Origin: Fodinibius salinus
GTDB lineage: Bacteria; Bacteroidota; Rhodothermia; Balneolales; Balneolaceae
Direction of reading: 5' to 3'
Length of the DNA stretch: 64,000 nt
Assembly: GCF_008124865.1 (NCBI RefSeq)
Contig: NZ_VNHY01000003.1
Location: 186,001-250,000 of the forward strand
The translations under genes were made by a program, and so were the position numbers. The notes beneath the pieces are model-generated. The model was not told the origin of the DNA and made no database searches. It worked only from the letters and a program-made list of their open reading frames with translations. Positions 1 to 64,000 of the stretch are shown in pieces. Each line of letters begins with the position of its first letter. The stretch's first letter is position 1.

Positions 1-143
1 TCAGTTGTCCACATCAGGATCACTGAAACAGGGACATCATATTTCTCGGACAGTTTGTCCAGATTCTTTTTGGACTGATCTAGTGCCTTTTGTGCAACTT
101 TTTTCTTAAAAGCGGCAGTATAATTGTTTTCTTCGCTTGCCAT
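1..143 (-). CDS. Small IS3-OrfA-like helix-turn-helix protein, N-terminal part (cut by window edge)
   Basis: The reading frame starts at ATG 143 and is open through the left edge, giving about 47 residues. They are hydrophilic and lysine-rich, with no membrane segment. The spacing YTAAFKKKVAQKAL, then LDKLSEKYDVPVSVILMW, resembles the helix-turn-helix of IS3/IS911 transposase OrfA proteins (F-K-x-x-V-A-x-x-A-L, L-a-x-x-y-x-V, I-x-x-W). It lies 59 bases after actF on the same strand, where coxB or coxA is often found in related genomes, so it may be the last gene of the operon or the start of the next unit. No other transposase gene is visible. It could be a domesticated DNA-binding protein or an IS remnant. 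Confidence 0.5.
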   Translation of the reverse strand, partial: MASEENNYTAAFKKKVAQKALDQSKKNLDKLSEKYDVPVSVILMWTT

Positions 144-202
144 AGGGTGTATAGCTTGTGATCGCAGTGGGCAAACCCTAACTGCGTTCAGATAATTATT
201 GA

Positions 203-1387
203 TTAATGTTTGTTTAGCGATTCTGCAAGTGTTGGATCTTTGACGGGGATCATCTTATTCTGCTTAAACCGATAGAAAAAGAGACCCATAAAAATACCGC
301 CAAGACCAATAAAGCTTGTGATTGTCATCCAGCTTAAATGGAAACCGTGGTGGTTTAATACTGGCATTACAATCCAGTAGAGTTCTACCAAGTGGGCAAC
401 CAGTATTAATACCGACACTGTATTGACAATCTTGTGATTTGTCTTGGCTCCTTTAGAAAGCAGTGCTATAAAGGGAATGACAAATCGTGCAAAAAGATAA
501 AAATAAGCTAAATATTCATACCCGCCACTGAGTCGTTCCAGGTACCATACCGTCTCCTCAGGAATGTTTGCATAATAGATCAAGAGAAATTGACTAAAAG
601 CAATGTATCCGTAAAATACGGTGAAACCGAACAACTGCACGCTCAAATCATAAATATGACCGTCTTCCAGGGTATTCGTTAATAATCCCTTTTTCCATAA
701 GTACATTACAATAAGGATGAGGGTAGCAAACAACCCTTGAAAGCTCATAGCAAAATAATAAACGCCAAAGATTGTGGAATACCAGTGTGGATCAAGTGAC
801 ATTAGCCAGTCGAAAGATGCAAAGGCCAGCGTAATTGCAAAAATAAATATGCCCGGACCGCTAGTACGGCGGAGAAGTGTTTGTAATCCCCAGTTGCCAG
901 TTTTATCCATTTCAACCGACTTTTGATACATTCTATAACCCAAAAAACTCCAGATAGCAAAATAGATTACCTGTCGAATAATAAAGAAGGTGCTATTGAG
1001 GTATGGTTGCTTACCTTGCAGTACTGGGTCGTGGGCAACTGCTTCGGGGTGTGTCCAATGATACAGAGAGTGCATACCCAGCAATATCGGTATGATAAAT
1101 AGGCCCCAAATCCAGAGATTTGAAGAAATCGTCTCGGGAATACGTCGTAGTGCTGTACTCCATTCTGATCGCGTCAGGTGCTGGAGCATTACGAAAAACA
1201 GGCTGGCCAGTGCTATGCTCGAAAAGAAGGAAAAACTTACCAAATAGGAGAAGAAAAACTGATCGTGTTCTAGAAAATATCCTACACCAGTAGCCAGTAA
1301 TCCTACAATACCCACGCCAAACAACGACTGGGTAATGTTTGAATCAGCAGGAAATTGCAGTGTATCAGTTATTTTGGGCTTGCTCAT
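203..1387 (-). CDS. actF: Alternative complex III subunit ActF (quinol:cytochrome c oxidoreductase, integral membrane)
   Basis: Protein of 394 residues with about ten hydrophobic segments, the usual size and pattern of ActF. In the family, ActF is related to ActC/NrfD and packs beside it in the membrane, contributing to the quinol and proton side of the complex. Visible family features include paired Trp/Asp segments such as FASFDWLMSLDPHWYST and the following GVYYFAMSFQG. It is the last recognisable act gene, 46 bases downstream of actE, all on the minus strand. Identification rests on gene order together with the hydrophobic pattern and is firm. Confidence 0.95.
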   Translation of the reverse strand: MSKPKITDTLQFPADSNITQSLFGVGIVGLLATGVGYFLEHDQFFFSYLVSFSFFSSIALASLFFVMLQHLTRSEWSTALRRIPETISSNLWIWGLFIIPILLGMHSLYHWTHPEAVAHDPVLQGKQPYLNSTFFIIRQVIYFAIWSFLGYRMYQKSVEMDKTGNWGLQTLLRRTSGPGIFIFAITLAFASFDWLMSLDPHWYSTIFGVYYFAMSFQGLFATLILIVMYLWKKGLLTNTLEDGHIYDLSVQLFGFTVFYGYIAFSQFLLIYYANIPEETVWYLERLSGGYEYLAYFYLFARFVIPFIALLSKGAKTNHKIVNTVSVLILVAHLVELYWIVMPVLNHHGFHLSWMTITSFIGLGGIFMGLFFYRFKQNKMIPVKDPTLAESLNKH

Positions 1388-1433
1388 AAAATGGAACCAA
1401 GTTAATTATGGTCGTTAATACGTTTTAAAAATC

Positions 1434-2417
1434 TTATTCACTATTGTCGCTCAGTGATTTTATGTATGCAATGAGCGAATTAATTTTACTGTCGCTAAGG
1501 TGGTCGTAAGGAACCATTGATGGTGGAAAGCCTTTTGCAATTTTGGCACCCGGCTCAACAATAGATTCGCGTAAGTATTCTTCATCAGCGACTACAGTTT
1601 CACCGTTTTCAAGTGCTCGCTCATTACCATAAAGGTTTTTCCATGTTGGACCGACAAGTCGTGATCCATCCGTAGAGTGACAACTTTCACAAGCATTGGC
1701 TGAGGCTATGGATTTGCCCCGTTCTATGGAAACTTCGCCCCCACCAGATTTAGATTCTTTTTTTGCTTCAGCTTTAGCCAACTTTTGCTTGTGAGATTCT
1801 TTAATCGAGGCGATATCTACATCATAATTTTCTCGAACTTCTTCTTCTGGCACATTCTGGCTGCGTTGTAATGCGCGAACGTAAGCCACAATTGCCCACC
1901 GGTCTTTTACAGAAATTTGATGATTATATGCTGGCATATTTCGAATGCCATTTGTAATGACAGAATAAATATAGCCGTCACTTTGGTTTCTCAGGCGATC
2001 GATATGGAGACTGGGTGCCGGTACAAAACCATAATTGTTAGCCATAATAATTCCATTACCATCGCCACTAATACCGTGACAGGGCGTACAAAACACCTCA
2101 TATCGCTCTTTACCGCGATAGATAAAGGATTTTGTTACATCTACCTGAATTTCTTCGACAAAGCTACTGTCCTTGTTAATGCCTTGGTAGTACTGTTTGT
2201 CCTGTTTGAGTTTGCCTCGAGCTATAGTTCCCTCTACTGGGTGACGCATAGCTCGATTGTCAGCAAAAAACTTGTTTTCCTCCTGTTGCTCAAAACGGTT
2301 TTGTTGATCCATGTTCATGTTTGGATGAACCGGCTGGTTTTCAAACTTTTCTCCGCGACAAGAAATGAGAACCAGGGGAAAAATGGTTGCAAAAAGTAAG
2401 TACTTAAAAGCTTTCAT
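1434..2417 (-). CDS. actE: Alternative complex III cytochrome c subunit ActE, fused to a second CoxB-like cytochrome c domain
   Basis: Start taken at ATG 2417; the frame extends to a TTG at 2432, but the ATG puts a lipoprotein signal (LVLISC, Cys20) at the N-terminus. Length 327 residues. Two haem c sites are visible: CTPCH at residues 110-114 with likely axial Met161 (GIRNMPAY), and CESCH at 243-247 with likely axial Met301 (GFPPSMVPY). The first domain is the usual monohaem ActE. The second, after a charged linker at about 200-230, has the DGSRLVGPTWKNLYG and ADEEYLRESI pattern typical of the cytochrome c domain on caa3-oxidase subunit II. The extra domain may pass electrons directly to an oxidase (inference). 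Confidence 0.93.
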   Translation of the reverse strand: MKAFKYLLFATIFPLVLISCRGEKFENQPVHPNMNMDQQNRFEQQEENKFFADNRAMRHPVEGTIARGKLKQDKQYYQGINKDSSFVEEIQVDVTKSFIYRGKERYEVFCTPCHGISGDGNGIIMANNYGFVPAPSLHIDRLRNQSDGYIYSVITNGIRNMPAYNHQISVKDRWAIVAYVRALQRSQNVPEEEVRENYDVDIASIKESHKQKLAKAEAKKESKSGGGEVSIERGKSIASANACESCHSTDGSRLVGPTWKNLYGNERALENGETVVADEEYLRESIVEPGAKIAKGFPPSMVPYDHLSDSKINSLIAYIKSLSDNSE

Positions 2418-2452
2418 CGGATCGTTATGCAAACTAAAAATTTTGTGGTGAA

Positions 2453-3001
2453 TTATTCCGAATCGTAAACAGTTTCAATATGCGTTGCTCCGTTACTACG
2501 GAACAGTTTTTCAGCTTTTTCCTCAGCAAAAAGATCATCAGAAGCTTCAATACAGACAAAGAATCCGTCGTCCGAAGCTTTCTCGAAACGCTCAACGTTA
2601 AACAGAGGATTATTGAATCGAGGTAGTTTATTGAGTCCAATCATTCCAAAGGTAGCGGCAAATGCCGCAAGTAAAACAGTCAGCTCAAATGTTATAGGCA
2701 CATAAATGGGAATATTAATGAACGGCTTTCCACTGATGTTCATGGGATATTCATAGCCCATCACCCAAACCATAAGGGCAAGTGCACCAACCATACCAAT
2801 TAAGGCACCGGATAATACAATCCAGCCGAGCGGTGATTTTTTGACGCCCATTGCTTTTTCCATCCCGTGGATGGGGAAGGGAGCATAGGTATCAAAATCC
2901 GAATAGCCGGAGTTTTTGACTGATTCTGCCGCATCAACAAGCTCCTTTGGATTGCGGAACTCAGCTAATACGCCGTAAATTTGTCTGTTGTCTGCTTCCA
3001 T
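2453..3001 (-). CDS. actD: Alternative complex III subunit ActD (DUF3341)
   Basis: Protein of 182 residues. It has a soluble N-terminal part beginning with a YGVLAEF strand, two transmembrane helices (about residues 58-82 and 97-120), and a C-terminal soluble part ending in HIETVYDSE. This is the DUF3341 pattern of ActD, a structural subunit that bridges the membrane and the periplasmic iron-sulfur subunit. It lies between actC (12 bases upstream) and actE, as in known act operons. Confidence 0.95.
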   Translation of the reverse strand: MEADNRQIYGVLAEFRNPKELVDAAESVKNSGYSDFDTYAPFPIHGMEKAMGVKKSPLGWIVLSGALIGMVGALALMVWVMGYEYPMNISGKPFINIPIYVPITFELTVLLAAFAATFGMIGLNKLPRFNNPLFNVERFEKASDDGFFVCIEASDDLFAEEKAEKLFRSNGATHIETVYDSE

Positions 3002-3013
3002 AGATATCAGATC

Positions 3014-4447
3014 CTAAACAGTTTGTTCTTGTTGAACCATAACAGGTTCGGTTTTAGATGCATCAAATTCTTTGGAGTCCTCATCGTAATTATGGGGATC
3101 GGCCTGAGGCATTACCCCTTTCACTTCTGCAATGGCAACCATAGGCAAGAACCGTAGGAAGAGCAGGAAGAAGGTGAAAAACAATCCAAATGTGCCGATG
3201 TAGGTAATAATATCCCAGAATGTGGGTGAAAAATAATCCCAAGATGAGGGCATAAAATCGGTAGAGAGTGAAGCAACGGCAATCATAAATCGTTCAAACC
3301 ACATGCCGATGTTCACAATTATTGAAATCACAAATGTTAGTCCTACATTGCGCCGTATTTTTTTGAACCAGAGGAATTGTGGAGTAATAACGTTACAGAA
3401 CATCAGGATCCAGAATCCCCAAGCATAAGGACCAACGACATAGAGCCAGAAAATACCTTGTTCATAAATATACCCGCTATACCAAGCGATAAATCCTTCC
3501 ATCAGGTAGGCAAAAGCTACCAGATTACCTGTTACCATCATCACGAGATTCATTTTCTCCATGATGTCAATATTCATGATATCCTCGAGCTTATAGATCT
3601 TTCGGGCAATCAACATCAGGGTGAGGACCATGGCAAAACCAGAATAAATGGCACCAGCTACAAAATAAGGTGGAAATATAGTACTGTGCCAACCCGGAAT
3701 GACAGAAACGGCAAAATCAAAAGATACAATAGTGTGAACCGAAAGTACGAGGGGAGTGGCAAGACCGGCTAGAATCATGTATGCCTTTTCGTAATGCCAC
3801 CAGTTGCGAAAACTACCTGTCCAGCCCAGAGCAGCTATACCGTACGAAATTTTAGCGATTTTGCTCTTGGCTTTATCGCGCAGTGTAGCAAGGTCGGGAA
3901 TAAGCCCAACATACCAGAAGAGCAGCGAAACGGTAAAATAGGTACTTACGGCAAAGACATCCCATAAAAGGGGACTCGAGAAGTTGGGCCACGCTGCCAT
4001 TTGATTGGGGATAGGGAAGACCCAGTAGATGACCCAGATACGTCCTACGTGAATAGCCGGGAAAATACCCGCACACATTACAGCAAAGATGGTCATAGCC
4101 TCTGCAAAACGGTTAATAGCCGTTCGCCAACCTTGGCGAAAGAGAAAAAGTATAGCAGAAATTAAGGTCCCTGCGTGACCAATACCAACCCACCAAACAA
4201 AGTTGATAATAGCCCAACCCCATCCAGCGGGATTATTAAGCCCCCAAATACCTGTGCCATCCCAAACAAGATATCCAATTGCACCTAGCAATATTATGAG
4301 AAGTACATTGGAAAGACCAAATGCCAAGTACCACAATTTAGGAGTGGGCGACAGGGGTGTCTTGGCAATCATATCAGTGATACTCCCGAAAGAGTGATCA
4401 CCTTTTATAAGTGCCGGCTTAGATTCGTACTGATAATCTGTGCTCAT
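3014..4447 (-). CDS. actC: Alternative complex III quinol-oxidising membrane subunit ActC (NrfD/PsrC family)
   Basis: Protein of 477 residues with about ten transmembrane helices of the NrfD/PsrC type. In alternative complex III, ActC binds menaquinol near the periplasmic face next to ActB and is thought to help move protons. Family sequences seen include the conserved [17 protein letters not shown] segment and [20 protein letters not shown]. The polar C-terminal tail (about residues 445-477) is rich in acidic residues. It starts 17 bases after actB, in the expected order. Confidence 0.96.
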
Positions 4448-4464
4448 CGTAAAATTGTTGGAAA

Positions 4465-7400
4465 TTAAGCCAATTTCGGATTGGGGTTACTAAGTTCTGA
4501 TAAATACGACGTACGTGGCCGCGTATTGAGTTCTTCTAGTAGTAGGTAGTTACGGTTGTTCTTCTTTGTTTGCACCACTTCGCTGTCCGGATCGGTAAGG
4601 TCGCCGAAGTAGATTGCGTCAGCGGGGCATGCTTGTTGACAAGCAGTTTCTACAGCACCGTCTTCGGGCTTTTGCGTCTCGCCATTCGTTTCAATATCAG
4701 TTTCAATTTTGGCACGATTTACGCGCTGTACGCAGTATGTACATTTTTCCATCACACCACGGAAGCGTACCGTAACCTCCGGATTCATCGCCATTTGTAC
4801 GATTTCCGGATCGTCACCACTTGTTAGAAACTCTTCGGAGTAATTGAAAAAGTTAAAACGACGAACTTTGTAGGGACAGTTATTGGCGCAGTAACGCGTG
4901 CCAATGCAACGATTGTAGGTCATTTGATTCATACCGTCTTCGCTGTGAGTGGTCGCCGCTACTGGACAAACCTGCTCACAAGGTGCCATCTCGCAGTGCA
5001 TACAAGGCACTGGCTGATGCAATGCTTTGGGATTGTTAACATCGCCATCAAAATAGCGATCGTTTCGAATCCAGTGCATTTCACGCCCGTTGCTTACTTC
5101 GCGCTTACCAACAACCGGGATATTATTTTCTGCAGTACAGGCAATAGTACAAACGCCACAGCCTGTACAGGCATTAAGATCAATAGACATACCCCATTGC
5201 GGCTGGTCGTCAGGATATTCCTGTTCATCGTAAGAATTAAAAATCGAAAGTGGTTCATCTTCTCCGTGTTCCTCAGCATAGGCAAGACCCGGCATTTCTG
5301 CATCATAAGAAGATTCATAGCTAGAGAAATGGGGATCTTCACGATATTCCTGAAGAGTGGCATGGCGTAGCAGTGAGCGACCTTCCATAGTGTTATGATC
5401 CTGCGTACAGGCAATTTCGTACATTTCGCCTGTCTTTTCCACGGAAATGTCACTCGCAAAGTGCATATTTTGAGTGGTGCGCAGTGGATAAGTATCAACA
5501 CCGGTCTCATTTGCTACCCGGCCGATACCTTCACGTCCATACCCAACGGTAATAGTGATGCTGTCGTCAGCATGTCCCGGTTGGACCCAAGCTGGCAACT
5601 CAACCGTAGTGCCGTTAACAGTAAGGGCAATTACTTCAACTTCTGATTTGCCTAGTCCGGCTTCTTTAACACCCAGTTCGTCGGCTGTTTTCTTGCTCAT
5701 CAGCGCGACGTTGTCCCAAGTAATTTTCGTCATGGGCTCAGGGAGTTCCTGTAGCCAGCCGTTATTGGCAAATCGCCCGTCAAATACGTTAGAATCAGCA
5801 CGAATTACCAGCTCCATACCATCAGAAGTTTCAGCATTGTTTAAGAAGCTGTCGGCTTGTGAGCTGAATTCGTTTGATATGCTTACTGATTTAAGTGGAA
5901 AGGTGTTTTCGCCTGCGATACCGTCATGCAGGGCTTGCTCCCACTGTTTTTGAAAGTTTGTTGTGTAAAAATCTTTCCATGTTTCCTGAACAAGATCATA
6001 TCCTTTGGGCTTATTACCGTTCAGGATGGTACTCAAAAACTCGATTTCGCTGACACCGGAATACAGTGGCTCAATTTGCGGCTGAATAATGGAACGAGTA
6101 CCCGTGTAAGAGTATCCATCACCCCAGGCCTCAAGAAAGTGGGCTCTGTTAATATGCCAATTGGCCAGCTTTGAAGTCTCATCATAATAATCAGAGAGGT
6201 GAATAACCTGTCCGGCCTGAGATATCGCATCATCAAAGTTTAGGTCAGCCGGAGCTGAGAATACAGGATTGGTGCCGACGAGTACTACTGTATCAATATC
6301 GCCGTTATTGAGATCTTCAGCCAGACTGGCAAATGCTTCTTGGTTATTTTGGTCGTCAATATGTGGCACATCATGATACGTAACTGTTTCTCCGTCATTA
6401 CCAAGGGCAGCATTCATGGCTGCGACAGTGGCGTGCAATTCGGGAGAATGATCTCGTCCCACTGTTAATATAGACTCACCGCGATTTGCCAACAGGTCTT
6501 CGGCAAGCACGGGAATCCATTCGTGGTCAGAAAATTTGTTGGAATATCCGCTAAAAGCTGATAACCCATTTACAGACTTTTCCAATTTGGCTGCCAGCGC
6601 ATATATAAAGAGTTCCACTTCGCCAGACTTGATTCGCAGGCGATTGTCTGCGTTGGAGCCGGTTAATGTAAAAGTACTTTCTATGGAATATAACCGAGAC
6701 ATGTCATCCTCGGTAGAGGTAACAGCCCGCCGATCAGTAAATTTCTTGGTATTGGCTACACTGTTTTTATCAGCAGCGGGATTTAAGAAATCGTCATCAA
6801 AACTGACAATTGTATTTGCTTCATCATAGTGATTGGCTGTCCTCAGGCGCTGGCCAAAAGCAATATTAGTGCCTTCCAGCGCATTGTCTTCACCGAATGC
6901 TTCATAGGTGACCCACTGAGCATTCGAGAATCTATCCATTGCCTGCTCCTTCAACCTGTTATACGTGGGTGAAGAATTTGCTTCTGAAACAAAGGCAATG
7001 TTTTGCTCCGTATTCGAAAAGTGATTACTACAAAATTCTGCAAAAGCACTAACCGAAGAACGCTCGCCATTTTTGCGAACATAGCGCGAGCGGTCAGGAT
7101 CAAACATGTTCAGAATTTCCGCCTGCCCATAAATACTAGTGTTGCCGTTGCTGGCGGGATGCATTTCATTTCCTTCAATCTTTCCGGGACGCCCTTCGTG
7201 GTTTTCAACAACAATACCGTTCAGTGCATCCTGGAAAGGCATGGCTGATGCATAATACAGCGGATTGCCGGGTACTATATCTTCCGGCATTTTACTGTAC
7301 GGCATAATCTTTTGTACGGGGCGTCGGCACGCCGCAAATCCAGCAAGCGCAATAGAAGCTCCCATAACGCGCAAGAAGCTTCGTCGGGAAACCTCATCAT

Positions 7401-7515
7401 TGAGCTCCGTAGCATTTTCAGGGAATTCGCGCTCAACGTACTTTTGATACTCGTCATTTTTTGCCAGTTCTCCCAGGCTTTTCCAGTAATTAGGACTTTT
7501 TACATCTTCGCTCAT
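4465..7515 (-). CDS. actB: Alternative complex III iron-sulfur subunit ActB (molybdopterin-oxidoreductase-like plus ferredoxin-like)
   Basis: Protein of 1016 residues. The N-terminus carries a Tat-type motif ([10 protein letters not shown], about 43-52) followed by AGFAACRR, which could be a lipid attachment site at Cys63. Residues of about 60-740 resemble molybdopterin oxidoreductases, a domain that has lost its cofactor in this family. The C-terminal third has four cysteine groups for iron-sulfur clusters: [11 protein letters not shown] (about 775-790), [15 protein letters not shown] (about 835), [13 protein letters not shown] (about 868), and CTYC with CQQACPADA (about 921 and 958). ActB is the periplasmic electron-carrying subunit that receives electrons from quinol. 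Confidence 0.96.
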
Positions 7516-7551
7516 TCCGTTACCGTTGCGTTAATTCAGATTCGTTATTAA

Positions 7552-8202
7552 TTAATAGTGACAACCTTGACAGTAGGTTGGGGGGTTGATGTTGTTCTTG
7601 GCTACAAGCTCGCGGCCCATTTTTATTTGTTCTTTCTTGGGTTCGTATCCCATCGTTGTCACTTCTTCTACCGGACGCACACTCTTTTCGGGATTCCTGT
7701 GACAATCGAGGCACCAGCTCATGCTCAATGGTTCTTTTTGTTGAACAACCTCCATGCGATCAACGCGCCCGTGGCAGCTTTCACATCCTACACCAACATT
7801 AACATGTGCAGCGTGATTGAAATAAGCATAATCCGGTAGGTTGTGTACTCGAACCCACTCAATAGATTCGTCTGAATTCCATTTGTCCCGAATTTTCTGC
7901 ACTTCTTCGGGATTATTTGAATCAACTTGATTGTGACAGTTCATGCATGTCTGAGTGGGAGGAACGTTTGCATGCTTTGATTTAAAAACATTAGTATGAC
8001 AGTACTGGCAATCAATATCTAACTTCCCTGCGTGAATTTTATGGCTGTAAGCGATCGGCTGCTCGGGAGCGTAACCTACATCGGTATATTCCGGAGAGAA
8101 AAAGTACCAAACACCCGCTACGGTTGCGGTTGCAAAAATAATAAGCCCGAGCAATATTTGCCGCGGCACTTCATCTGCCCATTTGGGAAAAATCTGAGCC
8201 AT
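7552..8202 (-). CDS. actA: Alternative complex III pentahaem cytochrome c subunit ActA
   Basis: Protein of 216 residues with one N-terminal membrane anchor (about 14-34) and exactly five haem c motifs: CQYCH (65-69), CMNCH (86-90), CESCH (140-144), CLDCH (164-168) and CQGCH (211-215). Five haems and this length match ActA. It is the first gene of the minus-strand act operon, 36 bases before actB. Its promoter must lie in the 476-base gap upstream. ActA takes electrons from ActB and passes them to the ActE cytochrome. Confidence 0.97.
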   Translation of the reverse strand: MAQIFPKWADEVPRQILLGLIIFATATVAGVWYFFSPEYTDVGYAPEQPIAYSHKIHAGKLDIDCQYCHTNVFKSKHANVPPTQTCMNCHNQVDSNNPEEVQKIRDKWNSDESIEWVRVHNLPDYAYFNHAAHVNVGVGCESCHGRVDRMEVVQQKEPLSMSWCLDCHRNPEKSVRPVEEVTTMGYEPKKEQIKMGRELVAKNNINPPTYCQGCHY

Positions 8203-8678
8203 AACTGATCAAAAAATTTATCGTTCCTTGTTGTAATATGATCTACAAAAAAATATCAGACTGAAGGTACAGAAAATCACTCTATTTTATAACCTGCAAA
8301 AAAGCCATACGATATATTTAAAATGATTCTAAATAGATTGGATTTCCTTAAGCCTTTAACAAAAGCATGCTAAAGATATAATCTATTTTTTAAAAATGCT
8401 TAATTCAATTTCCAAATATTTTACAAAAAATGGTGAAAACTTGACAGTGTTAATGAATCAACATTCTAAATCAGATAAGCTATTTATAGGTAGTAGTATT
8501 GGCGGATGAGCACTGCTAAATTTCTATAATTATTATTACCTTCGGTATGATTGAAACTGAAAGCAGCCTTGCCACACCATCGCAATTATTAGCATTTAAC
8601 CCAAAATTCCGAACTGAATTCAGGATAACATGCTGGATTTAGCAAGGGTCTCTGAAAGAAATAACTTTTACATATTTG
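8203..8678. other. Intergenic region, divergent promoters of act operon and DUF420 gene
   Basis: A 476-base AT-rich stretch between the divergently transcribed actA and the DUF420 gene. It must hold promoters for both. I see no convincing RNA gene, coding remnant or long inverted repeat; the longest ATG-led frame near the plus-strand gene is about 31 codons with no recognisable features. No promoter could be assigned with confidence by eye. Confidence 0.5.
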
Positions 8679-9242
8679 ATGAGTTCTGATAAACCGGTAA
8701 CAATAGATTTACTTAAAAATATCAGCCTAGTAAAAGCCATTGGCGTAATACTATTAATAAGTGCAGCGGCTTTCGGTTTTTTAGTATGGCTGATTTACTT
8801 TAAAGGAGGTAGTGATTACAGTTCGGAAGTGATTACCAGTCTGCCTGCCCTCAATGCTTTATTAAATAGTACTAGTGCCGTACTTCTACTTTTTGGATAC
8901 AAAGCTATTTTAGATCGGAATTTTTCCCGGCACATGAAATTTAATCTCACAGCTTTTGTAACCTCTACCTTTTTTCTGATCAGCTATATGATTTATCATA
9001 ATTTTCATGGCAGCACGCCATTTACGGGAGAGGGTTTTATCAGGCCGGTTTACTTTTTTATCCTGATTTCGCACATCATTCTTTCGGCGTTAGTCATGCC
9101 TATGATATTGACCAGTTTTTACCTGGCATTTTCAGGGAAGTTGAAATTGCATCGTAAAGTTTCAAAAGTGACACTACCGGTGTGGTTATATGTATCGGTG
9201 ACGGGAGTAATAGTATTCTTTATGCTCCGGGCCTATTCGTAG
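8679..9242 (+). CDS. DUF420 (CtaM/YozB-like) membrane protein
   Basis: Start set at ATG 8679; an in-frame TTG sits directly before it. Protein of 187 residues with about five transmembrane helices. Family marks are the LPALNALLNSTSAVLLLFG helix, the H-rich segment MIYHNFHGSTPFTGEG, and the C-terminal HRKVSKVTLPVWLYVSVTGV. DUF420 proteins of the CtaM/YozB group are needed for maturation of haem-copper oxidases in Firmicutes. The place next to the act operon fits a role in building the terminal oxidase, but that role here is inferred. Confidence 0.85.
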   Translation: MSSDKPVTIDLLKNISLVKAIGVILLISAAAFGFLVWLIYFKGGSDYSSEVITSLPALNALLNSTSAVLLLFGYKAILDRNFSRHMKFNLTAFVTSTFFLISYMIYHNFHGSTPFTGEGFIRPVYFFILISHIILSALVMPMILTSFYLAFSGKLKLHRKVSKVTLPVWLYVSVTGVIVFFMLRAYS

Positions 9243-9257
9243 ATTTGTAATAATATT

Positions 9258-9380
9258 AAACCCTTTTAAGAAATAACTCCCCCTTCTTTAGAAAGGAGGA
9301 GTTTGTGGAGTTAAGTTATAGAGCAAATATTTCCCTTACGAAGGGGAAATAAAGAAAGTGTTTAAGAGGGTGGGTTTTAG
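9258..9380. repeat. Nested imperfect palindromes, REP-like intergenic element
   Basis: The gap after the DUF420 gene holds two adjacent hairpins. One pairs AACTCC-CCCTT with AAGG-AGGAGTT around TTAG. The other pairs ATTTCCCTT with AAGGGGAAAT. They are flanked by AAACCC on the left and GGGTTT on the right, so the whole element is roughly palindromic. This is the look of the CCTCC/GGAGG repeats common between genes in Bacteroidota. It may also act as a terminator for the converging genes. Confidence 0.5.
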
Positions 9381-9404
9381 AACTTATACCGATTATTCCA
9401 ATTA

Positions 9405-10112
9405 TTACGCTAAGAAATTTTGTCCTGCTTCTGGGATCCAAACTTCGGTATCGCAAGTTTCTTCGGTAAGTTTTTTGAAATCTTTGGGATCACCGGAGAG
9501 CACAGGCATGGTTCCATAATGAATTGGTACGGCATAGTCGGCTTGTATCAGATCGCAGGCCATAGCCGCCTCTTTAGGATCCATAGTGTAGTGGTCGCCC
9601 ATAGGTACGGCAAGAACATCCGGTTCATAGAGTTCGCCGTAGAGTTCAAGGTCGTAGAAAATATTAGTATCGCCCAGATGATAAAAGGTGATATCCTTAT
9701 CAAAAGAGATAACCAGTCCCGCAGGTTCGCCAGCATAATCGCCTTGGAAAGATGAGCTATGGTTGGCTGAAACCATGGTTACGGAAAAATCATCAAAGGT
9801 TACAGTACCGCCTTTATTAAACTCAATGGCTTGATCTTCATCCAGCCCATGCTTGCCTACCAGCAGACGCGAAAGTTCAACCGGAGCAGCTACCGTACAT
9901 CCTGTATCGGCGGCAATATCAAGAGTATCGCCTACGTGATCAGCATGTCCGTGTGTAAGTAAAATATAATCTATCTCCTCCTGCTTTTTATGAGCATCGG
10001 GGGTGGTGGGATTTTGCGAAAGAAAAGGGTCAATTAAAATGGTGGTGTCGTTGGGACTTGTAAGTTTAAATGCTGAGTGCCCCAACCATTGTGCTTGAGC
10101 TGAAGTATCCAT
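9405..10112 (-). CDS. UPF0173 metal-dependent hydrolase (metallo-beta-lactamase fold)
   Basis: Protein of 235 residues. It begins with the family strand QWLGHSAFKL and has the metal-binding motif THGHADHVGD (about residues 53-62), then SANHSSSF, YHLGDTNIFYD (about 153-163) and a C-terminal PIHYGT. These are the His/Asp ligands of the metallo-beta-lactamase fold in the arrangement of the UPF0173 (YtkL-like) family. Substrate unknown. No signal peptide, so cytoplasmic. It stands alone, convergent with the DUF420 gene. Confidence 0.9.
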   Translation of the reverse strand: MDTSAQAQWLGHSAFKLTSPNDTTILIDPFLSQNPTTPDAHKKQEEIDYILLTHGHADHVGDTLDIAADTGCTVAAPVELSRLLVGKHGLDEDQAIEFNKGGTVTFDDFSVTMVSANHSSSFQGDYAGEPAGLVISFDKDITFYHLGDTNIFYDLELYGELYEPDVLAVPMGDHYTMDPKEAAMACDLIQADYAVPIHYGTMPVLSGDPKDFKKLTEETCDTEVWIPEAGQNFLA

Positions 10113-10326
10113 AAGAATAATGATTTTAATTTTTGATTATTGGAAATTGTATTGACTATCTAAATCCAAAGTGTTATACATCAACTAGTAGTGTTTAAAA
10201 ATGATAAAATAATGACAAGAATAGTTATTGTTTCATTTCGTTTATTATCACAACTTTTTAAAAAAGATCATTCCCTGTACTTGGGATATTAGGAATCGTA
10301 ATTACAAAAATTATTGAGGTATATCC

Positions 10327-10995
10327 ATGGCAGAACGTATTAAGCTTCATCCGGAAACGCCACATGTAAAACGACTTTTTGAAATTACTGATAAAATTCG
10401 CGAAGGTGCTGTTGTACTTTTCCCTACTGATAGCCAATATGCCATTGGTTGCGACTATAATAATAAGAAGGGTATTGAGCGCATACGTAACATCCGAAAA
10501 ATGGATAGTGATGATCATTTAACCCTTTTGTGTGACTCTCTCTCCGGCATTGCCAAATTTGCTCATATTTCTGATCATAATTTTAAGCTGATTAAGCGGA
10601 TGATCCCCGGTCCCTATACGTTTATTTTACCGGCTACCAAAGATGTGCCTAAGCTGCTAGTGCATCCCAAGAAAAAAACCGTAGGCTTTCGGGTACCCGA
10701 CTATCCCATTGCAGAGGGGCTGGTTCGAGAGTTGGGGAATCCTATGTTAGGTATTACTGCTAAAAAGCCGTCCATGAATAATAAATCGCTGGAAGACTAT
10801 GACCGTGAACCTTTTTTGCGTGAGTTTGAAAAGTTGGTGGATGTTGTGATTGATGACCAGCAAACACTTCCTTCTAAATCAACCTCTATTGTTGATATGA
10901 CGGATGACAAAACCAAACTAGTTCGTCGAAGTTTAGGTATAGATGAGTTGGAAGAGGTATTTCGAACCCAGCGCGAACCATTGGAAGAAGTATAG
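10327..10995 (+). CDS. YciO-type Sua5/YrdC family protein
   Basis: Protein of 222 residues with the Sua5/YrdC fold: FPTDSQYAIGCD near residue 33, RIRNIRKMDSDDHLTLLC, then MIPGPYTFILPAT and KKTVGFRVPDYP. True TsaC/Sua5 enzymes make threonylcarbamoyl-AMP for tRNA t6A. The FPTDS form (instead of PTET) and the short length with no C-terminal Sua5 domain place this nearer YciO, whose role in t6A is weak or uncertain. It is a single gene followed by a strong terminator. Confidence 0.85.
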   Translation: MAERIKLHPETPHVKRLFEITDKIREGAVVLFPTDSQYAIGCDYNNKKGIERIRNIRKMDSDDHLTLLCDSLSGIAKFAHISDHNFKLIKRMIPGPYTFILPATKDVPKLLVHPKKKTVGFRVPDYPIAEGLVRELGNPMLGITAKKPSMNNKSLEDYDREPFLREFEKLVDVVIDDQQTLPSKSTSIVDMTDDKTKLVRRSLGIDELEEVFRTQREPLEEV

Positions 10996-11044
10996 GCGAT
11001 TCCCGTTTAATAGATAGTACTGGTTAGTTTTAACGCTATGTATG

Positions 11045-11080
11045 AACCTTGGCAGAGTCCAGAATCTGCCAAGGTTTTTT
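11045..11080 (+). terminator. Rho-independent terminator after yciO-like gene
   Basis: A perfect 12-base stem, AACCTTGGCAGA at 11045-11056 paired with TCTGCCAAGGTT at 11065-11076, has an eight-base loop and is followed by a T run to 11080. It lies about 50 bases after the stop codon of the upstream gene. Confidence 0.9.
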
Positions 11081-11190
11081 ATTCGAACCTTAATTCCCAT
11101 CCCGCCGGCATGTCACTTTTGTACAGGTTGGACGCTTACATTTTATTGTGGTAATAGAACTATCGATTGTGTCTCCCAGCTGTGCTACGA

Positions 11191-11364
11191 AGTTAATTTG
11201 TCCTCTTTTTCTCTTCCGATACGCATATTACAATGTAGGAGTAGACTATCGTTGGCTTTGTTGGCAGGTAATTCCCTTAGGGGTACCCCTGCCGCCGATG
11301 TGTATAAGGACCTGTGATGATATCCAATCACAACAATTAACTTAAATAAACCTCTTATTCCATT
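11191..11364 (+). repeat. Leader copy 1 of the tandem lipoprotein duplication
   Basis: This non-coding stretch before the first lipoprotein gene is repeated before the second one at 12650-12827. Shared blocks include GTAATTCCCTTAG, CGCCGATGTGTATAAGGACC and an inverted repeat TGTGAT-N8-ATCACA at 11313-11332. It also holds a perfect 12-base palindrome AGGGGTACCCCT (11279-11290 by eye), which is damaged in copy 2. A short frame starting ATGTGTATAAGGACCTGTGA is kept in both copies. The leader is likely regulatory or a repeat family of its own. Confidence 0.8.
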
Positions 11365-12552
11365 ATGAAACGACCAATACAACTAGCGACTTTATTCTTG
11401 ACCATCCTATTGGTGGCGGCTTGTGGCGATGACGGCCACGGCCCGACCAATGGTAACAACAATGATGATCCCACCACCGGGGCGGTGGAAGTGGCCACTA
11501 GCAGCACCGGTGACGATATTGACGACGACGGTTACACCGTCACTGCCGGTGGGACCAGCCAAAGCGTGTCCGCTTCGGGCACCGTAACCCTGGCCGGCCT
11601 CTCCGAAGGGGACGTGAATACCGAACTGTCCGGGATCGCCGGCAACTGTTCGGTCAACGGCAGCAATCCCCAAACGGTGACCATTACGGCCGGGGATACC
11701 ACCTCCACCTCCTTTGCCGTGAGCTGCGAGACGGTCGCCGACGGCCAGATTGCCTTTACCAGCGACCGGGACGGGGACGGGGAAGTCTTCCTGATGAATA
11801 CCGACGGCTCGTCCCCGACGAAACTCACCGACAACTCCGCCGGTGAAATAGCCGGACCGATTTCTCCCGACGGCACCAAGATTGCTTTTGTCAGTGACCG
11901 CGGGGGTTCTACGACCCACCTGTATGTGATGGATGCCGATGGTTCGAACGTCCAGCAGCTGACCTCCTCGGGAGCAAGTGTGATTGTAAATAGAGTGGTT
12001 AACTGGTCGCCGGATGGCAGCAGCCTGGCTTTTGTAGATGACCGCAGCGGGAATGACGAACTTTATACGATCGGAGCCGACGGTAGCGGCGAGCAGCGGC
12101 TGACCAACAACAGTGCGGTGGATGGCTGGCCCCACTGGTCGCCGGATGGATCCAAGGTTCTCTACGCCAGCAATATCGACGGGGATTTTGAGGTTTACAC
12201 CATGAACCCCGACGGGACCGGCCGCCAGCAGCTCACCACCGACACCGACGATAATGGTATGCCCCGCTGGTCGCCGGATGGTAGTAAGATTGCTTTTTCC
12301 AGCGACCGTTCAGGGAACCTAGAAATTCACACCATGAACCCCGACGGCACCGGCGTGCAGCAGGTAACTAACGACCCGGGGTCGGATGAGTTCCCCAGCT
12401 GGTCGCCGGACGGAAGCGAACTCGCCTTTACCTCCAGCCGCGCTGGGAATACGGAAGTGTATAAAATTAATGCTGACGGTAGTGGAATGCCGACTAACCT
12501 GACGGCTAACAGCGCCACCGACACTATTCCCTACTGGAGCCCGATGGAGTAA
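11365..12552 (+). CDS. Lipoprotein with six TolB/PD40-like beta-propeller repeats, copy 1
   Basis: Protein of 395 residues. A lipoprotein signal ends at LVAAC (Cys20), followed by a low-complexity GDDGHGPTNGNNND linker. Residues of about 35-125 form an all-beta domain beginning TGAVEVATSSTGDD. The rest is six repeats of about 43 residues, each with a DGxxxIYxMNxDG strand and a WSPDGSKIAF strand, as in TolB/PD40 propellers. It is probably anchored in the outer membrane or periplasm; ligand unknown. The gene is much more GC-rich than its neighbours throughout, unlike copy 2, whose second half is AT-rich. The repeats are also alike at the DNA level (TGGTCGCCGGA recurs). Confidence 0.9.
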   Translation: MKRPIQLATLFLTILLVAACGDDGHGPTNGNNNDDPTTGAVEVATSSTGDDIDDDGYTVTAGGTSQSVSASGTVTLAGLSEGDVNTELSGIAGNCSVNGSNPQTVTITAGDTTSTSFAVSCETVADGQIAFTSDRDGDGEVFLMNTDGSSPTKLTDNSAGEIAGPISPDGTKIAFVSDRGGSTTHLYVMDADGSNVQQLTSSGASVIVNRVVNWSPDGSSLAFVDDRSGNDELYTIGADGSGEQRLTNNSAVDGWPHWSPDGSKVLYASNIDGDFEVYTMNPDGTGRQQLTTDTDDNGMPRWSPDGSKIAFSSDRSGNLEIHTMNPDGTGVQQVTNDPGSDEFPSWSPDGSELAFTSSRAGNTEVYKINADGSGMPTNLTANSATDTIPYWSPME

Positions 12553-12583
12553 ACGACGGGTATTTTTCCGAATAGTGACTTTT

Positions 12584-12617
12584 ACCCGCAGTGGCATCAC
12601 AGCCGCTGCGGGTTTTA
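12584..12617 (+). terminator. Terminator after lipoprotein copy 1
   Basis: The stem ACCCGCAG (12584-12591) pairs with CTGCGGGT (12606-12613), extended inward by GGC/GCC, and is followed by TTTTATT. It lies about 30 bases after the stop codon of copy 1 and separates the two copies. Confidence 0.8.
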
Positions 12618-12649
12618 TTATGGATCAGACCTGCCGGGGGTTATGATGA

Positions 12650-12827
12650 AATTAATTTGTCCTATGTTTGCTGGCCAACACGCATGTTGCAATGTAGAAG
12701 TAGTATTTCGTTGGCTTTGTTGGGCAGGTAATTCCCTTAGAGGTACCCCGCCGCCGATGTGTATAAGGACCTGTGATGACAGCAGATCACAACAGTTAAC
12801 TTTGATACAAACTCTTATTTATTGATT
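12650..12827 (+). repeat. Leader copy 2 of the tandem lipoprotein duplication
   Basis: Second copy of the leader at 11191-11364. The match runs from AATTAATTTGTCCT through CGTTGGCTTTGTTGG, GTAATTCCCTTAG and GTGTATAAGGACCTGTGATGA to the start codon. The inverted repeat TGTGAT-N8-ATCACA (12772-12791) is kept, with a changed spacer. The central GGTACC palindrome is less perfect here. Confidence 0.8.
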
Positions 12828-14012
12828 ATGAAACGATTATTACAATTATCAATTCTATTTCTTTCAACCTTATTTATTTTTTCTTGCGGCGGTGATGACG
12901 GCCACGGCCCGACCAATGGCAATAATAATGACGAGCCCACCACCGGGGCGGTGGAAGTGACCACCAGCAGCACCGGTGATGACATTGACGGCGACGGCTA
13001 CACCGTCAGTGCGGGTGGCACCAGCAAGAGCGTGTCGTCGTCAGGCAGCGTAATCCTGGCGGGTCTCTCCGAAGGGGACGTGAATACCGAATTGTCCGGC
13101 ATGGCCGGCAACTGTGCGGTAAAAAACGGGAGCAACTCCCAAACGGTAACCATTACCGCCGGGGATACCACCTCCACCTCTTTTGACGTGGAGTGCCAGG
13201 CGGTAGTTAATGGTCGGATTGCCTTTCAAACCACACGTGGTTCAAATAATGCAGATATTTATCTGATGAATCCTGACGGATCGGATCAACAAGCATTGAC
13301 TGATGATGTTGAAACGGATTATTTACCACAGATTTCTTATTCAGGAACTCGCGTACTTTTTTCCAGTTATCGCAATCAAAACTTTAATCTGTTTATTGTT
13401 AATGCTGATGGGTCAAATATTAGACAGGTCACAAGTTCTTCTGGAGATACGTTTGACAGCAGTTGGGCTCCCGATGATTCCAGTATTGTATTTGGGGACA
13501 ACCGAAGCGGTAATGAAGAAATATATACTATTGCCCCTGATGGTAATGATGAACAGCGGTTGACGAACAATAGTGCTAATGATGAAGACCCCAGCTGGTC
13601 GCCGGACGGCTCTAAGATTGTCTATACCAGCGATGCCGACGGTGATGCTGAAATCCATACGATGAATCCAGATGGGAGTAATATTCAGAAGTTGACAGAT
13701 AATGGTTCCTATGATGTTCATCCTGAGTGGTCACCAGATGGCAGTAAGATTGCATTTACCAGCAGCCGAGACGGGAATAAAGAAGTTTATGTTATGAATG
13801 CTGATGGAACAAATCCTCAGCGTATTACAAATAATTCAGCCAGTGACGAATATCCGAGCTGGTCGCGTGATGGAACGGAAATAGTATTTGATTCGGACCG
13901 CGACGGTAATGACGAAATTTATAAAATTAATGCAGATGGATCTGGTAACTTAGTTAATCTCTCTAATAACAGTGCCGAAGAGCGGTTTCCAAATTGGAGT
14001 CCGGTGCAATAA
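12828..14012 (+). CDS. Lipoprotein with six TolB/PD40-like beta-propeller repeats, copy 2
   Basis: Start at ATG 12828 (an in-frame TTG lies six bases before). Protein of 394 residues, paralogous to copy 1. It has a lipoprotein signal (LFIFSC), the same linker and N-terminal beta domain, then six propeller repeats. The first 390 or so bases of the gene are GC-rich and close to copy 1. The remaining repeats are AT-rich and diverged, although the protein pattern (DGNDEIYKINADGSG, WSPDGSKI) is kept. This mosaic points to gene conversion or recombination within the N-terminal part. It is convergent with the kinase gene. Confidence 0.9.
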   Translation: MKRLLQLSILFLSTLFIFSCGGDDGHGPTNGNNNDEPTTGAVEVTTSSTGDDIDGDGYTVSAGGTSKSVSSSGSVILAGLSEGDVNTELSGMAGNCAVKNGSNSQTVTITAGDTTSTSFDVECQAVVNGRIAFQTTRGSNNADIYLMNPDGSDQQALTDDVETDYLPQISYSGTRVLFSSYRNQNFNLFIVNADGSNIRQVTSSSGDTFDSSWAPDDSSIVFGDNRSGNEEIYTIAPDGNDEQRLTNNSANDEDPSWSPDGSKIVYTSDADGDAEIHTMNPDGSNIQKLTDNGSYDVHPEWSPDGSKIAFTSSRDGNKEVYVMNADGTNPQRITNNSASDEYPSWSRDGTEIVFDSDRDGNDEIYKINADGSGNLVNLSNNSAEERFPNWSPVQ

Positions 14013-14040
14013 TTGACTGTTGAAATTGCCCTTTTAATAT

Positions 14041-14080
14041 AACCTACAGCGGGATTAAAACTGCTGTAGGTTTTATTTTT
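14041..14080 (+). terminator. Terminator after lipoprotein copy 2
   Basis: The stem AACCTACAGC (14041-14050) pairs with GCTGTAGGTT (14063-14072) and is followed by TTATTTTT. It overlaps the 3' end of the converging kinase gene by a few bases. Confidence 0.85.
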
Positions 14081-16889
14081 TATACTTTTTTGCCATTTCT
14101 GGTTTATCCCAAGCTTCGTAAAGTTGAAAAAGATACTCCCGTGCTTTTTTCGTTTCTTGACTAGTTGTACCTCGTTCTTTTTTAAGTGTTTGGTACCCTT
14201 GCTTTAAAAACTTTTCAGATTTAGCATAGTCTTTAGTTTGGGTAAATGCATTTCCCAGTATTATTTGTGCATAGGCAATGCGCCAGCTTCCTTCCTTATA
14301 TGTTTCTTTTCTTATTTCTAGCGATTTACGTACCAATGGTATAGCTTCAATCGCTTGGTTGTTAAGTGTAAGGACAGCTCCGAGTTCTAGCATAACACCG
14401 CTTTTTTTAGGGTGCCCGGCAGGTAAAGCCTTTTCAAATATTGATAAGCTTTCTCGCAGATATTGCTCAGCTAAAATATATGAGCCTGTTTTCTTTTCTA
14501 TAAGAGCCAAATTGGATAAGTCTCCAGCGACGTATGGATGTTTTTCACCAAAATTTTCTTTATCAATTTTTAATGCTTCTTCGGCTAAAGATCGAGCTTC
14601 CTCATTGTTCCCCATTTCAATATAAAGGCGAGCTAAATTATTTAAGCTTTCTGCTAATCTTGGATGATTTTTCTCTAAAATTTTTCGACGTAATGCTAAG
14701 GCGTTTTCAAGATAAGGTTTGGCTTTTTCAAGCTGTCCGTTTTGACCATACAAAAGCCCCATGTTGTTATATGATTGTGCAATATAAGGATGTGAATCAC
14801 CATAGAGTTTTTTGTCAATCGAAATATTTTTTTGAAAGAGGGAATCAGCTTTTGCAATTTTTCCCTGTTTCTGTAGAACTAGGGCTAAGTCATTATATCC
14901 TGTAGAAGTTTTTGGATGAACCTCTCCATAATTGTCTCTCCAAATGGATAAAGCTTTTCGAAAGAATTTCTCTGCTTTTTCCGTTTGACCCATTTTGCTT
15001 AGTACTCCAGCTCTGTTATTAAATAACTCTGCCAGCTGAGGATCTTCTGAATCCAGAATTTGTTTTTCTAATGTTAGGGCTTCTCTGTACAAAGAGTCTG
15101 CTTCTTTATATTTGCCTTTTTGGTCCAATACTAACCCCAGATCGCTTAGGGTAGATGCAGTTTCAATATTATGAATACCAACGGTGCTCTTTTTAATCTT
15201 AAGTGCTTTTCGATGAAGCGACTCTGCTTTTGAAAAGTTGCCTAATTGACGCTGCAAAATACCCCATTCTGAAATACCTTCTGCGTATTCAAAACTGGTT
15301 GCTCCATAGGTATTCTTTCGGAGGCTTAGACTCTTTTTTATAAGAGGTTTAGCTTTATTAAATCTTCCAAGATTGCTATGCGCTTGTCCAATGATGGATA
15401 ACAAGCTAGCTTGGATTTCAGGTTGGTTTTCAAGTTGACCGATCCGCTCACTACCTCGCTCAAGAAAAGTGGCTGCAGTTACGGTATCTTTTGGATTGAA
15501 AGTCGGATCGCTTGCCCGAAACATATCTGTCAAAAAGCTGCTTACCTGCTGTGCCTTTTGGGCTTCCATTTGTGCCTTGTCCCGTTCCTCAGTAATTTTC
15601 CAGGCGTAAAAAGTGCTAAGGGCAATAGTGAATAATAATACGCCGGCAGTTATGGCTATACCGTTTTTATGGCGCCGAACAAACTTGCCAACTTTATATC
15701 GAACGGTATCTTTTCGGGCAATAACCGGCAGACTTTGTTCTCGTCTTTTCAGATCCTCAAGGATGTTATCAGCTGACCGGTAACGTTTTTCCGGTTCCTT
15801 GCGCAGTGCCTTCATGGTAATAGCTCCAATATCACCGTTTAATATTTTTGTAAGTGTTTTGGGAGTGGTATTCCGTCTGTCCGTCAGTTGTTTTTGTTGC
15901 TCTTTAGGTAATTGATCAAATTTTGTAGAAGGGGGAGTGGGAGATTGTTGGCGGATAATGTTTTCAACTTCTGTTAAGCCTTTATCATCCAAATCAAAAG
16001 GATGTACGCCACACAGCAACTCATAAAGGAGGATGCCCAGAGAATAGGCATCGGTGGAAGTGGTAACAGATTCACCTTCAATTTGTTCAGGTGCTGCATA
16101 TCCATATGTAAGCATGCGTGCACCGGTTTGAGTCTGAAGCTGAGTGCTATCGAAGTCTCCGCTTTTCAGCAGTTTGGAGATTCCAAAATCGAGCACTTTT
16201 ACGTCGCCGTCTTGGGTTATTAGGATGTTAGAAGGCTTAAGATCACGGTGGATAACGGCATTTTTGTGAGCGTGACGGACGCCTCGGCAAACTTTTTTGA
16301 ATAGATTAAGACGTTGCTCTACAGAAAGATTATTTTTATCACAATACTTGAAGAGCGATATACCGTCCACATACTCCATAACCAGATAGGGCAGTCCATG
16401 ATTGCTTAGGCCGCCGTCGAGTAATCGTGCAATGTTGGGATGGTCGAGCATGGCCAAGATATTCCGCTCGCGTTCAAAGCGTGCAATGTTAGAGGGGGTG
16501 TCCATGCCCTGCCGCATAATCTTAAGTGCTACTTTCCCTTGGTAAGCATCATCAGCCCGATCAGCGAGAAAGACAGAACCCATACCACCGTGACCGATTA
16601 CCTTTTTAATTTGATATTGGTCTATGGTTTCGCCGACCATGGAAGAGGCAGGCGGCTGCTCTTTATCGTCGGAGAGGTCGGCAGCCAAGTGGGCAGGGAA
16701 GGCCTGAGTTCCTTCTAAAAAATCTTGGGTATCTGATTCTTCAATAGATTTGAGAAGTTCGGTGACTTGGTAACGCAACTCTTCATTATCGCCGCACTGT
16801 TCATTGATATATGAAATGCGTTCTTTCCCTTCAATCTCCAGAGCCGTATCTACAATATCGTTAACTTTTTTCCATTCCTGCTGATCCAT
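14073..16889 (-). CDS. Transmembrane serine/threonine protein kinase with C-terminal TPR repeats
   Basis: Protein of 938 residues. An N-terminal helical module (1-60, MDQQEWKKVNDIVDTAL) is typical of sigma-linked kinases. The kinase domain follows, with the Gly loop IGHGGMGSVF (98-107), the Lys in VALK (123), HRDLKPSN (214-221), DFG (234-236) and YAAPEQI (264-270), so all catalytic residues are present. One transmembrane helix is at about 410-428 (ITAGVLLFTIALSTFYAW). The rest is TPR repeats of the kinesin-light-chain type (GxYxxAExLYREAL), predicted outside the membrane. It lies 42 bases downstream of the sigma-factor gene, probably in one operon. Confidence 0.95.
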   Translation of the reverse strand: MDQQEWKKVNDIVDTALEIEGKERISYINEQCGDNEELRYQVTELLKSIEESDTQDFLEGTQAFPAHLAADLSDDKEQPPASSMVGETIDQYQIKKVIGHGGMGSVFLADRADDAYQGKVALKIMRQGMDTPSNIARFERERNILAMLDHPNIARLLDGGLSNHGLPYLVMEYVDGISLFKYCDKNNLSVEQRLNLFKKVCRGVRHAHKNAVIHRDLKPSNILITQDGDVKVLDFGISKLLKSGDFDSTQLQTQTGARMLTYGYAAPEQIEGESVTTSTDAYSLGILLYELLCGVHPFDLDDKGLTEVENIIRQQSPTPPSTKFDQLPKEQQKQLTDRRNTTPKTLTKILNGDIGAITMKALRKEPEKRYRSADNILEDLKRREQSLPVIARKDTVRYKVGKFVRRHKNGIAITAGVLLFTIALSTFYAWKITEERDKAQMEAQKAQQVSSFLTDMFRASDPTFNPKDTVTAATFLERGSERIGQLENQPEIQASLLSIIGQAHSNLGRFNKAKPLIKKSLSLRKNTYGATSFEYAEGISEWGILQRQLGNFSKAESLHRKALKIKKSTVGIHNIETASTLSDLGLVLDQKGKYKEADSLYREALTLEKQILDSEDPQLAELFNNRAGVLSKMGQTEKAEKFFRKALSIWRDNYGEVHPKTSTGYNDLALVLQKQGKIAKADSLFQKNISIDKKLYGDSHPYIAQSYNNMGLLYGQNGQLEKAKPYLENALALRRKILEKNHPRLAESLNNLARLYIEMGNNEEARSLAEEALKIDKENFGEKHPYVAGDLSNLALIEKKTGSYILAEQYLRESLSIFEKALPAGHPKKSGVMLELGAVLTLNNQAIEAIPLVRKSLEIRKETYKEGSWRIAYAQIILGNAFTQTKDYAKSEKFLKQGYQTLKKERGTTSQETKKAREYLFQLYEAWDKPEMAKKYKK

Positions 16890-16931
16890 AAATAAGATTT
16901 ATTGTATTTCAAGGGAGGTTTTACAAAGCCC

Positions 16932-17498
16932 TCATTTATTCAACTCTTTATATAACCAACCCCGTGCTTTGGCCCAATCTCGTTTTACCGTTCGTTCTGA
17001 AACGTCCAGTGCATTGGCGGTAGCATAAACGGTCATTTGCCCAAAAAAGCGCAGGGTAACGACGTCGGCCATACGTTGATCCAGTTCTGCCAATTCTTTA
17101 ATCTTATCATCGAGTTCAACCAATTCTTCGGCCTCGTGATGGGCTTTTAGCAGTTTGTCAATGTAGGTAACATCCTGCTGACCGCTACCTCGTTTTTCAG
17201 CATTTTTCTTTCGAGCATGGTCAACGAGAATTTGCCGCATACAACGAGCGGCAATAGCCATAAAATGATCTTTATCGTTGGCATCAATGAGCGTTTGGTC
17301 AACCATTTTTAAATATACTTCGTGAACAAGCTCAGTTTCTGTGAACGTGATGTTGTCACGTTCTTTTTTAAGCTTGGAGTGTGCCAAACGTTTTAGCTCA
17401 GAATAGACTATAGGAAATATCTCTTCATAAGCCTCTTCTGAACCTTGTTTCATTTTAATCAGAAGTTGGGTTACATCTGACTTCTCTCTTTCACCCAT
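16932..17498 (-). CDS. ECF-like RNA polymerase sigma factor (TIGR02999-like)
   Basis: Protein of 188 residues with sigma region 2 (FPIVYSELKRLAHSKLKKER, then ETELVHEVYLKMVDQ and FMAIAARCMRQILVDHARKK) and region 4 (LRFFGQMTVYATANALDVSERTVKRDWAKARGWLY). This matches the ECF-like group that is usually encoded beside a Ser/Thr kinase of the kind found directly downstream here. In such pairs the kinase is thought to control the sigma factor in place of an anti-sigma factor. Target promoters are unknown; the tandem lipoproteins are near but not proven targets. Confidence 0.93.
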   Translation of the reverse strand: MGEREKSDVTQLLIKMKQGSEEAYEEIFPIVYSELKRLAHSKLKKERDNITFTETELVHEVYLKMVDQTLIDANDKDHFMAIAARCMRQILVDHARKKNAEKRGSGQQDVTYIDKLLKAHHEAEELVELDDKIKELAELDQRMADVVTLRFFGQMTVYATANALDVSERTVKRDWAKARGWLYKELNK

Positions 17499-17512
17499 TT
17501 GAAATATTTTGT

Positions 17513-17562
17513 GTCACTGTTAATAATGCCTGCAACGCAATCTATAAATAAATAGCAGTGAC
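17513..17562. promoter_or_regulatory. Spaced inverted repeat upstream of sigma-kinase genes
   Basis: GTCACTG at 17513-17519 and CAGTGAC at 17556-17562 form a perfect 7-base inverted repeat separated by 36 bases, directly upstream of the sigma-factor start. It may be a paired operator or autoregulatory site. This is pattern evidence only. Confidence 0.3.
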
Positions 17563-17684
17563 TGAAATACCAAAATTTATTCCGACGGGTGGACTATATG
17601 TTCTATATTTCTATTTGACTAACAGACAAGACGGTTTATTTTTAACAAAACGTTAAGCCATAGTGAGAAAAAAAGCAATACTTT

Positions 17685-18068
17685 ATGGGACTATTTGATG
17701 CAATAAGCAATACTTTTTCGGGATCTTCGGATGATATTTGGGATACTATTTCTCAACCTTCTGATTTGGAATCGATTGTGGATAAATCTGGAAACCGTCC
17801 ACAACTTATTTATAAACACAGCAATCGTTGCAGTGTCTGTTTTGTGGCCAAGGGTAATCTGGAGCAATCTTCTAAACAACTGCTTGAGCATGCTGATATG
17901 CATTATCTTAATGTCGTAAAAAATAGATCAGCATCAGATAGTGTTGCCTCTAAGCTGAATGTACGTCACGAATCACCACAGGTTATTTTACTGGATGAAG
18001 GAGAGGTTGTATGGCACGCATCACATGGCAAAATAGAAGGCTCAAAAATTTTGGAACAGCTTAGCTGA
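17685..18068 (+). CDS. ytxJ: YtxJ-like bacillithiol-system thioredoxin-fold protein
   Basis: Protein of 127 residues with a thioredoxin-like fold: PQLIYKHSNRCSVCFVAK with a single CxxC-like active site at about 47-50, then LNVVKNRSASDSVASKLNVRHESPQVILLDEGEVVWHASH. This is the pattern of the DUF2847/YtxJ family of monothiol bacilliredoxins, which remove bacillithiol from oxidised proteins. Its presence suggests that the organism uses bacillithiol. It is transcribed away from the sigma-kinase operon and is a single gene. Confidence 0.85.
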   Translation: MGLFDAISNTFSGSSDDIWDTISQPSDLESIVDKSGNRPQLIYKHSNRCSVCFVAKGNLEQSSKQLLEHADMHYLNVVKNRSASDSVASKLNVRHESPQVILLDEGEVVWHASHGKIEGSKILEQLS

Positions 18069-18334
18069 TGCTTTTACACAGAGGTACCGACAGAGAGCTC
18101 TTGTTGAATAATCTTTGATTTAATCCTCGATTAGCTTAGTCGCTTCTTTGAAATGGCTGGCGTCCCTCAGCGAATAGCTCCGTGTCCTCAGCGGTTCTTC
18201 TCAATCCTTGAAAGCTTTTTTAAATTTTTCGTAAAGGGTGGTTCGATGATGCCTTTTTGGGTAATGAATCCCACGATGTATTTATGGAGTGTCGTAGGTT
18301 AGATGTAATTCTGGGATTTAATATTATTTTATAT

Positions 18335-20035
18335 CTAGTATCCTTCTGCAGTACCGTCGCCACGCGGATCCGGTGATCCAAACTTGCGCCCATCTTCATC
18401 AATGAAAATGGTATGAGCCCTGCCAATGCCGTCAGTGGGAGTAATCGTATGCCCCATTTTTTGTAACTTTTGCCGGGTGTCGGGGCTAATCCCAAACTCT
18501 TCATAAAAAAGTTTGTCCGGTTTCCACTGGTGATGAAACCGAGGAGCTGAATTTGCCTGTTGTGGATCCATTCCAAACACGGCCATATTCAAAAAGTTAT
18601 GCAGTGTTGCTGTAATAATCATTGGTCCGCCTGCTGCGCCTAGCACCATGCGCACTTTCCCATTTTTGGTAACAATAGTAGGAGACATGCTACTCAGCAT
18701 TCTTTTCTCAGGTTTTACAGCATTAGCTTTGCCTTGGATAAGCCCAAACATATTGGGTTCACCCGGTTCGGCTGTAAAGTCATCCATTTCATTATTCAGG
18801 AAAAAACCTGCACCATTGACGGCTACCTTGCTGCCGTAGTTGCCATTTAGAGTGGTGGTCACCGAAACGGCATTACCATTCTTATCCACAATCGAAAAGT
18901 GGGTAGTTTCCGTGGATTCCTTAAAGGATGGAATATCCCCGTGGCCAATTTCATTACTGGAAGTGGCACTGGTGGGTTGGAAATTTTGCATTCGCTTTTT
19001 GTTATAGTTTTTGCTCATCAGCTTTTTCTGTGGAATGTCTATAAAGTCAGGGTCCCCCAAAAAGTAAGCGCGATCGGCAAAAGCACGGCGCATGGTTTCG
19101 GTTACTAAGTGTACATAATCAGCAGAGTTGAATTCCAGCTTTTTAAGATCATAAGGACGAAGCATATCCAGAATTTGATGAATGGCAATACTGCCGCTGC
19201 TGGGAGGAGGCATAATATTTAGGCTATAGCCTGCATAAGAAGCGGTAATGGGATCACGCCATACGCTATTATATTTTTCGAGGTCCTCATACGAAATGAG
19301 TCCGCCGTGTTTTTGCATTTCTCCTACAATTAAATCAGCAGTGCGTCCAGAATAGAAGCCGTCACGGCCGCGGTTGGCAATGCGGTTGAGTGTCTGGGCT
19401 AGGTCTTTTTGAATGAAAAGATCCCCTTCTTGCCATCTGTTGCCATCTGATTTTAAAAAATACCGCTGAGATCCCTGATATCTTTTAAATGCATCAGCGC
19501 TGTTGTTAAGATCATTGGCTTGGCTCCATGATAATTTATAACCTTCACGTGCCAATTTTATAGCTGGTTGCATGACCGTTTCCAGAGGTAAACGGCCATA
19601 CCGTTCAAGGGCTTTAACCATACCATCTACCACACCAGGCACACCTACAGCTAATACTCCTTGGCGACTTAACTTAGGCACATATTTTCCGTTACGTAGG
19701 TACATGTTTTCGGAAGCTTTAAGTGGGGCTTTTTCGCGGAAGTCAAGGGCTCGGTTCGTCCCGTCCTGCATATGGAGCATCATAAATCCACCACCTCCAA
19801 TGTTACCGGCTCGAGGCAGGGTAACAGCCAAAGCAAACTGTACAGCTACGGTTGCATCAACGGCATTACCACCTTGTTGCAGTATATTACGTCCTACTTG
19901 TGAGGCGCGTTCATCAGCGGTAACTACTACAGCATTTTTATACGATTTTGACGATCCTGTTTGTGCAGCAGTCGGTTGAACTTGTATCGTTAATACAAAG
20001 ATGAAAAGAAAAAAACTTCGAACGATATTTTTCAT
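18335..20035 (-). CDS. ggt: Gamma-glutamyltransferase
   Basis: Start chosen at ATG 20035, seven codons inside the longest frame, because it begins a normal signal peptide (MKNIVRSFFLFIFVLTI, cleaved near AAQ). Length 566 residues, as usual for the family. The self-cleaving nucleophile threonine is visible in TETTHFSIVD (about residue 375), with TTLNGNYGSKV, the SSMSPTIV motif and a C-terminal DPRGDGTAEGY. The enzyme is periplasmic and splits glutathione or gamma-glutamyl peptides. An earlier start at 20056 is possible. The 266-base gap between this gene and ytxJ holds no gene that I can see. Confidence 0.95.
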   Translation of the reverse strand: MKNIVRSFFLFIFVLTIQVQPTAAQTGSSKSYKNAVVVTADERASQVGRNILQQGGNAVDATVAVQFALAVTLPRAGNIGGGGFMMLHMQDGTNRALDFREKAPLKASENMYLRNGKYVPKLSRQGVLAVGVPGVVDGMVKALERYGRLPLETVMQPAIKLAREGYKLSWSQANDLNNSADAFKRYQGSQRYFLKSDGNRWQEGDLFIQKDLAQTLNRIANRGRDGFYSGRTADLIVGEMQKHGGLISYEDLEKYNSVWRDPITASYAGYSLNIMPPPSSGSIAIHQILDMLRPYDLKKLEFNSADYVHLVTETMRRAFADRAYFLGDPDFIDIPQKKLMSKNYNKKRMQNFQPTSATSSNEIGHGDIPSFKESTETTHFSIVDKNGNAVSVTTTLNGNYGSKVAVNGAGFFLNNEMDDFTAEPGEPNMFGLIQGKANAVKPEKRMLSSMSPTIVTKNGKVRMVLGAAGGPMIITATLHNFLNMAVFGMDPQQANSAPRFHHQWKPDKLFYEEFGISPDTRQKLQKMGHTITPTDGIGRAHTIFIDEDGRKFGSPDPRGDGTAEGY

Positions 20036-20138
20036 TGGAAACGACTTCAATTGCAATTAGTTCGTTAAATTAAAATATAGAAAAATAAATGAAGTCGCTT
20101 AATTTTGGGGTAATTAGGGAGAGGATGATATACTTTTA

Positions 20139-20324
20139 TTATTTCTGGAGGAAATTTTCTTCTTGTGCTTCATGTATAGATTCTAAAAATAGTAGGAGCT
20201 CTTGATGAAGCTGTTTATTTTTATCGGAGTATTTATCAATGATTTTCTTTTGCTCTTTAGGGGTATCCTTATCCAGAGCTTCATCAATAATTCCCTCAAT
20301 CTTTTTCCAACGTATTTGGTCCAT
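20139..20324 (-). pseudogene. Orphan N-terminal module of a Ser/Thr kinase (fragment)
   Basis: A 61-residue frame beginning MDQIRWKKIEGIIDEALD matches the first 60 residues of the complete kinase at 14073-16889 (MDQQEWKKVNDIVDTALE) in start, spacing and ending (ESIHEAQEENFL against KSIEESDTQDFL). It then stops, with no kinase domain after it. A frame extension to 20375 is possible but starts before the conserved Met. It is either a broken kinase gene or a free-standing small protein that kept only this module. It lies just downstream of another kinase fragment. Confidence 0.65.
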
Positions 20325-20401
20325 ATTGATAAGCCTTTTGTCCTGGTTTACTATTATATGCGTAAACCAAAGCAAAAATGGGCCAAATAAATTGAAAATC
20401 G

Positions 20402-20455
20402 CTGACTTTCTGTTACTGTGGTGCCTTTGTTTGTGATTTGTTCTGGAGCGGCATA
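20402..20455 (-). pseudogene. Kinase activation-segment remnant
   Basis: Read on the minus strand, this stretch encodes YAAPEQITNKGTTVTESQ. The full kinase in this window has YAAPEQIEGESVTTSTDAY at its APE motif. The match is short but specific, and it lies within 80 bases of a second kinase fragment, downstream of xerD. The order (middle part first, N-terminus second) means that these are rearranged pieces, perhaps of two former copies. Confidence 0.5.
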
Positions 20456-20475
20456 GTTAATTTCTTTTTTGCGTA

Positions 20476-21384
20476 CTATGCCCGCGGATGAAATTCTTTA
20501 TGCACTTGGTGAAGTAGTGAGCGGTCAACATGGGTATAAATTTCAGTCGTAATGATTGAGGAATGTCCCAACATTTCTTGTACAGCACGTAAGTCCGCAC
20601 CGCCTTCCAACAGGTGAGTAGCAAAAGAATGGCGAAAAATATGTGGATACACATTTTTTTCGATACCGGCACGTTCGGCAGCATCGTTTACAATATTCCA
20701 GATGCTCATGCGCGAAAGTGGGTTGCCCCGTTGACTCAAAAAAACTCTGTTCTTTGCTTTTTGTGGATCTTCATCACTTTGGAACTTAGGTCGTATAACT
20801 TCAATATAATGTTCCAAAGCTGATTGGGCAGCTTCTCCAACAGGTACCAATCGTTCTTTGTTTCCTTTACCGATTACCCGAATAAAGCCGATTTCAAAAA
20901 TTAAGTTATCAAGTTCCAGTCCTACGAGTTCGCTTACCCGCATGCCGGTGGCATAGAGCGTTTCCAATACAGCCGCATTACGAATACCTGCATCATTTTC
21001 ACGGTTGGGAGTACTAATAATGGCAGCTACTTCTTCTTGATTTAGTACCTCTGGCAGATTTTTAGCTTTTTTGGGCAGTTCAATTAGCTCTGCGGGGTTA
21101 GCATCAGCCATGCCTTCAACTACGGCAAATTCGTGAAAGCTACGGATGCTGGAAATATTACGTGCTACCGAACTGACAGCCAAATCCATAGCAGTAAGTT
21201 CTTTAAGATATTTTTCGATATGCTGTAGTGTAAGGCCGCTCAGGTCCTGGATTTGAAGATCGTTGGAAACAAACTTCAGATATCGCCTAAGATCATTTTT
21301 ATAGGAAGAGATAGAATTTTCCGATAAATTTTTTTCGAGCTTTATAAACTGCAGGTATCGCTTGAGCTCTTTTTCGTAATGCAT
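20476..21384 (-). CDS. xerD: Tyrosine recombinase XerD
   Basis: Protein of 302 residues with an N-terminal SAM-like core-binding domain (1-100) and a catalytic domain. The catalytic set is complete: Arg149 (TGMRVSEL), Lys173 (GKGNKER), His248 and Arg251 (HIFRHSFATHLLEGG), His274 (MLGHSSI) and Tyr283 (EIYTHVD). It has the size and motifs of XerC/XerD, which resolve chromosome dimers at dif. It is seven bases downstream of the PgpH-like gene in a housekeeping cluster, so it is not a phage integrase. XerD is preferred over XerC from overall likeness; this is not certain. Confidence 0.9.
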   Translation of the reverse strand: MHYEKELKRYLQFIKLEKNLSENSISSYKNDLRRYLKFVSNDLQIQDLSGLTLQHIEKYLKELTAMDLAVSSVARNISSIRSFHEFAVVEGMADANPAELIELPKKAKNLPEVLNQEEVAAIISTPNRENDAGIRNAAVLETLYATGMRVSELVGLELDNLIFEIGFIRVIGKGNKERLVPVGEAAQSALEHYIEVIRPKFQSDEDPQKAKNRVFLSQRGNPLSRMSIWNIVNDAAERAGIEKNVYPHIFRHSFATHLLEGGADLRAVQEMLGHSSIITTEIYTHVDRSLLHQVHKEFHPRA

Positions 21385-21390
21385 AGCCGA

Positions 21391-23814
21391 TTAAGAGTTA
21401 TAATATTCATCTACAGGTGGTGGGCTTTCAGGAGGCTCAGGATGACGGGGAATCTGCTCATCAGAGTCAATGGGTTGTTTTTGTTTATCCTGCTCTTCTT
21501 CTTGCTCATCATCGGGATATTCAACGCGGCTGTGATAAATACCTACCAGTATATTCAAAAATGTTTTTTTAATAGCACGTAAATCCTGAAAGGTAAGTGG
21601 TGTTTCGCTTAACTGTCCTTCATTTACGCGTTCATCAACCATCTTGTCAATAAGATTCTCAAGCTTTTGATAATTGGGATCTTTCATAGCGCGTGATGAA
21701 GCCTCTACGCAGTCGGCAAGCAGTAAAATGCCTGTTTCTTTTGTTTGGGGCGGCGGACCATCGTATCTGAAGTCCTCTTCCCGAATTTCTTTTTTGTCAG
21801 CATCGGCTTTTTCTTTGGCCTTCTCCCAGAAAAATTTAATGAGTGAAGTACCATGATGTGTTTTAATAAAATCGATAATAACATCAGGTAGTCCATGTTC
21901 TTCAGCCAATTTGACCCCGTTAGATACATGAGCTTTTATAACAAGCGCGCTCATTCGGGGTTTTAGTTTTTCATGTTCATTCACCTCTGTTTGGTTTTCC
22001 GTAAAATAGCCGGGGTTTTCCATTTTGCCGATGTCGTGATACAAACCGCCAACTCGGCAAAGCAAGCTGTTTGCACTGATAGCGCCGGCTGCTGCTTCTG
22101 CCAGATTTGATACCTGCAGACTGTGATGAAAGGTACCGGGTGCTTTGTTCATCAGCTGTTTAAGCAGCGGCAAATTGGTATCGCTTAGCTCAAGAAGGGT
22201 AAAGTCTGTGGTAACGTTAAATGTTTTCTCAAACAGGAGGATAAGAGGATAAGTGAATAGGATAAATATTGCATTAATGCCAACATAAAGTACTTGGGTT
22301 CCCAGCTCACCCCACCCGTCAAATGTGCTCATGCTAAAGCCAATAATCACTGCCAAATAAGAAATAAACACAATGCCTGGCGTCGTAAAAAAGAATTGAG
22401 ACCTGTTTTTAATATCGCGAACTGAAAATAATCCCAGGCTGCATGCTACAATTGTAGCTGTTACATATTCAAAATTGCTACCATTAATAAGTCCGGTTAA
22501 TAGGCCCAGGGTAACGGTACACATGAGTCCTACGCGAGAATCAAAAATAATTGTTAAAATGATAGGGGCTATAGCTACTGGTACAATGTATGGGGAGATA
22601 TTATCGATTTGGAAAACCACTGAAGAGGCCACACAAATGATAGCCATGGCAATAAGAACCAACAACAACATAGAGTTGTCGCTAAAAATATAACGACGAT
22701 ATAGGTACAGGTAGAAAAAGAAAATGGTGAGAATAGAAATAATAGCTATGATATTCCCACCGTATCCTAGCCATCGTTCCAGCGTTGTAGCATTTTTCGA
22801 GCGGGCCTGAGCCAAACTCTGTAGCATATTATATTTTTTCTGGGTGATGATATCACCGCGGCGTATAATAACTTGTCCCTGAGCAACAGCCCCCTTGGAA
22901 GTGGATATATCAGCTATTGCCTCATTAATTCTATTTTCTGTTTCCTGTTTATTGTAGATGTAGTTGGGCTGAATAATGTAGTTAAAAAGTTGGGCACCTA
23001 CTTGGGCCAATGCTTCATAAAAGTTCCGAGAAATACGATATTGGGCGAATTCACGGGCCTCATCCATATCACGGACGTTCACTAAATTTAATGTCCGTTC
23101 CGTACTTTTTCCCAAATCGCGAACAGTAATTTCGTCCGTATCAAGTTCACTTTTTGATCTGTTGATGATTCCGTCATCCAAAAGGGTAGAGGTTAATGAC
23201 GAAAGCTGATTTTTTAGATTTGGATCAGTGAAGGACTGTTCATTGCCCGATGACCGGTTTTGACTTTGGATGGAATCATAATTTTCTAATAGGGTTTGCC
23301 ATCCTTCATCAGATAGAGAAACTGGTACCCGCTTTTTAAGTTGTGCAACCTGAATGCTGTCTTGGCTGGCATCAGTTTCTTCATTTTTTTTAGCAGACTG
23401 CCACTCTTCATAGGTGGTGGCAAGTGGTTTTATATATTGGAAAAGGGAATCCAGCCGATTTTGAACCTGCACGTTGGCATTGTTATCAACATGGAAAATT
23501 GGAGGTGTGGATTTACGAATTGCCTCTCGTTCTTTTTCAACTTCCTCTGCACTTTTTTTGATTGGAAAAGTAAAGGGAGCCGTGAGGTCATCAGCCCTCC
23601 AGGGTTCATCGATCTTGTAATTTGTAGAATCGTTAAATGAGCTTTGAGGAACAGATATAACAAGTACGCCCAGAAAAACCAACAGAATAGAGGCCCGGAT
23701 GTAGCGGTTATATTTCAGGGAAGAAGCTTCTTCTTGCTCCTTTTTGTTTTCGCCGATAACGGGAGCGCCACGCTGCTTTTTTGGAGCCAGACCTAATTTT
23801 TCGAGAATACTCAT
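21391..23814 (-). CDS. PgpH-like 7TM receptor with HD domain (c-di-AMP phosphodiesterase)
   Basis: Start at ATG 23814; a TTG four codons upstream is in frame. Length 807 residues. One N-terminal transmembrane helix is followed by a large extracytoplasmic domain (about 60-340, 7TMR-HDED type), then seven transmembrane helices (about 345-520), then a cytoplasmic HD domain with LYHDIGKMENP (about 590-600), IKAHVSNGVKLAEEHGLP, TDHH-like KTHHGTSLI and LLLADCVEASSRA. PgpH proteins break down cyclic di-AMP. The C-terminal tail is proline- and acid-rich. It is probably co-transcribed with xerD. Confidence 0.92.
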   Translation of the reverse strand: MSILEKLGLAPKKQRGAPVIGENKKEQEEASSLKYNRYIRASILLVFLGVLVISVPQSSFNDSTNYKIDEPWRADDLTAPFTFPIKKSAEEVEKEREAIRKSTPPIFHVDNNANVQVQNRLDSLFQYIKPLATTYEEWQSAKKNEETDASQDSIQVAQLKKRVPVSLSDEGWQTLLENYDSIQSQNRSSGNEQSFTDPNLKNQLSSLTSTLLDDGIINRSKSELDTDEITVRDLGKSTERTLNLVNVRDMDEAREFAQYRISRNFYEALAQVGAQLFNYIIQPNYIYNKQETENRINEAIADISTSKGAVAQGQVIIRRGDIITQKKYNMLQSLAQARSKNATTLERWLGYGGNIIAIISILTIFFFYLYLYRRYIFSDNSMLLLVLIAMAIICVASSVVFQIDNISPYIVPVAIAPIILTIIFDSRVGLMCTVTLGLLTGLINGSNFEYVTATIVACSLGLFSVRDIKNRSQFFFTTPGIVFISYLAVIIGFSMSTFDGWGELGTQVLYVGINAIFILFTYPLILLFEKTFNVTTDFTLLELSDTNLPLLKQLMNKAPGTFHHSLQVSNLAEAAAGAISANSLLCRVGGLYHDIGKMENPGYFTENQTEVNEHEKLKPRMSALVIKAHVSNGVKLAEEHGLPDVIIDFIKTHHGTSLIKFFWEKAKEKADADKKEIREEDFRYDGPPPQTKETGILLLADCVEASSRAMKDPNYQKLENLIDKMVDERVNEGQLSETPLTFQDLRAIKKTFLNILVGIYHSRVEYPDDEQEEEQDKQKQPIDSDEQIPRHPEPPESPPPVDEYYNS

Positions 23815-23997
23815 AATTTTATTCAATATAGTTCAAGAGCAATCTGGGGTAAAATGCCAAGAGTTCCCCGATCATAAAATGATACCAACCGGAAGTTATA
23901 TTACCAAACAATCTTGTTGGCTACAACTCACTATTCAAAATAGCTTTTAAGAAATCACAGCCGAGAATTTATTGTACTCCGAGTCATAGGTAGAAAA

Positions 23998-26025
<2,028 letters not shown>

Positions 26026-27165
26026 TTAGTTAAACGTTGGCCGATCTTTAATAACAGAAGGGGGAGGGGCATCAATCGGCAGTGAATCGGGTGCAGCTTT
26101 CAGCCATGTGGAATCACCGACAAAATACGAGCGGTTAATTTCTAAAAGACGAGTGTCGGGATTATAAAACTGCTCACGTAAATTTTCAATGGGATGTCCA
26201 TTTAGTAACAGTTCCATTCGGCTGTACTGCCCGCGGATTTGAATTTCATCTATAAAGTTAAATTTATATGCTTCTCCCTGCTCAAGCCAATAGGGATTAA
26301 TATCATCCATAACATCAGTAAAAACACGCACCGGCTCGAGCTTACCATAAGCAGCATAGAGTACTATATGTAATGTATCCGGCAATTCGCTAAGCGTAGT
26401 GTTTTGTACCGGATTGGGAACTTTAGAAGTATCGTTTATTGCCGTAACCGAATCGGCGGGTGTGGAAGGCATAACGTTAAGTTGCAGAGAGTCAGCGGGT
26501 TCGTCAGTATTGTCGGTTGTAATTTCAGTTTGAGCTGTTGAAGGTGTATCCTCAGAAGTTGTAAAGCGATTATTAAAAAAGAAGAAATAAATGACTGCTC
26601 CAACGACAATTATAATGCCTATAATGAAAATCCAAACTTTCGATTTTGTGGATTCCAGTGGCTGGAACTGACGACCCATGTCGGCCCAATCTACCGTTTG
26701 AACAGTGGGGACTTCTTCTTCGGATTCTGGATGATCACTTTCAGAATCTGAGGAGTCATTGCTATCGGATTTAAACTCTGGTGAGTGATCATGAATCATT
26801 TGCTCTTCGGCATTGTCGGTCGATTCAACAGAAGAATCAGAATTATCTTCATCAAGCTCAAAGGTCGATTTCTCCTTTTGATCGTAACTATCGTCGAGTA
26901 TTTTTTGTAGAGATCCGCTATACTGTCCCTTTTCTTTTTTATCGAGCGCATAAATAATCTTTTGCTCATCAATCGACAGTGCTTTGGCGTAACTCCGGAT
27001 ATAACTGCGAATATAGGTTGGACTTTCCTGTAGATCAGAAAAAATAGAATCATCCTCGATAGATCGCAGAATATGCAGAGGAATTTTGGTAGCCTTGTTA
27101 ATATCGTCCAGGCTAAGTTCTTTTTCTTTTCGTATGCGTGCTAAGTCATTTCCAAGTGACTCCAT
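26026..27165 (-). CDS. RodZ-like helix-turn-helix membrane protein
   Basis: Protein of 379 residues with a RodZ-type HTH at the N-terminus (LGNDLARIRKEKELSLDDI, then IPLHILRSIEDD and YIRSYIRSYAKAL). A long acidic Ser/Asp/Glu-rich cytoplasmic linker (about 95-160) leads to one transmembrane helix (about 176-197, VWIFIIGIIIVVGAVIYFFFF). A Thr/Asp-rich stretch follows, and a C-terminal DUF4115 beta domain (about 260-379). RodZ links MreB to the cell-wall machinery. Here it leads an operon with ligA. No MreB gene is in the window. Confidence 0.85.
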   Translation of the reverse strand: MESLGNDLARIRKEKELSLDDINKATKIPLHILRSIEDDSIFSDLQESPTYIRSYIRSYAKALSIDEQKIIYALDKKEKGQYSGSLQKILDDSYDQKEKSTFELDEDNSDSSVESTDNAEEQMIHDHSPEFKSDSNDSSDSESDHPESEEEVPTVQTVDWADMGRQFQPLESTKSKVWIFIIGIIIVVGAVIYFFFFNNRFTTSEDTPSTAQTEITTDNTDEPADSLQLNVMPSTPADSVTAINDTSKVPNPVQNTTLSELPDTLHIVLYAAYGKLEPVRVFTDVMDDINPYWLEQGEAYKFNFIDEIQIRGQYSRMELLLNGHPIENLREQFYNPDTRLLEINRSYFVGDSTWLKAAPDSLPIDAPPPSVIKDRPTFN

Positions 27166-27288
27166 AAAAAATGGCTAATTTAAGATAAAATCCTGCTGTT
27201 AATCTAAACAAATATAGCGGTTGCCAAAAATTTTTTGAGTAAATCAGTTGTAAGGTTTTCCCCGCTAAGTGATCTTACTTTATAAAGT

Positions 27289-28002
27289 ATGCTTAATTTT
27301 TTCCAAAAAATATCACAAAACTTGTCCCAGCTAGCTTTTCCCAATGTTTGCGTGTGTTGTGGACGAGAAAATACACAGGCTCAGCGACAGATTTGTTCAT
27401 TTTGTCTTGAGGACCGTTTTGAGGATGCAAATCCCAATAATGAGCAAGCTTCGAGTGATACCTTGCTACCAGAAGAAGTTTTATTTCAGCATGCATTATG
27501 GGCATTTGACAAAGGAGGAGATTTGCAGCATTTGCTGCATCAGCTTAAATACGATCGGCTTACCACTATTGGCGTTGATTTGGGACGCAAGCTGGGGGAG
27601 CGGGTACAAAATCATCCCCATATAAATGAGGCACTACAGCAGAAAAATGCAGTTATTTTGCCCGTCCCTTTGCACTATCTCAAATTTAGGTATCGTGGAT
27701 TTAACCAAGCCTTTGAAATTGCAAAAGGATTCGGATCAGTTTTTTCTGAGCTCAATATTTGTAACATTAAAGATGTAGTGCGAACCAAAAATACACGCAC
27801 ACAAACGGGTTTCTCTCTCGAAAAACGACTACAAAATATTAGCGATGCTTTTACCGTCAAAAACAAATCAGCCTTTGCCGGCAAGATTGTTGTTATTGTA
27901 GATGATGTTTTTACGACCGGAGCTACAACATTTGAGCTGGCTCAGACCCTGTTAAAATCAGAAGCGGAAAGTATTATTATATTGACAATAGCCCAAGCAT
28001 AA
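27289..28002 (+). CDS. comF: ComF family phosphoribosyltransferase-like protein
   Basis: Protein of 237 residues. The N-terminal zinc finger is visible as CVCCGREN and CSFCLED, followed by YDRLTTIGVDLGRKLGE, PVPLHYLKFRYRGFNQA and the PRPP-binding loop VVIVDDVFTTGATT (about 204-217). This is the complete ComF pattern. ComF supports DNA uptake in competent bacteria; its reaction is not settled. It is divergent from the RodZ-like gene and begins a plus-strand cluster that runs to surE. Confidence 0.93.
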   Translation: MLNFFQKISQNLSQLAFPNVCVCCGRENTQAQRQICSFCLEDRFEDANPNNEQASSDTLLPEEVLFQHALWAFDKGGDLQHLLHQLKYDRLTTIGVDLGRKLGERVQNHPHINEALQQKNAVILPVPLHYLKFRYRGFNQAFEIAKGFGSVFSELNICNIKDVVRTKNTRTQTGFSLEKRLQNISDAFTVKNKSAFAGKIVVIVDDVFTTGATTFELAQTLLKSEAESIIILTIAQA

Positions 28003-28055
28003 CGGTGCGACTGTAAAAATTCATTTTTTGCTAAAAGAAGGATATTTTATGAGCT

Positions 28056-28691
28056 ATGAAAAACAACCGATCTCGATCTGATGCTGTCTTTTTAGAAACC
28101 CAATTGGGTATTGTTACCCGAACCGGAGACTGGTTTCATACCACTTCCGATCAAATTGAAGAGTTTGTGCCGGGCTTGCTTGATGAGCGCTCTCTGGATT
28201 TACTGGTCGAAGAAGCCATTGCCTGGGTACGCAGTGCCGATAGTTTAGCACTCACTATATTGCTTGGGCTTCTTATTTTTATACATCCTATTTTAGCTGT
28301 AACAGTGGCTATAGCTTTTCATTTTTTCTGGTATCGGTCTAAAAGTGCTTTTGTAACTATTTATCTTGGTAAGCTTTTAAAGTTGATGAACACCGATGGA
28401 TATCTGCTGGTAACTTCGCTGGTTGTCATCAGCTTTCTTGGAATGGATGGACAATATATGGCTGCGGGAGTAGGACTGGTGTTCTTTTTTCTAATGAAAT
28501 TAGGACTCCTGAAAATGCTTTGGGATAAGATAGATGAAGGTAGCTCTGATGAACTTTCATTAAATGACCGAGTCTTTAAGATGGTTCTAACAAAGTATGC
28601 TATGCACTATGACAAATCCCCAGAGGGAGTACAGAATATGGAACAAAAATTTGTAGAACTGGCAACGAGCAGGAAAGCTAAAAAGGATTAA
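28056..28691 (+). CDS. Unknown membrane protein, 211 residues
   Basis: I do not recognise a named family. The N-terminal 65 residues are soluble (FLETQLGIVTRTGDWFHTT). Four hydrophobic stretches follow (about 68-85, 85-100, 122-138, 142-160), then a charged C-terminal tail of about 50 residues. ATG 28056 is used; an ATG seven bases earlier is out of frame and stops after ten codons. A GAAGGA stretch lies upstream. The next gene starts two bases after its stop, so it is firmly within the comF-surE cluster. Confidence 0.75.
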   Translation: MKNNRSRSDAVFLETQLGIVTRTGDWFHTTSDQIEEFVPGLLDERSLDLLVEEAIAWVRSADSLALTILLGLLIFIHPILAVTVAIAFHFFWYRSKSAFVTIYLGKLLKLMNTDGYLLVTSLVVISFLGMDGQYMAAGVGLVFFFLMKLGLLKMLWDKIDEGSSDELSLNDRVFKMVLTKYAMHYDKSPEGVQNMEQKFVELATSRKAKKD

Positions 28692-28693
28692 CA

Positions 28694-29317
28694 GTGAGCA
28701 TCTCAAATATTTATTTAGCACGTCACGGTCAAACAGAGTACAATCGTTGTGACCAAATGCAGGGACGGGGCATTGACATTTCTCTTAATGATACTGGTCG
28801 TCGGCAAGCACGTGCTATTGCAGATCATCTTGATGGTATCGGTTTGCACCGCATTTTTAGCAGCAGTCTAAAACGATCGAAAGAAACGGCTCAGTTGATT
28901 GCAGAGCAACATGAGATAGAACTAGAATCGCATGCCGATTTAGATGAGATGGATTTTGGCGTGTTCGAAGGACGTCCGGCCTCCGAGGTTGAATCGCAGT
29001 TGCAGGAACTCCATGAGAAATGGCGGTCCGGTAATGTGGATTATGCTTGCCAAGAAGGTGAAAGTCCGAGGATAGTTTTGGAGCGAGCTGATAGTAAGAT
29101 GAAGAAAATTGTCAATCAGCATAGCGGTACAAATTTACTATTTGTACTGCACGGTCGGCTGATTCGTATTATACTTTCGCACTGGTTGCAGTATGGTTTG
29201 CAGGGGATGCACCGCGTGCCTCACACCAATGGGGCACTTTATCATCTACAGTGGGATGGGGACAGGTTTGAACCCATATATTTAAACTATACCGACCATT
29301 TGCAGAATGGGGTATAG
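28694..29317 (+). CDS. Histidine phosphatase superfamily protein (phosphoglycerate-mutase-like)
   Basis: Protein of 207 residues with a GTG start, two bases after the previous gene. It shows the catalytic RHG motif (YLARHGQTEYN, His about 10), SSSLKRSKETAQLI, a Glu in DEMDFGVFEG (about 82), and the second His in FVLHGRLIRI (about 153). This is the full active site of the phosphoglycerate-mutase-like phosphatases. The GVFEGRPA segment is like CobC and related phosphatases. Substrate unknown. Confidence 0.9.
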   Translation: MSISNIYLARHGQTEYNRCDQMQGRGIDISLNDTGRRQARAIADHLDGIGLHRIFSSSLKRSKETAQLIAEQHEIELESHADLDEMDFGVFEGRPASEVESQLQELHEKWRSGNVDYACQEGESPRIVLERADSKMKKIVNQHSGTNLLFVLHGRLIRIILSHWLQYGLQGMHRVPHTNGALYHLQWDGDRFEPIYLNYTDHLQNGV

Positions 29318-29348
29318 ATACAGAAAATTGAACAATATAGATATAGTT

Positions 29349-30038
29349 ATGAGTGAGAAAGTACGGCGTATGTTTGCTGATATCGCCGATGATTACGATC
29401 GGGTTAACTCCATTCTTTCATTCGGAGTGCATCACCTGTGGCGTTCTAAAACAGTAGAATTGAGCGGCGCTCGCAAAGGGGATGTCGTGCTTGATTGTGC
29501 TACCGGTACCGGCGATTTGGCGCTGGAATTCAAAGAGCAAGTGGGTGCTGATGGTAGAGTTCTTGGTACAGATTTTTGTAAAGAGATGATTGAACATGCT
29601 CCAGCCAAAGCATCCCAGCGGAATTTAGATGTTGATTTTGAAGTGGCTGATGCCATGAATCTGCCGTATGACGACGATTGTTTTAATATTGCAAGCATCG
29701 CTTTTGGTATCCGTAATGTAGATGACCCGATTCGGGCGCTACGTGAGATGGCTCGGGTTGTAAAAACAGGTGGTAGGGTGGTAGTGTTGGAGTTTGGACA
29801 GCCCAAAGGGCTGATGAAGTATCCTTATGAATTATACAGCCAGCATATTATGCCCGCTATCGGCGGATGGATAAGTGGTAATCGCGAAGCATATACCTAT
29901 TTGCCACGTACGAGTGCTGAATTTCCCGCCGGTGAAAAGTTTGTTTCGCTTATGGAAGAGGCCGCTGTTTTTAGCTCTCACGATGCAGAAAAACTTACCG
30001 CCGGCATTGCCTATATTTATGTAGGTACCGTAAAATAA
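29349..30038 (+). CDS. menG: Demethylmenaquinone methyltransferase MenG/UbiE
   Basis: Start at ATG 29349 (MSEKVRRMF), 14 codons inside the longest frame, because the family begins here and this avoids overlap with the previous gene. Length 229 residues. Motifs: FADIADDYDRVNSILSFG, the SAM-binding LDCATGTGDLAL, FEVADAMNLPYDDD, and IPxxGxxxS-like MPAIGGWISGN. It methylates demethylmenaquinol, the last step of menaquinone synthesis, and so supplies the quinone used by Sdh and alternative complex III in this window. Confidence 0.95.
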   Translation: MSEKVRRMFADIADDYDRVNSILSFGVHHLWRSKTVELSGARKGDVVLDCATGTGDLALEFKEQVGADGRVLGTDFCKEMIEHAPAKASQRNLDVDFEVADAMNLPYDDDCFNIASIAFGIRNVDDPIRALREMARVVKTGGRVVVLEFGQPKGLMKYPYELYSQHIMPAIGGWISGNREAYTYLPRTSAEFPAGEKFVSLMEEAAVFSSHDAEKLTAGIAYIYVGTVK

Positions 30039-30081
30039 TTCTGCTATATTAATATCTTTTTGAAAACAGATACACAAGCAC

Positions 30082-30525
30082 ATGGACCAACTCAAGATTG
30101 AAGAAATAAAACAATTAATACCTCACCGCTATCCGTTTTTGTTAGTAGATCGCGTGTTAGAGGTTGAAGAGGAACGTATACTTTCGATAAAGAATGTGAG
30201 CGTCAACGAAGAGTTTTTTAACGGACACTTTCCGGGTCGCCCCATGATGCCCGGCGTATTGCAAGTAGAGGCAATGGCTCAAAGTGGCTGCTTGATGCTT
30301 ATGCATTCACATATTGATGATCCCGAAAATTCGTTAATTGTTTTTTCCGGCATTAATAGAGCAAAATTTCGAAAGTCGGTTGTACCCGGTGATCAACTTG
30401 TAATGGAAGTTGAACTTGTTAATCAACGTCGTAACTTTATAACTATGGAAGGAGAGGCCAAGGTAGAAGATAATGTAGTATGTGAGCTGGAAGCCTCAGC
30501 GGCTATAGTTCCAAATGAAGAATAA
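30082..30525 (+). CDS. fabZ: 3-hydroxyacyl-ACP dehydratase FabZ
   Basis: Protein of 147 residues with the family start IPHRYPFLLVDRV and the active-site segment GHFPGRPMMPGVLQVEAMAQ (catalytic His about 48, Glu about 62). Next comes FSGINRAKFRKSVVPGDQL. It dehydrates 3-hydroxyacyl-ACP in fatty-acid synthesis. Unlike many Bacteroidota, where fabZ is fused to lpxC, this is a free-standing FabZ. The panB start codon follows directly after its stop. Confidence 0.95.
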   Translation: MDQLKIEEIKQLIPHRYPFLLVDRVLEVEEERILSIKNVSVNEEFFNGHFPGRPMMPGVLQVEAMAQSGCLMLMHSHIDDPENSLIVFSGINRAKFRKSVVPGDQLVMEVELVNQRRNFITMEGEAKVEDNVVCELEASAAIVPNEE

Positions 30526-31353
30526 ATGAGTACACAAGATACATCCGAAAAACCCAAAAAAGTGACGACCCAGACGGTCGTGGACATGAAGGGAGATAAT
30601 GAAAAGATCAGCATGCTCACGGCCTATGACTACACTATGGCACGAATTGTAGATCGGGCAGGTATTGATGTGTTGCTGGTAGGGGATTCGGCCGGTAATG
30701 TTATGGCCGGGCATGAGACGACGGTGCCCATGACCATGGAACAAATGATTTATCATACCTCATGTGTGGTACGTGGAGCAGAACGGGCATTAGTCATAGC
30801 TGACTTACCATTTATGAGCTTTCAGGTAACGGCTAACGAAGCACTCACCAATGCCGGTCGCATGATGAAAGAAGCGGGTGCTCATGGAATCAAGATGGAG
30901 GGCGGAAAGCCGGTTGTGGATACGGTTGCCAAAATTGTAGAGGCCGGCATACCGGTTATGGGACACCTTGGATTAACGCCCCAAAGCATTTATCAATTTG
31001 GAACCTATCAAGTTCGAGCAAAAGAGGAATCGGAGGCGCAACAGCTTCTTGAGGACGCTAAAGCGCTGGAACAGGCTGGCTGTTTTTCGCTGGTGTTAGA
31101 GAAGATTCCTGCACCATTGGCAGCGAAAGTAACATCAGAACTTAGTATTCCCACTATTGGGATTGGAGCTGGTGCTGAGTGTGATGGGCAGGTGCTGGTA
31201 ACGCATGATATGTTGGGGCTTAACAAAGAGTTCAAACCGCGATTTTTACGCCGCTATGCCGATATGGACAGTACGATGACAGAAGCTGTTCAGCAATACA
31301 TCTCGGATGTTAAAACTGGAGATTTTCCTAATAAAGATGAGCAATATGAGTGA
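30526..31353 (+). CDS. panB: 3-methyl-2-oxobutanoate hydroxymethyltransferase PanB
   Basis: Protein of 275 residues, with its ATG directly after the fabZ stop. Motifs: [38 protein letters not shown]-like [15 protein letters not shown] (about 123-127), [21 protein letters not shown] and [16 protein letters not shown]. These hold the metal and substrate residues of PanB, the first committed enzyme of pantothenate synthesis. CoaBC, further along in this window, works later in the same route to coenzyme A. Confidence 0.97.
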
Positions 31354-32113
31354 TTCCAAAGACGATCCAAAAATACTTGTTTGTAATGATGACGGAATTT
31401 TCTCTCCAGGAATACGAGCCCTTTCTGGAGTGGCAGATGAGTTCGGAGAGGTAGAAATTATTGCGCCCGACCGACAACAAAGTGCCGTTGGTCATGCTGT
31501 TACAGTTGATACGCCATTGCGATCACGCTCTTTTCAAATTGATGGTCAGTTTAGTGGACAGGCAGTAACCGGCACTCCAGCAGATTCAGTAAAACTAGGG
31601 CACGATCAGCTGATGGATCAAAAGCCTGATTTGGTGGTAAGTGGAATTAATCATGGCAGTAATGCAGGTGTAAATATTTTGTATTCTGGCACGGTTAGTG
31701 CAGCAACAGAAGGCACCATTCTGGGATATCCATCGATTGCCGTAAGCTGTACTGATTTTGATGAAGATGCTGATCTTAGCGGGGCAAAAGAAGCTGCACG
31801 AAGGGTTATAAATTTTGTGCTTACCGAAGGTCTGCCCAAGGGGATTACGCTTAATCTAAACGTACCGCCGGGTCCGTTGACAGACATCAAATGGACACGG
31901 CAGGCTAATAGTCGGTATGTTGAAGAGTTTGAAGGCCGCGTTGATCCCAACGATCGTTCGTACTACTGGTTAACCGGTAAGCTTGAGCTGCTTGATGAGG
32001 GAGATGACCTTGATGTAAATGCCCTGGAAAAAGGTTATGCTTCGCTTACGCCCATTCAGTATGATATGACGGCCTATTCGCTGCTTAAAGAAAGTAAGGA
32101 TATTAAGTTATAA
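31337..32113 (+). CDS. surE: 5'-nucleotidase SurE
   Basis: Start placed at ATG 31337, overlapping the end of panB by 17 bases; ATG 31346 is another option (eight-base overlap). A longer frame from 31307 is less likely. Length 258 residues. Motifs: [17 protein letters not shown] (metal Asp pair), the nucleoside site [23 protein letters not shown], and [10 protein letters not shown]. SurE removes phosphate from nucleoside monophosphates and is linked to stationary survival. It is the last gene of the plus-strand cluster. Confidence 0.95.
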
Positions 32114-32136
32114 GCGTACTTTTCTACCGTAAAATT

Positions 32137-32997
32137 TCAATGTCCTTTCTTTTGGAGTGTTTTAGCTATATCTACCCAAAACTTTTTGTAGATCGGTTTT
32201 CGATCATCTTTTAACCGCATATCCAGCTGTTCCAGGTGCGAAAGACCACAGGTTTTGATATGTTCACCCCACTTTGCACTTTTGACAGATACCATGCCGT
32301 CGTTGGGGCCTTCTTCTTCAAATATATGCTTGTTTTGATAGCGGGCAATTACTCGTATAGGATTTTGGGTTCCTTTGCCTACCGCCGAAGAATATGAGTA
32401 ATAAGGGATTCCGGGTACATCTTTGATCTCGGGATTGAAAACTTCGCTGGCATACTGACGGGTTAACTGTTCTGCCGATCCTACCGAATCGCTTTTTATT
32501 TTGGGGTAGATGCGGTCGCCCATCCAGTCAAGAAAATCAGCCATTTTATCCCGAATAGCGTTGGGCGTTTTAAGCGTCAATTCTGCCAGACTTGTGCCCC
32601 GGTGCGGAGTACTGACAGTGGTAAAAGAGGCCACATGCTCGGCGATGCCGAGTTTGGAAAGGGCATAGCGGATGTCAAGCCCGCCCATACTGTGTGCTAT
32701 AATATTAATCTTGCCGGTGGTGGATTTTTCAGCTAGATTTTCGATCACCTGTACCCAGCTTTCAGCTCGGGTTTCTATCTTGGCATAGGGTACAATATTG
32801 GGCGCAAAAGCCAGTACATTGTGCGAGCGCAGCAGCATGGAAACATCATAAAGCGGAGAGGGTTTTACCAGCGTAGCAATGGCACCATAGCCGTGACAGA
32901 GTAATATCGGATGCTGAAGTGTAATGACTTCCGGTTCCGGAAATTCATCAAGTTCAAATCTTTTAAGCCATTTATCAGCATTAAGTTGTTCTATCAT
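32137..32997 (-). CDS. Lipase-like alpha/beta hydrolase
   Basis: Protein of 286 residues. It has the oxyanion strand HPILLCHGYGA (about 27-37), the nucleophile elbow IIAHSMGGLDIRYAL (Ser about 104), TVSTPHRGTSLAE, and a late NDGMVSVKSAKWG with HLEQLD carrying the probable Asp/His. This arrangement is that of triacylglycerol lipases of the LipA/PGAP1-like type. There is no clear signal peptide. It lies two bases downstream of the deacetylase-like gene; a link in function is not obvious. Confidence 0.85.
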   Translation of the reverse strand: MIEQLNADKWLKRFELDEFPEPEVITLQHPILLCHGYGAIATLVKPSPLYDVSMLLRSHNVLAFAPNIVPYAKIETRAESWVQVIENLAEKSTTGKINIIAHSMGGLDIRYALSKLGIAEHVASFTTVSTPHRGTSLAELTLKTPNAIRDKMADFLDWMGDRIYPKIKSDSVGSAEQLTRQYASEVFNPEIKDVPGIPYYSYSSAVGKGTQNPIRVIARYQNKHIFEEEGPNDGMVSVKSAKWGEHIKTCGLSHLEQLDMRLKDDRKPIYKKFWVDIAKTLQKKGH

Positions 32998-32999
32998 GC

Positions 33000-33974
33000 C
33001 TAATTATTTTCTTGAGGAGGTGCTGTTATTGTGATACCGGCTTTTTTAAGCCTCGGTATCTGTTGGTTTAACCAGTCGATGGTTTCTCGGGTTCCATTGA
33101 TAACAGCCATCGACGCAGACTCTTTAAGTTGTAATTGTTCCAGGCTTTGTACAAAAGAAGTTTTGCCCATCCGTTCATGCAGCATGAGTGCATCCGTAGC
33201 GTCCACAAAAGTGATGTTAGACTGAGTAAGAAGCTGTTTTGTCTGCTGCTTTTTTTGTTGATCGGCACGTGAATAAAAAAGCATTGTGGCATTAGGCAAG
33301 ATTTCTTGCAGTTGAGTAAGTTTGGTAACTGCTTTTCGTTGATTGGTTTTTAAAAGATCTGTTCCCTGATCGTTGTAGAGCCGGTAAATTATATGGTCAT
33401 AATTGGAAGCTATTTCTTCCCTCATCTGGTTGGCTTGCATAGGATTGGTGATTTTCAATACGATAGGGATTGGCTCACCGAGTTGTTTTAACTGGTTTAA
33501 TATTGTTGTACTGGGTATCCCGTCGAAAGTGATAAGCAGGCTGATTTGTTTTTTATTTGCTGCTGCCAATTTTGGATCTGTTTGCAGTAAAATTGTGCGT
33601 ATAACCGTATCATTATATAGTAGCTGGATAGTGAAATCTTCTTGAGGAAAATCAACGGTTGTTGGGGTTTGGACGCCGTAGGCATAAAACAGGTTATTAA
33701 GCTCAGCATGGAATTGTGTTTTAGAAAACTGATAGGGAACGCCCACCCGATAGGTCTTTCGCTTAAAATTCGAATCGACGCGGGTTGATGAAATATTAAT
33801 TTGCTGTTCGCCGATATCAAAATCTGATATTACGTTTTGGATTAGCGAATCGGCCGTAGAGATCTGTTTAAGCCGGTAGGCTCTATAATCGGCTGATATA
33901 AGGAGATATCCGCAAATAAGGCACGATAGCAATAACAGTGCCGCTACGATCAGTTTTTTCTTTTGTTCCTTCAA
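33000..33974 (-). CDS. Divergent polysaccharide-deacetylase-like periplasmic protein
   Basis: Protein of 324 residues from a TTG start; no in-frame ATG exists upstream before a stop. One N-terminal membrane anchor (about 8-28) is followed by a periplasmic region. The second half has ISLLITFDGIPSTTILNQLK, PIPIVLKI, TMLFYSR, ITFVDATDAL and a closing GTRETIDWLNQQIPRLKKAG. This order resembles the divergent polysaccharide deacetylase family (PF04748), but the usual IIDD and HLPME motifs are eroded, so catalysis is doubtful. The assignment is by pattern and is moderate. Confidence 0.5.
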   Translation of the reverse strand: MKEQKKKLIVAALLLLSCLICGYLLISADYRAYRLKQISTADSLIQNVISDFDIGEQQINISSTRVDSNFKRKTYRVGVPYQFSKTQFHAELNNLFYAYGVQTPTTVDFPQEDFTIQLLYNDTVIRTILLQTDPKLAAANKKQISLLITFDGIPSTTILNQLKQLGEPIPIVLKITNPMQANQMREEIASNYDHIIYRLYNDQGTDLLKTNQRKAVTKLTQLQEILPNATMLFYSRADQQKKQQTKQLLTQSNITFVDATDALMLHERMGKTSFVQSLEQLQLKESASMAVINGTRETIDWLNQQIPRLKKAGITITAPPQENN

Positions 33975-34102
33975 TTCAGATATAGATATTGCGTTGACCT
34001 TTAAGCCGTGTTATAATAGTTGATCTGTGACTTTAAATCTATCATAATTTCAATGAAACTATCGATGTTACTGCATCGCTAAATTAGCTGGTTACCTCAA
34101 TA

Positions 34103-35245
34103 ATGTCATATAATTTTGAAGCCGTAACATCTCCGCAACTGGTTGATGAATTTCATGAACTGCCGTTTCGAATTTATGAGAATGACTCAACCTGGATACC
34201 ACCATTTCGATTTGAGATCGAAAACATATTTGATGAAGAGGAAAACGCTTTTTTTCAAAAGGGAGAATGTGAACGTTTTGTTGTGAAAAAGTCTGGCCAA
34301 ACAGTGGGGCGTTTTGCCGTAATGAATACACCCGAGCGCGATAATGTACTTGATCCTGTGATGGGAGGTATCGGTTTTATTGAAATGGAAGATGATACTG
34401 AGTTGGCACAGGCTATTATCGATTTTGCAAAAGACTGGCATCGCCAACGGGGATATAATGCTATGCGGGGACCGATAAATTTTGGTGAAAATGATACATA
34501 TTGGGGCCTGCTGGTTGAAAATTATGATGATCCGCCCGTTTATGGGATGCTCTATCACGCTCCTTACTATAAAACACTGCTTGAGCAGACCGGCGCCGAG
34601 AAGCTTGATGACCACTGGAGTTATAAGCGCCGTTTTGATATGCCCGTTCCCGATCGTATGCAGTGCATCACAAATCGTATTGAAAATAAAGATTCGGTGG
34701 AATGGCGTTCCATTGATTTAAAAAATATTTATCGGGATGGGGAATATATCCGCCAGATTTATAATGAGGCCTGGAGTAATCAGGAAATTACCGAGCGAGA
34801 GGGGGAGTTTACTGAACTAACTAGTGATACGATTGAGGAGATGGTTGATAAATTAAAGCCGGTGATAATACCTGAGAGTGTGATCATAGCATTTGTTAAT
34901 GGAGAACCGGCGTCGTTTATCGTTTGCGTGCCAGATCTCAATGAGGTATCTGAAGAAACCAATGGAGAATTGCGATGGTGGCACTATCCCAAACTTTTTT
35001 GGTTTAAGCGGCGCGCTACGCGATTACGAACGCTTGTGTATGGCACTCGTCCCAAGTATAGAAAAATGGGACTTGAGGCCCTTACTTTTACCCGCGGTAT
35101 CCAGCATACCCGAGAGGCTGTGCCATCACTGGAATATCTTGAAGGCGGTTGGGTTAGCGAAAAGAACTGGCTGATGCAGCGTAGCCTTGAAGCCTTGGGG
35201 TGCCATCATTATAAGACCCACCGGACGTATAAATGGGAGTTTTAG
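34103..35245 (+). CDS. GNAT-like N-acetyltransferase-fold protein, about 380 residues
   Basis: Protein of 380 residues. It starts with a PFRIYENDSTWIPPFRFE segment and has VGRFAVMNTPERD, GGIGFIEMEDD and RGYNAMRGPINFGENDTYWGLLVE, as in a group of large GNAT-fold proteins common in Bacteroidota (often named YghO-like). The acetyl-CoA loop is not clear by eye. Substrate unknown. A late segment, VYGTRPKYRKMGLEALTFTRG, would fit the GNAT acyl-CoA site. It is a single gene before the histidine kinase. Confidence 0.7.
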   Translation: MSYNFEAVTSPQLVDEFHELPFRIYENDSTWIPPFRFEIENIFDEEENAFFQKGECERFVVKKSGQTVGRFAVMNTPERDNVLDPVMGGIGFIEMEDDTELAQAIIDFAKDWHRQRGYNAMRGPINFGENDTYWGLLVENYDDPPVYGMLYHAPYYKTLLEQTGAEKLDDHWSYKRRFDMPVPDRMQCITNRIENKDSVEWRSIDLKNIYRDGEYIRQIYNEAWSNQEITEREGEFTELTSDTIEEMVDKLKPVIIPESVIIAFVNGEPASFIVCVPDLNEVSEETNGELRWWHYPKLFWFKRRATRLRTLVYGTRPKYRKMGLEALTFTRGIQHTREAVPSLEYLEGGWVSEKNWLMQRSLEALGCHHYKTHRTYKWEF

Positions 35246-35313
35246 TTTTAAATATATAAATTGAAAAACATGTTGGTTGTATCGTAATTTGTTGTTAAAA
35301 CTATTCAACAACT

Positions 35314-37455
35314 ATGGATCGATTTTTATTTGATCTGAATCCTAATCCGGTTCTTATTTATCAAGCTGATTCTTATCAGATACTGACGGCCAATGATGCC
35401 TTTTCTCAGAAGTATGGGTACACAAAAGATGAAGTTGCAGAATTAACGATTTTTGATATCCATCCACAGGATGAGTATCAAAAAATTGAGGAGGTATTGC
35501 AGATACTAGATAATAAAGAATCCAGTAAGACCAAATCTATTCGTCATATCTCAAAAGAAGGTGAAATATTCTATGTTGATATAACCTCTGATGCATATAC
35601 ATTTGAGGACAAGAAAGCTCGGTTAGTTGTTGTACACGATATTACAGATCGGATACGGGCAGAAGAAAAGGCCGAACAAGCTTTTCAGGAGTTGAATCAT
35701 CTTGTGGAGGAAAGCCCGCTGGCTTTGGTCAAATGGGATGTGAATTTTAAAATTCAGGAATGGTCAAAGCGGGCTGAAGAAATAACAGGTTTTCCAAAAG
35801 ATTTTGTAGAAGATAATAACCCTGAAGGATTTTTATTTTCGGGTCGTGATCAGTTGCTAGTTGAACAAAGTATGAGGTATCTGATATCCGGCAGAGGAGA
35901 TAGAACCAATTTTGAATGTAAAATGTACCACCGTGATGGCACGCTTGTTGATTTGCGGATCCATGCCTCGGCGCTACGTGATGAAAATGATGATATTGTA
36001 TCGATACTGACACTGATGGAGGATATTACTAATCGCAAAAAGACGGAAGAACGATATCATCGACTGTTTAAAAATGCGAATGACGGCATTTTCCTAATAA
36101 AGGACAAAGAGTTTGTTGAATGTAATCAGCAGGTTTTAGAAATCTATGGTTGTAATACCAAAAAAGAAATTATAGGTCATACGCCTCTTGACTTTTCTCC
36201 CGAACATCAACCTGACGGACAAAAATCATCTCAAAAAGCAGACCGAAAAATACAGAATGCTCTTGACGGCACGCCACAGGTGTTTGAGTGGAAACATCAT
36301 CAAAAAGATGGTACGCCTATCAATGTAGAGGTTAGTTTAAACAGGCTGGAGTTGGCCGAAGGTGTTTATATACAGGCTATTATTCGGGATTTAACAGAAC
36401 AAAAAAAGGCCCAAAGAGAACTCAAAAAAAGCGAACAATTATTCAAAAACCTGTTCTTTAATACTCCGGCGGCTATTGCCAAAGTTGACCGTCATAACAA
36501 GGTAACTATGGTAAATGATAGTTTTGAACGCCTGTTTGGGTTTACCGAAGAAGAGCTGGTGGGTAAAGACCTTAATGAGGCTATTGTTCCCCAACAGGAT
36601 GAAATATCGGCCGATTTATCTGAGCGGAATCTTGCTGAAGATAAGCTGTACAAGGAAGTTACCCGTTTTACAAAAGATGATGAGGAGCGTGATCTGTTGT
36701 TTGGCACCGTTCCCGTTTACGTAGATGGAGAAGCGATTGGTGGATTTGGGATCTATGTGGATATTACTGAGCAAAAACAGAACCAGCGGAAGCTGCAAAA
36801 ATCACTTGACGAAAAACAAGTTTTGCTTAGCGAAGTGCATCATCGAGTAAAAAATAATTTAGCAGTTATATCCGGATTTTTGCAGCTGCAGGCCTTACAA
36901 GTTGATAATGAACAGACACAAGCGGAACTGGAAAACAGCTATCTTCGCATACAATCGATGGCGTTGGTACATGAGATGCTTTATGAATCGAAAAATTTTG
37001 GAGAAATATTATTCGGAAAGATCATTGATAACTTGGTTAACAAGATTAAAAAAAGCAGGAGTGAAGAGAGTAAAAATATTGACATTGAAACAACTAAGGA
37101 AAATGTGACGCTGGATATTAACCAGGCTGTACCGCTAACTATCATTATTAACGAAGTAGTGGCCAACTGTTATGCACATGCCTTTAACGAAGAAAGCGGA
37201 GTGATTGAAATTGAGCTGCAGAAAACCGGGAAATTGATATCTGTTGAAATACAGGATAATGGAGTCGGACTTCCGGATAATTTTTCAGTTGAAGATCAAT
37301 CTACTGTTGGAATGAACGTGATAAGTAAATTAACAAATCAGCTGAAAGGTAATCTTCGTTATGAAGATAATAACAAAGGCGCTTGGTTTGAGATCAGTTT
37401 CACAAAAGCTAAAAGAAAGGGGAGCAACCGACACACTGATGTTATTGAGAATTAA
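35314..37455 (+). CDS. Multi-PAS sensor histidine kinase (HisKA_2 type), soluble
   Basis: Protein of 713 residues with no transmembrane helix. Four PAS domains can be traced (about 5-110, 120-240, 245-360, 370-490), each followed by an EEDITN/DITDRIR-like linker. The phospho-acceptor is in EVHHRVKNNLAVISGFLQLQ (His about 509), the HisKA_2 form, and the ATP site has NEVVANCYAHAF and IQDNGVGLPDNF. No response regulator is next to it, so it is an orphan kinase. Its 3' end overlaps the converging coaBC gene by 14 bases. Confidence 0.92.
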   Translation: MDRFLFDLNPNPVLIYQADSYQILTANDAFSQKYGYTKDEVAELTIFDIHPQDEYQKIEEVLQILDNKESSKTKSIRHISKEGEIFYVDITSDAYTFEDKKARLVVVHDITDRIRAEEKAEQAFQELNHLVEESPLALVKWDVNFKIQEWSKRAEEITGFPKDFVEDNNPEGFLFSGRDQLLVEQSMRYLISGRGDRTNFECKMYHRDGTLVDLRIHASALRDENDDIVSILTLMEDITNRKKTEERYHRLFKNANDGIFLIKDKEFVECNQQVLEIYGCNTKKEIIGHTPLDFSPEHQPDGQKSSQKADRKIQNALDGTPQVFEWKHHQKDGTPINVEVSLNRLELAEGVYIQAIIRDLTEQKKAQRELKKSEQLFKNLFFNTPAAIAKVDRHNKVTMVNDSFERLFGFTEEELVGKDLNEAIVPQQDEISADLSERNLAEDKLYKEVTRFTKDDEERDLLFGTVPVYVDGEAIGGFGIYVDITEQKQNQRKLQKSLDEKQVLLSEVHHRVKNNLAVISGFLQLQALQVDNEQTQAELENSYLRIQSMALVHEMLYESKNFGEILFGKIIDNLVNKIKKSRSEESKNIDIETTKENVTLDINQAVPLTIIINEVVANCYAHAFNEESGVIEIELQKTGKLISVEIQDNGVGLPDNFSVEDQSTVGMNVISKLTNQLKGNLRYEDNNKGAWFEISFTKAKRKGSNRHTDVIEN

Positions 37456-38644
37456 AAATTTTCTCCAAGACTTCGCGGCCAACGTCCTGTTTAGTACCAG
37501 AAAATGTTTGTTCCGTTTCAGTTCCCAGTAGATGTACGGTATTTTTATCAGATTCAAAGCCTGACTGATCGCCGTTGAGAGAGTTAGCAACAATCCAGTC
37601 AGCATTTTTATGGTTTAGTTTGGTCTTAGCATTCTCTAGCAGATTTTCTGTTTCCATTGCAAAGCCAATCCGTATTTGGCCTGGGAGATCTTGTCGCCCC
37701 AGCCATCCCAGAATGTCAGTTGTTTGAGTAAGGCCAAGAGAAAATTCTGCGTCCTCTTTTTTTGTCTTTTGACTATTATAACTGGCAGGACGGAAGTCTG
37801 AAACAGCAGCTGCCATGATAACGACATCAGCATCTGCGTGGTCTTTTACTTGCTTGAACAGCTCTTCCGCTGATTCAATTTCTACAGTGTCGATGCCTTC
37901 CGGAAGAGGGATATTTACAGGGCCGTGAATAAGAGTGACGTCAGCCCCCATCTGTAACGCGGCCTCTGCCATAGCTGTTCCCATTTTGCCCGAGCTGGGG
38001 TTGGAGATAAAGCGCACCGGGTCGATATGTTCACGGGTAGGTCCGGCAGTTACCAATACTTTTTTACCTGCCAATGGGCCATTAGTACGTGATTTACTTA
38101 TTATGCTGTTACTTTTTTGCAGGATGTCATCTGTTTCCGGCAGTCTCCCTTTTCCTTCTAATCCGCTGGCTAAATAACCCTCCGTGGGTTCCAACAAGTG
38201 ATTTTCGTGACGTTGTACTTCTTTCAAGTTCTGTTGCACGGCCGGGGATTGATACATTTCACCGTCCATAGTAGGACAAAGAAGTAAGGGGCAGCGCGCA
38301 GCCAGCACGGTAGCAGTGAGCATATTGTCAGAAATCCCGTGAGCAATTTTTGCCAGAGTATTTGCCGTACAGGGAGCTATGACAAAAAGGTCAGCCCATT
38401 CGCCCCAGCTAATGTGTTGGGTCCATGATTCGCTTGTGGGACGATTCTCCGGAAAGATGTTAACAGCAACGTCATGTTTAGAGAGGGCGGAGAATGTTTC
38501 AACGCCCACAAATTGAGTGGCACTAGGTGTCATTGTTACGCGTACATCGGCGCCGGATTTTTGGAAGGCACGTAAAAGAATAGCAGCCTTATAAGCTGCT
38601 ATTCCACCGGTAACACCGAGAATTATCCGTTTGCCGGATAACAT
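37442..38644 (-). CDS. coaBC: Bifunctional phosphopantothenoylcysteine decarboxylase / phosphopantothenate-cysteine ligase CoaBC
   Basis: Protein of 400 residues. The N-terminal CoaC half has [12 protein letters not shown], the flavin-binding [16 protein letters not shown] and [14 protein letters not shown]. The C-terminal CoaB half starts near 185 with [28 protein letters not shown] and VSDFRPASY. It carries out two steps from phosphopantothenate toward coenzyme A. It is three bases downstream of rpoZ in the yicC-gmk-rpoZ-coaBC order common in bacteria. Confidence 0.97.
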
Positions 38645-38647
38645 AAA

Positions 38648-38941
38648 TTATTCTTCAGTTTCAGGATAGCGGAAGTACACTTCGCCGCGTCGCATTTCAT
38701 CAATAGAACGTTGAGTAGCGTGGGGAAGCTTCTCAAATTCCTTTGAAATATTCTCCTGCTCCTCGTTGAAGGTGAAATCATCGTCGTCGTCAAAGCCTTC
38801 AAAATATTTGAGCTTTTCATCCAGCTCTAACTTTTCGTTGGCCGCAATCTGCCGGGCCCGCTTTGCCATGATGCTAATCAATTCGTATTGATTACCAGTA
38901 TCCTTATTTAGTTTTTCAATATCGAGCGTTTTAATAGGCAT
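38648..38941 (-). CDS. rpoZ: DNA-directed RNA polymerase omega subunit
   Basis: Protein of 97 residues. NQYELISIMAKRARQIA is the conserved Rpb6/omega helix. An acidic insert follows (FDDDDDFTFNEEQ), then ATQRSIDEMRRGEVYFRYP. Size, position between gmk and coaBC, and this Bacteroidota-type C-terminus support the call. It stabilises the beta-prime subunit in the polymerase core. Confidence 0.92.
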   Translation of the reverse strand: MPIKTLDIEKLNKDTGNQYELISIMAKRARQIAANEKLELDEKLKYFEGFDDDDDFTFNEEQENISKEFEKLPHATQRSIDEMRRGEVYFRYPETEE

Positions 38942-38945
38942 ATAA

Positions 38946-39527
38946 TCAGCTTTTTTCAGTGATGTAAGGTTCTACGATTGATGCAATTTTACTATACGCT
39001 GTATCCAGATCGTCATTAATTACAATATGGTCAAAACGATCAGCATATTGCATCTCTTTTTCGGCGCGTTTTAATCGTTTTGTGAGTGAATCATCTGTTT
39101 CACTGCCCCGGCCGGATAATCGTTGTGCAAGTACATCCATCGAGGGCGGTTCTATGAAGATGGAAACAGCATTGCTGTTGTACATCTGTGCCACATTGAG
39201 TGCACCGCGTACTTCAATGTCAAGCAACGGAAAATACCCAGTTTCCACCAGTTTATCAACTTCAGATTGGAGGGTGCCATAGCGGTTGCCACTGTAAGAC
39301 TCCCACTCTAAAAACTCATCATTTTTTATTTTTTGATCGAATTCTTCATCACTCAAAAAATAGTAGTCTTCTCCATGTATTTCATCTTCTCGAGGGGGGC
39401 GTGTAGTGGCGGAAACGGAGAATTTAATATCCGAAAAATCGTTAAGGAGTCGCTGAGCCAGCGTTGTCTTGCCTGCCCCGCTGGGTGCTACAATCACAAT
39501 TACCTTGCCGGTGGGGTTATTACTCAA
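38946..39527 (-). CDS. gmk: Guanylate kinase
   Basis: Protein of 193 residues from a TTG start; the frame has no nearby ATG, and the P-loop begins at once. Motifs: APSGAGKTTLAQRL (P-loop), SVSATTRPPREDEIHGEDYYF, FLEWESYSGNRYGT, and SIFIEPPSMDVLAQRL. It converts GMP to GDP. The start overlaps the end of the upstream yicC gene by eight bases, which suggests translational coupling. Confidence 0.97.
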   Translation of the reverse strand: MSNNPTGKVIVIVAPSGAGKTTLAQRLLNDFSDIKFSVSATTRPPREDEIHGEDYYFLSDEEFDQKIKNDEFLEWESYSGNRYGTLQSEVDKLVETGYFPLLDIEVRGALNVAQMYNSNAVSIFIEPPSMDVLAQRLSGRGSETDDSLTKRLKRAEKEMQYADRFDHIVINDDLDTAYSKIASIVEPYITEKS

Positions 39528-40401
39528 CGTTTTGAATTTGTTCTTTGATTTGTTCTAAACTTTCTTTGGCCTGTACTACATACCGGGAAATCTCAGAGTC
39601 GTTGGCTTTGGAGCCTATAGTATTAATTTCCCGATTGATTTCTTGGCTCAAAAATTTGAGCCTTCGTCCGGTAGACTCTTCATCATTTAGTGTCTCGATG
39701 AAAAATTTGATATGTGAGCGAGTACGTACGATCTCTTCTGTGATATCCATTTTGTCCACCAGTACAGCGACTTCCATTTCCAGGCGATCATCATCAATCT
39801 TGTCACTCTCAATCAACTCATTAATACGGGTCTGCAAGTCTTTTTTAATTTCAGCTGATCGACCATCTACTTTATCCTGTATAGTAGCTAGCATCTTGTC
39901 AATGTGATCAATGCGGCTACTCAAATCTTCATATAGCTGTCCACCTTCTTGTTTGCGCATTGAAACTAAACCTTCTGTGGCAGACTTGACGGCCTGTTGA
40001 GTGAGCGACCAAATTTGTTCGGTCATTTCCTCATCTTGCTCACGGGACTCGAAGATATCGCTAAATTCCAGCAATGTTTCCAGCCGGATCGGTTCTTCAA
40101 TATCAGCTGTTTCCCGCAGGCTGTCGAGCATCGAACGATATCCCTGTACCAGATTTTCATTAAAAGTTACCTCGGGAATACCCATATCAGATTTGTCAAC
40201 ATTAATCGACAGCGTAACCTTACCACGTTCAATATGCTTTTGCAGTAGCTCTTTGAGTTCAAGTTCTTTGTCTTGCAAGTACTTAGGGGTACGGAAAGAA
40301 ATGTTCAGATATCGGCTATTTACTGTTTTGACCTCTGCAGTAACAGCAATACCTCCAGTAGAAGCTTCGCCACGTCCAAAGCCGGTCATCGATCGAATCA
40401 T
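39520..40401 (-). CDS. YicC family endoribonuclease
   Basis: Protein of 293 residues. It begins with the family signature MIRSMTGFGRGEA and has VKTVNSRYLNISFRTP and the C-terminal IKFFIETLN, GRRLKFLSQEINREINTIGSKAND. This is a full YicC. Members cut RNA and help degrade small RNAs. It heads the yicC-gmk-rpoZ-coaBC operon. The 235-base gap upstream shows no gene. Confidence 0.95.
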   Translation of the reverse strand: MIRSMTGFGRGEASTGGIAVTAEVKTVNSRYLNISFRTPKYLQDKELELKELLQKHIERGKVTLSINVDKSDMGIPEVTFNENLVQGYRSMLDSLRETADIEEPIRLETLLEFSDIFESREQDEEMTEQIWSLTQQAVKSATEGLVSMRKQEGGQLYEDLSSRIDHIDKMLATIQDKVDGRSAEIKKDLQTRINELIESDKIDDDRLEMEVAVLVDKMDITEEIVRTRSHIKFFIETLNDEESTGRRLKFLSQEINREINTIGSKANDSEISRYVVQAKESLEQIKEQIQNVE

Positions 40402-40636
40402 AAAAGAATGCTCGTATAAAGATTAAAAAGTGATGCCAAAGATAACAAAGTATGCTGGGTGATAAAATTTCTTGGAGTGCTTAATAAAACTCCCTTTTTG
40501 TTCTGAGCTATGTACTAAGCTTGTCTCAGTATTTCGTCAGGATTCGGATATAAATGTTAGTAGGTGTATAGTTAGACTCTGATCTAGAATGATTCGGACA
40601 GAATCACAATATATGGTTAGGTTTCATAATCCTTTT

Positions 40637-41980
40637 TTACCGAACGGCTGCCACCACCCGGTCTGCCAGCTCTTTTGCTTTTTGGGCTGAGGTGCCTTCT
40701 GAATAGACGCGGATGATGGGTTCAGTATTTGATTTTCGCAGGTGTACCCATCCATCCTCAAAATCGACTTTTACCCCATCAGTGGTGTCAGGATTATATT
40801 CTGTATATATCGACTCAGTCTTTTTCAGGATGGCATCCCCATCGACATCAGAGAGTTGTATTTTATCCTTGCGCATCTCGTAATCCGGCAGAGTATTGCG
40901 ATATTCTTCGGAGGTGATATCGCGTTCTGCAAGCAACTGTAGAACCATAGCTATTCCCACCATTGAATCGCGACCATAGTGCAGGTCCGGATTGATGACG
41001 CCACCGTTTCCTTCGCCGCCAATTACAGCATCCACTTCCTGCATTTTTTTAACGACATTAATTTCGCCTACTGAGGATCGGTAGCACTGCTGCCCATGCT
41101 TTTGGGCTACATCTTCGGCCACCCGTGATGAGGACAAATTGGTAGCGCAGGGTCCTGATTTTTTACCTAATAAAAAGTCGAAAGCGGTAGCCTGGGTATA
41201 TTCTTCACCAAACAGATTGCCTTTGTTGGTAACCAGTGCCAGTCGATCCGCATCGGGGTCGGTGACAACGCCTATATCACAGCTATGCTCTTTAACAAGG
41301 TTGCAAATATCTTCCAGATATTCGGGAAGGGGTTCGGGATTGTGAGCAAAAAGTCCATTGGGTTCATCATTGATGGAATGAATATTTTCCACGCCCAGGG
41401 CTTCGAAGATAGCAGGAATTCCAATAGTACCGGTACCATTAACAGGATCAATCGCTACCGAAAAGTCTTTTGATGCAATCAAATCACGATCAATATAAGG
41501 CAGTTCTAATATTTTTTGAACGTGATAGTCCAGCGCATCTTCATCAGTTTTAACTGAGCCAATTTCGTCAAATTTTTTGTAAGAATATGTCTGTTCTTTA
41601 CTGGTAGTAATTACTTTCTGTCCCTGTTCAGCATCCAAAAATTCGCTTTTGCTGTTAAGCAATTTAAGCGCATTCCAGTTTTCAGGATTATGGCTGGCTG
41701 AAATGATAATTGCGCCATCAGCATCGTGTTTGTGAACGGCCATAGCCACAGTAGGGGTAGGGGCAACGCCGACCTTTACTACATCGCAGCCTACAGATTG
41801 CAGTGTAGCTACTACAATATCCTCGCAAATTTGCCCTGTTACGCGTGTGTCACGCCCAACGATTACTTTGCCCGTGCCCGTCCAGCTGCCAAACCCAGCT
41901 GTAAATTGACTAAGGTTTTCGGGCGTTAAATCAGTTCCAAAAATGCCCCGGATACCGGAGACAGAAATCATTAATGACAT
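40637..41980 (-). CDS. Phosphoglucosamine / phosphohexose mutase (GlmM-like)
   Basis: Protein of 447 residues of the alpha-D-phosphohexomutase family. The phosphoserine loop is IISASHNPENWNALKLL (Ser about 100), the metal loop is VTDPDADRLALV (about 240-246), the sugar loop is GGEGNGGVINP, and the phosphate loop is RKSNTEPIIRVYSE near the end. The ENWNALK form is the one seen in Bacteroidota/archaeal-type GlmM. It probably makes glucosamine-1-phosphate for cell wall precursors; phosphomannomutase activity cannot be ruled out. Confidence 0.9.
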   Translation of the reverse strand: MSLMISVSGIRGIFGTDLTPENLSQFTAGFGSWTGTGKVIVGRDTRVTGQICEDIVVATLQSVGCDVVKVGVAPTPTVAMAVHKHDADGAIIISASHNPENWNALKLLNSKSEFLDAEQGQKVITTSKEQTYSYKKFDEIGSVKTDEDALDYHVQKILELPYIDRDLIASKDFSVAIDPVNGTGTIGIPAIFEALGVENIHSINDEPNGLFAHNPEPLPEYLEDICNLVKEHSCDIGVVTDPDADRLALVTNKGNLFGEEYTQATAFDFLLGKKSGPCATNLSSSRVAEDVAQKHGQQCYRSSVGEINVVKKMQEVDAVIGGEGNGGVINPDLHYGRDSMVGIAMVLQLLAERDITSEEYRNTLPDYEMRKDKIQLSDVDGDAILKKTESIYTEYNPDTTDGVKVDFEDGWVHLRKSNTEPIIRVYSEGTSAQKAKELADRVVAAVR

Positions 41981-41995
41981 GTTGGTAAATATTTA

Positions 41996-42069
41996 ATGTC
42001 ATCCTGCCCCGAATTTTCGAGATCAGGATCTATGGATTACAGATTGCTAAAATAAAATTAGCATGACAT
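41996..42069. repeat. REP-like palindromic element after start of mutase gene
   Basis: The ends ATGTCAT (41996-42002) and ATGACAT (42063-42069) are inverted, with GTCATCCTG at the left as in other intergenic palindromes of this group. The interior GAGATCAGGATCT is partly symmetrical. It lies between the mutase and the adenosyltransferase genes. Confidence 0.45.
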
Positions 42070-42112
42070 GAGGTTTAATTTCTTGTTTTAAAAACTATTA
42101 ACGGTTAACTGG

Positions 42113-42667
42113 TTACTGCTCATTACGTTCTGGCTTCCAGGTTTCTTCACGAATGCCTGCTTCTTTGTTTTCATGCCGAGCGATCACAAACAAAAAGTCA
42201 GAAAGGCGATTTAAGAACTTAATACATTCATCTGATATCTCATCAGTTTCATGGCATGCAACAGTCGCACGTTCAGCACGTCGGCAGACAGTACGTGCAA
42301 GGTGAAGGGTGGCACCCGGCTGCGATCCGCCGGGAAGGATAAAGTTTTTCAGAGTTTCCAGATTCTCTTCCAGCTCATCAATAGCCTCTTCCAGAAAATC
42401 GATATCTTCTTGTGCTATCCGATCAATACGTGTATCTGAAGAGGGAGGGGTAGCCAGGTCAGCGCCTAAAGTAAATAGCAGTTCTTGTATTCTGCGCAGT
42501 AAGATTGTACCCCTTTCGGATAATTCATAGCTGGCAGCCAATCCCACGACAGAGTTTAGTTCATCGACGGTACCATACGCTTTGATACGCTCTGAGGATT
42601 TGGAAACACGGTCTCCACCAAAAAGCGAGGTGTCTCCAGAATCTCCTCGTTTTGTATAAATTTTCAT
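42113..42667 (-). CDS. PduO-type cob(I)alamin adenosyltransferase
   Basis: Start at ATG 42667 (MKIYTKRGDSGDTSLFGG), seven codons inside the longest frame, since the family starts here. Length 184 residues. Motifs: the ATP-binding TKRGDSGDTSLFGG, KAYGTVDELNSVVG, FILPGGSQPGATLHLART and CRRAERATV. It attaches the adenosyl group to cobalamin. No cobalamin riboswitch is seen upstream and no B12-dependent enzyme is near. Confidence 0.95.
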   Translation of the reverse strand: MKIYTKRGDSGDTSLFGGDRVSKSSERIKAYGTVDELNSVVGLAASYELSERGTILLRRIQELLFTLGADLATPPSSDTRIDRIAQEDIDFLEEAIDELEENLETLKNFILPGGSQPGATLHLARTVCRRAERATVACHETDEISDECIKFLNRLSDFLFVIARHENKEAGIREETWKPERNEQ

Positions 42668-42826
42668 AGCTCTATTTTTTTGATGCAATATCAGAGGCCA
42701 CAGAGACTGAATAATCCGTGCACTTCTGTAAATCTTCAGTGATTATGTAAGTTCAAAAAATGAAACTCGACTTGATAGCCTAAAGTACGGAGTACAGGAT
42801 AGATTTTCAGATAAAAATACTGCTAT

Positions 42827-43450
42827 TTAGGATTGCATAATTATAAATCCACGGCCCAACGACTCGACCTCAACTCCTTTGTGGGTAAGCTGCTTGAGAG
42901 CGGCCAGAAAATCATCGGCCTGTTTCGATCTACAAGCTATTTTAAGGGTGATTTCTTCCAGGTATTGGGCATCAATCTCTTTTAGATCAAATTGGTTTTT
43001 AAGTTGCTCAATGTGTGTTTGTTGATCATACGGATAGTTAATTTTGAAATTTGCTGTAGGTACAAGCTGTAGTAATGATGCCTGACTGAGACATCTTTTT
43101 GCAGCCTTTCCATAAGCGTTAATGAGCCCTGATGTACCGAGGTTCGTACCACCGTAATACCGAACGACGATGCACCCACAGTTCACCATTTCAAAAGATT
43201 TAAGCTGGTTTAAGATCGGGAGACCTGCCGTACCGCCGGGTTCGCCGTCATCTTGTGCAAACTCTTTGATGTTATTGGGATACAGCCGCCATCCGTAACA
43301 GTGGTGAGTAGCATCGGGATATTGGGACTGAATATTTTTCAGCCGTTTCTCAAATGCTTTTTCGGAATCTGTTGGAAACAGGTGTCCCAAAAATTTTGAT
43401 CCCTTTTCACGGAATTTACTATGTGTTGTTGTTTTTACCGTTTTCAACAT
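42827..43450 (-). CDS. YigZ/IMPACT family protein
   Basis: Protein of 207 residues. FREKGSKFLGHLFPT, then DATHHCYGWRL, QDDGEPGGTAGLPIL and VVRYYGGTNLGTSGLINAYG are the signature of UPF0029/IMPACT. The C-terminal part is a ferredoxin-like DUF1949 domain (about 140-207). Bacterial members are linked to translation control by homology to IMPACT; their role is unproven. Confidence 0.93.
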   Translation of the reverse strand: MLKTVKTTTHSKFREKGSKFLGHLFPTDSEKAFEKRLKNIQSQYPDATHHCYGWRLYPNNIKEFAQDDGEPGGTAGLPILNQLKSFEMVNCGCIVVRYYGGTNLGTSGLINAYGKAAKRCLSQASLLQLVPTANFKINYPYDQQTHIEQLKNQFDLKEIDAQYLEEITLKIACRSKQADDFLAALKQLTHKGVEVESLGRGFIIMQS

Positions 43451-43825
43451 CTCTTGTTTTGAAGAGGATTAACAAATTAAACGCATTTAGCAGATAAGAA
43501 TGTTGGTATGACCATGTAGTTGGTCAATCTTCCTCAATTTCTCTTCTCCAAGAGGGAGGAATGATATTATCTTAAGGATTAAAAACCATCTCATACAAAA
43601 GATTAACTACCATATTCGTTTAACTATCGTCAATTAACCGGTAATAAGGTCGAAAGCCAAAATAACAATTTAGAATACTTCTGAATAAGATTTTAAATTG
43701 AAAAGTCGATCACCAACCCTTGCCTTTTTACGTATTTCACCACATCTTCACCCTTCGGAACGAGCTTCCGCACGTTGGTGTTTTTTGCAGCGTACAAAAT
43801 ACTTAGGAAAAATTTATTTTATACA
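43451..43825. other. Intergenic region before sdhC
   Basis: A 375-base gap between the divergent yigZ-like gene and sdhC. It holds a hairpin at 43530-43561 (TTCCTC and CTCTT paired with AAGAGGGAGGAA). The minus-strand coding remnant at 43693-43818 is listed separately. CACCAAC (43711-43717) and GTTGGTG (43774-43780) can pair and are followed by six T, so a transcribed leader could fold here. The sdh promoter must lie in this gap. Confidence 0.45.
43693..43818 (-). pseudogene. Possible C-terminal remnant of an unknown gene
   Basis: On the minus strand an open frame of about 41 codons ends at TAA 43693. It includes AAKNTNVRKLVPKGEDVV and KYVKRQGLVIDFSI, which reads like a real protein C-terminus. 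It has no start codon and a stop just upstream, near the sdhC start. No family is recognised. It may be a gene remnant left when sdhCAB came to lie here. Confidence 0.3.
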
Positions 43826-44521
43826 ATGCCTTCAATTATACGAGCATTAAAATCCCAGGTCGGTCGTAAAATTTTGACAGCTGTTACCGGATTGGGGCTG
43901 ATTCTTTTTATCATATTTCATCTGATTGGTAATCTTACGCTTTTCGGGGATGCACAGGCGTTCAACGAATATACCTATGCGCTCGAAAGTCTGGGCTGGA
44001 TATTGTATGTACTTGAAGCCGGCTTGGTTATTGCCTTTCTGTTGCATGCCTATATAGGAATTTCTATTTGGTGGAACCGTCGTAAAGCTCGTCCCGAGAG
44101 CTATGAGGTATACAACAGTAAGGGTGGTCCCAGTCATCAGACATGGGCATCAAAATCAATGATATTTACCGGTATCGTACTCCTTGTGTTTATTGTGATT
44201 CATATTGACACGTTTAAGTTTGGTGCCACCGACACTATTATGCTCAACGGGCACGAAGCGCGAGACCTTAAGGCATTAGTAATTGCGACTTTTACACAAC
44301 CGTTATACGCATTCGGATATACGGCTGTGATGATTTTACTTGGTTTTCATTTGGGGCATGGATTTTGGAGTGCCATCACATCGCTGACAATGAAGCACAA
44401 TAAAATGTCAGGTATTATTTATGCAGCAGGTATTATTTTTGCCATTTTGATGGCCGTTGGCTTTCTATTTATTCCGCTTTATATCTACTTCACCGGCGGA
44501 CAGGGTATGTTAATTGCTTAG
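43826..44521 (+). CDS. sdhC: Succinate dehydrogenase cytochrome b subunit SdhC
   Basis: Start at ATG 43826 (MPSIIRALKSQVGRK), 17 codons inside the longest frame, as in the family. Length 231 residues with five transmembrane helices. Likely haem ligands lie in FIIFHLIGNLTLF, LLHAYIGISIWW, FIVIHIDTFKF and LGFHLGHGFWS, matching the dihaem, single-polypeptide anchor of Bacteroidota succinate:menaquinone reductases. First gene of sdhCAB. Confidence 0.96.
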   Translation: MPSIIRALKSQVGRKILTAVTGLGLILFIIFHLIGNLTLFGDAQAFNEYTYALESLGWILYVLEAGLVIAFLLHAYIGISIWWNRRKARPESYEVYNSKGGPSHQTWASKSMIFTGIVLLVFIVIHIDTFKFGATDTIMLNGHEARDLKALVIATFTQPLYAFGYTAVMILLGFHLGHGFWSAITSLTMKHNKMSGIIYAAGIIFAILMAVGFLFIPLYIYFTGGQGMLIA

Positions 44522-44609
44522 AAATACAGTACGCAGATCAAATAGACTAAGTGGATTGGATCTGTGTCATCAGTGTTATTAGCGTTCTATAATTTAACTT
44601 GATCAGATT

Positions 44610-46529
44610 ATGAACTTAGACTCAAAAGTTCCTTCCGGACCACTCGAAGATAAATGGTCTAAACATTTGAATGACATTCAGCTGGTTTCGCCCAACAACA
44701 AGCGTAATCACGATATTATTGTTGTGGGTACCGGTTTGGCCGGTGGGTCTGCTGCCGCCAGCTTGGCTGAATTGGGGTATAACGTAAAAAGTTTTTGTAT
44801 CCAGGATTCAGCAAGACGCGCCCACAGTATTGCTGCCCAGGGTGGAATAAATGCAGCCAAAAACTATCCCAATGATGGAGATACCATTTGGCGTCTTTTT
44901 TATGATACGATTAAGGGCGGTGATTATCGCTCTCGCGAATCTAATACCTATCGGCTGGCGCAGATCTCTAATGAAATTATTGATCAGGCGGTAGCGCAGG
45001 GTGTGCCTTTTGCCCGTGAATACGGTGGTTTGTTGGCCAATCGTTCGTTTGGTGGGGCGCAAGTCTCACGAACATTTTATGCTCGAGGACAAACAGGTCA
45101 ACAGCTGTTATTGGGGGCCTATCAGTCGATGATGCGTCAGGTACACAAAGATAAAATTGAGATGCATACCCGGCACGAAATGCTTGATCTGGTGGTCATT
45201 GATGGCAAAGCACGGGGAATCGTTACGCGCGATTTAGTCTCCGGTGAAATTGAGCGTTGGATGGCCGATGCGGTAGTACTGGCCAGTGGCGGATACGGCA
45301 ATGCGTTTTATCTGTCAACCAATGCCAAAAATTCAAATGTGACGGCGGCATGGCGATGTCATAAACGGGGTGCAGGGTTTGCGAATCCCTGTTACGTGCA
45401 GATTCATCCGACATGTATCCCTGTTTCAGGAGATTATCAGTCCAAGCTTACGCTGATGAGTGAGAGTCTCCGTAATGACGGACGTGTTTGGGTACCCGAA
45501 GAGAAAGATGACGACCGTCATCCTAATGACATCCCAGAAGATGAACGGTACTATTATCTCGAAGAAAAGTATCCTGCCTTTGGAAACTTGGTGCCGCGTG
45601 ATGTGGCATCCCGAAACGCCAAAATTGTTTGTGATGAAGGTATGGGCGTTGGTCCGACAGGACGAGCAGTATATCTGGATTTCCGTGATGCTATTGAGCG
45701 CGAAGGTCGCCAGACGATCTCTGAGAAATATGGAAATCTCTTTGAGATGTACGAAAATATTACTGGTGATAATCCCTATGAAGAGCCGATGCGGATCTTT
45801 CCCGCTGTACACTACACCATGGGCGGACTTTGGGTGGATTATAACTTACAGAGTAATATTCCAGGACTGTTTGTGGCCGGAGAAGCGAATTTTTCTGATC
45901 ATGGAGCCAATCGATTAGGGGCCAGTGCACTCATGCAAGGGCTTTCGGACGGCTACTTTATTATTCCATACACAGTTGGCAACTATATTGCCCAACAGGA
46001 TTTTGGAGATGTAAGTAAAGATCACGAAGCCTTTGATGAGGCAGCTGCAAATGCCCAGGGACAAATTGATAAGCTTTTTGAAGTGGACGGTGACCGTAGC
46101 GTGGTAGACTTTCACCGCGAGCTTGGGCAAATTATGTGGGACAAAGTTGGTATTTCACGAAGCGAAGAAGGCCTTAAGGAAGCGATCAAACAGATTCAGG
46201 AATTGCGCGAAGAATTTTGGAATAATGTTCGTGTGCCTGGAGAACAATCTAATTACAACAAATATTTAGAATTTGCAGGACGCGTGGCTGACTTTCTTGA
46301 ACTCGGTGAGCTGATGGCCAAAGATGCCCTTCACCGCGATGAGTCAGCGGGTTGCCACTTGCGCGAAGAGCATCAGTCCGAAGAAGGAGAAGCACTTCGT
46401 AACGATGAAGAATATTCGTATGTGGCGGCTTGGGAGTTCCAGGGCGTAAACGGTGAGCTTAACGAAGAACTCCACAAAGAAGATCTTGAATTTGATTTTG
46501 TAGAACTAAAGCAACGCAGTTATAAGTGA
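44610..46529 (+). CDS. sdhA: Succinate dehydrogenase flavoprotein subunit SdhA
   Basis: Protein of 639 residues. It has the FAD-binding [19 protein letters not shown], the flavin-linking His in [17 protein letters not shown] (visible as [12 protein letters not shown]), the active-site region [25 protein letters not shown] and [21 protein letters not shown]. It oxidises succinate to fumarate in the cytoplasm. It lies 88 bases after sdhC. Confidence 0.97.
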
Positions 46530-46533
46530 CGAA

Positions 46534-46616
46534 GTCATCCTGACCGGAGCGAAGTATCTCAAAATTAGAACAGATTCTACTTTGAGATCTATCGACGCTT
46601 CTCTCCTTGGAATGAC
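46534..46616. repeat. GTCATCC-type palindromic element between sdhA and sdhB
   Basis: The left end GTCATCCTGACCGGAGCGAA and the right end, reading CGCTTCTCTCCTTGGAATGAC, are inverted copies. Inside, TATCTC pairs with GAGATC and AGAACAGATTCT forms a small inner palindrome. This is a typical mobile palindromic intergenic repeat. It sits within the sdhAB transcript and may affect mRNA stability. Confidence 0.7.
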
Positions 46617-46640
46617 AACTAATAGATAAATTAAGATATT

Positions 46641-47408
46641 ATGGCTGATACATTTACGATTCACTTGAAAGTTTGGCGGCAAGCAGGGCCCAATAAACCC
46701 GGCAAGTTAGTTGATTATACGGTTGATAATGTCAACTCTCACATGTCGTTTTTGGAAATGCTCGATGTGTTAAATGAGCAGATCATTGCCAAAGGGGAAG
46801 AAGAGCCAATCGAATTTGATTACGACTGCCGCGAAGGTATTTGCGGTTCGTGTAATTTGATGATTAACGGCCGGGCGCACGGACCTAAAGCAATGACCTG
46901 TTCTTGCCAGTTGCACATGCGTAATTACAGCGACGGCGATACCATCACCGTTGAACCATTCCGCGCTAAAGCATTTCCCGTTATTAAAGATTTGGTAGTG
47001 GATCGTTCAGCTTTTGATCGCATTATCGAATCGGGTGGATATGTATCAGTAAAAACCGGATCTGCCCCGGATGCCAATTCCATTCCTGTTGATAAGTCTG
47101 TAGCCGATACAGCTTTTGATTATGCTACCTGTATCGGATGCGGAGCTTGCGTTGCTGCGTGCCCCAATTCTTCAGCTTCATTGTTTACAGGGGCGAAACT
47201 GGCACACCTCAATCGTTTGCCCCAAGGCGAACCTGAGCGCAAGAAGCGAACAGTAGCTATGGTAGAGCAGATGGAGGAGGAAGGTTTTGGAGATTGCTCA
47301 AACTATGCTGAGTGTGAAGCTGTTTGTCCAAAGGGTATTTCCATCTCCGCCATTGCAGAGATGCGCCGTGATTATATGAAAGCAACTTTTGCCGGTGAAG
47401 AAGTATAA
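46641..47408 (+). CDS. sdhB: Succinate dehydrogenase iron-sulfur subunit SdhB
   Basis: Protein of 255 residues. The [2Fe-2S] site is [15 protein letters not shown] and CSC (about 63-96). The [4Fe-4S] site is [13 protein letters not shown] (about 163-175). The [3Fe-4S] part is [16 protein letters not shown] (about 218-232). It carries electrons from SdhA to menaquinone at SdhC. Last gene of the operon, followed by a terminator. Confidence 0.97.
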
Positions 47409-47462
47409 ATTTTTAGTGTCCTGAACTAGTTTCAGGCTTTGAAATTAGTTTTAGATGGAACG

Positions 47463-47492
47463 AGCTCCGTAGCTCTGCTGCGGAGCTTTTTT
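47463..47492 (+). terminator. Terminator after sdhB
   Basis: The stem AGCTCCG (47463-47469) pairs with CGGAGCT (47481-47487) around a short loop, followed by a T run. It ends the sdhCAB transcript and lies right at the 3' end of the converging AT-rich gene. Confidence 0.85.
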
Positions 47493-47493
47493 A

Positions 47494-50232
47494 TTATGAG
47501 ATTAATTCTTCTATTTGTGTTCTAAACCAATTAGTTGAGGCAAGAACATTTTTATTTAAATTAAATTCTGCTAAATAACTTTTATCAAATTTATCTTTAA
47601 GGCTAAATGATTTTAAAAAAGTCTCTATATTGTTTGAATCAATATTATCGATAATTTTGTCTTCTGTATCCATACGTATTTCTCCAGGAATTTTTAGTTC
47701 TGGATATCCTTTTCTTGTAGATTTCAGATTGAGAACTATTTCATCTCGTTTTTCTTCCTTTTGGCGTATTAGCTCTTCTTTGTATTTATCTATGTTGAGG
47801 TTCTCAATATCTAGTTCTTCGAGATTTTTTGGATGGTATAAATAATTTTCAATGCAGTAATAATCTAAAATGATATAGTTTGTGAATTTGTTGGTTATCC
47901 TATCAATTTCTTGGTCGGTTAAGTAATCTCGATCTCTTATACCAAGGTATTTCATATTATTCCTTATTTTCTGGAACAGTGAGTAAGCGTCTTTTTCAGG
48001 TATAAAATCGACTTCATCAAGGGATAGTGAGTTAAAGATCTCTTGATTCTGATTTTCACAAAGGACCATAATCTTATCTTTCTCAGATACAGAAGGGATA
48101 TTATCAAGCTTATTTTCAACTTCAGCCCTTTCGTCTTTAAGTTGTTCAAGCTTTTCAGCATTATAGAACTTATTTCGGATGTTTTGCTCCCAATCTTCTT
48201 TATTTATAAAGGCAAATTTAAACTTGTTAAACCATTTGGCACTTTTTCGTTTTATTTCTTTAGAAGCGGTTCTCTTATTGTCTAAAATATCTGCAATTCT
48301 GTTATCTAAAGAATTATATTCGTTTTTAAGTTTTTCTTTCCTGCCTTTTAATATTTCTACTTGATTATCAGCTTTTTCTTTAAAAAGTCTTTCAAGGTGA
48401 GCGTTAAGGTCTTTTTTTAATTCCTTTACTTCTTGACTAATATTTGATATCTGTTCTTCTAACTCTTTGTTCTTACTAGTTTTTTGGTTTAGCTTTTTAC
48501 TAGATTGCTCGTATTTTCTAAGAATTTCATCTTTTATTAGTTCAGCATTTTTTTCAACTGAATTGGAAGATTTTATTTTACTCCTAATAGCATTATTCGT
48601 TAATATTTCGGTAACTGTATCGTAGGACAAATCATCACTATTTTTGAATCTAGATAAAGAAGCAATTATGTCCTCACTCACTTTTTCAGATTCGAAATCA
48701 AAATCCTTGAAAAGGAAAGGTAGTTGAAAGTTTCCTAGAACTGCCTTTTCAAATTTATCAGTTCTAGGAATCCAAAATTGTAACATTGAAACTAGTTCAT
48801 TAGGGTGTAAACAGACACTTACATTATTTTGTGAGTCAATTTTTTGTTTGAACTTATCAAATTCTAGAAAATTGAAATCTAAAGTAATGATCCAGTTTTC
48901 AATTTCTTTAGGAGAGTCAACATAATTGGGTCTAAAATCTTTTACTATATGCCATATTTTACAGTCATGTCTTAGTTTTAAATAAAATTTGTTCTCAAGT
49001 TGCTCAAACTCTTGCTTTTTCTCTTTATTATTTTGCTTTTCTTCCTCTCGTTTTTCTTTGGTTTTGCCTGTAATCCTTCTTAGCCTATAGTCTCTCTGAT
49101 CTAATATGTCGTCAACCACATCTTGTCTTTTGTTATATTCATCAAAGTCATGATTATATAATTCTAAGTCGTTTTCTCTAATTGTAACAGTAAAATTATC
49201 TAAGTACGGTGAAAAGTATTCATCTATGTCTAAAACCGTATTATTTTGGAGACATTTTAAAAAGTATTTTTTCTTAACCCCAGAAAATGCTCCTTCTTTT
49301 ACAGAAGCTTTCATTTGGTTCAAAGAAGGTCTCATCCGTTTTAGAGATTCTCGATTTCTTTCTAGTAAATTTTTGAATTCACTAATAGTTCCAGGTAGAA
49401 CGTAAAATTTTATTCTTACTTTATTTTTTATCTCATCAATGAGATCCAGTAGGGATTCCGTACTTTTATCCGAAGGGTTTTCATGTAAATCTAAAATTGA
49501 AAGCAGAAAATTAGTATCTACAAAAATTTTTAAATTTGCTTGTGACTTTGATAAGTCATAGACCCTCTGAATTGTTTCTTGATCTAAGTTTGTAGCTTCT
49601 AAGAAGAAATAAGAATTTAACTGATGCAAGATAAAGTCATTTACGATTTCATCATCTTGAGAGAAAAAGAAATTTAAAGCCTTCTTTAAATTTGTTTTAT
49701 CTTCTTTAAAACGATTAAGAAAAGATTGAAAATGTGAATAATCGGTCAGAGTAAGTTTTGAATCTCCTGCTATAAATTCATAAGTCTTAGCGCCAATCTC
49801 TTTAATTATTGGTATTAAAACATTTTTATTGAAATCTTCCCAAACTTTTTCAGCTCCTAACCTAGGGCTAAAATCGTTAACTGTTTTTTTAAATTTTTTC
49901 TTTGTGGTTTTTTCAATTTCCCGCTGATTTTGATAGGCTTCCTTGAAGGTGGCAAGTAAGTCTTCGGTTAGTTGGTAGCGTTCTTCTTTTAATGATTCAG
50001 CCTTTTGTTGACTGACTAAACGTTCTATTTGTTTTTCTATTCGGTCATTTTGTAAAGTAATATTGTATTTTTCACCTAATTTTTCACAAACCTGCTCTAC
50101 TTTTAACGGCTTATTTCCAGTTGTACCGAATATGGATATTATTAAATTTTGTATGGCATGTTCCCACCATCCAGATTCATTCAGTTTTATATGATGAACT
50201 AAGGATGCAATTTCTGATGGTATTTTTTGCAT
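47494..50232 (-). CDS. PIN-like / coiled-coil / DUF4435-TOPRIM-like protein, candidate defence factor
   Basis: Start at ATG 50232 (a TTG ten codons upstream is in frame). Length 912 residues. I do not know this family. Numbering from the ATG: residues 1-90 look like a winged-helix region. A PIN-like nuclease domain has acidic residues Asp239 (FVDTNFLLSILD), Glu285 (TISEFKNLL), Asp423 and Asp452 (IITLDFNFLEFD), followed by VCLHPNELVSMLQFW. A long coiled coil spans about 560-710. Residues of about 720-805 resemble DUF4435/TOPRIM: IMVLCENQN (Glu726), GIRDRDY (Asp767, Asp769) and YYCIENYLYHP (Glu795). There is no Walker A, so it is not an SMC/Rad50 ATPase. It is clearly more AT-rich than sdhB and recQ on either side, a sign of transfer. 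Confidence 0.7.
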   Translation of the reverse strand: MQKIPSEIASLVHHIKLNESGWWEHAIQNLIISIFGTTGNKPLKVEQVCEKLGEKYNITLQNDRIEKQIERLVSQQKAESLKEERYQLTEDLLATFKEAYQNQREIEKTTKKKFKKTVNDFSPRLGAEKVWEDFNKNVLIPIIKEIGAKTYEFIAGDSKLTLTDYSHFQSFLNRFKEDKTNLKKALNFFFSQDDEIVNDFILHQLNSYFFLEATNLDQETIQRVYDLSKSQANLKIFVDTNFLLSILDLHENPSDKSTESLLDLIDEIKNKVRIKFYVLPGTISEFKNLLERNRESLKRMRPSLNQMKASVKEGAFSGVKKKYFLKCLQNNTVLDIDEYFSPYLDNFTVTIRENDLELYNHDFDEYNKRQDVVDDILDQRDYRLRRITGKTKEKREEEKQNNKEKKQEFEQLENKFYLKLRHDCKIWHIVKDFRPNYVDSPKEIENWIITLDFNFLEFDKFKQKIDSQNNVSVCLHPNELVSMLQFWIPRTDKFEKAVLGNFQLPFLFKDFDFESEKVSEDIIASLSRFKNSDDLSYDTVTEILTNNAIRSKIKSSNSVEKNAELIKDEILRKYEQSSKKLNQKTSKNKELEEQISNISQEVKELKKDLNAHLERLFKEKADNQVEILKGRKEKLKNEYNSLDNRIADILDNKRTASKEIKRKSAKWFNKFKFAFINKEDWEQNIRNKFYNAEKLEQLKDERAEVENKLDNIPSVSEKDKIMVLCENQNQEIFNSLSLDEVDFIPEKDAYSLFQKIRNNMKYLGIRDRDYLTDQEIDRITNKFTNYIILDYYCIENYLYHPKNLEELDIENLNIDKYKEELIRQKEEKRDEIVLNLKSTRKGYPELKIPGEIRMDTEDKIIDNIDSNNIETFLKSFSLKDKFDKSYLAEFNLNKNVLASTNWFRTQIEELIS

Positions 50233-50375
50233 AGGAGGTTGAGTTATTTTTTTATCTTTCAACTAATTAAGAAAATAATTGGTACTTTTTAAACAGTGCT
50301 TTTCAATCTACGCCTTTTTTATTTGCTGGAATATGCAGATGTTATCAAAAACCAATTGCTGTTATACATTTCTGT

Positions 50376-52310
50376 ATGGAATTTGACTCCGAACTATTTA
50401 GCAAAGCACAACAATCCCTAGAGCAGTATTGGGGATTTCCATCTTTTCGTTCCGGGCAGGATGATGCCATAAAATCGGTGTTGGCTGGGCAAAATACGAT
50501 GGTACTTTTTCCTACAGGCGGGGGCAAGTCGCTTTGCTATCAGGTACCGGCAACTGTATTAGGTGGGCTAACGGTGGTAATCTCACCATTGGTGGCCCTG
50601 ATGCAGGATCAGGTGCAGCAGCTTAATGATCGTGGAATTGCAGCGACCTTTGTGAACAGTACGATATCATCTTGGGAGATTGAGCAGCGGTTTGCCAATG
50701 CCCGAAACGGGATGTACGATTTGCTATACTGTTCCCCCGAGCGACTGCAGACTGATCTCTGGCAGGCCGAAATGCCAAAGCTGAATATTGATTTGATTGC
50801 CATTGACGAAGCTCATTGTATTTCCGAATGGGGGCATGACTTTCGTCCCAGCTATCGCGAAATCCGTCCGGCCTTAAAGGATATTGCAGATGAGATAACT
50901 TGGATGGCCCTTACCGCTACGGCAACGCCTGAAGTCCGTGATGATATCCAACAGAGCTTGGGATTTGAAGATTCTGAAATTGTGTCTAAAGGCTTTGAGC
51001 GACCCAATCTGAAATGGTGGGTAACTTCCACCGAGCAAAAGCAGCAAAAGTTATTGCAAGCTGTTAAAAAAGCAGCCGGCAGAGGATCGGGACTTATTTA
51101 CGGGGGGACCCGCAAGAATTGTGAAGAATTATCTCAACAGATTACTCAAAGGCTGGGTATTAACACCAAGGCTTATCATGCGGGGATTGAAACGGGAGAT
51201 CGGAAGGAGATTCAACAGAAGTGGATTACCGGCGAAATACCGCTGGTGGTAGCGACAAATGCATTTGGGATGGGGATCGACAAAGCTGATTGCCGCTATG
51301 TGATACATTATGAAATGCCGTATTCATTGGAGTCGTATTATCAGGAAGCTGGCCGAGCAGGACGTGATGGGCAAGAGAGCTTTCCTTTGCTCTTATTTAA
51401 ACCATCAGATGCGATTATTGCTGAGCGACGTATTAAGGACTCATATCCCGAGAAAGAACAGTTGCAGCATGTGTATGATGTGCTTTGCGATCATTTGAAT
51501 TTGGCAGTAGGATCTGCGATGGAAGAATCAGAAGAGGTCTCCATCAAAAAGCTTAAAAAGCGTGCGGGCAGTTCAAAGCGCATTATTCGGTCATCACTGA
51601 AGGTATTAAAACAGCTAGGAATCATTGAGCTAATAGAGTACATCACTCCACAGATTGGTGTGCAGTTTATCACAGGGGCTGATTATATTCGTGATAAAAT
51701 TGAAGAACTGGAAAATCGAAAAAAATCTCATTTCCTGGATACGTTATTTAGGCAGTATAGCGGAGAGGCCATGGGAGAAATGAAGTATCTTAAATTCGAA
51801 TATATTCAACGGAAATTGAATCTCTCCCCTAATGCAGTTAAAAAAGGATTACAAGTTCTGCAGGATCACGACCAGATGCTCAAGTTTGAATTAATTGGTG
51901 AACTGCCACTTGTTCGACTGGTAGATGAGCGGCAGTCGAAATTGCAATTAAGCAAAAAAGAGCTTGAAAAGCACCGCAACAGCTTGTTAAAAAAGTTGGA
52001 TTACATGAAAGGGTATATCGAGACGGAGGGATGTAGGGAAGTGTATATCCGGCAGTATTTTGGAGAGGAAAAAGTACAGGAATGCGGACACTGTGACAAC
52101 TGTCTGTCCAATGAGGCACAGGAGATTAGCGTTTCAGAAAGTGATGTAAAGAGGTTGAAAGAGCTACTGGAAGAAGATGGGAAAACATTTAATGAAATTC
52201 GGGCAGCATTTGACTGGAGTGAAGCCCGTGCTAAACAATTGTTGGGTTATTTAATTCGTGAAGAAAAAGTAGCAGCGGATAAGAATCAGTATTCTTGGCA
52301 ACTTGACTGA
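50376..52310 (+). CDS. recQ: ATP-dependent DNA helicase RecQ
   Basis: Protein of 644 residues. Helicase motifs: LFPTGGGKSLCYQVP (motif I), IDEAHCISEWGHDFRP (II and aromatic loop), MALTATATPEVRDDI (III), ATNAFGMGIDKADCRYVIHY (V) and YYQEAGRAGRDG (VI). A zinc-binding part follows (CREVYIRQYFGE and CGHCDNC). The C-terminus is a winged-helix-like segment; a clear HRDC domain is not seen. It acts in recombination and fork repair. It is divergent from the AT-rich gene. Confidence 0.97.
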   Translation: MEFDSELFSKAQQSLEQYWGFPSFRSGQDDAIKSVLAGQNTMVLFPTGGGKSLCYQVPATVLGGLTVVISPLVALMQDQVQQLNDRGIAATFVNSTISSWEIEQRFANARNGMYDLLYCSPERLQTDLWQAEMPKLNIDLIAIDEAHCISEWGHDFRPSYREIRPALKDIADEITWMALTATATPEVRDDIQQSLGFEDSEIVSKGFERPNLKWWVTSTEQKQQKLLQAVKKAAGRGSGLIYGGTRKNCEELSQQITQRLGINTKAYHAGIETGDRKEIQQKWITGEIPLVVATNAFGMGIDKADCRYVIHYEMPYSLESYYQEAGRAGRDGQESFPLLLFKPSDAIIAERRIKDSYPEKEQLQHVYDVLCDHLNLAVGSAMEESEEVSIKKLKKRAGSSKRIIRSSLKVLKQLGIIELIEYITPQIGVQFITGADYIRDKIEELENRKKSHFLDTLFRQYSGEAMGEMKYLKFEYIQRKLNLSPNAVKKGLQVLQDHDQMLKFELIGELPLVRLVDERQSKLQLSKKELEKHRNSLLKKLDYMKGYIETEGCREVYIRQYFGEEKVQECGHCDNCLSNEAQEISVSESDVKRLKELLEEDGKTFNEIRAAFDWSEARAKQLLGYLIREEKVAADKNQYSWQLD

Positions 52311-52320
52311 AAACGACAGA

Positions 52321-52710
52321 TTACTGCTTTTTAATTTTGACACTGTCATCTACCGTCTTGGAAGTAGAACTATCAGTCTTTTGATCTGTTACCAGCTCTT
52401 GTTTAAGCTGCTCGATAGCGCGACTTATGCGCTTTTTTTGTTCTTCGGGAAACTGTTGATAATAATGATGACTATCTTGGAACTGCTCTTCGGTAATATC
52501 GTATTGTTCATAGATAGCATTGGCCAAAGAATCTATTTTGGTACTGTCTGTTTTATTGAATTCTGTATAAGTACGTACCAGCTGTTTTTCGATTAGCAGC
52601 GTAATATATCGATCTTCAGGGATCAGGTTTGTTGGTTTTTCCGGTGTTGAAGAGCAGCTCCCCAATGCCCAAAGCAATACAGCAGAAACGATGATTCGCT
52701 TGCCCATCAT
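52321..52710 (-). CDS. DUF4296 lipoprotein
   Basis: Protein of 129 residues with a lipoprotein signal (LWALGSC, Cys about 19) and a DUF4296 core: LIPEDRYITLLIEKQLV, then YEQYDITEEQFQDSHHYYQQ. The family is largely limited to Bacteroidota and its relatives; function unknown. Its start overlaps the stop of the upstream dehydrogenase gene by four bases (ATGA). A second ATG directly follows the first. Confidence 0.85.
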   Translation of the reverse strand: MMGKRIIVSAVLLWALGSCSSTPEKPTNLIPEDRYITLLIEKQLVRTYTEFNKTDSTKIDSLANAIYEQYDITEEQFQDSHHYYQQFPEEQKKRISRAIEQLKQELVTDQKTDSSTSKTVDDSVKIKKQ

Positions 52711-53426
52711 TGTTCATTAGGAGATTTTGGGTTAAGCGGACGCATGGTCACATCATTGATTAAAAAGTTGTCTGGTGTTTCAAGCACGTTAATTAATACA
52801 TCAGCTACCTCCTGCGGCTGCATCATATTTTCATGCGTTTCCAGATCATTTTGGCCAAAGAAATCGGTGGCTGTGGATCCAGGGTAAAAGCAAGTTACTT
52901 TAATACCATCATAGCGCACTTCTTGGAACAGGGCTTCACTGAATCCACGAACACCAAACTTTGAAGCATTGTAGCCGGTGAGTTGAGGGTTGGCGACTTT
53001 GCCGGCAATAGATGCGATATTAATGACATGACAGACATTGTCGTTAGCTTTCATTTTTGGGATGCATTGCCTGGTCATATAAAAAATGCCCGATAGATTA
53101 GTTTGGATCATTGCCTCCCACTCATCCAGCGGCAGTCTATCCACATCCCCAAAACGGCCAAGCCCGGCATTATTGATAAGAATGTCGGGCGCATGTTTAT
53201 CAGAAAATGTATTAGTTACCCATTCTTGGATGGCCTCATGATTGGTAATGTCCATCGTAACAGGAGTGAATGCAGTACCCAGCTTGTCCTGAAGCTGCTC
53301 AAGCTTGTCAGTGCTGCGGGCCAGCCCAAAGACTGTGCCACCTTTTTCAATGATAGATTTACTAAATGCGGCGCCGAGCCCACTGCTGGCACCGGTGATG
53401 ATTGCTTTTTTTGAATTAATATCCAT
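52707..53426 (-). CDS. Short-chain dehydrogenase/reductase
   Basis: Protein of 239 residues with the nucleotide motif ITGASSGLGAAF (about 9-20), the NAG motif (LINNAGLGRFG, about 85-95), Ser in NIASIAGKVAN and the YNASK active site (Tyr about 155, Lys about 159). This is a complete classical SDR, likely NADP(H)-dependent. Substrate unknown. Confidence 0.93.
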   Translation of the reverse strand: MDINSKKAIITGASSGLGAAFSKSIIEKGGTVFGLARSTDKLEQLQDKLGTAFTPVTMDITNHEAIQEWVTNTFSDKHAPDILINNAGLGRFGDVDRLPLDEWEAMIQTNLSGIFYMTRQCIPKMKANDNVCHVINIASIAGKVANPQLTGYNASKFGVRGFSEALFQEVRYDGIKVTCFYPGSTATDFFGQNDLETHENMMQPQEVADVLINVLETPDNFLINDVTMRPLNPKSPNEQ

Positions 53427-53488
53427 ATCCAGTAATTATTTTTTTAACTCTTAAATTATCAGCAATTATGTGCTTGTATTCATTCCTT

Positions 53489-54106
53489 TTACGGTTTGAG
53501 CCGATCCTGGATGAGGGCATTAACCATCTCCAGAGCTACTTCGTTTTTTCCGCCGCGGGGTATAATGATATCTGCATACCGCTTGCTGGGTTCCACAAAT
53601 TCTAGGTGCATGGGACGAACAAATTTTTCGTATTGGGTAAGTACGTTTTCTAGTTTTCGATCTCGTTCTACAATATCACGCTGGATGCGCCGCAGCAGGC
53701 GGATATCGTCATCGGTATCTACATAAAGTTTTATATCCATCTGCTCGCGCAGATTTTGTTCGCTAAAGATTAAAATACCGTCGATAAGGATAATTTTCTT
53801 GGGTTTCGCAAGTTTTGTCTCTTCTTTGCGAATATGTTTGGTAAAATCATAAATAGGTACTTTAACCTGATATCCTTCTTTTAGTGCTTTCAGATGCCGA
53901 ATCATCAGCTCTGTTTCGAGGGAAGAAGGATGATCAAAATTTTGTTCCGTACGTTCTTCAAAAGGCAGATGTTTAAGGTCGCGGTAGTAGGAATCGTGCT
54001 GCATCAACAGTATGTCTTCTGCGCCAATAGTCTCGATAATATGTTCAACAACAGTTGTTTTTCCGGATCCGCTGCCGCCGGCAACGCCAATTATTAGTGG
54101 TGTCAA
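53489..54106 (-). CDS. udk: Uridine kinase
   Basis: Protein of 205 residues from a TTG start (MTPLIIGVAGGSG); no near ATG fits. P-loop GVAGGSGSGKTTV, then LMQHDSYYRDL, NFDHPSSLETEL, VPIYDFTKHIRK and RRIQRDIVERDR. These are the motifs of uridine-cytidine kinase. It salvages uridine to UMP. It follows the amidase gene by nine bases. Confidence 0.96.
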   Translation of the reverse strand: MTPLIIGVAGGSGSGKTTVVEHIIETIGAEDILLMQHDSYYRDLKHLPFEERTEQNFDHPSSLETELMIRHLKALKEGYQVKVPIYDFTKHIRKEETKLAKPKKIILIDGILIFSEQNLREQMDIKLYVDTDDDIRLLRRIQRDIVERDRKLENVLTQYEKFVRPMHLEFVEPSKRYADIIIPRGGKNEVALEMVNALIQDRLKP

Positions 54107-54115
54107 CAGGTATGA

Positions 54116-55378
54116 TTATTTAGAGTTAAAGTGCTGGCTTTTGTCATAATCTTCTTTGTAATTTCGGATAGCCCGAAAGATTGCAGAAGCAATAATACTT
54201 TGCCCATAATTAGAGGTAAGGTATCGTGCTTCGCTGGGATTGCTTATAAAACCGGTTTCGAGTAATACAGCAGGCATTGAAGCATGGTATAATACTACAA
54301 ATCGTGCCTGCTTAACTCCGCGGGAGTGGCGCTGTGCGCGGTTATCAAGCTGATTCTCAAACATTCCTGCAATTTGTTCACTGCTGGCAATATATCCGCT
54401 GTTGGCCAGCTCGTAAATAAGCAGTTCTTCCTGTGTTAGCTTTTTTTGTTCAGTATCATTATTAGCACGGACAACCTTGTTTTCTCGCTTCATCACTTTA
54501 AGGGCAGTCTGGCTACGTTCTAATCCCAGGAAAAATACATCAGTCCCGTAAGCTTGTCTAGAGGAGTGAGAGTTGCAGTGGATGGATACAAACAAGTCGC
54601 CTTCGGCGCGATTGGCAATGCTGCCTCTTTCTTCAAGTTCTATAAACTTATCACTTTCACGGGTATATACCACTTTTACACCCGGCATATATTTCTTGAT
54701 GTATCCGCCTACTTTTTTGGAGATGTCGAGGACAATATCTTTTTCTTTTACGCCTTTATATCCGATGGAACCGGGATCGTGTCCGCCGTGCCCGGGATCA
54801 ATAACTACTACATCCAGTTTAATTTTATCTTTAGTCTTTTGATAGTCACCGTTTAGCGTTTTAGCCGTATCGATAGATTCATTTTCGACTAGCATCTCTT
54901 CAGAATCCATCGTCAGGCGTGACCACATCAGCGGTTTCAAATCCTGGGTGATATATTCTAATTCCTCTCGATCAGTTTCGGTCAGGGCCAGTAGTAGATC
55001 ATTACTGCTGGCATCATGATATGCTTTGCTGTCGTAGTAATAATCTTTTGCAATATAGATATCTACGCCGACACCATTGGGCAGTTCATAAAAACTGATT
55101 TCATCAAAAATAGGGGAATCACTTGGAATGCCGATATTATTTGTATCAACCTCATTGCTGTAAAGGGTCATCTGGATAAGATCAACATCGGGCTGATAGA
55201 CTTCAAAGGAATCCACTTGTTGGCTCAGGTGATAGCGAAGCACGTATCCTTTGCCATCGCTGCGCTCTGCACTGGATAGTTTTTGTAAGGCATTTTCTTG
55301 GGCTTGTAACGGAGAAGAGAGCAACAAAAGAAGACAGTTCAGCACTATCAGTATTAAAAACTGATTATAACTATACAT
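54116..55378 (-). CDS. N-acetylmuramoyl-L-alanine amidase (AmiC-like)
   Basis: Start at ATG 55378 (MYSYNQFLILIVLNCLLLLL), 11 codons inside the longest frame, because it begins a clear signal peptide (cleaved near LQAQE). Length 420 residues. After an N-terminal beta-rich region (about 30-180, AMIN-like), the Amidase_3 domain shows VIDPGHGGHDPGSIG (zinc His), FIELEERGSIAN (zinc Glu), FVSIHCNSHSS (zinc His) and AVLLETGFISN (catalytic Glu). It cuts peptidoglycan side chains during division. Confidence 0.95.
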   Translation of the reverse strand: MYSYNQFLILIVLNCLLLLLSSPLQAQENALQKLSSAERSDGKGYVLRYHLSQQVDSFEVYQPDVDLIQMTLYSNEVDTNNIGIPSDSPIFDEISFYELPNGVGVDIYIAKDYYYDSKAYHDASSNDLLLALTETDREELEYITQDLKPLMWSRLTMDSEEMLVENESIDTAKTLNGDYQKTKDKIKLDVVVIDPGHGGHDPGSIGYKGVKEKDIVLDISKKVGGYIKKYMPGVKVVYTRESDKFIELEERGSIANRAEGDLFVSIHCNSHSSRQAYGTDVFFLGLERSQTALKVMKRENKVVRANNDTEQKKLTQEELLIYELANSGYIASSEQIAGMFENQLDNRAQRHSRGVKQARFVVLYHASMPAVLLETGFISNPSEARYLTSNYGQSIIASAIFRAIRNYKEDYDKSQHFNSK

Positions 55379-55580
55379 GTTAAGTTTATCTGCTAAACGT
55401 TTGAAGATCACCTTAAGTTATAATTGAATGCTGAGAGAATTGTTGAATGAAATTAACTAATATTTGCGCAAGAATAAAAAGCAGATAGATCAAATTTTTG
55501 TTCTAACGGTTGATAATAATTTGTATTTCACCATTTTTTGCTGACCTTACTCCAAATTAATAAACAAACCGATCGATCTG

Positions 55581-58457
55581 TTGAATCGTCAAACATTTCA
55601 AAAAGAGCTAAACAGCGCCCTGGGTGACACATTATTACCCAAACTCGATGCATACGTTGAGGAATGGTTCGGTGACCGCCGGCAGTTAACACGATACCTT
55701 TCTGCTCTGGAGCGCAAGGGAAACGATCAGGCAAAAATTGAAGAAGGAGTCGCCAGCATTCTGGGAGCACTGGGAAAGCTGTTGGATGACCAGGCAACCG
55801 AACAGTTATTGGAGGTGTACCAATTGGCAGTTGGTGAAGTTACTGAACCGCTTCCTTCACATGTACACTGGCAGCAGAATGATGACCGTTTTATTTCTCA
55901 AGATGAGGATTCACTGTTTGTTGCAATCGCCAAAGGAGTTAAAGGGATAGCTCGATCCAATCCCGAAAATTGGCAGCAGAAAATACCATTGCAACAACTG
56001 GTAGCCTACCACTTGTATAACGTAGATTTTATTTCTAGCTGGCATCAGCAGCTCCAGCGAGTACAGTTAGAGATTATTACAGAAATCGAGGAGTTGCTGG
56101 TTACACAGACCACTGAAGAAAAGGGAAATACGGAAGATTGGACAACAGTTGCGGATACACTGAAAAAGAAGCTTGATGATCATGAACAGGCAATCAGACA
56201 GAGAATGGGCGATGATATTGATAAGCTGAAGAGCCAAATCAATCAGGCGGTAGAAAAGACGGGAACCCTAGAACGTCGTCCTGCTTATTATCGGGAAGCA
56301 CGTACGCTATCCCGCCGAAAAGAGACGGAGCAAAAATTGCAATCGCAGGCAGAAAAGTGGACGGAATCACAACAACTTTTGCACGGACGCACTGAATTGA
56401 TGCTCGAGCTTTTAAATATTCTCCATGCTATTTTTGATCGATGTTCTCGGTTACGGAATGATTTGAAAAGCTATTTTTCAGAGGTCGTTACCGATCCGCT
56501 TAATGACTTACATGGGTTGTTGCAGCAGGGAAAGAAAGAAACATCTGTGAGACAAATTCATCAATTGAAAGAGCAGCTGATGCAACACGTAGACGAGCAG
56601 ATAATTGGTCGTCTCAAAAAGGACATAGAACAGCAGGTCTTTACGCAAAAGGCGGAGCATTTCTATGATGACTTATTGATGAGAGGCAACCAGGCTTCGC
56701 AAGAGCAGACTATGTTACATGATATGGATTTGGAAAAGAATCCTCCTGAGATTGACTCTCGCAAAATTGATTGGCGGTTGTTGGTGGTGCGGCAAATACG
56801 GGAGCAGCTGGTAAGCAAGATACAGCCATTGCAGCAGCAATACGTTAGCTTTCTTGCAGAATTACTTGAGGATATACGTGATATCTCAAATGTAATAGAC
56901 GTGAACCTGGAGTCGGCCGTGGCAGTTGAAGATGATCACCAGGGGGAGAAGGGTGAAGATACCAAAGAAGTAGCTCGGGAAGCATTAGAGCGCTTGTTGA
57001 ACACTGTTGAAGAGCTACAAAGCCGGTCGGAAGAAAAGCATCGTGAAATTATTGATGTTATCCAAGAGGGTCAGGAATCATTTACCGAGTTCTTATTGGC
57101 GCTTGTTCACGAAGGAGATCTCAATGAATTGCAGCTCTTGAATGCTAAGTACAAGGCCAAAGAAACAACCAGCGGTTGGCAGACGATCATTCGTTCTCGG
57201 ATGGCCCAGGTTCAGGATCATCTGGCATTATGGAGCCGATTCGGATGGAAAAAGATTAAATCTACGGTACATACGCTGGGTATATTTTTGGGATTTCTTC
57301 AAAAGGAGATGGAAGAAACCAAGCGTGCCGATATAGCCACCTACCTTTCGGAGACCGACCAGAAAATGCAAGAGCTACCCTATATTTATCGTCGGCTCTT
57401 CAATTTTGATGCGAAAGCTGATCAGCGATTTTATGTGCAGGCACTGGATTCGGCCTCAATTCTTAAGAAAGCCTATGGTCAGTGGCAACAGTCGTTCCCG
57501 TCAACACTGGCTGTGGTAGGGGAAAAGGGCAGTGGAAAATCGACCTTCCTGAATTTGACACTGGAAGCAGAAATTTCGGATAACCAGCTGATTCAGCTTA
57601 CTATGCACGATACTATCTGGACCGAAGATCAGCTGGTTGAAGTTTTGGGTGATGGGCTTGGTATCAAGAGTGCACAATCAATTCAGGAAGTTGTGGAAAT
57701 AATAAATGGGTGGTCAAACCGCAAGGTGATTTGTATCGAATGTATCCAGAACTGTTTTATACGCAATTTAAATGGATATGAAGTAATTGAGAAGCTTTGC
57801 TACCTGATTTCGGAAACCAAAAACCAAGTATTTTGGGTAGTTAGTTGTTCGCGATATAGTTGGCGATTTTTAGACAAAACCGTACAGCTGAGTGATTATT
57901 TCTCTCATCTCACTACAACCGATAGACTAGATGCGGATCAGATTAAAAGAGTGATTTTGAATCGCCATCGCTCCAGCGGTTATACGTTACATTTCGAGGT
58001 GGATGATGATACGATTAAGCCACGCAGTTACCGCAAATTAATGGATGATGAAGAGAAGGCGCAAGAATATTTGCAGGAAAACTACTTCGAAAAGTTGACA
58101 GAATTAGCTGAAGGGAATGCTTCAGTAGCAATGATTTTTTGGATTCGGTCGATCCGTGAATTTGACGATACCTATTGTTATATCCAGCCGCTGGAGGTCA
58201 CCTCCGTGGAGATGATTAAGGACTTAGATCCGCAAGTATTGTTTACGCTGGCGGCTTTTGTATTGCATGATACAATTTCCGATGAGGATCTGTCTATGAT
58301 TATGCACCTTACGAAAGAAGAAAGCCGTTTGATGATAAATCGGTTGCAATCGCGTGGTCTGTTGGTTGAAAAGGATGGCGCGTATGGCATTAATCATTTG
58401 ATGTATCGGCAGATTGTGCGTGTGCTTAAAGAACGAAATATTATACACTTGGTGTAA
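55581..58457 (+). CDS. Large coiled-coil P-loop ATPase coupled to an MscS channel gene
   Basis: Protein of 958 residues from a TTG start; the frame is open only about 36 bases further up and holds no ATG. I do not know the family name. Residues 1-640 are mainly helical with predicted coiled coils and no membrane segment. A P-loop ATPase domain follows: Walker A GEKGSGKST (647-655), Walker B-like KVICIECIQN (Glu720, unusual as the Asp is missing) and VVSCSRYSW (about 753). The C-terminus (about 880-958) looks like winged helices. This recalls STAND/AAA-like signal ATPases. Its stop lies four bases before the MscS start, so the two are co-translated. Confidence 0.75.
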   Translation: MNRQTFQKELNSALGDTLLPKLDAYVEEWFGDRRQLTRYLSALERKGNDQAKIEEGVASILGALGKLLDDQATEQLLEVYQLAVGEVTEPLPSHVHWQQNDDRFISQDEDSLFVAIAKGVKGIARSNPENWQQKIPLQQLVAYHLYNVDFISSWHQQLQRVQLEIITEIEELLVTQTTEEKGNTEDWTTVADTLKKKLDDHEQAIRQRMGDDIDKLKSQINQAVEKTGTLERRPAYYREARTLSRRKETEQKLQSQAEKWTESQQLLHGRTELMLELLNILHAIFDRCSRLRNDLKSYFSEVVTDPLNDLHGLLQQGKKETSVRQIHQLKEQLMQHVDEQIIGRLKKDIEQQVFTQKAEHFYDDLLMRGNQASQEQTMLHDMDLEKNPPEIDSRKIDWRLLVVRQIREQLVSKIQPLQQQYVSFLAELLEDIRDISNVIDVNLESAVAVEDDHQGEKGEDTKEVAREALERLLNTVEELQSRSEEKHREIIDVIQEGQESFTEFLLALVHEGDLNELQLLNAKYKAKETTSGWQTIIRSRMAQVQDHLALWSRFGWKKIKSTVHTLGIFLGFLQKEMEETKRADIATYLSETDQKMQELPYIYRRLFNFDAKADQRFYVQALDSASILKKAYGQWQQSFPSTLAVVGEKGSGKSTFLNLTLEAEISDNQLIQLTMHDTIWTEDQLVEVLGDGLGIKSAQSIQEVVEIINGWSNRKVICIECIQNCFIRNLNGYEVIEKLCYLISETKNQVFWVVSCSRYSWRFLDKTVQLSDYFSHLTTTDRLDADQIKRVILNRHRSSGYTLHFEVDDDTIKPRSYRKLMDDEEKAQEYLQENYFEKLTELAEGNASVAMIFWIRSIREFDDTYCYIQPLEVTSVEMIKDLDPQVLFTLAAFVLHDTISDEDLSMIMHLTKEESRLMINRLQSRGLLVEKDGAYGINHLMYRQIVRVLKERNIIHLV

Positions 58458-58461
58458 CACT

Positions 58462-59457
58462 ATGGATTTTCAACGATATATACTGGTTTTATTTTTACTG
58501 ATCAGTGGATTGCTGGGCGGTATTTCAGCTGTGAATGCAGCTCCCATTCAGCAACAATCACCGGATACCGTAACCATTATCGGTCCCATTCAGGTAGATA
58601 CTACATCCAACTCTCAAGCCTCCGAAGATACTACAGCTTCGGAGCAAAGTGATACCTCAAGCACACTGGCTGAATTAGAAAAGCTGATTTCCTACGGCAC
58701 CATTCTGGCCGTCATATTCCTGCTCATTATCACCTATTTTGTGAATAAGCTGGCCGTAATTATTCTGGATAATCTTTCAGAGCGTTTTACCAATTACCGG
58801 CTGGGTATCAAGCGAACGGTACCGGTGTTTCGACTTTTTATCTGGATATTGGCTTTCTATATTATAATTGCCGGGATCATCAATCCGCCGATCAGTACCG
58901 TGTTAACGGTATTGGCTTCTGTGGGTATTGCTGTGGGATTTGCTGCGCAGGATATCCTCAAGAATATTTTTGGTGGATTTATGATTATCCTGGATCGCCC
59001 TTTCCAGGTGGGAGATAAAATTGAGGTGGGAGACCATTACGGCGAAGTGCTTGCCATTGGTCTGCGTTCGAGTCGTATTGTTACCCCCGATGATTCTATC
59101 GTGTCGATCCCCAATGGAGAGCTGATGAATAAAGCTGTTTCTAACGCCAATGCAAGTGCGTTGGACTGCCTGGTCGTGGCCGAGATTTTTCTGCCGATGG
59201 AAGTTGATGTGGAGACGGTGAAGCGCATTGCATATAAAGCTGCTGTTTCATCACGCTATGTGTATTTGCAAAAGCCGGTTTCCGTAATTGCACTCAACGA
59301 GGTGCATGAAGAAAATTATGTGGTCAAGCTGCGGGTCAAGGCGTATGTATTGGATATCCGTTATGAATTTCCTTTCAAAAGTGATATGACTGAGTTAATA
59401 TTAGGAGAACTTAAGAATCGTGATTTACTGCCCAAAGGAGCTCTAAAAAATCATTAA
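58462..59457 (+). CDS. MscS family mechanosensitive channel
   Basis: Start at ATG 58462; an earlier in-frame start at 58414 would overlap the ATPase gene. Length 331 residues. A signal peptide (LLISGLLGGISAVNA) is followed by an acidic Thr/Ser-rich stretch, three transmembrane helices (about 75-95, 110-130, 135-165), and the MscS pore-lining helix and beta domain (GIAVGFAAQDILKNIFGGF, then DRPFQVGDKIEVGDHYGEV). It releases solutes on membrane tension. Here it directly follows the ATPase gene, an unusual pairing. Confidence 0.93.
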   Translation: MDFQRYILVLFLLISGLLGGISAVNAAPIQQQSPDTVTIIGPIQVDTTSNSQASEDTTASEQSDTSSTLAELEKLISYGTILAVIFLLIITYFVNKLAVIILDNLSERFTNYRLGIKRTVPVFRLFIWILAFYIIIAGIINPPISTVLTVLASVGIAVGFAAQDILKNIFGGFMIILDRPFQVGDKIEVGDHYGEVLAIGLRSSRIVTPDDSIVSIPNGELMNKAVSNANASALDCLVVAEIFLPMEVDVETVKRIAYKAAVSSRYVYLQKPVSVIALNEVHEENYVVKLRVKAYVLDIRYEFPFKSDMTELILGELKNRDLLPKGALKNH

Positions 59458-59478
59458 AAATTACACTTACCACTGATT

Positions 59479-61128
59479 ATGAAATCTAAAATAATGACAA
59501 GGATCTGCACATTTTGTTTGTTCGTATTTGTTATAGCGGGATGTGGAGAATCAACAGATAAATCCTCTGATTCTATGAGTATTGATGATCGGTTGAATCA
59601 ATATACCGAGTTTAGCCTCGAGGCTGATCTTTCGAAACTCAGTAAAAATCAGAAGCAGATGATTCCATTATTGATTGATGCTGCTAAGGCGATGGAAGAA
59701 GTCTTTTGGATGGAAGCCTATGGAGATAAGAGTAAGCTGATGGAGGAGCTTGCTAATCCCAAGGAAAAGCGTTTTGCAGAAATTAATTATGGTCCCTGGG
59801 ATCGCCTGAATGGCAACGAGCCTTTTATAGATGGAGTCGAAGCTAAGCCGGAAGGAGCCAACTTTTATCCTGAAGATATGTCCAAAGAGGAATTTCAGAA
59901 CTGGGATTCTGAAGCCAAGGATGATCTTTATACATTGGTGCGCCGCGATGATGATGGAAATCTCAAAACGATTCCCTATCACGAAGCATTTGCAGCCCAA
60001 CACAAGAAAGCGGCCGAAAAGTTGAAGGAAGCTGCAGAATTAGCTGAAAACAAAGGACTTAAAAAATATCTTAATCTCCGTGCCGAAGCATTGTTGACAG
60101 ATGATTACCGGGCCAGTGATATGGCGTGGATGGATATGAAAGGGAATACTATTGAGGTTGTGATTGGGCCCATTGAAACGTACGAAGACCAACTATTTGG
60201 ATATAAAGCCGCCCATGAAACCTTTGTGCTGATCAAAGACAAGGAGTGGAGTAAACGGTTGTCGAAATATGCCAAGGTACTGCCTGAGCTACAGAAGGGG
60301 CTTCCGGTTTCCAAAAAATATAAACAGGAAACACCGGGGCGCGATTCTGATCTGAATGCGTATACGGCAATATACTATGCGGGAGATGCTAATGCCGGAT
60401 CCAAAACTATTGCAATTAACCTGCCTAATGATGAGGAAGTGCAGCTGGAAAAAGGTACGCGACGGTTGCAGCTTAAGAATGCGATGCGTGCTAAGTACGA
60501 TAAGATTTTGGTCCCGATCTCGGATGTGCTCATTGCCGAAGATCAGCGTCAGTATCTAACCTTCGATGCCTTTTTTGGTAATACCATGTTCCACGAAGTA
60601 GCGCATGGGCTTGGTATCAAAAATACGATTACCGGTAAGGGGACAGTTCGTGAAGCACTGAAAGAGCACGCCTCGGCCCTGGAAGAGGGGAAAGCCGATG
60701 TATTGGGACTTTATATGGTTTCTGAGTTGCGAAAAGACGAGATGGTAACTGAAGGTTCTATTAAAGATAACTATGTAACCTTTATGGCAAGTATTTTTCG
60801 CTCTATTCGTTTTGGTTCCTCAAGTGCTCATGGCAAAGCCAATCTTATTCGATTCAATTATTTTAAGGAAAAAGGAGCTTTCACTTATGATGAAGAATCA
60901 AAAACATATCGTGTAAACTTTGACAAAATTGCAGAAGCCACTGATTCGCTGTCGAATAAAATTCTGACGTTACAGGGAGATGGAGATTATGAAGAAGTAG
61001 CTGATTTTGTGAAAAAATATGGTCAGGTTGGTGATCAGTTGCAGGAGTCCTTGGATCGACTGTCCGAGCAGTCTATCCCTGTGGATGTTACCTTTAATCA
61101 GGGTAGAGAAGTACTCGGATTGAAGTAA
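59479..61128 (+). CDS. M49-like zinc metallopeptidase lipoprotein
   Basis: Protein of 549 residues with a lipoprotein signal (VFVIAGC). The zinc site is FHEVAHGLGIKN (HEXXH, about 372-376) with a third ligand in LEEGKADVLGLYM (about 397). Dipeptidyl peptidase III (M49) has HEXXXH; the HEXXH plus EExxAD form is the one seen in the Bacteroidota M49-like group. It is 21 bases after the MscS gene and probably in the same transcript. Confidence 0.85.
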   Translation: MKSKIMTRICTFCLFVFVIAGCGESTDKSSDSMSIDDRLNQYTEFSLEADLSKLSKNQKQMIPLLIDAAKAMEEVFWMEAYGDKSKLMEELANPKEKRFAEINYGPWDRLNGNEPFIDGVEAKPEGANFYPEDMSKEEFQNWDSEAKDDLYTLVRRDDDGNLKTIPYHEAFAAQHKKAAEKLKEAAELAENKGLKKYLNLRAEALLTDDYRASDMAWMDMKGNTIEVVIGPIETYEDQLFGYKAAHETFVLIKDKEWSKRLSKYAKVLPELQKGLPVSKKYKQETPGRDSDLNAYTAIYYAGDANAGSKTIAINLPNDEEVQLEKGTRRLQLKNAMRAKYDKILVPISDVLIAEDQRQYLTFDAFFGNTMFHEVAHGLGIKNTITGKGTVREALKEHASALEEGKADVLGLYMVSELRKDEMVTEGSIKDNYVTFMASIFRSIRFGSSSAHGKANLIRFNYFKEKGAFTYDEESKTYRVNFDKIAEATDSLSNKILTLQGDGDYEEVADFVKKYGQVGDQLQESLDRLSEQSIPVDVTFNQGREVLGLK

Positions 61129-61155
61129 AAACACCGTCGTCAAATTTCAATTTTG

Positions 61156-61190
61156 AAAGGGTGCTATGGGGCACCCTTTGCTGTTTGAGT
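61156..61190 (+). terminator. Likely terminator after the M49-like gene
   Basis: The stem AAAGGGTGC (61156-61164) pairs perfectly with GCACCCTTT (61171-61179), with a six-base loop and a mixed T-rich tail. It closes the ATPase-MscS-peptidase group. Confidence 0.65.
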
Positions 61191-61291
61191 ACAAAAAAGT
61201 AAACGATTATTTGTTGAAGAGTTGACTCTGATCGTTGAATGGATTACAATACATTTTACACAACCACCTCAATTTATAGAGGAGAGGAAAT

Positions 61292-61669
61292 ATGGAAGAA
61301 AATGCTTTTCTTGAAGCAGCAGAAAGTGGAGATCTGAGTGCCTTTAAGCAGCACTTGGAGGAGGGAGAAAATGTTGATACAGCCGACAGTCATAATCGAA
61401 CAGCATTGATGAAAGCGGCCAAGCACGGACATCTTGAAATTGTGCAGTTATTGCTGGAACATGGAGCCAATGTTAACGCGAGAGACAACCGTGGAACCAG
61501 TGCTTTGTACTGGGCTTCTAGTAATGGACATGATGAGATTGTGCAGCTGCTTATCCAAAATCACAGCGATGTACATGTTGTTGATGATCGGGGTTGGTCA
61601 GCCAAAGATCAGGCCAGTACTCATCATTATGATGACATCGTACATATGCTTGAAAATGCGGGAGCGTAG
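61292..61669 (+). CDS. Small ankyrin-repeat protein
   Basis: Protein of 125 residues made of about three to four ankyrin repeats (DSHNRTALMKAAKHGHLEIV, then DNRGTSALYWASSNGHDEIV). No signal peptide. GGAGAGG at 61281-61287, four bases before the ATG, is a strong ribosome binding site and stands out in this window, where such sites are weak. Binding partner unknown. Confidence 0.9.
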   Translation: MEENAFLEAAESGDLSAFKQHLEEGENVDTADSHNRTALMKAAKHGHLEIVQLLLEHGANVNARDNRGTSALYWASSNGHDEIVQLLIQNHSDVHVVDDRGWSAKDQASTHHYDDIVHMLENAGA

Positions 61670-61730
61670 CCGCATCTGTTTATAACATAGTTATTTAAAA
61701 GCCTGTTTCTGTAGTATAGGACCAGGATTT

Positions 61731-62456
61731 TTATGCATAGAGCAAAAATATCGTGGGGTCTTTATTAATAGAGGGTCCGAATTCTTTTCGCCAGTCAGAA
61801 ATTTTTTTCGAAATAATTTGCTCATTAGGCAGGGTCAGATTTGTAGCCGTGCAAAAACGTGTCTGTGGCTGGCAATACCGAATTACATCTTTTTTTATGG
61901 CATCATTGCGATGGGGGGCTTCCATGAAAATTTCTGTACTGCCGTTTTTTTGAGATTTAGTCTCGAGCTTTTGAATGGCTGCCTGACGTTTGTTTTTATC
62001 AATAGGCAGGTAGCCGTGGAAGCTAAACTGCTGACCGTTAAATCCTGATCCCATAAGTGCCAACAGGATAGAGGACGGCCCGACCAGCGGGGACACCTTA
62101 ATGTCGATATCATGTGCCATCTTAATAAGTTGTGATCCGGGATCGGCCACCGCCGGACATCCGGCTTCGGAAATTAAGCCTACATCTCTTCCTTTTTTTA
62201 ATGGCTTAAGAAATGATCTGATTTCCTGGATAGGGGTTTCTTTGTTAAGCAATAGAAACTCAATTTCGTACTCCGGTACAGTGTTCTCAACCCATTGCAG
62301 GTATCGAGAAGTTGTCTGTACATTTTCCACAATCATTACCTCTAGCCGACGAACGACAGAAAGCACATAGTCGGGAATGGTATTATTCTCTGGGGTTTTG
62401 CCCAGTGTATTGGGTATGAGATATAGGGTACCTTTTTGGGATTTATTGCTGCTCAT
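61731..62456 (-). CDS. RsmI-like SAM-dependent methyltransferase
   Basis: Protein of 241 residues with the tetrapyrrole-methylase fold: GTLYLIPNTLG, VGLISEAGCPAVADPGSQL (the family signature), SPLVGPSSILLALMGSGFNG and HGYLPIDKNKR. It is shorter and more diverged than E. coli RsmI, which methylates C1402 of 16S rRNA, so the target may differ. It is five bases after the DUF3592-like gene. Confidence 0.85.
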   Translation of the reverse strand: MSSNKSQKGTLYLIPNTLGKTPENNTIPDYVLSVVRRLEVMIVENVQTTSRYLQWVENTVPEYEIEFLLLNKETPIQEIRSFLKPLKKGRDVGLISEAGCPAVADPGSQLIKMAHDIDIKVSPLVGPSSILLALMGSGFNGQQFSFHGYLPIDKNKRQAAIQKLETKSQKNGSTEIFMEAPHRNDAIKKDVIRYCQPQTRFCTATNLTLPNEQIISKKISDWRKEFGPSINKDPTIFLLYA

Positions 62457-62461
62457 ATTGC

Positions 62462-62944
62462 CTAATCCACTCTTTCGATAACAAATTCTTCTTGATCTTC
62501 CGATAGTTTCTTATTTGCAAAACGGTGTGCTGCTATGGCAATACCCGTGGTAATCAGGAGTGCCACAAAAGCCATGAGCCCGTTGGTCCACACTAAGTTT
62601 TTCTGTGTATCAATAGTGGGCAGCAGCACAATTTCTTGCCAACCTCCGGGATTATAACGTACCGGTACTACCCGGATTTCTTGTAGGTCACCTGCCATTT
62701 CTACCGGTAAAGAAAGCTGTCGCTGGATTTCCGTTCCGTCTTTAGTCTTAAATTGCAATACAATATAGCCGTTGGTCTGAGCGGCAATTTGTTTGAGCTC
62801 AAATTCCAAAACTTCGGCTGTATAGCTGGTCCCGTTTTCAAAAGTGTCATTAATGCCGTAATAGACTGTTCCCTGTTGTATTATCAGAAATAGAAATGCC
62901 AGCGGCATCAGCCAGAATAGGTATAAAAACTTATAGCGATTCAT
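62462..62944 (-). CDS. DUF3592-like two-helix membrane protein
   Basis: Protein of 160 residues with an N-terminal transmembrane helix (about 6-25), a soluble beta-rich middle (YTAEVLEFELKQ, then VPVRYNPGGWQEIVLL), and a second helix (about 118-140). The layout is that of DUF3592 proteins. Function unknown. It lies between the RsmI-like gene and the serine-hydrolase-like gene, all on the minus strand. Confidence 0.65.
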   Translation of the reverse strand: MNRYKFLYLFWLMPLAFLFLIIQQGTVYYGINDTFENGTSYTAEVLEFELKQIAAQTNGYIVLQFKTKDGTEIQRQLSLPVEMAGDLQEIRVVPVRYNPGGWQEIVLLPTIDTQKNLVWTNGLMAFVALLITTGIAIAAHRFANKKLSEDQEEFVIERVD

Positions 62945-62960
62945 CAGTCGTAGTGTTTAT

Positions 62961-64000
62961 TTATTGAGTAGAAATTTCTTTTTGGGTGGCTTTTCGCAAT
63001 GCCGGATCCCACATTAGCCGCTGCTGGTAATCCTGATGCATTAAATTACTGCTCATATGAAACCAAAAGGCAACTTGCAGAGAATCGAAAAATACGGCCT
63101 GTCCAAACGGTTCCTTCGAATAGACTGAGGCCCCGTAATCAATACCATTTAACAGTCCCAGCCGATTGTCGTAAATAGCACCGTAATGTTTAAAATCGTT
63201 GTTTAAGCTTTGACGTTCATAAGGCCAGTCCATGATGTTTTTTACACGTCTCGAAATGGCTGGAGACAGCAAGCTGTCTTGCTCTAGTTGAACCATCAGT
63301 TGTGATAGTTCATCGGCAGTAGATTTAGGAAACATGTTTAGCGCATCACGCCGCTCGGTAAAACCGGTACCTAGTCCCTGTTGCTCCTCAAAAACTGATA
63401 TCACTTTCTTATGAAACTGATTGTTATCCCGAAAGTGCTTGGTAGCTGACAATACTGAATCTTGGAATCTATCTTTTGACCAGTTTTGTAACTTTTTAAA
63501 TCGGGCAGAAAATGTAGTGTCATGCATTTTGGGATGTAGTGCGATATACAATCCCGAAAAGGGCAGGGGCATATCCGTATTTGAAAGACCAAGTATGCTT
63601 ATCGTGCTATCGATTTCCGCTTTACCCAGTTTGTGAAACAAATAGTCCGAGAAAGCCAGATCATTATAGATAATGGCTTTTTGCACGATCTGGTCCAATG
63701 GTACTTGGTTTTCACTATTAATGATTCCTTCATTGGACAGTGCTGCCTTAGCATTTTCGTGATTGGAGGCATCAATATACGGCAGTTGGTAGCGGTCTGT
63801 GGAATTTAGTGAGATAAGTTCTTTGGGACTAATATTGCCTTTTTCTATCAGGCGGGCATAGGTGGTAATCAGAAAGAGATTAGACAGCGTGCCCATGGTG
63901 CGCGCCTTTTCTCCTTGATAGCTAATAGTAGTATCAGGATTAATGCCCGAACGAGATACAACAGCAGCATGATTGGGATTTTCGCCAATGTATTCGGTTA
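62961..64000 (-). CDS. Serine hydrolase / class A beta-lactamase-like protein, cut by window edge, probably inactive
   Basis: The frame is open to the right edge (upstream residues read TEYIGENPNHAAVVSRSG), so the start is outside the window. At least 346 residues. The fold resembles class A beta-lactamase/transpeptidase-like hydrolases: TMGTLSNLFLITTYARLIEKG aligns with the SxxK helix, and YNDLAFSDYLFHKLGKAEID with the SDN region. However, the SxxK lysine and the KTG motif are not visible, so catalytic activity is doubtful. Confidence 0.6.
   Translation of the reverse strand, partial: TEYIGENPNHAAVVSRSGINPDTTISYQGEKARTMGTLSNLFLITTYARLIEKGNISPKELISLNSTDRYQLPYIDASNHENAKAALSNEGIINSENQVPLDQIVQKAIIYNDLAFSDYLFHKLGKAEIDSTISILGLSNTDMPLPFSGLYIALHPKMHDTTFSARFKKLQNWSKDRFQDSVLSATKHFRDNNQFHKKVISVFEEQQGLGTGFTERRDALNMFPKSTADELSQLMVQLEQDSLLSPAISRRVKNIMDWPYERQSLNNDFKHYGAIYDNRLGLLNGIDYGASVYSKEPFGQAVFFDSLQVAFWFHMSSNLMHQDYQQRLMWDPALRKATQKEISTQ

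Follow-up and report, generated by a model that had tools for sequence, protein, structure and literature searches.

AriB, the effector of the PARIS defence system, is described as a two-metal tRNase that is inactivated by the substitution E26A, and homologues of its Toprim domain have already been reported across many uncharacterized defence systems (both PMC12409363). The 922-residue protein studied here, encoded by a single gene of Fodinibius salinus, resembles AriB in having a predicted TOPRIM fold with a Glu, a D-x-D motif and then a (C/S)-x-E-(N/S)-Y-L-x-x-P stretch. It differs from PARIS in lacking an AriA ATPase, either fused or adjacent (the neighbouring genes are sdhB and recQ), and from AriB itself in that its TOPRIM ends a PIN-like, coiled-coil body and is too divergent for Pfam DUF4435. 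The body is homologous, including its PIN-like acidic positions, to that of a family of proteins referred to here as PIN-TM, for which no name was found. However, all 15 PIN-TM members examined end in membrane helices, whereas the F. salinus protein ends in a TOPRIM. The protein as a whole is therefore covered neither by PARIS, since it has no AriA, nor by the PIN-TM family, since it has no membrane helices. Nothing was found on such a PIN-TM or PIN-TOPRIM protein in the literature searched, a search with preprints, most subscription journals and supplements outside its scope.

Two further groups of systems are comparable. PrrC and RloC are similar by analogy, in that a nuclease is restrained until a phage disturbs the cell, and one relative of the body (in genome G257) lies within a type I restriction operon. 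PrrC carries an N-terminal ABC NTPase (PMC3506569), however, whereas the F. salinus protein has no NTPase match and its gene does not adjoin a restriction operon. OLD and the Gabija protein GajA share a TOPRIM-superfamily effector with the F. salinus protein, but the latter has no ATPase domain and the structural match is weaker. OLD-type ATPases are also described as paired with HNH, PD-(D/E)XK or PIN nucleases that replace the TOPRIM (PMC12839542). The explanation that we consider probable is that the gene encodes a one-gene, horizontally acquired abortive-infection defence protein of two exchangeable halves, in which the body would act as a sensor or restraint and the TOPRIM as an RNase effector.

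Gene, domains and genomic setting

The gene lies on the reverse strand of the window, which is the whole 64,000-nucleotide stretch of the F. salinus genome that was analysed. Its open frame (47494-50262) is intact, in agreement with a sequence-only reading of the window that had described a single AT-rich gene of about 912 residues. Residues are numbered here in the 922-residue frame, in which residue n of that reading becomes n + 10; after this shift all seven of the acidic residues that it named were found (D249, E295, D433, D462, E736, D777 and D779). The features are as follows.

47494..50262, (-) strand: whole gene, 922 aa, from a TTG start at 50262; an alternative in-frame ATG at 50232 gives 912 aa
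49537..50226, (-) strand: residues 13-242, N-terminal region, homologous to the G388 protein over its full extent and to other PIN-TM proteins starting near residue 50
48793..49536, (-) strand: residues 243-490, PIN-like domain, the two halves of which are separated by a long insert
49516..49518, (-) strand: D249, PIN-like acidic residue, D in 13/14 family members
49378..49380, (-) strand: E295, PIN-like acidic residue, E in 13/14
48964..48966, (-) strand: D433, PIN-like acidic residue, D in 11/14
48877..48879, (-) strand: D462, PIN-like acidic residue, D in 3/14, N in 8/14, T in 2/14 and S in 1/14
48388..48576, (-) strand: residues 563-625, predicted coiled-coil segment between body and effector (heptad test)
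47494..48120, (-) strand: residues 715-922 (208 aa), AriB-type TOPRIM effector module, as judged from model and profile
48055..48057, (-) strand: E736, TOPRIM residue, identical in 14/14 module sequences
47932..47934, (-) strand: D777, TOPRIM residue, identical in 14/14 module sequences, which were picked by the stretch around it
47926..47928, (-) strand: D779, TOPRIM residue, identical in 14/14 module sequences, picked in the same way

Both parts of the protein show similarity beyond chance, the C-terminal part with six homologous rows (34-42% identity in the module alignment) and the N-terminal part with a homologue of 35% identity. Nothing decisive came from comparing the whole protein with Pfam, NCBIfam, PADLOC, PHROGs and PDB sequences. 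No ATPase had been seen in the protein on first reading, and the family-profile search likewise gave neither a P-loop nor any other ATPase match. The Pfam Rep3_C match (E 0.0013-0.002) is below the family cut-off. Three other matches, to PADLOC ZorA3 (E 2e-4, residues 515-682), a PHROG tape-measure family (E 0.0035) and a Pfam EDR1-type family (E 0.024), were attributed to composition and set aside because they are located on helical charged stretches.

The coiled coil proposed between the two nuclease-like halves was recovered in shortened form. Among six segments picked by hand, the shuffle test gave a clear heptad signal for residues 563-615 (p 0.0005) and 590-625 (p 0.001), with p 0.03 for 575-640 and p 0.06-0.62 for the remaining segments; the signal at 563-625 is thus shorter than the linker, which taken as one segment (575-725) gave p 0.62. 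A coiled coil is not claimed for the body family, since the same test on three relatives gave p < 0.0005 for the G388 protein, where the segment runs into the membrane part, and 0.77 and 0.10 for the others.

The gene was confirmed to lie between sdhB and recQ, and its foreign look stood up to comparison with its flanks and with the genus. Its GC content is 28-32% in 500-base windows, against 40-50% in flanks of up to 3 kb on either side. While sdhB is present in all 12 genomes of the genus, the gene has no match in any of the 11 congeners, and in two of these sdhB and recQ adjoin about 0.1 kb apart with the gene absent; recQ was not found within 1.5 kb after sdhB in the remaining nine. Judged by eye, the sequence just before recQ at the F. 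salinus locus is similar to the tail of the terminator at the two sites that lack the gene. The protein is single-copy in its own genome, and a whole-protein search of 146 genomes matched only that genome, G068 (C-terminal part) and G142 (a weak ATPase match), with no full-length match outside F. salinus. This patchy distribution in the genome searches rules out that its homologues are single-copy core genes of the relatives, which the sequence-only reading had named as one result that would speak against it.

No other defence genes were noticed by eye in the 44-55 kb part of the window. The whole protein had no match in plasmid or phage records, its N-terminal body gave one row alone in plasmids (E 5), and neither the G388 protein nor the module of locus L004 (described below) had a match in plasmids. 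Viral contigs gave no match with four queries.

The N-terminal body and its family

In 244 genomes of the class, the N-terminal 574 residues have one strong homologue beyond the protein itself, the G388 protein, which matches residues 13-572 at 35% identity (E 5.9e-109). A further sixteen segments from 15 genomes, three of them congeners, matched weakly (E 0.0057-0.049) and were left out. A profile of this pair reached a protein of G257 (E 3.6e-6), with 3/394 genomes matched in total. The G257 protein gave a weak match to a protein on an Enterococcus plasmid (E 3e-4, 21.7% identity), and a search with the latter led to plasmid-encoded proteins of Sporosarcina, Hymenobacter, Arthrobacter, Klebsiella and Pantoea, with E from 4e-81 to 3e-27. 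Profile comparison of the pair with seven relatives gave E 1.3e-10 over 358 columns. As G257 had itself been found with the pair, the comparison was repeated without it, giving E 3.7e-8 over 366 columns, and E 2.7e-5 with the F. salinus protein alone; eight shuffles gave E of 0.20 or more. The link is one at profile level, since plain HMMER with a six-row family profile scored the F. salinus protein at 0.4 bits overall, with a best stretch of 14.8 bits. Judged from these alignments, the homology of the body spans residues 13-572 with G388 and about 50-500 with the wider family.

The family is thinly spread. A seven-row profile matched 8/296 genomes of the phylum, F. salinus (E 2.7e-8) and G257 included, and a DNA search with the Klebsiella gene matched two of 5,426 E. 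coli genomes. A PIN-TM protein had no match among 50,697 phage records. Eight of 12 plasmid records with relatives of the body are typed as mobilizable or conjugative; five additional near-identical records from Enterococcus and an incomplete match in Listeria (15% coverage) lie outside this set.

The largest difference within the family is at the C-terminal end. One or two membrane helices are predicted after residue 560 in each of the 15 other members, including G388, and none in the F. salinus protein, in a simple hydropathy scan of 16 members that included two E. coli proteins and left out G159, whose frame is broken by a stop and whose downstream frame also has membrane helices. The combination of this body with a TOPRIM was found in one example, the F. 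salinus protein alone. One conserved body with different ends suggests a sensor with an exchangeable effector.

The sequence-only reading had called part of the body a PIN-like nuclease, and this stood in part. The acidic residues D..E..D..D of the PIN superfamily are present in order, and hhalign to eight PIN_3 sequences (8 of 15 loci passed the filter) gave E 7.2e-5 over 57 columns with a probability of 63%, compared with E of 0.57 or more for six shuffles. No PIN family score exceeded its cut-off, however: PIN_5 scored 13, 13.9 and 16.4 bits on the F. salinus protein against a cut-off of 27, and PIN_3 appeared in two of seven relatives, at best with E 3.3e-4 and 21.1 bits against 27 (the Enterococcus protein). 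Comparison with four PIN_8 sequences gave E 0.039. The 16 rows returned from the PDB by a profile of the body (A5) included no entry called PIN; one, at E 0.0037, was the splicing factor 8ro0_K. A single-sequence fold model of the body alone was unusable (pLDDT 37). The PIN identity of this domain is considered likely. By eye alone, residues 13-242 look winged-helix-like.

If the PIN-like domain were an active RNase, the protein could be a toxin with two nucleases, the TOPRIM being the second, either of which arrests the cell. We regard this as rather unlikely. All four acidic residues are retained, among 14 members compared (without the two E. coli proteins and G159), only in the F. salinus protein and G388, which would suit an active nuclease here, and the single-gene PIN protein DS-3, which may be related, is described as no longer defending against phage once the catalytic residues of its PIN domain are mutated (PMC13092281). 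Against this, the third acidic residue is lost in three of the 14 members and the fourth is Asp in only three, while the body remains recognisable; the first is Glu in G319 and the second Gln in G175. The part that differs between members is the C-terminal end, and the PIN-like fold could be a binding or sensing part. As some members have lost acidic residues, a noncatalytic, sensing PIN-like domain is thinkable.

Several relatives of the body are encoded in restriction loci. In G257 the genes hsdM, body gene, hsdS and hsdR follow one another on one strand as a type I operon (PADLOC), in G338 the body gene follows hsdS and hsdM with hsdR nearby (type I; PADLOC), and in G285 it lies between a DUF1016-like gene (PADLOC PDC-S02) and a type III res, with mod upstream. 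These three of the 15 other members, with a fourth on a Hymenobacter plasmid that adjoins an annotated methyltransferase and helicase, would fit a guard of a restriction system in the manner of PrrC, triggered when a phage blocks restriction; prrC is reported to co-localize with hsdMSR (PMC3506569), and PARIS to sense an anti-restriction protein (PMC9122126). No restriction genes were noticed near the other 11 members, however, often within 2.5-4 kb on each side, and a type I partner is not evident in the F. salinus genome, where a single marginal N6_Mtase match was found (20.7 bits against a cut-off of 20.4; a 289-aa frame). A restriction guard is therefore an unlikely reading of the F. salinus protein.

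Both E. coli copies are surrounded by prophage genes of P2 type, and one of these copies is located between the tail sheath and tail-fibre assembly genes. In P2 itself, fun(Z) is flanked by the V-operon terminator and the sheath gene FI, and this locus has been named in a published screen as a second defence-rich site of P2-like phages (PMC9519451). P2 Fun(Z) was rejected as a homologue (hhalign E 0.088).

The C-terminal TOPRIM module and its partners

Predicted structure and profile comparison identify the last 208 residues as an AriB-type TOPRIM. The best of five models of the module, made from a seven-row alignment, has a pLDDT of 87.8 and a pTM of 0.84, and two others were of poor quality (pLDDT 58.8 and 56.1). 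A plain Foldseek search with the module model gave no PDB match at E 0.001. A second look with VIA-align, in which the top Z typically reaches 7-8 when no true match exists, placed two PARIS chains at the head of the ranking (8ux9_A, Z 10.1, 170 residues aligned with an r.m.s.d. of 4.2; 8v46_D, Z 9.0), followed by OLD TOPRIMs (Z 5.2-5.7) and then by other folds from Z 4.6 down. The matched chains (306 and 305 aa) are AriB, because the AriA chains of the two entries are 8ux9_B and 8v46_A (464 aa). Comparison of the module with three AriB proteins by hhalign (two called by PADLOC and one annotated DUF4435 in a BREX locus) gave E 2.2e-13 over 93 columns, while all 22 controls (four cross pairs, two reversed and 16 shuffled) gave E of 0.23 or more. 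A sequence-level search of the PDB with profile A6 did not retrieve AriB.

The DUF4435/TOPRIM assignment of the sequence-only reading, which had pointed to AriB, thus holds for the AriB-type TOPRIM but not for the Pfam family itself. DUF4435 (PF14491) gave no match at E 10 with the whole protein or any of the seven module rows, and matched none of 116 relatives. On AriB proteins themselves its result varied, with E 2e-7 at L057, only 18.2 bits at L040 and no match at L039.

The 14 module sequences in which E736, D777 and D779 were compared include the three AriB proteins and were hand-picked by a short stretch around D777-D779, so the selection itself accounts in part for the invariance of these two residues; E736 played no role in it. 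From the order of the motifs, E736 would correspond to AriB E26. The alignment behind the suggestion of RNA cleavage is structural, with 8-9% identity. A TOPRIM that acts on DNA as in OLD or GajA, cutting invader or host DNA, would be consistent with the OLD structures being the next-best matches, but the structurally closer PARIS chain is AriB, which is described as cutting tRNA (PMC12409363), and we consider a DNA target improbable.

The module occurs with a range of partners. A scan of genome contigs with the single protein confirmed at least five loci from 28 pattern matches, each sharing approximately the last 200 residues only; five is a lower bound because the scan needs an exact eight-residue stretch. 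At L004 the module follows LRR, Roc, COR-A and COR-B domains, and L005 has the same build by eye. It follows ATPases with AriAB as best PADLOC match at L006 (two tandem genes), L008 and L037, and at L007 an N-terminus that lacks a Pfam match. A seven-row profile of the module (A1) matched 7/394 genomes of the phylum, with strong matches in F. salinus, G366 and G220. The profile extended to AriB-type genes of G336 (PADLOC AriB E 2.9e-18) and G383 (E 1.1e-14), which lie beside ATPase genes (Pfam AAA_21 in G336; by eye in G383). Rows in G337 (a 43-aa frame, 37 columns) and in G142 (E 3.3e-5) were kept out of the strong matches. At L009 the module lies beside CARF-HEPN (Csx1-type) and Csx20 genes; in G068, a module frame at a contig edge precedes a CARF-HEPN Csx1-type gene (PADLOC E 6.4e-94) and Csx20 (E 1.2e-39). 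The F. salinus protein looks like the junction of two modular sets, a body with varied ends and a TOPRIM with varied partners.

Proposed mode of action and significance

In the favoured reading, that of an abortive-infection protein, the N-terminal body, made up of the helical region, the PIN-like domain and the coiled coil, would sense infection or keep the protein inactive. The AriB-type TOPRIM would then be released, probably through a change in oligomeric state, and the released TOPRIM would cut RNA (tRNA, by analogy with AriB), so that growth stops before phage is made. A single-gene defence factor, whether abortive or RNA-sensing, had also been the guess of the sequence-only reading; its defence part stays the best guess, while RNA sensing would be one conceivable trigger. 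An RNA-processing enzyme without a defence role, in which a PIN domain and an RNase M5-like TOPRIM mature a cellular RNA, would suit two RNase-type domains and the reported resemblance of the AriB active site to RNase M5 (PMC12409363), but is very improbable for an AT-rich gene inserted between housekeeping genes that is missing from 11/11 congeners and matched in full length in its own genome only, of 146, with relatives of each half in restriction operons, plasmids and prophages and beside CRISPR genes.

More tentatively than the abortive-infection reading itself, and short of an even expectation, the body may represent a mobile and so far undescribed family of immune sensors, each encoded by one gene, in which the killing end is swapped, the PIN-like fold being sensor and not toxin. 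AriB would then be a general effector, used with LRR-Roc-COR GTPases, AriA-like ATPases and the PIN body, and perhaps with CRISPR signalling beside Csx1.

The family offers a natural swap: one kind of body is followed by membrane helices in 15 relatives but by a TOPRIM nuclease in F. salinus, which points to the body as the sensor. The PARIS effector, for its part, appears under at least two architectures besides AriA, the PIN body and LRR-Roc-COR, which would open a wider field for tRNA-cutting immunity.

PIN-TM genes in a prophage and in or near restriction operons

One relative of the PIN-like body lies in a prophage and another inside an hsd operon; a third lies close to an ATPase gene with small genes.

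L094:9001-10977, E. coli PIN-TM gene in a P2-type prophage, adjoining its tail sheath gene
L092:5771-14917, hsdM-X-hsdS-hsdR operon, X being the PIN-TM gene
L087:1895-4976, ATPase gene (PADLOC NsnB, E 3.9e-44) and small genes, genome G338

The prophage gene, annotated solely as a hypothetical protein, occupies the region where P2 has fun(Z). The place of X within its operon is similar to that of prrC. In G338, the L087 genes have both the type I operon and the PIN-TM gene nearby, and one of the small ones appears HNH-like by eye.

AriB-type module with other partners

L004:3060-5588, LRR-Roc-COR (Roco) GTPase with C-terminal AriB-type TOPRIM (Pfam)
L005:3189-5717, the same architecture (by eye)
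L006:1-2810, tandem ATPase-TOPRIM genes, both with the module
L007:502-1767, module with an N-terminal domain of ~230 residues
L057:1931-3810, ATP-binding protein and DUF4435 gene pair flanked by pglX and pglZ
L009:802-3285, module at the contig edge, then a CARF-HEPN (Csx1-type) gene and Csx20

The TOPRIM end of both Roco GTPases is of the same AriB type as that of the window protein; type I restriction-like genes were seen by eye upstream of the L005 gene. The N-terminal domain of the L007 protein had no match in Pfam. The BREX locus carrying the DUF4435 pair is plasmid-borne (Oceanisphaera). The arrangement at L009, with CARF-HEPN and Csx20 genes after the module, suggests a connection with type III CRISPR signalling.
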